Source of the DNA: a virus
DNA length: 20,413 nt
IMG/VR virus record: IMGVR_UViG_3300032046_000263
Location: 1 to 20,413 of that record
Strand: one strand, 5' to 3'
Part shown: positions 1 through 20,413 of the stretch, piece by piece
Layout of the letters: every line of letters begins with the position of its first letter
How positions within the stretch are numbered: position 1 is the stretch's first letter
Position numbers and translations under genes: made by a program
Notes under the pieces: model-generated
Seen by the model: the letters and a program-made list of their open reading frames with translations, nothing else
What the model was told of the DNA's origin: nothing
Database searches by the model: none

Positions 1-20
1 ACACCAGTGGTTCCGGCCAT
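1..20 (-). CDS. Start of next tail gene (partial; possible major tail protein)
   Basis: On the minus strand an ATG at 20-18 follows a good ribosome site (GAGGTG, 7 nt upstream) and opens MAGTTG before the window ends. It lies 28 bp after the stop of the tail-terminator-like gene. In siphoviruses the gene after the tail terminator is usually the major tail (tube) protein; that identity is inferred from position only. Confidence 0.5.
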
Positions 21-48
21 CTTCGCTCACCTCAAGACAATGGTCTGC

Positions 49-489
49 TTATGAACTGCCTGTCCGCCACGAGGCGGTGACAATGCCCACCCACGTCGTC
101 TTCGCTGCCGTACTCGGTCGCTGGGCATAGACGTACTGCACGCCCTCAAGACGCCCGTTCGTGCAGTTCGCCGCGCCGCTGTGAGTGATGTCTCGGTTGG
201 CGCGGATGACGGTGAAAATCTCCTCCACCAAACCGTCAAGGTCGGTATAGGTGCCGACCTCATCCTTCCACGGGCCCTCGCACACAATGTCTACGTTGTA
301 GCGGATGAAGTACGTGCCGCCCGAGACGCCGCTGTTGAGGTCAACCCCACCCTCGCCGCTCATTGACTTCGGTTGCACGTAGGCAGTCAGCGCCTCGGGA
401 GGAGTGTCCCGCCAGTACTGCTCGACGTTCGAGGTCGTGCCCGCCCGCAGCAGCGTAGTCAACTCCCCAACGAGGTCGGTCATGGTCAT
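49..489 (-). CDS. Probable tail terminator / tail completion protein
   Basis: A 146-aa protein with no signal peptide or membrane segment. It starts with a short helix (MTMTDLVGELTTLLRAG), followed by alternating strand-like segments (TYFIRYNVDIVCEG, VQYVYAQR, WVGIVTASW) and a middle helix (LVEEIFTVIRAN). This layout and length match small tail terminator or head-tail joining proteins that cap the tail tube at the head end. The ATG overlaps the stop of the upstream gene (ATGA). Its place after the gp6-like, head-closure and gp10-like genes and before the probable tail tube gene supports the role. No diagnostic motif is visible, so the function rests on order and size. Confidence 0.6.
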   Translation of the reverse strand: MTMTDLVGELTTLLRAGTTSNVEQYWRDTPPEALTAYVQPKSMSGEGGVDLNSGVSGGTYFIRYNVDIVCEGPWKDEVGTYTDLDGLVEEIFTVIRANRDITHSGAANCTNGRLEGVQYVYAQRPSTAAKTTWVGIVTASWRTGSS

Positions 490-713
490 AGGGAGAAGTC
501 CTCTGGCGGCATACTGCCCGCGAAGACGTACTGCACGGGACCTGCTGCGAAGAGGCCCTGCACAAACTGGTGGATGTGCGCCTCGGCCTCAGCCGCAGAG
601 GCATAGGGGCGTTCCTCGCGTACCTGCTGCTGGCGGCCCTCTACCTTCGTGCTGGCGACCAGCCACATCAGGTCGTGCAATGTCCCATCTGCACCGCGTT
701 GAACTAGGCGCAT
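486..713 (-). CDS. Small hypothetical protein in head-tail module
   Basis: A 75-aa soluble protein that I do not recognise. ATG preceded by GAGGAGG at 8 nt, a strong ribosome site. The middle is Ala/Glu-rich and helical (YASAAEAEAHIHQFVQGLF), the ends strand-like. It starts after the terminator-like hairpin at 757-781 and overlaps the next gene by 4 bp, so it is co-translated with the tail terminator candidate. A structural accessory role is possible but only by position. Confidence 0.6.
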   Translation of the reverse strand: MRLVQRGADGTLHDLMWLVASTKVEGRQQQVREERPYASAAEAEAHIHQFVQGLFAAGPVQYVFAGSMPPEDFSL

Positions 714-756
714 TCTGCCAGCCTCCTCTCACTCGCGACGGGCACCTCAAACGAAA

Positions 757-781
757 CGGCCGCCCTCGGGGAGGACGGCCG
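757..781 (-). terminator. Intrinsic terminator-like hairpin after gp10-like gene
   Basis: A 6-bp outer stem CGGCCG/CGGCCG (757-762 with 776-781), one mismatch, then a 4-bp inner stem (764-767 with 771-774) and a 3-nt loop. On the minus strand it is followed by TTTCGTTTG, an imperfect U-tract, as expected for a leaky terminator within a late operon. It sits 24 bp after the gp10-like stop codon. Confidence 0.6.
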
Positions 782-804
782 CGCTGTCTGCTGGTCGGGC
801 AAGC

Positions 805-1374
805 CTACGGCAGGACCTTCTCGATGGCCTCGGTCATCCGCTTCTGAATCTCGTCTTGGCTGGAGTCCAGCGCCGGTTGCAGGTACGGGCGCTTGGGGAT
901 CACGACCTCGCGCTTGAGCACGTACTGCACCCTGCCACCGGGACTGTCGCCTTCGATCAGTAGCCCGCCTCGCGCTCCGCGCGGCACGAACCTCAGGTTC
1001 TCGTGCGCCCTCGGGCTGTCGTCGTAGTCGCCTACGGGGATCGCGAGGAACGGGTGGCCCTTCGGTCGGATAGTGCCGCCCAGTTCGTGGATGCGCGCGT
1101 ACTTGACGTTCGTCCCAATGTGCGCTTCGAGACCCGACACCTCAAAGGTGATGCTGTTGCGCAGAAAGCCCGTCCGAGAGGTCAGGTGCTCGGGGACGGC
1201 CGCCGCGTTCTTCCCCTTCCCCTTGCCCGAGCCGGGGATGTTCTTCTTAGCCGCCTTGACTACGACCATCGCGGCGTGCGTGAGGCCCTTCTTGAGGGCC
1301 GCGTCAAGCTGACCGCTGAACTTCCCGAGCGCCGCCACGGCCTCTTTGACGCCGAGCACCTGTATGCGCAGCAC
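805..1374 (-). CDS. HK97 gp10-like tail/neck protein
   Basis: A 189-aa protein beginning MLRIQVLGVKEAVAALGKF. I chose the GTG at 1374-1372, which overlaps the TAG of the upstream gene (TAGTG); a longer reading would run 90 bp into that gene. Family hallmarks of the HK97 gp10 / virion morphogenesis group are visible: an N-terminal helix with repeated Ala/Lys, then GTNVKYARIHELGGTI, and PKRPYLQPAL near the C-terminus followed by a closing helix. The roughly 45-residue Gly/Asp/Arg-rich stretch before the PKRPYL motif is longer than in typical members of about 140 aa. It probably acts at the head-tail interface. Confidence 0.8.
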   Translation of the reverse strand: MLRIQVLGVKEAVAALGKFSGQLDAALKKGLTHAAMVVVKAAKKNIPGSGKGKGKNAAAVPEHLTSRTGFLRNSITFEVSGLEAHIGTNVKYARIHELGGTIRPKGHPFLAIPVGDYDDSPRAHENLRFVPRGARGGLLIEGDSPGGRVQYVLKREVVIPKRPYLQPALDSSQDEIQKRMTEAIEKVLP

Positions 1375-1721
1375 TAGGGTAGCGTCGCTGTCTGCTCGAC
1401 CAGGAGCACGACCAAGAACCCCGGCCTCGGCTCGGCACGCGGACGCACCGCGACTATCTCCCATTCCGCTATGACACGGGAGCTATCGGCGGCCCTCCGC
1501 AACCGACGGCCCGCCTTGACCGTATCGCTGTCGCTGTACTGCATCCGCGCGATGTGCGTGACCGTGGAGTCGGTCCCCAACATGAACTCCCGCCGCGCCC
1601 CGCCTGGCTGCTGTAGGGTAATCATGGCCGGGCAGTCACGAGCCGCGATAGTCCAGGTGTCCGACTCCGCCGTGCGCTCCCAGACCTCGACTAGATCGGT
1701 CATGCGCCCTTCGAGGGTCAT
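1374..1721 (-). CDS. Head closure / head-tail adaptor protein (SPP1 gp16-like)
   Basis: A 115-aa, strand-rich protein. It has the usual shape of phage head closure proteins: an early 'DLVEVWERTAESD' segment, a middle 'SDTVKAGRRLR' turn and a late 'EWEIVAVRPRAEP...FLVVLLVEQ' pair of strands. Such proteins plug the portal-connector after DNA packaging and join it to the tail. The ATG overlaps the upstream stop (ATGA), and its own stop overlaps the GTG of the gp10-like gene. Order gp6-like, head closure, gp10-like is standard, although here two extra small genes separate the gp6-like gene from this one. Confidence 0.65.
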   Translation of the reverse strand: MTLEGRMTDLVEVWERTAESDTWTIAARDCPAMITLQQPGGARREFMLGTDSTVTHIARMQYSDSDTVKAGRRLRRAADSSRVIAEWEIVAVRPRAEPRPGFLVVLLVEQTATLP

Positions 1722-2161
1722 CGGTGCAGACCCGCCAGTAGCGCTAGGACGAACGCGCCGCAGCCGATCACCAGCGCGACCAGGCCCACGTCCAGGCCCT
1801 TCTCTTCGACTACGAGGCGAGGGTCGGGCACGACCGGCCGCGTCTGGTCTATCGGGATGACCTCAATGGGCGGGGGCTTCGGCGGTCTCGCCCCGCGTCT
1901 CAGGACTTCAGTGGGCCGTTGGAGCAGTTCTCCTTCGGCCGGCCTCTCCTGTATCCACAGGATAGAGGTTGTCTGTGCCGGGTCATCGGTCGGCGGCTGG
2001 TCGTAAGGTGGCAGACCCTCGTCGAGCAGCCGCTGATACCTATTGCGGGTATCCTGATCTCCGAACAGGCGTGGGTTGGGATGTGGAAAGGGCGGCGTCT
2101 TCGCCTCGTCATCGGAGAACCGCTTACGCCAGTAAGCAGGCCAATCAGTGACTGCACTCAC
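1718..2161 (-). CDS. Hypothetical protein with C-terminal membrane segment
   Basis: A 147-aa protein that I do not recognise. The first 120 residues are polar and Pro/Arg-rich (WPAYWRKRFSDDEAKTPPF, ARPPKPPPIEVIP), and the last 25 form one hydrophobic helix (VGLVALVIGCGAFVLALLAG) ending LHR, so it looks like a C-tail-anchored membrane protein. GTG start within GTGA overlap with the previous gene and a GGAGGTG ribosome site. A membrane-anchored protein amid connector genes is unusual; it may be an accessory rather than a structural protein. Confidence 0.65.
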   Translation of the reverse strand: MSAVTDWPAYWRKRFSDDEAKTPPFPHPNPRLFGDQDTRNRYQRLLDEGLPPYDQPPTDDPAQTTSILWIQERPAEGELLQRPTEVLRRGARPPKPPPIEVIPIDQTRPVVPDPRLVVEEKGLDVGLVALVIGCGAFVLALLAGLHR

Positions 2162-2367
2162 TCCCGCACCTCCTCCAACTCTACCGCCTTGCCCAGCCGG
2201 TACTTCGTCGCGAACGCGGCCAGCCGTTCGGCCTCCTCGGCCTCATATGCCGGGGCCTCCTCGCGCGACTCAACCCACTGCCACTTACCACCCTCTGCCG
2301 AGACCATCCAGTAGGTCCCGTGCCCGTCAACATCGGCTCGATCTACGCGCACCCGGAAACGACTCAC
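2158..2367 (-). CDS. Small hypothetical protein
   Basis: A 69-aa acidic protein. The N-terminal half is strand-like (MSRFRVRVDRADVDGHGTYW), the rest a Glu/Ala-rich helix (EAEEAERLAAFATKYR). GTG start inside a GTGA overlap with the gp6-like gene, with GAGGTG 5 nt upstream. No family recognised. It is translationally coupled at both ends. Confidence 0.6.
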   Translation of the reverse strand: MSRFRVRVDRADVDGHGTYWMVSAEGGKWQWVESREEAPAYEAEEAERLAAFATKYRLGKAVELEEVRE

Positions 2368-2921
2368 AGTCGCACCTCGCAGTAGCTATCTAGCTGCTGG
2401 GCGATGCTCTCCGGCACCCCCCGCCGCAGCGGCTCCTTCGTCCGGCTCACCCCATCTACGCTATCAGCAGTCGTGCCCACGTCGCCGCGCGACCCAATGA
2501 CCCAACCCGTGAGCTGGGTCAGCGCCTGCTTGAGCCCTTCGGGGCAGGTCGTCTCCGTATACCCGGCGCGGTAGGTGACCAGGACCTCCTGTAGGCCCGG
2601 TGACCAGGTAGTGTCTACCCGCCATAGGAGCCCCGCGTCGTTATCGGTCAGATAGTCGGTGGTGGCTGTGAGTAGTGTTGCCGAGCTTTGCTGCCACTCG
2701 TAAACGGAGGTCACACTCACAATCGGCCAGTGCCGTAGGTGGACGACCTCCTGGGCGTTCTCGGGGCTGTAGTATTCCGCGTAGGTAGTGGCCTCCAGCT
2801 CGTGGCCGCAGTACCCCTTGGCGAGGCCTTGCGCGCGGGCGAGGGCATCCTCCAGGAGGGTCTCGTTCCCCGTCGCCTGGGGTAGCCACAGGAGGAGTTC
2901 CTCCGTGCTAATCAGCGCCAT
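2364..2921 (-). CDS. Head-tail connector protein (HK97 gp6-like)
   Basis: A 185-aa protein with the pattern of gp6-type connector proteins, which form a ring under the portal. It has an N-terminal helical part (STEELLLWLPQATG, LLEDALARAQGLAKGYCGHEL), then the strand segment LRHWPIVSVTSVYEW, an Asp-rich turn, LLWRVDTTWSPGLQEVLVTYRAGY and a long C-terminal helix starting CPEGLKQALTQLTGWV. The 'RHWPIVSVTSVY...W.PG.....VTYRAGY' arrangement is the main evidence. ATG start; the stop overlaps the next gene by GTGA. It lies among head genes, a little farther from the capsid gene than usual because of the HNH and small genes in between. Confidence 0.75.
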   Translation of the reverse strand: MALISTEELLLWLPQATGNETLLEDALARAQGLAKGYCGHELEATTYAEYYSPENAQEVVHLRHWPIVSVTSVYEWQQSSATLLTATTDYLTDNDAGLLWRVDTTWSPGLQEVLVTYRAGYTETTCPEGLKQALTQLTGWVIGSRGDVGTTADSVDGVSRTKEPLRRGVPESIAQQLDSYCEVRL

Positions 2922-2922
2922 G

Positions 2923-3126
2923 CTACACCTCGCCCTCGGGGTCCTTGAGCGGGGCTTGGCAGGCCTCGCAGTTCTCGGCTACCGGCAACTGCCACTTCCC
3001 GCACTGCGGGCACATGACCGACTGTGCGGTGTGCGGCCAGTTCCTCGTAACGCGCTTGGCTATGAGGTGCGCCTTCCAGGTCTCCTGCATCAGTTGCGCG
3101 TCGAGTTGCTTGGCGTTGTCACTCAT
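2923..3126 (-). CDS. Small zinc-ribbon protein
   Basis: A 67-aa protein. The C-terminal half carries two CxxC knuckles (C39-P-Q-C42 and C53-E-A-C56), each followed by a short turn, typical of a rubredoxin-like zinc ribbon; the N-terminal 30 residues are a polar helix. Probably binds one zinc ion. It overlaps the upstream small basic ORF by 8 bp and ends 1 bp before the gp6-like gene. No specific function can be assigned. Confidence 0.65.
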   Translation of the reverse strand: MSDNAKQLDAQLMQETWKAHLIAKRVTRNWPHTAQSVMCPQCGKWQLPVAENCEACQAPLKDPEGEV

Positions 3127-3235
3127 CAGGTACGGGCCCCTTCTCGAACACGCACAGCCGCCCGGCCTTCTTGGCCTTCTGGTTCTGCCTCTTGCCCTTG
3201 ACGCCCGGCTTCTTGTGGACCTTGGCCTTACTCAT
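3119..3235 (-). CDS. Very small basic protein (38 aa)
   Basis: I place the start at the ATG 3235-3233 (MSKAKVHKKPGVKGKRQNQK...), 8 nt after GAGGTT; a longer reading to 3328 would overlap the upstream gene by 100 bp and yields an Arg/Ser-rich, non-protein-like N-terminus. The peptide is rich in Lys/Arg (about a third) with a single Cys and an acidic tail. It overlaps its neighbours by 8 bp on each side. Nucleic-acid binding is plausible from charge alone. Confidence 0.5.
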   Translation of the reverse strand: MSKAKVHKKPGVKGKRQNQKAKKAGRLCVFEKGPVPDE

Positions 3236-3584
3236 CGGGTCGCAACCTCGGCTTCCTCCCCGGCTTCTTCCTCTCCGACCCGTCCTTGTTGAGCACGATC
3301 TTGTGGGGCACCTCAACCGGGTCCTCATCCGCCGTGTACCTCACAGCCAGCGGGTCCTCGCGCACGGCCGTATCCAGTTGCAGCGTGGCGTCCATCCAGA
3401 AGCCCGGGAAGTCGTTCATCAGCCGGACCATCTCGCGGTGCGTGACGACTACCGTCTCGCCGTAACTGACCCGGTACGTCTTGAGCGTCGCACAGTCGGC
3501 GGAGTGGTAGGTGCCCGGACCGATGTAGCGCAACTCGACGGGGCCGGGATCAATGCCGGGTAAGAAGCGATTGCCAAAGGACAT
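3228..3584 (-). CDS. Hypothetical protein
   Basis: A 118-aa soluble protein of unknown family. The first 60 residues look like a small beta domain (PVELRYIGPGTYHS, YRVSYGETVVVTHREM); the C-terminal tail is Lys/Arg-rich (NKDGSERKKPGRKPRLRPDE) and may bind nucleic acid. ATG with GGAGGTG 5 nt upstream. A perfect 11-bp hairpin lies just upstream at 3603-3632. Confidence 0.6.
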   Translation of the reverse strand: MSFGNRFLPGIDPGPVELRYIGPGTYHSADCATLKTYRVSYGETVVVTHREMVRLMNDFPGFWMDATLQLDTAVREDPLAVRYTADEDPVEVPHKIVLNKDGSERKKPGRKPRLRPDE

Positions 3585-3602
3585 CGGGCACCTCCAAACA
3601 GG

Positions 3603-3632
3603 AGGGAGGCCGGTGGCGGTCCCGGCCTCCCT
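3603..3632. terminator. Perfect 11-bp intergenic hairpin
   Basis: AGGGAGGCCGG (3603-3613) pairs with CCGGCCTCCCT (3622-3632) around an 8-nt loop. There is no U-tract on either strand, so a classical terminator is doubtful. In the minus-strand transcript it ends about 19 nt before the ATG of the next gene, so it may protect or process the 5' end of that message. Confidence 0.5.
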
Positions 3633-3725
3633 AGTAGCGCGCGGCGGGGTTGACGTACCCGCCTCCGGGTTGGCCCTGCCCGGACGCCTATCGGGTGGGT
3701 CTCCTAAAGAGAGCGGCTCAGACCG

Positions 3726-3878
3726 TTACGGGTTTACTTCCCCGCCGACGAAGCACCCGAGCATCCTCCACATCGGACCCCACTCAGGCTCGCCGGGGCA
3801 CGTAGTACGGTTGTCGCCATGCCCGACGCGGTAGATACCTACGGTGGCCAGTTGCTGCTCCGAACAGAAGCGCCCCAC
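3726..3878 (-). CDS. Possible small Cys/Trp-rich protein (50 aa)
   Basis: A short reading frame fills much of the gap between two small genes. From a GTG at 3878 it reads MGRFCSEQQLATVGIYRVGH and ends in GCFVGGEVNP before TAA. It contains CPGEPEW and MWRMLGCF, a composition (three Cys, two Trp, several Gly) much more protein-like than random GC-rich DNA, and most third positions are G or C. No good ribosome site precedes the GTG, and the start lies in the terminator-like hairpin 3869-3894. A CTG start inside, after GGAG, is an alternative. Confidence 0.35.
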   Translation of the reverse strand: MGRFCSEQQLATVGIYRVGHGDNRTTCPGEPEWGPMWRMLGCFVGGEVNP

Positions 3879-3894
3879 CCGAAGGTGAGGCGCT
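3869..3894 (-). terminator. UUCG-capped terminator-like hairpin
   Basis: Stem AGCGCC/GGCGCT (3869-3874 with 3889-3894), one mismatch, then 4 bp closing a TTCG tetraloop as read on the minus strand, followed by TCTGTTCGG. It lies 37 bp after the stop of the 61-aa gene. The tetraloop in the minus reading suggests it works as RNA from that strand. Confidence 0.55.
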
Positions 3895-3930
3895 GAGGTA
3901 CGGCGGGAAGGACGGAAGGCTAGGTGCGGC

Positions 3931-4116
3931 TTACGGCGTCCCCTCCTGCGCGGTCTTGTCGCGCAGTTGCTTACGCGCCTCCTCGGTCATGGGGAACGGC
4001 AGGAAGTGCCTTGCCACCTCGGCGCGCAAGCGTTCCCACTCCCAAAAGTGGTAGCCAAAGGTCTCGTAAGCATGACCATCGGGCGTTCGCACAATCGTTG
4101 GGTAGCGATCGGTCAC
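3931..4116 (-). CDS. Hypothetical protein (61 aa), possible cassette gene
   Basis: GTG start at 4116-4114 chosen because GGAGGGG lies 5 nt upstream; a longer reading from 4155 has no ribosome site. The protein begins MTDRYPTIVRTPDGHAYETF and continues with a helix rich in Trp/Arg (WEWERLRAEVARHF). Family unknown. It has its own promoter-like site (4145-4172) and a terminator-like hairpin downstream, and a 14-bp sequence containing its ribosome site recurs at its 3' end, so it may be an inserted autonomous unit. Confidence 0.55.
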   Translation of the reverse strand: MTDRYPTIVRTPDGHAYETFGYHFWEWERLRAEVARHFLPFPMTEEARKQLRDKTAQEGTP

Positions 4117-4134
4117 GGTCTCCCCTCCTGCGCG
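3939..4134. repeat. 14-bp direct repeats around the 61-aa gene
   Basis: TCCCCTCCTGCGCG occurs at 3939-3952 and again at 4121-4134. The right copy is the ribosome site of the gene at 3931-4116; the left copy is its last sense codons. See the finding on RBS-flanked cassettes. Confidence 0.6.
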
Positions 4135-4144
4135 TGCTGCGGAC

Positions 4145-4172
4145 AGTGTACCCAAGATGGGAGGGAGGTCAA
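4145..4172 (-). promoter_or_regulatory. Promoter-like site P2
   Basis: On the minus strand: -35 TTGACC (4172-4167), 16-bp spacer ending TTGGG, -10 TACACT (4150-4145). The -35 overlaps the stop codon of the upstream gene. A start near 4138 would give a leader of about 22 nt before the GTG at 4116. It shares spacer length and the GGG before the -10 with the sites at 16497 and 5449. Confidence 0.55.
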
Positions 4173-4585
4173 GCCGACTCTGCAGCCGCTTGCCTCAGGG
4201 CCTCCTCGTGACTCTCAAACTGCCTGCCGTCGTCAGTCTTCCAGGCCACGGCTACCCAGCCCTCCCACACTGGCTCTATCCCCGGCCTCTTCACCTTGAG
4301 GTCGCCGCTGCAAGCAAGTCCAGCCTCGTGCAGCCCCGGCACGTCGCGCCTGCTGATCTTGGTGGCGCAGAAGTCGAGGTCGCCATAGCGCCGGTCGAAC
4401 CAGGAGTCTAACGCCACCCACCCGTTCGCCGGGCAGCGGGAGCACTCCACCCAGATCTTGTTCGGGGCGGCGAGGCGAGCGAACAGGAGGTCCCGATCCT
4501 CGTGGCCGCAGGGGATGAACCCCCGCGCATCCTCGAAGCGCATGAGCCACTGCAGCCACCGGGGCGCACGCCTGAGTCTAGTCAC
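4169..4585 (-). CDS. Hypothetical Cys-containing protein
   Basis: A 138-aa protein with scattered Cys pairs (IPCGHED near residue 26, ECSRCPANGW near 50, FCATK near 73, ACSGD near 92) which could bind zinc. An N-terminal Arg/Trp-rich helix precedes them and the C-terminus is a polar helix (SHEEALRQAAAESA). GTG start in a GTGA overlap with the HNH gene and GGAGGTG upstream, so it is co-translated with HNH. Family not recognised. Confidence 0.6.
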   Translation of the reverse strand: MTRLRRAPRWLQWLMRFEDARGFIPCGHEDRDLLFARLAAPNKIWVECSRCPANGWVALDSWFDRRYGDLDFCATKISRRDVPGLHEAGLACSGDLKVKRPGIEPVWEGWVAVAWKTDDGRQFESHEEALRQAAAESA

Positions 4586-5292
4586 GCTGCCACCTCCTCC
4601 CCCAGCTCAACGCCGAAACGGACGGCGGCCGAAGGCAAGTCCGGCGGCAACTTCGGGCGCGGGAAGCCGATCCCCAGGAGAGAGGGGAGGGGCCAAGTGT
4701 CCTTCTTCACATTGTTGCAGTGCTGGCAGGCGGGCCGGTGATTGCAGGGCCAGTCGGCCCCACCCTTGCCTACCGGCTTCACGTGGTCGTCATGCTGCGC
4801 GTCTGCACCGCACATCCAACAGCGGTTGCCCCAGAGGGCGAAACGTTGCTGGACTTGAGTGAGGGATGTGGAACCCGTAGCGCCACGGGCGCGGGCCTTG
4901 CGACGGCGACTACACTGCCTGATAACCTCGGGCTTCCGCTCGGCATAGGCCCTCTGCCGTGCGCCGCACTCCTCGCGGTGTTCCTGGTAGTATGCCCGGG
5001 CGTAGGCCTTCTTCGCCTCAGGGTCCTTCCGGTAGAACCGCCCGTGCTTCTGGCGGTTCGCGGCCTTGGCATACCAGCGGCGCGAGACCTCGCGCTGCCG
5101 GGCGCGTTCCTTCTCGGGGTCTTCGGCGAGCCGCTGCTTCTGGCGGTCGTTCCAGCGGTCAGCGTTCTCGACATAGTTCCCGTGCTTGCAGGCCTTGCAC
5201 CAGGACTGCAGGCCGTCCTTCGCCGACCGCTTCTTGCCAAACTCCGAGACGGGCTTGGCATCGCCACAGTGACAACAGACCTTCGTATCCAC
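4582..5292 (-). CDS. HNH endonuclease
   Basis: A 236-aa protein with three parts: an N-terminal zinc knuckle (C6-C7-H-C9 with C32-x2-C35), a long basic helical middle with repeated RQ/RRWYAKAA/KAYARAYYQ units (residues 45-135), and a C-terminal HNH nuclease domain: C158-W-M-C161, D169-H170, N184, C189-x2-C192 and following N-N-V-K-K. This is the Cys4-HNH homing-type layout often found as free-standing endonucleases in phages, which cut DNA and spread themselves by repair. GTG start with GGAGG 5 nt upstream. It interrupts the head module directly after the capsid gene and has its own promoter-like site and a structured leader. Confidence 0.85.
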   Translation of the reverse strand: MDTKVCCHCGDAKPVSEFGKKRSAKDGLQSWCKACKHGNYVENADRWNDRQKQRLAEDPEKERARQREVSRRWYAKAANRQKHGRFYRKDPEAKKAYARAYYQEHREECGARQRAYAERKPEVIRQCSRRRKARARGATGSTSLTQVQQRFALWGNRCWMCGADAQHDDHVKPVGKGGADWPCNHRPACQHCNNVKKDTWPLPSLLGIGFPRPKLPPDLPSAAVRFGVELGEEVAA

Positions 5293-5298
5293 AGTTTC

Positions 5299-5380
5299 CT
5301 CCCCAGGAACGACCAGGCCCCGCTGCGGTCCACCGGCTCCTGGGGAGAAGTACCGGGGCGCTCTATGCGGGGCCTGGTCG
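5299..5380 (-). promoter_or_regulatory. Structured leader of the HNH gene (crossing inverted repeats)
   Basis: Two perfect inverted repeats cross each other. Stem A: 5299-5308 with 5338-5347 (10 bp). Stem B: 5310-5323 with 5367-5380 (14 bp). The order in RNA is B', A', B, A, so they form a pseudoknot or two exclusive hairpins. The 3' arm of stem A contains most of the GGAGG ribosome site of the HNH gene (5302-5298), so closing A would hide it. Repeats are seen directly; control of translation is inferred. Confidence 0.6.
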
Positions 5381-5448
5381 AAGGTGTCAGTTCGTGGCGG
5401 CCAGAACGAGCGAACGCCCCGACCGCACTCCTCCCCAAGAGTAGGTAT

Positions 5449-5476
5449 AGGATACCCACCACGAGGAGGAGGTAAA
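5449..5476 (-). promoter_or_regulatory. Promoter-like site P3
   Basis: Minus strand: -35 TTTACC (5476-5471), 16-bp spacer ending GTGGG, -10 TATCCT (5454-5449). It lies between the capsid stop and the HNH leader and would give a leader of about 150 nt. Weaker match than P1, but same architecture. Confidence 0.4.
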
Positions 5477-5508
5477 CATGGACCCTAGTTCGCCATGACT
5501 ACGGCGAA

Positions 5509-6975
5509 CTATCTGTCCATGTTGTAGAAGCAGTGGCCGTAGGTGTAGGTCGAGGACACGGCGATGCGATCAGTCCACGCCCAGCGCGCCTTCGCCACGA
5601 CTGCCGTGTAGTCCCCCATGATGAAGCGGTCCGAGTCCATCTTGATCCCACGACGGACGCCAAGTAGCCAGCAGTTCTTGTTGAGGAGGTACATGCAGCT
5701 TTTTGACACACTTGAGGAATAGTACCCGGTAGCACTCAGCGCGTCATCTTTCATCAGACCACTGATGAACACGGGGGACCCCAGGTACTGCCCCACGGAG
5801 CCGGTGATGATGGCCGCCTGCGTCCCGATCTTGTCGACGGTGAGAAATTCCGTCGCGGCCATGATGTTTTTCTGGCCCACCCAGCCCACGACGAACATGA
5901 GCTGCTTCGGGTCGAGGCCATACTTCGTCATCGCGCAACGGCCGGTCAGGACCGTGCTGGTGGCGAAGGTCGAGAGGTCGGTGCTCAGGGACTGGGCTAA
6001 CAGGTCGTGACGCAGACCATCCCAAGCAAACACCGTTTTGGTTGTGGTCGTTTCTGCGTCCATATGTGGCGCTGTTGACTCATCTCCGTTGATGATCGCG
6101 TCCTCAAGTCCTTCCGCGAGCGCGGTCACCAGGTCGCGGGTCACCATCGGCATGACGGCGATGATCGAATCTTCCTCGAACTCAGAACTGAACGTCATTG
6201 CGGTCGCGAACGACTTGGCGGTCAACGTGGTCTTGCCCGTCGTCGGGTGAACCTCACTGAGGTCCGTCGCCTCACTTGACAGGAAGACCGTCGCCAGGCC
6301 GGTCATGTACGGACTGTAGAACGTCGGCGTCGTCATGTTGACCTGGGGGAACTGATTCGCGATCACGGTCGCGACGCGCAGGTCCTCCCAGAGCTGCCCC
6401 GACCAATCCGTCGGCACCCAGTCGGCGCCGTGGCTGGAGGTGGCCATGACCAGGGGGTCGTTTGCACTCTTAGCCCGACCCTCGCCGTAGCTCTTGACGA
6501 CGTTCTGCAGGCCCTCGCTCCGCGCCAGGGTGTTCTGCCAGCGCGGGAGTTGGGCGACCGAGCAGCCCTTGAGTTTGCTGACGAGCAGCATGGCGTCGCA
6601 GAACCGATGGAAGTTCTTGGTCCGCTCATCCTGCGGGGGCGCCTGGTACGGGTCGCCCATACCAGGGATGTACTCCGGCAGGTCGTGGGCCTTGGCATTC
6701 GCCAGGTCGGCCTGAATCTCGCGCATCCCATCCACGTCACCGTCGTGCTGGGCCTGCTTGTTGGTGGCCGTCGCGAGGGCGATAGTCTCGTCCTGCTTGG
6801 TCACCAGCACGTCCAGCCGGTCGGTGAGCGCCTTGAGCCTCTCGTCTACCACGTCGCCGTTGGCGATCTTGGCCTTGAGGGCCGTCACGACGGTCTCAAT
6901 GGCCTGCTGCGGGTTGTCCTCACTCACCGGCACCTCCAGGTACTCGGCGAGCTTCGCTACGTCAATCGTAGCCAT
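5509..6975 (-). CDS. Major capsid protein (HK97 fold)
   Basis: A 488-aa protein starting MATIDVAKLAEYLEVPV; I prefer this ATG over the one 9 bp upstream because GAGAGG then has a 9-nt spacing. Residues 1 to about 130 are helical and charged, with likely coiled coil (LTDRLDVLVTKQDETIALA): a scaffold (delta) domain expected to be removed by the protease encoded upstream. The rest is typical HK97-like capsid: MATSSHGADWVPTDWSGQL, then VIANQFPQVNMTTPTFYSPY, LTAKSFATAMTFSSEFEEDS, followed by a C-terminal strand-rich segment ending in CFYNMDR. It forms the icosahedral shell. Order protease then capsid is standard. A short hairpin precedes its ribosome site. Confidence 0.9.
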   Translation of the reverse strand: MATIDVAKLAEYLEVPVSEDNPQQAIETVVTALKAKIANGDVVDERLKALTDRLDVLVTKQDETIALATATNKQAQHDGDVDGMREIQADLANAKAHDLPEYIPGMGDPYQAPPQDERTKNFHRFCDAMLLVSKLKGCSVAQLPRWQNTLARSEGLQNVVKSYGEGRAKSANDPLVMATSSHGADWVPTDWSGQLWEDLRVATVIANQFPQVNMTTPTFYSPYMTGLATVFLSSEATDLSEVHPTTGKTTLTAKSFATAMTFSSEFEEDSIIAVMPMVTRDLVTALAEGLEDAIINGDESTAPHMDAETTTTKTVFAWDGLRHDLLAQSLSTDLSTFATSTVLTGRCAMTKYGLDPKQLMFVVGWVGQKNIMAATEFLTVDKIGTQAAIITGSVGQYLGSPVFISGLMKDDALSATGYYSSSVSKSCMYLLNKNCWLLGVRRGIKMDSDRFIMGDYTAVVAKARWAWTDRIAVSSTYTYGHCFYNMDR

Positions 6976-6999
6976 CTGAGTCATCCTCTCGAATCAAAG

Positions 7000-7021
7000 C
7001 GGCCTCCACTAAGGGAGGCCG
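7000..7021 (-). terminator. Hairpin upstream of the capsid gene
   Basis: CGGCCTCC (7000-7007) pairs with GGAGGCCG (7014-7021) with a 6-nt loop; the minus strand continues GCTTTGATTCG. The T-tract is short, so it may be a weak terminator or an mRNA-stabilising hairpin at the 5' end of the capsid message, 10 nt before its ribosome site. Confidence 0.5.
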
Positions 7022-7047
7022 TCTCTGTCTTCTGGTCTTGCGGACCC

Positions 7048-8535
7048 CTACCCGATGAGCAGGGCGGCCATCTCGGGGCTTAGGTGCCCGACGATCTTGG
7101 GCGCGGGTACGGCAGCCGCAGCCTCTACCTCGGCTGCCAACTGCCCAAGCACCTCGTCAAAGGACTTCTCCCCTTCGGCCTGTTCCTCTCCTTCCTCTTC
7201 GGGCTTGGTCTCGCGTCCGACACGGCTCTCGTCATCGCGCTTGACCAGTTCGACCAGCGCGGCGAGGGCCGCCTCCACCGCCTCGCGGTTGCGCTTCGAG
7301 AGCACCCGCCCTTCCTTCAGCACATCCACGCAGACCGCGATAGGGCTCGCGGCGGCATCAAGGATCACGGCGGATGGGGCTCCGCCCTCCTTGACCCAGT
7401 GGCGGCTGATGTTACGGACGGACTCCAGAGCGCCCGTGAGACGCTTGAGGTCCTCAACAGCCCGGTCCTCCTCGAAGAGGTCGGGCTCGTCGTTGTGCCA
7501 CGTCACGTCCTTGTAGGACTCCGGCCAGTCGCCCTTGAACTCAGGCACCGGCTTGTCCCACTTGGCATAGCAGCGCGCCAGCTCATCGTAGGCGGGCTTG
7601 CGTATGGCGTCGGGGATGTTGATCCCCTCACGCGCTCCCATGAGAATGCCCATGCGCGAGGCGACCATGCGCCAGAACAACTTCAGCGTACCGCCGTTCT
7701 CGTTCGGGTCCCGGCGCGCTACCTTGAGCTTGTACTGGTCGCGGGTATCGCCCGGCTCCTGCCAGACGATGTGCGCCTGCTTGTTGGCATCCCAGTTGGG
7801 CTCCTTGTCCGGCTCGCCGACCACCTGGCAGATCGCGTCTATGATCGCCGCGTCGGGGTAACTGCCCCAGTCGGCGTTCTCCTCCGCAGCAGGCAGCGTA
7901 TGCGGGTCGCCGATGTGCCAGTCACCCTCAGCCTTTGTCTCCTCAGCGGGGGCCTCTTCCTCGGCCTGCTGCGGCAGCGTCTGCTCCCACTGTTCGTAGG
8001 TCTGCCCGGCGGCACCACCAAGACCCTTGACCACCGTGAAGAGGGCCTGCCGATTGGCGGGCAGGGGCAGGAGGCTGATCTCCAGCAATTCCCCGTCCTT
8101 CTGCCAGTGCCAGGTACCGTTGACATTCGCCCCGCACTTGGCATTCTGGTAGGCGGCAAACCGTATCGAGAGGGTCTTCACTAGGCCGATCTTCACCCGG
8201 TTGAAGCGCCGCGTATCCTCCTCGGCACCGAGGTGGAACATACGGCCCTCGACCCAGTAGCCCTTGCCGGGGACGGGGGTCACCACATCCCATAGGCCCA
8301 CCGGCTCCTTCGGGTCGTGGTTCCAGAACATCTGCGCATTCCGCATGAACTGCGGAATGCTGCCGTCCAGGAAGCCGACCTCCACGACCTCGCCGTCGCG
8401 GTCTACCTCCTCGGTGCTGGCCCAGCCCTTGATGCGCAAGAACGGAACGCCGCCATCCTCGGCGACCTCCTCGGGCTGGCCGTCTAGGTCGAACGGGAGC
8501 AGCTTGACAAACGTGTTGCTGCCGATCTTGGGCAT
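7048..8535 (-). CDS. Prohead maturation protease, long HK97-type (S78-like)
   Basis: A 495-aa protein. I use the ATG at 8535 (MPKIGSNTFVKLLPF), 8 nt after AGGAG. Residues 30-170 form the serine protease domain with the catalytic triad in typical contexts: H73 in MFWNHDPKEPVG, S123 in VKTLSIRFAAY, E152 in LLEISLLPLPANRQA. Known family members are about 200 aa. Here a second region (about 220-350) contains RMGILMGAREGINIP and AYDELARCYAKW, an extension seen in some phage proteases, and the last 130 residues are charged, helical and end in an Ala-rich tail, like an internal scaffold. It should cleave the capsid scaffold domain and itself. Confidence 0.88.
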   Translation of the reverse strand: MPKIGSNTFVKLLPFDLDGQPEEVAEDGGVPFLRIKGWASTEEVDRDGEVVEVGFLDGSIPQFMRNAQMFWNHDPKEPVGLWDVVTPVPGKGYWVEGRMFHLGAEEDTRRFNRVKIGLVKTLSIRFAAYQNAKCGANVNGTWHWQKDGELLEISLLPLPANRQALFTVVKGLGGAAGQTYEQWEQTLPQQAEEEAPAEETKAEGDWHIGDPHTLPAAEENADWGSYPDAAIIDAICQVVGEPDKEPNWDANKQAHIVWQEPGDTRDQYKLKVARRDPNENGGTLKLFWRMVASRMGILMGAREGINIPDAIRKPAYDELARCYAKWDKPVPEFKGDWPESYKDVTWHNDEPDLFEEDRAVEDLKRLTGALESVRNISRHWVKEGGAPSAVILDAAASPIAVCVDVLKEGRVLSKRNREAVEAALAALVELVKRDDESRVGRETKPEEEGEEQAEGEKSFDEVLGQLAAEVEAAAAVPAPKIVGHLSPEMAALLIG

Positions 8536-8562
8536 AGGACGCGCTCCTAACAAGGGAACAGC

Positions 8563-8898
8563 TTACTCTGCGGGCTCAACGGCGGACGTGTGAATGATAC
8601 CAGGTTGCAGCTCCTTGCCGCAGACAGTGGAACGGGGACTCTGCAGCATGTGCTCACATGGCATACAGCGCCGAAGATCAATGTGGCCGGGGCACCGGAC
8701 TGCTTCCTTCGGTTCAAAGGCTTGCACCGGATCGCCCTCGTGCACTGTCGTGTGGGACCTCGTCAGCGCAGCCAACAGGTCGCTTGCCCAGAGTTGCCCC
8801 TCCAACTCGGCAAGGCTCATCTTGGCGTACACCCGACTGCCCTCCTGAGCACCTATCCGCAGGTCGAAGATAATGTAGGCCTCTTCACGGTCTTCCAT
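8563..8898 (-). CDS. Hypothetical Cys-rich protein between portal and protease
   Basis: A 111-aa protein from the ATG at 8898 (MEDREEAYIIFDLRIGAQEG) with GGAGGGG 2-3 nt upstream. The first half is an alpha/beta segment (KMSLAELEGQLWASDLLAAL); the second half has RCPGHIDLRRCMPCEHM and TVCGKEL, four Cys and two His that could form a zinc site. It begins 8 bp after the portal stop. Family not recognised. An upstream start would run into the portal gene and has a Gly/Arg-rich non-coding look. Confidence 0.6.
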   Translation of the reverse strand: MEDREEAYIIFDLRIGAQEGSRVYAKMSLAELEGQLWASDLLAALTRSHTTVHEGDPVQAFEPKEAVRCPGHIDLRRCMPCEHMLQSPRSTVCGKELQPGIIHTSAVEPAE

Positions 8899-8906
8899 GT
8901 CCCCTC

Positions 8907-11096
8907 CTACTCCTCCGACTCCCCGCCCGGCACCTCGAAGGCTGCCGCCAGGGTACAGCGGCACGAGCACGCATCATCTGGCCCCATCGCTGGATCGCCG
9001 GGCCCTTCATACTCCCCGCTGTCCAGCGTGAACGTGTCGTCTATCGCCACGACCTTGCCGTCAAGGGCGGCGTGGTCATCGCGGCTGCGATCATCCACCA
9101 CCGACAGCCACTCCTTCGCCGGGACCTCGGCCTGCCGGAAGGCCTCCCGCACCGCCCCGTTGGTCGCCATGTTGGTCTCTGTCCGGGCTACGTTCATCGC
9201 GTGCGACTTCTGCCCGGTGCTCGACCACTCCAGGACCCGGTCCCGCAACTCCGGCAACGTCTCGCCGCTCGCCAGGCCCTCGGCCAGTACATTCCGGCAC
9301 CGCTCCTGCGCCGTGTCTACGACGGTCTTCATCTGCAGTTTGCGATCCGCCAGCAGTTCCTGCACGCGCGGGTTGCTCACGTCAAACCTGATGGCGGCGC
9401 CGACCTGCGCGATGACCTCTTGGCCCGCCTCCTCGTAGGCCTCCGTCAACTCCGGTCGCACTGCGTTCCATAGCGCCCCGAGGGCCTGCTTCGGGTTGAA
9501 TACTAGCACCGTGACCGACGGCGCCTTCATGCGCCTGGGGGCCAGCAGTTCCTTCGCCGCCGACAGGTTGCCCAGGACCTCTTCCTCCAGGCCTTCGTAC
9601 CAGTGCGCTACGGCCTTTCGCAGCGGCACTACCCGCGCATCGAGCCGCCGGTTGTGGGCCTTCCAGACGTTCTGCCTGGCCGCTGCCGACAGCCGAGTAG
9701 GGCGCTTCGCAGGCAAGGCCCGCCGCTGCCCCGTAGGTGCCACCTGGCGGGCCTTCCCCTTGGGAGTGGGGGGAATACCTTCGGCCGGCGTGGCGCCCTC
9801 TTGAGGCAGGGCCGCCGGAGCCTCGGTCGCCGGGAGGGCAGGCGCCTCCTCGTTGTAGCTGTCCGCCGGCACGATGTTCAGCGGCATGTACGTGATCTTG
9901 CCCAGACCATCGGGCAGCGGCCGAAAGTCGAAGAAGTGCTCCCGCGCCTCGTCCACGAACATGAGGCCGTTGGTCACCGCCTGCACCGCCGCCGGCATCA
10001 ACGCCGCGAAGTCAGGCGCCAGGTCGGACACCTTCTGGTAGTCCCACTCGAACTCCGCTGCCGGGTCAATCTGCGGCACCAACTGCTCGTTCAGGTCGGC
10101 GGCGATACCGTCCAACCTCGGGCGCAGGCAATCAGTCCACATCATCTTGCGCTGCTCGCGGATCGAGACCCCGAAGTTCGCCGACTCGAACAGCCCCACA
10201 ATGGCCGGCGGCACATGGAAGACCGCCAGAATCTCCTGCCGCAACTGTTCCCGGAGCTGCAGCCAAGCCCCGTCGGGCGGCTCGCCGATCTTCTCCACGC
10301 TCATCCCGCCGTCGAGCACGACCGGCTTGAAGAAGCGACGCAGCCCCGCATAGCTCTGCGCCCAGTCCTCCTTGAGGCGCTTCCGTTGGTCATCAGTCAG
10401 CACCACATCGGCCGGCGTCTTCAGCCCGAACTGCGGATGGCCCCCTACCTCGAAGAACTGCAGGTTCGCGCGCAGGGCGCTGATGTCGCCCTGAATGGCC
10501 TGGGCCGCTGCGGTCATCGGCGAGGCGCTGTCCATTGCGCCCCCTGGACCCTCGTAGTGGAGCCAGATGATCTCCGTGCCGGGGATGGTACTATCTATCC
10601 CGTGCGCGTTCCGGTAGATGTACGTCTCGACGATGCCCTTGTTGATGCGCCCCGGCTTCATACGCAGCGGCGGGATGGGCCACAACTCCTCGATAGCCTT
10701 GCCCTTGCGCTCCAGCTTCCAGTACGCCTGCCCCCACAACTCCAGGCAGAGCAGCGTGATGCCGAACAGCCGCTGGTCATTCAGGATCGGGTTGACGTAC
10801 CCCAGCAGCTTCTTCAGCGCGTGCTGCTCGGCCGGTTCGCCCTTGACCATCACGCGCCACGGGCAGGAGGACCCCTTCCCCGCGATCTGTGAGATGCAGG
10901 CGTAGGTCCAGGCGTGCCCCTGGTAGCCCAGCGAGTCGTAGTTGTTCGAGCGCAGCTTAGGTTGGCTACTCTCGTTGTCGCTGCTATCGGCATCGAACCG
11001 TTCGTGTAGCCACTGCTGGGAGGAGATGGACTTCTCCACCTCGGGCGCAGCGGGCCGGCCACGCAGACGGTCCAGAGCCTTGGTTAGGAAGGTCAA
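8907..11096 (-). CDS. Portal protein fused to MuF-like head morphogenesis domain
   Basis: A 729-aa protein. Residues 1 to about 410 are an HK97-type portal: ACISQIAGKGSSCPWRVMVK, LELWGQAYWKLERKGKAIEE, WPIPPLRMKP, EIIWLHYEGPGG, VLDGGMSVEKIGEPP, FHVPPAIVGLFESANFG. A Pro/Ala/Lys-rich linker (about 415-470) leads to a MuF-type domain (about 480-729) with MNVARTETNMATNGAV, EWLSVVDDRSRDDHAALDGK and DDACSCRCTLA. The portal dodecamer is the DNA gate; MuF domains are injected or minor head proteins. They are usually separate adjacent genes. TTG start with GGGGTGG 6 nt upstream; no ATG or GTG is available in frame nearby. Confidence 0.9.
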   Translation of the reverse strand: MTFLTKALDRLRGRPAAPEVEKSISSQQWLHERFDADSSDNESSQPKLRSNNYDSLGYQGHAWTYACISQIAGKGSSCPWRVMVKGEPAEQHALKKLLGYVNPILNDQRLFGITLLCLELWGQAYWKLERKGKAIEELWPIPPLRMKPGRINKGIVETYIYRNAHGIDSTIPGTEIIWLHYEGPGGAMDSASPMTAAAQAIQGDISALRANLQFFEVGGHPQFGLKTPADVVLTDDQRKRLKEDWAQSYAGLRRFFKPVVLDGGMSVEKIGEPPDGAWLQLREQLRQEILAVFHVPPAIVGLFESANFGVSIREQRKMMWTDCLRPRLDGIAADLNEQLVPQIDPAAEFEWDYQKVSDLAPDFAALMPAAVQAVTNGLMFVDEAREHFFDFRPLPDGLGKITYMPLNIVPADSYNEEAPALPATEAPAALPQEGATPAEGIPPTPKGKARQVAPTGQRRALPAKRPTRLSAAARQNVWKAHNRRLDARVVPLRKAVAHWYEGLEEEVLGNLSAAKELLAPRRMKAPSVTVLVFNPKQALGALWNAVRPELTEAYEEAGQEVIAQVGAAIRFDVSNPRVQELLADRKLQMKTVVDTAQERCRNVLAEGLASGETLPELRDRVLEWSSTGQKSHAMNVARTETNMATNGAVREAFRQAEVPAKEWLSVVDDRSRDDHAALDGKVVAIDDTFTLDSGEYEGPGDPAMGPDDACSCRCTLAAAFEVPGGESEE

Positions 11097-11166
11097 TGCG
11101 TACCACCCCTGAATCTCGGGGGAACAAGGTCACGGGGACAAAGGGCTGAGGCGAGGCATCACCCTC

Positions 11167-12549
11167 TCACAGACTGAACACGCTCGGCGGCGGCCGCCCC
11201 ATGCTTACCACGTCGTACCTCAGCGCGTCGAGACAGTGGTTGTGCTCTGCCACCGGACGGTCCCGCACGTCCGACCCCTCGCGATGGTGCCGCCGACAGT
11301 ACGACTCGAACTCGTCAATCAACGTGTCGCATGACCGATCTACCCGCAGCCGCACCAACCCGTCAAGGGGCCGCAGCAACTGCCGCACCACTTCGATCCC
11401 CGCCTCAATGGTCTGCTGCCGCGACTGCACGCCCGAAGACGCCACCAGCGCGCACTTCTCCGTCAGCGTCACCCGCCCGTCCCGCGCCGCCGAGTCCCCC
11501 GTGGCCCACTCCGCCCGCTCCGGCAACTCGGGGAACCGCCGCCGCAGCTTCGCGTGCTCCTCCTCAACCAGGTTACAGCAAGCCAACGTCGAACGCCCCG
11601 GCACCACCAGCTCGTGCCAGACGCGCACCACGCCCTCCGGCGTGCGCTGCAACCACAGACACGCAAAGGGTGAAGCGTCCGTCGTCCCGAAGTCGAAGGC
11701 TAACCCGTACCCTAGCTCCGGCAGGTACGGCACCGCCCCCACGTGCGTCTCCTCCCGGAACTCCGGGTACACCATTCCCTCCAGGGACACCCACTCCGCC
11801 AGGTACTCCTGCGCGAATAGCTCCGGGCTCTTGGTCCGCCGCTCCTTCTCTACGTCCCCTGGCGGCAGGTAGGGGTTCATATACGACGTGGCATGGAACC
11901 CCTCCCAATCCGGGAACTCCCGCGTCCACGTCCACAGGTCGTGGAAGTGGTTCAGCCGCCCCCTGGGGGTCGAAGCAAAGACCGCCCAGCCCTGCCGGTC
12001 AATCAGGTTCGCCGCCAACTCCCGACCCCACACGTCACCCGGTGCCCGGGCCCACTCGTCGCACACCACCGCGTCCAGCGAATCCCCCACCAGCGAGTCC
12101 CGACTACCCGGCTCCGTACTCTTGCACGCCAGGTACGAACCCCACGGCAACAGCAGATCGGAGGGAAACCGCTCCTGCTTCCGCGTCGGTCGTACCCCCA
12201 ACCCGTGCAGCAGGAACAGCAGCACCTCCCGCCACACCCGCTCCGTGTGGTCGTACTTCGGCCCTACGATCCAGGCCCGCTTCCCGTCCTTGAGCAGCTC
12301 GTAAGCCAGTTCCGCCCCGCACGCCTTCGTCTTCCCCGCCCGCCGCCCGGCCAGCAACACCCGATACCGCGACGAGGAACCGTGGAACGCCGCCTGCACC
12401 TCGTAGGCCGGCGCGTACCCCAGCAGCCGGAACACCCCCGCCTTGTCCCCCGTGGCCGCCAACGACCGCGCCGCCTCCAACTGGTACCGCCGCCGCTTCT
12501 GGGGCGTCGCCTTGTCCCACCAGGTTTGTGCCTCGGCTAGCTCGGTCAG
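11167..12549 (-). CDS. terL: Terminase large subunit
   Basis: ATPase-nuclease motor that packages DNA through the portal. From the TTG at 12480: Walker A AGRRAGKT (44-51), Walker B LDAVVCDEW (D141/E142), coupling motif FASTPRG (169-174), then the RNase H-like nuclease with AFDFGTTDASPFA (D263) and HNHCLDALRYDVVSMG near the end. I extend the gene to a CTG at 12549-12547, which lies 6 nt after GGAGGAG and adds 23 sensible residues (MTELAEAQTWWDKATPQKRR...); a TGA lies just upstream in this frame and no ATG/GTG/TTG is available there, while the TTG at 12480 lacks a ribosome site. Length 460 aa (or 437) is normal. Confidence 0.92.
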   Translation of the reverse strand: MTELAEAQTWWDKATPQKRRRYQLEAARSLAATGDKAGVFRLLGYAPAYEVQAAFHGSSSRYRVLLAGRRAGKTKACGAELAYELLKDGKRAWIVGPKYDHTERVWREVLLFLLHGLGVRPTRKQERFPSDLLLPWGSYLACKSTEPGSRDSLVGDSLDAVVCDEWARAPGDVWGRELAANLIDRQGWAVFASTPRGRLNHFHDLWTWTREFPDWEGFHATSYMNPYLPPGDVEKERRTKSPELFAQEYLAEWVSLEGMVYPEFREETHVGAVPYLPELGYGLAFDFGTTDASPFACLWLQRTPEGVVRVWHELVVPGRSTLACCNLVEEEHAKLRRRFPELPERAEWATGDSAARDGRVTLTEKCALVASSGVQSRQQTIEAGIEVVRQLLRPLDGLVRLRVDRSCDTLIDEFESYCRRHHREGSDVRDRPVAEHNHCLDALRYDVVSMGRPPPSVFSL

Positions 12550-12589
12550 AGCAGACTCCTCCGAATGTGCTCAGGCCCCATAGACGCAT

Positions 12590-13300
12590 CCTGCGGGTTT
12601 CTTCCCTCGCCCTAAGGGCGGAACCCTACTCAACCCCCGAACGCTTCACCACGTCAACGTGCGGGGCAAGGACGGGCACGGTATCCCTCTTCGGCCTGCA
12701 GAGCCTAGCCGGTGGGCAGAAACGGGAAAGGCCCCCGCTGAAAGGGAGGCCTTTGCCTGACTACAACTTGCAAGAGAGGGGGTACTAAGTTCTGCCCCTC
12801 CCCGAAAACCGATTCGAGCCCCGCCCCCCCTGGTGCCGGGCCGCTCGGCTGGGTAGGGAGCGATCCCCTTCGCCAGCCGGGTTGTGTGCGTTCCTTCGCA
12901 CTTTCACTCGAACAGACGCGCTAGGTGTTCACAGGATTGTGCGCGACTTCTGTAACGTCGGGGCGCTCGTGCCTGCCTGGGCCGCCGTCTGTGTGCGAAC
13001 CTTGGCGTTGCCTGCCTGCTGATGCCCCTGCAGGGCAAGAGCCCCGCTGGCGTAGCTAACGTAATCACTATAAGCAACAGGTGCCTGTGAACACGCCCAT
13101 GAGCGCCCGTGCCCGGCCCTTCCACGAAAGACTCGCCTAACCAGGGGGCCGACCCGCCCGGGCTTTAGGTGGGGTGCCCCTGTGTGCCTCGCGCCCATGT
13201 TCTGTGCTTCTCCCTCTCCTGTCGCCCCTCCTCAGGACCTCCTCCCCCCCCCACAGCAACTCCCTGCCACAGCACAACGTCAGGATCACCACACTGCCAC
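12590..13300. other. Long non-coding gap between small and large terminase genes
   Basis: About 710 bp with no convincing gene, although terS and terL usually abut. It holds the terminator-like hairpin 12727-12754, a near-palindrome CACGTCAACGTG (12650-12661), a small hairpin CGCCCTAAGGGCG (about 12609-12621), a 10-bp palindrome CCCTGCAGGG (about 13025-13034), a TGCCTGCCTG pair (12970-12979, 13009-13018), and a purine tract on the minus strand with nine consecutive G (13252-13244). An 89-codon open frame at 12929-13198 does not look coding. A packaging site or a noncoding RNA is possible; neither is shown. Confidence 0.6.
12727..12754 (-). terminator. Terminator-like hairpin in the terminase gap
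   Basis: AAAGGCC (12727-12733) pairs with GGCCTTT (12748-12754), with additional CCC/GGG pairing inside. On the minus strand it continues with CCCGTTTCTG after the CCTTT arm. This is the most classical terminator shape in the window and would end transcripts from terS or from the gap before terL. Confidence 0.6.
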
Positions 13301-13301
13301 C

Positions 13302-13871
13302 TCAGGACTCCCCCTCCGTAGGTTCCCCCTCAGGCAGGGCAGTGATGCCTGTAAGGTCTTGCTTGTCGTGCCCGTTGCCCTCGGGTTCCTCGGGGCGCGA
13401 GGGTGGCGAGGCTTCGGGCATCATCTGCGCTATCACCTGGGCGAGCTTCTCATCGAGCTTCCCGTCCGCTGCATTCTCCAGGCGCTGCGAGTCGGTGTGC
13501 AGGCCCAGAGCGAGACGGACGTTGCTATGGCAGATACCCGCTGCCCAGACGAGGTTACGCTTGTCGTTAGGGTTGGCGTTCCTCGCCATGTCGAGAGCAT
13601 CTAGGCCTTCCCGTGCAAAGCGGCGGGCGAACGACTCGCTGATCTCAGCCACATGGTCGGCTATGCGGTCGATGCTCTTCTGGGTGGCAGCTTGGGCGGC
13701 GTTGGCGCGGTACTCCTCGCGCTTCTTCGTCCAGCCTTTGCGGGTACAGACGTGGCCTACGTGGTCGGAGGAGATGCCGTACTTCTCGGCTAGTGCGACG
13801 GTCGTCACGCTGTTGGGGCCTACGATGTACTCGGCCTCGATGTCAGGCCAAGGGATTGAGGAGACGGGCAT
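13302..13871 (-). CDS. terS: Terminase small subunit (probable)
   Basis: A 189-aa protein. The N-terminal region reads IEAEYIVGPNSVTTVALAEK then YGISSDHVGHVCTRKGWTKK, the helix-turn-helix arrangement common to small terminases that begin with a 'Y..G..s...LA..y.is...v......gW...R' pattern. A central helical region (residues 50-130) may oligomerise, and the C-terminal 45 residues are Pro/Glu-rich and probably disordered. It should recognise the packaging site and recruit the large subunit. ATG start; the ribosome site is weak. It lies upstream of terL but 750 bp away. Confidence 0.75.
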   Translation of the reverse strand: MPVSSIPWPDIEAEYIVGPNSVTTVALAEKYGISSDHVGHVCTRKGWTKKREEYRANAAQAATQKSIDRIADHVAEISESFARRFAREGLDALDMARNANPNDKRNLVWAAGICHSNVRLALGLHTDSQRLENAADGKLDEKLAQVIAQMMPEASPPSRPEEPEGNGHDKQDLTGITALPEGEPTEGES

Positions 13872-13920
13872 CAGTCATCACGTCCATCGTTCGTCGTCTG
13901 CTTGCTGTTGGTAGCCGTTG

Positions 13921-14352
13921 CTAGGCCGCCCGGTCCGATACCCGCACAATCCGAGGCCTCAGGAGTTCCTTCGGCTTGAAGCACAGCAGTTGCGACGAAC
14001 CGCCGTCCCCGCCGCCGAAGACCCGCAGTCTGCCCTCCGACTCAAGCCGATGCAATAGGGCCTTGAGCCGGACGACACGGATACCCAGAACTACTTCGGG
14101 CTTCTCATCCAACCCGTCGAAACAAGGGCCCGAGAGGAAGTGAAACCACCACTCGGCCTCGGTCGTCTCAATCCCGCTGGGCCTGCCACGGCTTTCTATC
14201 TCAACGGCAATGCGTTCGGTCTCACTGACCCGGAAGTCGCGCTTCACCTCCGCCAGGAGGCGGCCTTCCGTGGTCAGAATGTCGCGCAGCAGCCCCTCTG
14301 CGACTTCACCCTCGGGCAGGTCAAGATCGAAGCGATAGTTGCCGCCGCTCAC
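13921..14352 (-). CDS. PD-(D/E)XK-like nuclease
   Basis: A 143-aa protein starting at the GTG 14352-14350, which overlaps the TGA of the methyltransferase gene (GTGA); an upstream start would overlap it by 70 bp. Residues 30-75 read GRLLAEVKRDF, then RIAVEIESRGRPSGIETTEA and EWWFHFL. The E35-x-K37 pair after a hydrophobic strand, followed by E51/E53, a Gly-Arg-Pro-Ser-Gly loop and T-T-x-A-x-W-W, is the pattern of small phage PD-(D/E)XK nucleases. The C-terminal half may bind DNA. It may be a repair/recombination nuclease or partner of the neighbouring methylase. Confidence 0.65.
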   Translation of the reverse strand: MSGGNYRFDLDLPEGEVAEGLLRDILTTEGRLLAEVKRDFRVSETERIAVEIESRGRPSGIETTEAEWWFHFLSGPCFDGLDEKPEVVLGIRVVRLKALLHRLESEGRLRVFGGGDGGSSQLLCFKPKELLRPRIVRVSDRAA

Positions 14353-15647
14353 TGCCCGGCCGCCACCCTCTCGGCAGTCACGGCAGCCGATTTTGGCTCC
14401 TGGTCGAAGCCGACCCATTCACGCCCACAGGTCACGGCCGCTACCGCAGTGGTCCCGCTCCCCATGAACGGGTCGCATACCAGGTCGCCCTCGTTGCTCG
14501 ATACCTTGACTACCCTCTGCACTAGGGCCAGCGGCACCTGGTTGTGCCACTCCGTCTTCTCGGCGGAGACGTTCTTTACCAGGTCAAACTCCCACCAGTC
14601 GTAGGGGGTGACGCCTTCCTGTGGGGCCACTACCTCGCCGGTCTCCTCGTCCACATACCCCTCGCGCAGCCGCTTGATGCGCTTATCGTTCGGATTGCGG
14701 AAGGCCTGCGGATCGGCATGCTCGTTGAAGCTGTAGGTTGCACCCTTCGTGTAGAACAGGACTGTGCGTTGGGCCCGGGTCCAGTTGGTCGGGGATTGGC
14801 CGACGTTGCAGGGATACGCCCAGGTCAGCCACCGGCGGAAGGTGAAGAGGCGGTCCAGTTCCCGCTTCCACTCGGCGCAGACCTCGGGGTAGTGCATCAC
14901 GTAGAGACTGCCGGTGTCCTTGAGCTTCTTCCGCAGGAGCGCAAACCACTTGGCGCACCAGTCGTGGTATGCCTGGTCGGGCATCCGGTCCTGGTTCGTG
15001 CCGGAGTAGCTGACGCCGATGTTGTAGGGAGGGTCGGTGAAGACGAGGTCGAGGCTGGAGTCCTCCAGGAGCGCGAGGCCCTCCAGCACATCGAGGGTAT
15101 GGACCTTGCCGGGGAAGACCTTGGGGGCATCGGTCTCCTTCACATCGGCGTCAAGGTCCTGCGGCCACTCGTTCCCGTCCTCGTCATACAAAGTTGACAG
15201 CCGTTCGAGTTGGACGGCTGTGACAAGAGCGTGTCTGCGTCCCGTCACCGTGCTTGGCGCCACGCTAACGTCCCGGGCTATCCAGCGGTTCACCCTCCCG
15301 GGATGCAGGAGAAGCATCCGGTCCACGGCCGTCCGCTTCTCGGCGTTTGACAGCGGCTTGCCGTGCCCGACGTTGGCGAGGGCAGCCGCCTCAGCGGCCT
15401 CGTCCGTCGTGCCTTTCTTGACCTCCGCGTCCACCTCGGGAAGGTCCAGCCGCCGGGCCGCCTCGACCCGATGGTTCCCGTCCACCACCACCTTCGCGCC
15501 GTCCACCAGGAACACCCGGATGGGTGGCAGCCGGTCGAAGCAGGCCGTATAGGCCTTGACCGTCTCCTCATCCAGCCCCACCCTCACGCACAACTGCCGG
15601 GACTGCACCATGTCCAGGTCTGCGAGACGTACCTTCTCAGTCTTCAT
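14349..15647 (-). CDS. ParB-like domain fused to DNA methyltransferase
   Basis: A 432-aa protein. Residues 1-145 are a ParB/Srx-like domain: VVVDGNHRVEAARRLDLPEV (DGNHR at 56-60) followed by a helix-turn-helix stretch (VNRWIARDVSVAPSTVTGRR). Residues 180-432 are an amino-methyltransferase: catalytic T-DPPY-NIG (205-208) followed much later by the AdoMet loop DPFMGSGTT (392-400) and GREWVGFDQEP. DPPY before FxGxG indicates the beta-class, making N6-methyladenine or N4-methylcytosine. ParB-MTase fusions are common in phages and protect against restriction. ATG with GAGGAG 4 nt upstream. Its stop overlaps the nuclease start. Confidence 0.9.
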   Translation of the reverse strand: MKTEKVRLADLDMVQSRQLCVRVGLDEETVKAYTACFDRLPPIRVFLVDGAKVVVDGNHRVEAARRLDLPEVDAEVKKGTTDEAAEAAALANVGHGKPLSNAEKRTAVDRMLLLHPGRVNRWIARDVSVAPSTVTGRRHALVTAVQLERLSTLYDEDGNEWPQDLDADVKETDAPKVFPGKVHTLDVLEGLALLEDSSLDLVFTDPPYNIGVSYSGTNQDRMPDQAYHDWCAKWFALLRKKLKDTGSLYVMHYPEVCAEWKRELDRLFTFRRWLTWAYPCNVGQSPTNWTRAQRTVLFYTKGATYSFNEHADPQAFRNPNDKRIKRLREGYVDEETGEVVAPQEGVTPYDWWEFDLVKNVSAEKTEWHNQVPLALVQRVVKVSSNEGDLVCDPFMGSGTTAVAAVTCGREWVGFDQEPKSAAVTAERVAAGQ

Positions 15648-15680
15648 GTAGCTCCTCTCTACTCTCCTCGGGTTGGGTTG

Positions 15681-15737
15681 GCCCGGCGACGGGCGGGGAG
15701 GAGGGCCGCTGTTCGGGCGCTACCCTAGTCGCCGGGC
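15681..15737 (-). promoter_or_regulatory. Hairpin leader of the methyltransferase gene
   Basis: GCCCGGCGAC (15681-15690) is perfectly complementary to GTCGCCGGGC (15728-15737), separated by 37 nt. It lies 34 bp before the ATG and upstream of GAGGAG. It could be a leader hairpin influencing expression; no known riboswitch is recognised. Confidence 0.4.
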
Positions 15738-15747
15738 AGAACGCAAA

Positions 15748-15773
15748 CAGCCCCGACCGTAAGGCCGAGGCTG
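15748..15773 (-). terminator. Terminator-like hairpin downstream of tRNA
   Basis: CAGCC (15748-15752) pairs with GGCTG (15769-15773), with inner pairs broken by two mismatches; minus strand continues TTTGCGTTC. With the neighbouring hairpin 15793-15824 it separates the tRNA from the methyltransferase gene. Confidence 0.5.
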
Positions 15774-15792
15774 CTGTTGCCGCAGAACTGCG

Positions 15793-15824
15793 CCGGGGCC
15801 CCGCCTCTCAAGACGGAGCCCCGG
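15793..15824. terminator. GC-rich hairpin after tRNA
   Basis: CCGGGGC (15793-15799) pairs with GCCCCGG (15818-15824). No T-tract. It lies between the tRNA 3' end and the terminator at 15748-15773 and might assist tRNA 3' processing or termination. Confidence 0.4.
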
Positions 15825-15887
15825 TTGCCAGGAGGAGGGAGGCACTCCCGACCCGCGTGGGCCGGGAAGACGTTAGGTCTGTGTTCT

Positions 15888-15963
15888 TGGCTGCGGGGGC
15901 AGGACTCGAACCTGCGACGATCCGGGTAACAGCCGGGCGCTCTGCCGTCTGAGCTACCCCGCA
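15888..15963 (-). tRNA. tRNA-Asn (anticodon GTT), CCA encoded
   Basis: All 76 positions fit the cloverleaf on the minus strand: acceptor TGCGGGG/CCCCGCA (7 bp), D arm GCTC-AGACGGCA-GAGC, anticodon loop CTGTTAC giving GTT, variable TCGTC, T arm GCAGG-TTCGAGT-CCTGC, discriminator G and encoded CCA. Anticodon stem CCCGG/CCGGA has four pairs and a C27-A43 mismatch. G73 and U35-U36 agree with bacterial AsnRS identity. A phage tRNA may compensate for codon use, but it could instead be a host gene if this is an integrated prophage. Confidence 0.95.
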
Positions 15964-15970
15964 GTGTGTC

Positions 15971-16039
15971 GGGCGCGTCCTCTGCAGAACGGGCCTCTGG
16001 CCCAGACGCGCCCTCGGTCCAAGGGCGGGGTGACCCGCC
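15971..16039 (-). promoter_or_regulatory. Folded spacer upstream of the tRNA
   Basis: Three hairpins follow one another. GGGCGCGTC (15971-15979) pairs with GACGCGCCC (16005-16013) enclosing GGGCC-TCT-GGCCC (15991-16003); then GGCGGG (16024-16029) pairs with CCCGCC (16034-16039) with a 4-nt loop. They lie between the 107-aa gene's stop and the tRNA and could be a terminator, or a processing site releasing the tRNA from a longer transcript. Confidence 0.45.
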
Positions 16040-16077
16040 TAAAGTCCCCAGAGGGCCTCGCGACCCAAGGGGAACAC

Positions 16078-16401
16078 TCAGCGCCCGTGTAGGGCTTGTG
16101 CTACCGCGTCCTTGCGGCGCATGGAGTCGGCATGATGCCCTTCCAGCCACTGCAGGAACCCGATGGCCTGGAAGGCGCGCTGAATAGCCTGCACGTTAGC
16201 CGGTAAGGTGGGGCGTCGGCTACGACGCGAGGCCTCCCAGAGCGCCTCAACATGACTCTGCAGCACATTGCGTTCGGCAGCAGAGCAGCAGACGACCGGG
16301 AAGCCTTTGGAGGCTGGCGGTTTGATCGTGCCGTGGTAGTGGAGTGCCGGAAGTTCCTCGCCGTCGAGTTGGCAGAAGGGCCCGTGGTCTGGGTGCTCCA
16401 C
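16078..16401 (-). CDS. Hypothetical protein
   Basis: A 107-aa protein. The first half is beta-like (LPALHYHGTIKPPASKGFPV, then CCS), the second is two helices (QSHVEALWEASRRSRRP, NVQAIQRAFQAIGFLQWLEG). GTG start at 16401, about 10 nt after AGGGGG. It is the first gene after promoter-like site P1 and its leader hairpin. No family recognised. Confidence 0.6.
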   Translation of the reverse strand: MEHPDHGPFCQLDGEELPALHYHGTIKPPASKGFPVVCCSAAERNVLQSHVEALWEASRRSRRPTLPANVQAIQRAFQAIGFLQWLEGHHADSMRRKDAVAQALHGR

Positions 16402-16427
16402 CGATCATGTCCCCCTAGAATCGCAAC

Positions 16428-16449
16428 ACCCCCCGCGTTGGCGGAGGGT
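16428..16449 (-). terminator. Leader hairpin between P1 and the 107-aa gene
   Basis: On the minus-strand RNA, ACCCUCCGC pairs with GCGGGGGGU around CAAC (16428-16436 with 16441-16449); the sole non-Watson-Crick pair is G-U in that orientation, consistent with minus-strand RNA. Followed by GTTGCGATTC, so weak as a terminator. It sits between the promoter and the first gene, where it could act as an attenuator. Confidence 0.45.
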
Positions 16450-16496
16450 GCGTTTGGTCGCTTTGTGCCTAGTGGTGCAGCAACAGACTTGCCCCC

Positions 16497-16524
16497 AGTA
16501 TACCCATTCAGGCGGCGTTGTCAA
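16497..16524 (-). promoter_or_regulatory. Promoter P1 (sigma-70-like)
   Basis: Minus strand: perfect -35 TTGACA (16524-16519), 16-bp spacer ending ATGGG, -10 TATACT (16502-16497). It overlaps the last codons of the 149-aa gene. It would drive the 107-aa gene, tRNA and methyltransferase segment. Best promoter match in the window. Confidence 0.7.
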
Positions 16525-16957
16525 CCCCCCGGCGTAAGTTCGCCCGCTCTTGACGGCGAGCCTCGTCCTCTGCTTCCCACCCCCCGCCGGTCGCTGCGGC
16601 CTTCTCAGCCTTGACCCGCACCTCATTCAGGCGGCACATACGTCCGTCCAGAGAGGCCTCTTCGCCGACCACGAACTCATGGAAGTTCAGGTCGGTGCTG
16701 TCCCGGTCGCCCTCCTGATCGTCAAGGCTCACCTGTAGGTGGCGGCCATACTCGGCGAGGAAGCGGCGGTCGAGCAGGACGGCAGCTACCAACGCCCGGG
16801 CATACCCCAGTAGCGGCGGGCAGCCACACTCGTCCTTGAGCACGGCTTCGAGTACGGCATCTACCCCATACTGTTTGCAGAGGTTCTGCACGGAGAGGAC
16901 GGCGGGGTTGCGGTCATTGATGCGGCGGCGGTCGCGTAGGTACTGGTGTTGCGGCAT
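16508..16957 (-). CDS. Hypothetical protein
   Basis: A 149-aa protein, highly charged. It starts MPQHQYLRDRRRINDRNPAV, has a helical middle with a short Cys stretch (KDECGCPP) and LLGYARALVAAVLLDRRFLA, and ends in a long polar helix (RVKAEKAAATGGGWEAEDEA). ATG after a GGGGGAC ribosome site that is shared, base for base, with the upstream gene. No family recognised. Confidence 0.6.
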   Translation of the reverse strand: MPQHQYLRDRRRINDRNPAVLSVQNLCKQYGVDAVLEAVLKDECGCPPLLGYARALVAAVLLDRRFLAEYGRHLQVSLDDQEGDRDSTDLNFHEFVVGEEASLDGRMCRLNEVRVKAEKAAATGGGWEAEDEARRQERANLRRGVDNAA

Positions 16958-17340
16958 AGGGTCCCCCTACTCAGGCTCGGGCAATGCTTTCAGGGCTCGT
17001 ACTAGGTCGGCTACTGGAGGTGGCTCAAACAACTCATCCGTGGTTGCCCGCTCCCGCCACCAACTCGTTCCGTGCTGCGGTTGGTAGTTCGCGCACTGCT
17101 CTGGGTATACCGGGACTGCCCAACGGGGTCTCTTGGTGCTCTGCCAAGCGCCCCAGATATGGCCGATGATGCGCAGTCCGGTAGCCTCATCTACCGGGTA
17201 GAAGTCCCCGCAGTGGCAGAAGCCGATACTGTCCCGGCGGAAGAGGCAGTCACCTCGGACGGCCGAGGCAGAGCATCGCGCCTCAAGCTTGAACGGCAAC
17301 GGGATGGGTCCGTATGGCGGCTGCGGCATAGGGTCCCCCT
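16950..17340. repeat. 19-bp direct repeats around the 120-aa gene
   Basis: TGCGGCATAGGGTCCCCCT occurs at 16950-16968 and 17322-17340, identical. Each copy holds the ribosome site and first codons of a gene (both begin MPQ), so the gene at 16967-17329 lies between two copies of the same initiation region. Confidence 0.85.
16967..17329 (-). CDS. Hypothetical Cys-containing protein, possible cassette gene
   Basis: A 120-aa protein starting MPQPPYGPIPLPFKLEARCS. The segment GDCLFRRDSIGFCHCGDFYP contains three Cys and, with C19, could make a metal site; Trp and Pro are frequent after it (GAWQSTKRPRWAVPVYP, TSWWRERATT). No family recognised. It is bracketed by identical 19-bp repeats that include its ribosome site and that of the next gene, suggesting insertion or duplication at an RBS. 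Confidence 0.6.
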   Translation of the reverse strand: MPQPPYGPIPLPFKLEARCSASAVRGDCLFRRDSIGFCHCGDFYPVDEATGLRIIGHIWGAWQSTKRPRWAVPVYPEQCANYQPQHGTSWWRERATTDELFEPPPVADLVRALKALPEPE

Positions 17341-17344
17341 TCGG

Positions 17345-17653
17345 CTAGGCCCGGCGGAAGGTGTCCAGCACATCGTACAGGTGGGCCTTGACGCGCCCCA
17401 TCTCTTCGAGCAACTGGCGGATGTGCTGCTCGGTATCAGAGCGGTGGTCGGGACCCAGGAACTCATACTCCGGGAACCCGTGAACGTCTATAGCGGGCTG
17501 GCCCTCACAATCCCGGATGGTGAACCCCTGGTCGAGAGGGCGCCAGTAGGCGCCGATGTAGGGAATGGCCTTGCCGCTATCCTCCCAGCCCTCGGCGGCG
17601 AACTCCCGGAAGTTGTCGGCGGTCCAGTTGCTGCGGTCGCGCTGGTAGTCCAT
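17345..17653 (-). CDS. Hypothetical protein (102 aa)
   Basis: I place the start at the ATG 17653 (MDYQRDRSNWTADNFREFAA), preceded by AGGAGG about 7 nt upstream; a longer reading gives an Arg/Pro-rich tail and overlaps the RuvC-like gene. The remaining protein has AIPYIGAYWRPLDQGFTIRD, then a C-terminal helix (IRQLLEEMGRVKAHLYDVLD). Soluble; no family recognised. It starts 11 bp after the RuvC-like stop. Confidence 0.6.
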   Translation of the reverse strand: MDYQRDRSNWTADNFREFAAEGWEDSGKAIPYIGAYWRPLDQGFTIRDCEGQPAIDVHGFPEYEFLGPDHRSDTEQHIRQLLEEMGRVKAHLYDVLDTFRRA

Positions 17654-17664
17654 CTCCGTCCTCC

Positions 17665-18159
17665 TCACGCTGCTGCTTGCTGCCCGGCCCTCAGGCGGCG
17701 GGCGTATTCGGCGATCAGCAGGGCGTCCACGATCCCCTCGTGCGGCTTGCGGCAACGAGCCGTAGCACGCAGTTCAACCTCAGGGAAGAGGCGCTGGGCG
17801 ATCTGAGCAGCTTGGGTCTTCACGTCTCCTCGCGCCCCAGTGATGCCGAAGGTCTTCTGCCACTCCTTGGCAGACACGATCTGGAAGGGCGTGTTGCAGG
17901 CATACAGAAGGCCGACCAGAACGCCGAAGCCGTAGCCGGTCTGGAAGGTAGAGGCTACCCCCTGTTTCGGCATCGCCTGCTGGCGCTCGACAACAGCGAA
18001 GTCGATGCTATTCCCGCCCGCAGGATAGAGCCACTTCACGACGGCCCCCAAGTCCAGTTCCTTGCCGATCACTGGCATGGGTTGGGCAACGGGGGTCAGG
18101 CCAGGATACAACGCCGCGATGCCGCCGGTCTTGCCTGGGTCGAGTCCGATGAACGTCAT
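17665..18159 (-). CDS. RuvC-like Holliday junction resolvase
   Basis: A 164-aa protein with an RNase H fold pattern. Motif 1 MTFIGLDPGKTGGIAAL gives D7; motif 2 IDFAVVERQQ gives E58; the last helix HEGIVDALLIAEYARR gives D145. The 'GYGFGVLVGLLYA' helix and 'VSAKEWQKTFGI' segment are typical of phage RuvC-like resolvases, which cut branched DNA before packaging or in recombination. Length is close to bacterial RuvC (about 170). ATG with GGAGGAG 3 nt upstream; it overlaps the preceding 20-codon ORF by ATGA. Confidence 0.85.
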   Translation of the reverse strand: MTFIGLDPGKTGGIAALYPGLTPVAQPMPVIGKELDLGAVVKWLYPAGGNSIDFAVVERQQAMPKQGVASTFQTGYGFGVLVGLLYACNTPFQIVSAKEWQKTFGITGARGDVKTQAAQIAQRLFPEVELRATARCRKPHEGIVDALLIAEYARRLRAGQQAAA

Positions 18160-18218
18160 GGTCTCCTCCGTGCGTTCAACTGGCGCAGTTCCCGGAGCGT
18201 GAGGCCGCGGCGGGTCAC
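18156..18218 (-). CDS. Possible 20-residue micro-ORF
   Basis: GTG at 18218 overlaps the TAG of the preceding gene (TAGTG) and the TGA overlaps the ATG of the RuvC-like gene. The peptide MTRRGLTLRELRQLNARRRP is basic and helical. GAGGTG lies 5 nt before the GTG. Overlaps on both sides suggest it is translated, perhaps as a coupling leader. A chance frame cannot be excluded. Confidence 0.4.
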   Translation of the reverse strand: MTRRGLTLRELRQLNARRRP

Positions 18219-18367
18219 TACTTCACCTCTCCCTGGACCACTGGTCTGATGTCCGGGGCTCTGCAACGACGACAAGATGAGAGCACCAACGCTACGCCCA
18301 TGCCCGGTTGACAACGCTGCGGCACCCACCGATGCCCGAACAGGCGGCAGAGCAGGCGCGCGATCAT
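18218..18367 (-). CDS. Small Cys protein (49 aa), zinc-finger-like
   Basis: ATG at 18367 after AGGAGG (7 nt), overlapping the upstream stop (ATGA). The peptide starts MIARLLCRLFGHRWVPQRCQ and later contains SCRRCRAPDI. 'RLLCRLFGHRW' followed by CxxC is a common layout of small phage proteins with a degenerate zinc knuckle (C7, H12, C19, C32, C35). Function unknown. It is shorter than most gene-calling length cut-offs and might be missed. Confidence 0.7.
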   Translation of the reverse strand: MIARLLCRLFGHRWVPQRCQPGMGVALVLSSCRRCRAPDIRPVVQGEVK

Positions 18368-18642
18368 GGGGCCACCTCCTTCTCAACGAAGCAGGTAGCG
18401 CACACGCGGTCGCAGAGGGTACTACCCGCAAGTCGAACGCCTACCTGATCTAGCGACCACTCGATGCCGACTACCTTGCCACGGAAGGCTTGTTCGTTGT
18501 GCCCGGCAGTGCCGTCCGGGGGAATCAGCCACACAGTAAGGCGGTCGCCTTCACGGGGCACCGCAGGAGTGTCGAAGGCGAAGGCCTCGTCCTGCTCGGG
18601 ATCATTGGCGAGCACAATACAGCATCGAATCAGGTCGGTCAT
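18364..18642 (-). CDS. Hypothetical protein
   Basis: A 92-aa protein that looks like a small beta barrel: MTDLIRCCIVLANDPEQDEA, PAVPREGDRLTVWLIPP, FRGKVVGIEWSLDQVGVRL, ending in CDRVCATCFVEKEV with a CxxxCxxC cluster. ATG with GGAGGAG 3-4 nt upstream; 9 bp after the radical-SAM gene. Family not recognised. Confidence 0.6.
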   Translation of the reverse strand: MTDLIRCCIVLANDPEQDEAFAFDTPAVPREGDRLTVWLIPPDGTAGHNEQAFRGKVVGIEWSLDQVGVRLAGSTLCDRVCATCFVEKEVAP

Positions 18643-18651
18643 GCTCTCCTC

Positions 18652-19587
18652 CTACGCGGTGCAGGTGCAGTGCTCGAACGCGGTCAGGCCCACGGCCGCC
18701 CACATGGGCTTACCTTCCTTGCACAGAGCAATCGGGCAAGTAGCTCCGGCAGAACGCAGGGCGGCCATTATGTCGCGGTAGGCATCGAAGCGGGCGCATG
18801 GCTCAACCCGCCACGGGTGCATCGGTTTCTCGGGGACCTCGTAGACCTGGGAGTCCGTCAGGACGAAGACCTTGCCGGGTTGTTCCCTCTCCACCAGCGC
18901 CTGCAACTGAGGCGGCCACTTCCGGTACGTCGCCGCCGTCGCGCGGAGGGTGCCGAGGGTGATGAGTTCGGGCCAACCGCCTTCGTTGTAACGCCACGCT
19001 AGGAACTGCCCCCGCAAGGAGAAGTTATCGGGCTTGAGCGGGTCCATGCGCCAACGGACGCGCCAATCTTGGTTACGCAACCATACCATGCGCCCGACGC
19101 CATCAGCGGTATTCGATGTCCCTTGCTCCCACTCCTCATACCCTCCCGCGCTCACCTCCACCACCACGTGCGGGTGCGGCGCGGCGAGCGGCACATTGAC
19201 GCTCTTGGTGCGCAGCAGCAGCGTGTGGCCGTGCGGGTTGTGCTCCGGCGCGAACCTCGGCACCAGCCACTTGCTGTGATGGAGGACGGGCTCCACGAGG
19301 GCATCGCAAGACTCGCCGGCGACGAGGACATTGCCATGCACCGGCAGTCGCCCTCGCAGTCTCCACTCGAACCGCTCATCGGAGAGGCGGAGCCACCGAT
19401 CCACCGCCTTCTCCAGGTCCGCCTGCTCGTAGACGCGGTACTCGTTGCGGCCGACACGCGCTGGCGTCGTGCCCTCACGATAGCAGTAGGTACAGGCCAA
19501 GGGGCACTTGCCCGCCGACAGCCTCAGGTGCCAGAAGCCGGGGCAGCCCTCTCGCGCGTCGAAGTGCTTCACGAGGCCGGTGGGCAT
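18652..19587 (-). CDS. Radical SAM protein, spore photoproduct lyase family
   Basis: A 311-aa protein from the ATG at 19587, which has GGAGG 5 nt upstream; the ATG at 19629 would add 14 Arg-rich residues made from a repeat. The iron-sulfur motif is C28-PLA-C32-TY-C35. Further matches to the spore photoproduct lyase family: VAGESCDALVEP (89-100), LLLRTKSVNV (123-132), VVVEVSAGG (141-149), RWRMDPLKP (178-186), ITLGTLRA (209-216), IALCKE (286-291) and C-terminal CTC. True lyases revert thymine spore photoproduct in DNA by radical chemistry. Here the substrate could be a DNA lesion or a modified base; not decided by sequence. Confidence 0.8.
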   Translation of the reverse strand: MPTGLVKHFDAREGCPGFWHLRLSAGKCPLACTYCYREGTTPARVGRNEYRVYEQADLEKAVDRWLRLSDERFEWRLRGRLPVHGNVLVAGESCDALVEPVLHHSKWLVPRFAPEHNPHGHTLLLRTKSVNVPLAAPHPHVVVEVSAGGYEEWEQGTSNTADGVGRMVWLRNQDWRVRWRMDPLKPDNFSLRGQFLAWRYNEGGWPELITLGTLRATAATYRKWPPQLQALVEREQPGKVFVLTDSQVYEVPEKPMHPWRVEPCARFDAYRDIMAALRSAGATCPIALCKEGKPMWAAVGLTAFEHCTCTA

Positions 19588-19592
19588 ACGTA

Positions 19593-19964
19593 CCTCCATC
19601 CGTTCGCGGCGAGCAGGTCGGCGGATCATGGGGTCACTCGTCCTCCACGAAGCGCAGGGGCGGGTACACCTTGGGCGGCTTTTCGACCCTCGGCTTGCGG
19701 TTCCTGGGTCTTGGCCCAGGCGGGGGATCGGGCGGCCTCAGCAGATGCCGCTCCCAACAGCACTGCATCACGAAGATGTTCCGGTCGCATTCGTGACAGA
19801 CCTCGCTACCGGAAGGGCGGCACCCAGTGGTCGCTAGTTGCAGAGCAGCCCTCTGCAAAGCTCGGCGCAGTTCGGACGGGTCAGCTTGGTCGGAGGGATG
19901 TTGGAACTTGCCCGGAATAGCGGTCATAGTCTCCTCCATCCGTTCTCAGCGAGCAGGTCGGCGG
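19593..19964. repeat. 32-bp direct repeats around the 97-aa gene
   Basis: 19593-19624 and 19933-19964 match at 30 of 32 positions. The right copy encodes the end of the ASCH protein (PADLLAENGWR) and the ribosome site of the 97-aa gene; the left copy provides the ribosome site of the radical-SAM gene. The intervening unit is exactly one gene. Confidence 0.85.
19634..19927 (-). CDS. Hypothetical Cys-containing protein, possible cassette gene
   Basis: A 97-aa protein (MTAIPGKFQHPSDQADPSEL...) with an ATG overlapping the ASCH stop (ATGA) and GGAGGAG 3 nt upstream. The middle has GCRPSGSEVCHECDRNIFVM then QCCWERH, a plausible zinc site (CHEC plus CC...H), and the C-terminus is Pro/Arg/Lys-rich (PPDPPPGPRPRNRKPRVEKP), probably disordered. 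Family unknown. It is the only gene between two 32-bp repeats. Confidence 0.6.
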   Translation of the reverse strand: MTAIPGKFQHPSDQADPSELRRALQRAALQLATTGCRPSGSEVCHECDRNIFVMQCCWERHLLRPPDPPPGPRPRNRKPRVEKPPKVYPPLRFVEDE

Positions 19965-20391
19965 GCACCTCGATGAACTGGTAGGACCGGGGCGGGCGAT
20001 CTATGCGCAGCCGGTGGCGCGGTATCCAACTTCCGGTGTCCTCGCCGCGATCCAATCGTCTCGCCCTCGCCCACCTCCGCGCCTCGGTGGCGATGAGGCC
20101 GAAGCGGGGGCGCATCCTTACCCAATCACCCCCTGTCATCGAACAGACATAGCCGCCTTTGAGCACCTGGTTGAGCAGACCGCCCCAACGGTCGTTACCG
20201 ACCAGCACCCCTCCGCTGACGAAGTGCCCGATCACCGCCTTCGTCGGCGCGGTCGCGTACACCAGGACCACGGTGCCGGGCGCGAAGGTCTCGGGCTTGA
20301 GGCGGCGTCGCGTCTCGACGGTCTTGGTCCCGTCCACGAGCAGGTCCGCCCACGGTTGACGGACGCTCAGGAGGACGGCGTTGACGTACAT
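19924..20391 (-). CDS. ASCH-domain protein
   Basis: A 155-aa protein. LLSVRQPWADLLVDGTKTVE (residues 7-26) followed by TRRRL, then VVLVYATAPTKAVIGHF, is the signature of the ASCH domain, a PUA-related fold. Such proteins bind RNA or modified bases, and some are N4-acetylcytidine amidohydrolases or transcription co-regulators. The middle carries an insert (GGYVCSMTGGDWVRMRPRFG). ATG with GAGGAGG 5 nt upstream; overlaps the next gene by 4 bp. Confidence 0.75.
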   Translation of the reverse strand: MYVNAVLLSVRQPWADLLVDGTKTVETRRRLKPETFAPGTVVLVYATAPTKAVIGHFVSGGVLVGNDRWGGLLNQVLKGGYVCSMTGGDWVRMRPRFGLIATEARRWARARRLDRGEDTGSWIPRHRLRIDRPPRSYQFIEVPADLLAENGWRRL

Positions 20392-20413
20392 GAGAGCCTC
20401 CTCGTCTCCCGGC

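Follow-up and report, generated by a model that had tools for sequence, protein, structure and literature searches.

An HNH endonuclease gene lies right behind the major capsid gene of this virus, and two inverted repeats cross each other at its ribosome site. The question raised by this locus is whether the RNA between the two genes controls translation of the nuclease, as the original prediction proposed in the form of a pseudoknot or a two-state switch. The window, i.e. the whole 20.4-kb stretch (20,413 nucleotides) that was analysed, belongs to a tailed phage whose head genes are encoded on the minus strand. The genes needed in the following are:

12480-11167, minus strand: terminase gene (profile matches)
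11096-8907, minus strand: portal gene (profile matches)
8553-7048, minus strand: protease gene (profile matches)
5509-6984, minus strand: major capsid gene, HK97-type, intact, directly upstream of the leader (Pfam PF05065, 35.7 bits; PHROG 10, major head protein)
5511-5509, minus strand: capsid stop codon
5298-5304, minus strand: Shine-Dalgarno (SD) sequence GGGGAGG of the HNH gene, read from the sequence
4582-5292, minus strand: HNH endonuclease gene, 236 aa, GTG start (Pfam PF01844, PHROG 1035)

The capsid reading frame is unbroken from 5509 to 6984, as had been claimed for it. Downstream on the minus strand it is followed by the HNH gene and then by head-tail genes; between the capsid stop and the start of the HNH gene is a gap of 216-230 nt that holds no convincing gene. 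Elsewhere in the window, also on the minus strand, we observed a tRNA-Asn (GTT) gene (15888-15963), a ParB-like N-terminal domain fused to a DNA methyltransferase (14349-15647, PHROG matches) and a 325-aa protein with a CPLACTYCY motif (18652-19629) which, by eye, resembles radical-SAM/spore-photoproduct-lyase-like enzymes.

The HNH protein consists of an N-terminal CxxC zinc-binding-like region and a C-terminal HNH domain. This domain scored 22.4 bits against PF01844 (curated cut-off 21.4), and the protein matched the endonuclease VII family PHROG 1035 with an E value of 1.3e-20. Its relatives are 25-40% identical, and several likewise start near the same N-terminal motif. In an alignment of 13 proteins, D169-H170, N184, N193 and the cysteines 158, 161, 189 and 192 were conserved or nearly so. 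Judged from the profile score above the cut-off and the conserved catalytic residues, the protein is a free-standing HNH endonuclease (PF01844); its Pfam matches comprise HNH models only, with no RuvC.

The two repeats announced before the HNH gene were found on the minus strand at the expected coordinates. Their arms, in the order in which they would be transcribed, are:

5380-5367, minus strand: arm B, CGACCAGGCCCCGC, perfect 14-bp repeat with B'
5347-5338, minus strand: arm A, anti-SD, CTCCCCAGGA, perfect 10-bp repeat with A'; its partner is A' or a further arm, A0
5323-5310, minus strand: arm B', GCGGGGCCTGGTCG, partner of B
5308-5299, minus strand: arm A', contains the SD, TCCTGGGGAG

As the order is B, A, B', A', the stems B:B' and A:A' cross. 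Because the SD lies at 5304-5298 and the GTG start at 5292, the spacing is 5 nt. The 10-bp arm carries the HNH ribosome site as predicted. Reading the sequence with G-U pairs allowed extends A:A' to 14 pairs, 5297-5310 against 5336-5349. Of 3000 dinucleotide-shuffled versions of the 216-nt leader, 0 had a perfect repeat of at least 14 bp and 3.3% had one of at least 10 bp; with the SD arm held fixed, a partner of at least 10 bases was seen in 0.45% of shuffled leaders. B:B' is moreover the sole perfect 14-bp repeat within a 120-nt span in the whole contig. The crossing-repeat structure is thus non-random.

The crossing repeats turned out to be part of a larger structure that fills the whole gap and that the original prediction had overlooked, including arm A0, a further arm C and a hairpin over the capsid stop codon (5523-5475). 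The RNA from 5530 to 5293 folds at -131 kcal/mol (z -7.5), with 0 of 200 shuffles as stable. Among 240 minus-strand windows scanned, 5538-5368 was the most extreme (z -7.3); the RNA of the gap is the strongest RNA signal in the contig. Four hairpins were distinguished, each of which, taken singly, was matched by 0 of 200 shuffles:

5475-5523, minus strand: HP1, 20 bp, the most extreme hairpin (z -8.1), with the capsid stop codon inside it
5428-5471, minus strand: HP2, arm C paired with A0, 19 bp with four G-U pairs
5397-5426, minus strand: HP3, 12 bp with four G-U pairs
5310-5380, minus strand: HP4, B:B' plus an inner stem (-46 kcal/mol, z -5.4)

HP2 and HP3 depend on eight G-U pairs, and because of such pairs the minus-strand RNA is far more stable than the plus-strand RNA: -131 versus -112 kcal/mol for the intergenic RNA, -28.0 versus -17.8 for HP2 and -20.5 versus -6.7 for HP3. 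Therefore, the fold signal is assigned to the gene-strand RNA, and this strand preference argues for the RNA level and for the minus (gene) strand. Overall, the structure is real, non-random and at the RNA level, and it may serve translation control, a function predicted from models and by analogy. We tentatively favour the reading that the leader is a structured gene-strand RNA for translation control or insulation of the HNH gene, to which we would give a little short of an even chance.

Second to this translation-control or insulation reading we rank a capsid 3'-end or terminator array, which is rather unlikely. Here, the hairpins would chiefly serve the capsid message: HP1 and HP2/HP3 would end transcription or protect the 3' end, and HP4 and the SD complementarity would be by-products of a purine/pyrimidine-rich palindromic region. 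Consistent with this, the most extreme hairpin, HP1, starts within the final codons of the capsid gene. The SD is not closed more tightly than the SDs of other genes: among 30 starts in the contig, its opening cost in the full leader ranks 18th. That capsid genes are highly expressed and often have terminators behind them also counts in favour of this reading. In addition, a strong hairpin (GGCCTCC...GGAGGCC, followed by GCTTTGATT) lies just before the capsid gene at 6995-7027 on the minus strand, in the gap that separates the protease and capsid genes; a 169-nt fold around it reached a z of -4.8. Because this hairpin precedes the capsid start, structured RNA borders the capsid gene on both sides. 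However, a search of the minus strand at the leader revealed no hairpin of the terminator type with a T run. Both the 14-bp B:B' and the specific partner of the SD exceed chance, and their place is at the HNH start, 130-210 nt past the capsid stop.

Returning to the control of HNH translation, the leader contains further arms that compete with the crossing repeats:

5471-5462, minus strand: arm C, partner of A0 (HP2 fold)
5427-5446, minus strand: arm A0, SD-like, shares 11 of 12 nt with A'; best upstream partner of A
5412-5421, minus strand: 5' arm of a 10-nt repeat collinear with A0:A (repeat search, fold)
5354-5363, minus strand: 3' arm of the same repeat (repeat search, fold)

A0 is complementary to A at 80% over 20 nt, thus a second partner of A and a rival of A'; A0 and A' form an 11/12 direct repeat, 132 nt apart. 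Together with the repeat 5421-5412/5363-5354, A0:A makes up a long hairpin from 5446 to 5332 (z -5.84). Upstream partners as good as the best ones of A, of A0 and of the SD region turned up in 0.25%, 0.25% and 0/2000 shuffles, respectively. Duplex energies were -32.8 kcal/mol for B:B', -31.5 for A0:A, -27.6 for C:A0 and -27.4 for the SD region, i.e. the pairings C:A0, A0:A, A:A' and B:B' are near-equal in strength and partly exclusive. In the case of the 5442-5262 RNA, the B:B' fold (-87.4) and the A0:A fold (-87.3) differ by 0.1 kcal/mol, with high barriers between nested folds.

It had been proposed that B:B' forms first during transcription and keeps the site open, and that A:A' closes it. 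In nested ensembles of the growing RNA, A0:A is dominant as soon as A emerges and B:B' replaces it when B' is complete, so that B:B' is not the first fold. A:A' stays at about zero throughout the full-length nested ensembles, and the unpaired probability of the SD ends at about 0.4-0.5. Placing the 5' end at 5370-5347 removes B but leaves A in the RNA; A:A' then forms, and the SD needs 10.5-12.5 kcal/mol to open, compared to about 4-5 kcal/mol with B present (nested models). As loss of B raises the opening cost, B:B' holds A off the SD in the nested models, and this half of the proposal stands. In the same models, closing by A:A' is seen for RNAs from which B is cut off, whereas A:A' loses in every full-length transcript and is not appreciably populated there; the simple two-state switch is only partly supported. 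Regarding sequestration in long transcripts, a complementary arm of 14 pairs (with G-U) is present, but in the nested ensemble of the full-length RNA the SD stays about half open, and its opening cost (18th of 30) is not unusual for this contig. A greedy model of co-transcriptional folding, which is crude and was evaluated for the runs with 5' ends at 5530, 5508 and 5442, gave C:A0 plus B:B' for 5530 and 5508 when the barrier threshold was 9 kcal/mol; for 5442 it gave A0:A with thresholds of both 9 and 14. Because the 5530 run changed at other thresholds, this model result is only suggestive.

If A:A' were nevertheless to form in long RNAs, it could do so in a pseudoknotted translational operator, in which B:B' and A:A' together close the SD until a protein (e.g. 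the HNH protein or a host ribosomal protein) or unfolding by a ribosome opens it. Two perfect stems do cross on the SD, and the loops of 19, 14 and 1 nt would make a continuous B'-A' helix geometrically possible. Pseudoknot translational operators are known from E. coli S4 (alpha operon) and rpsO/S15 and from mycobacterial rpsO/S15 (PMC10931766). For the 5442-5262 RNA, the estimated energy of B:B' plus A:A' (-80 to -93 kcal/mol, with pseudoknot penalties uncertain by several kcal/mol) brackets the nested folds, whose optimum is -89.1. With the inner loops open, as the 10-bp A:A' probably requires, the pseudoknot would however lie about 6-9 kcal/mol above the nested optimum of this RNA, and we consider such an operator distinctly improbable.

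How the translation-control leader might work in detail would depend on where its transcripts begin. The original prediction had named a promoter within the gap:

5449-5476, minus strand: candidate promoter P3, TTTACC-16-TATCCT, 8/12 match

This assignment found no support. A match of 8/12 is at chance level, being equalled in 16% of shuffles, and the -10 of P3 falls in the palindromic loop of the C:A0 hairpin. A scan limited to sigma-70-like promoters found no leader promoter at 9/12, nor, with 8/12 as the best score, a promoter whose transcripts would drop a blocking arm as in I-TevI and mobE. The best minus-strand match in the contig is TTGACA-16-TATACT (11/12) at 16497-16524, in the upstream small-gene region and away from the HNH gene. 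We also considered a leader peptide after A0 and rejected it: the only candidate GTG stands 1 nt after GGAGG, a bad spacing.

In the mechanism that we propose, the leader would set the translation level of the HNH endonuclease and insulate its gene from the capsid mRNA. In the order C-A0-A-A', each of the two anti-SD arms (C, A) would be followed by one of the two SD-like arms (A0, A'). On a capsid read-through RNA, which contains C, C:A0 would form first and then B:B' (HP4), whose loop would hold A, from where A could reach the SD only as a pseudoknot. On a putative shorter RNA that starts or is cut at about 5460-5437, C would be lost and A0 would capture A in the long hairpin, leaving the SD largely free of A. 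The most specific version of this, a switch that senses the 5' end by C-A0-A-A' and the B:B' clamp, keeping HNH off on capsid read-through mRNA and turning it on after loss of arm C by initiation or RNase cleavage, seems improbable to us.

Further readings place the repeats outside translation altogether. They could be a DNA-level feature, i.e. protein-binding dyads, a replication or packaging site, or what is left of a mobile insertion, with the A0/A' direct repeat at its borders. The long dyads and the 11/12 repeat would fit, but the G-U pairs favour minus-strand RNA over the plus strand and DNA dyads, and the 120 nt between the direct repeats carry no terminal inverted repeats by eye, so that this is a very improbable reading. 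Finally, the remnant of a group I intron, as mentioned in the original prediction, or of an IscB-type (HEARO/omegaRNA) guide RNA would explain structured RNA immediately before an HNH gene and is hardly credible, since Rfam covariance models gave no match to a group I intron (4550-5560) or to HEARO RNA at E up to 5, the 236-aa protein is HNH-only and the capsid frame is intact. On the whole window, Rfam detected only the tRNA elsewhere, and with permissive settings at the leader locus it gave chance matches only.

Relatives of the virus and of its leader were then considered. Searches of viral contigs with the HNH, capsid, portal and terminase proteins yielded distant relatives only, and those of bacterial genomes with HNH and capsid yielded none. 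The leader DNA or its pattern gave no match, or chance-level matches, in viral contigs, phages and plasmids. Among 16 HNH relatives (25-40% identity), none has a perfect 10-bp repeat in the upstream 216 nt; most of them abut or overlap the upstream gene and so mostly have no leader. Two of the 16 (L001 and L026) have a clearly structured upstream region, of other kinds. In the case of L001, the nearest relative from viral contigs, the start-site hairpin alone is not significant; with a separate strong GC hairpin before it (509-537), the 67-nt stretch becomes significant (z -4.0). By eye, this HNH relative (L001:509-1346) has a probable small-terminase gene on one side and, on the other, a gene resembling that of a terminase large subunit. 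L026, the HNH gene of Samisti12, was rejected as a leader analogue, as its upstream structure resembles a terminator with a small ORF behind it. The crossing stems were to be given up if homologues kept neither of them; this is formally the case at 25-40% identity, a comparison that is silent on close relatives. Judged from these upstream sequences, the leader is not an old family trait of the HNH relatives, and the comparison says no more than that.

If the predicted control of HNH translation is true, RNA-level control of phage-borne nucleases is not confined to the T4 group but reaches a phage of high GC content unrelated to it, and the locus shows how a potentially harmful nuclease gene can sit right behind a virus capsid gene. 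If it is wrong, no other RNA in the contig is as structured as this region, which then probably affects the capsid mRNA.

The leader can be compared to several known systems, although a small literature sample contained no description of an SD/anti-SD cascade for phage nuclease genes. In four-arm attenuators such as the trp leader and erm translational attenuation, arms 1:2 and 3:4 compete with 2:3, and in erm the SD lies in arm 4. The arms described here follow the same scheme, and their SD occupies arm 4 too; unlike in these attenuators, no start codon for a translated leader peptide stands at a workable spacing after A0. Pseudoknot operators share the crossing stems at the ribosome site, but no repressor is known here and the pseudoknot is a predicted candidate. 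Type I toxin mRNAs, e.g. H. pylori aapA3, contain successive anti-SD hairpins that act in turn during transcription (PMC6733600). Several anti-SD sequences are common to both, whereas in aapA3 anti-SDs flank the SD on both sides, the two ends of the mRNA interact and an antisense RNA takes part; this leader showed none of these features.

Closer likenesses are found among phage nuclease genes. In seg43 of Aeromonas phage 25, a very stable hairpin stands immediately before the SD (PMC2988022). Similarly, the SD here lies just past a stem base, with B:B' ending at 5310 and A' beginning at 5308; in contrast to seg43, the HP4 loop carries an anti-SD and more competing arms lie upstream. RNA that covers the SD is known for T4 I-TevI, I-TevII, I-TevIII and segB and for mobE of Aeromonas phage Aeh1 (PMC2988022). 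Shared with these are a nuclease gene (mobE is also HNH), a leader RNA that could cover the SD and an effect that would depend on the transcript start site. The T4 and Aeh1 systems have one local hairpin, lost in late transcripts, whereas this leader has several alternating SD and anti-SD arms and a crossing 14-bp stem, without a credible promoter. Because of this missing promoter, and because in the full-length models the SD stays about half accessible, we do not file the leader as a member of the T4/Aeh1 type. By analogy, if its function holds, it would work like the homing-endonuclease hairpins of T4 and Aeh1.
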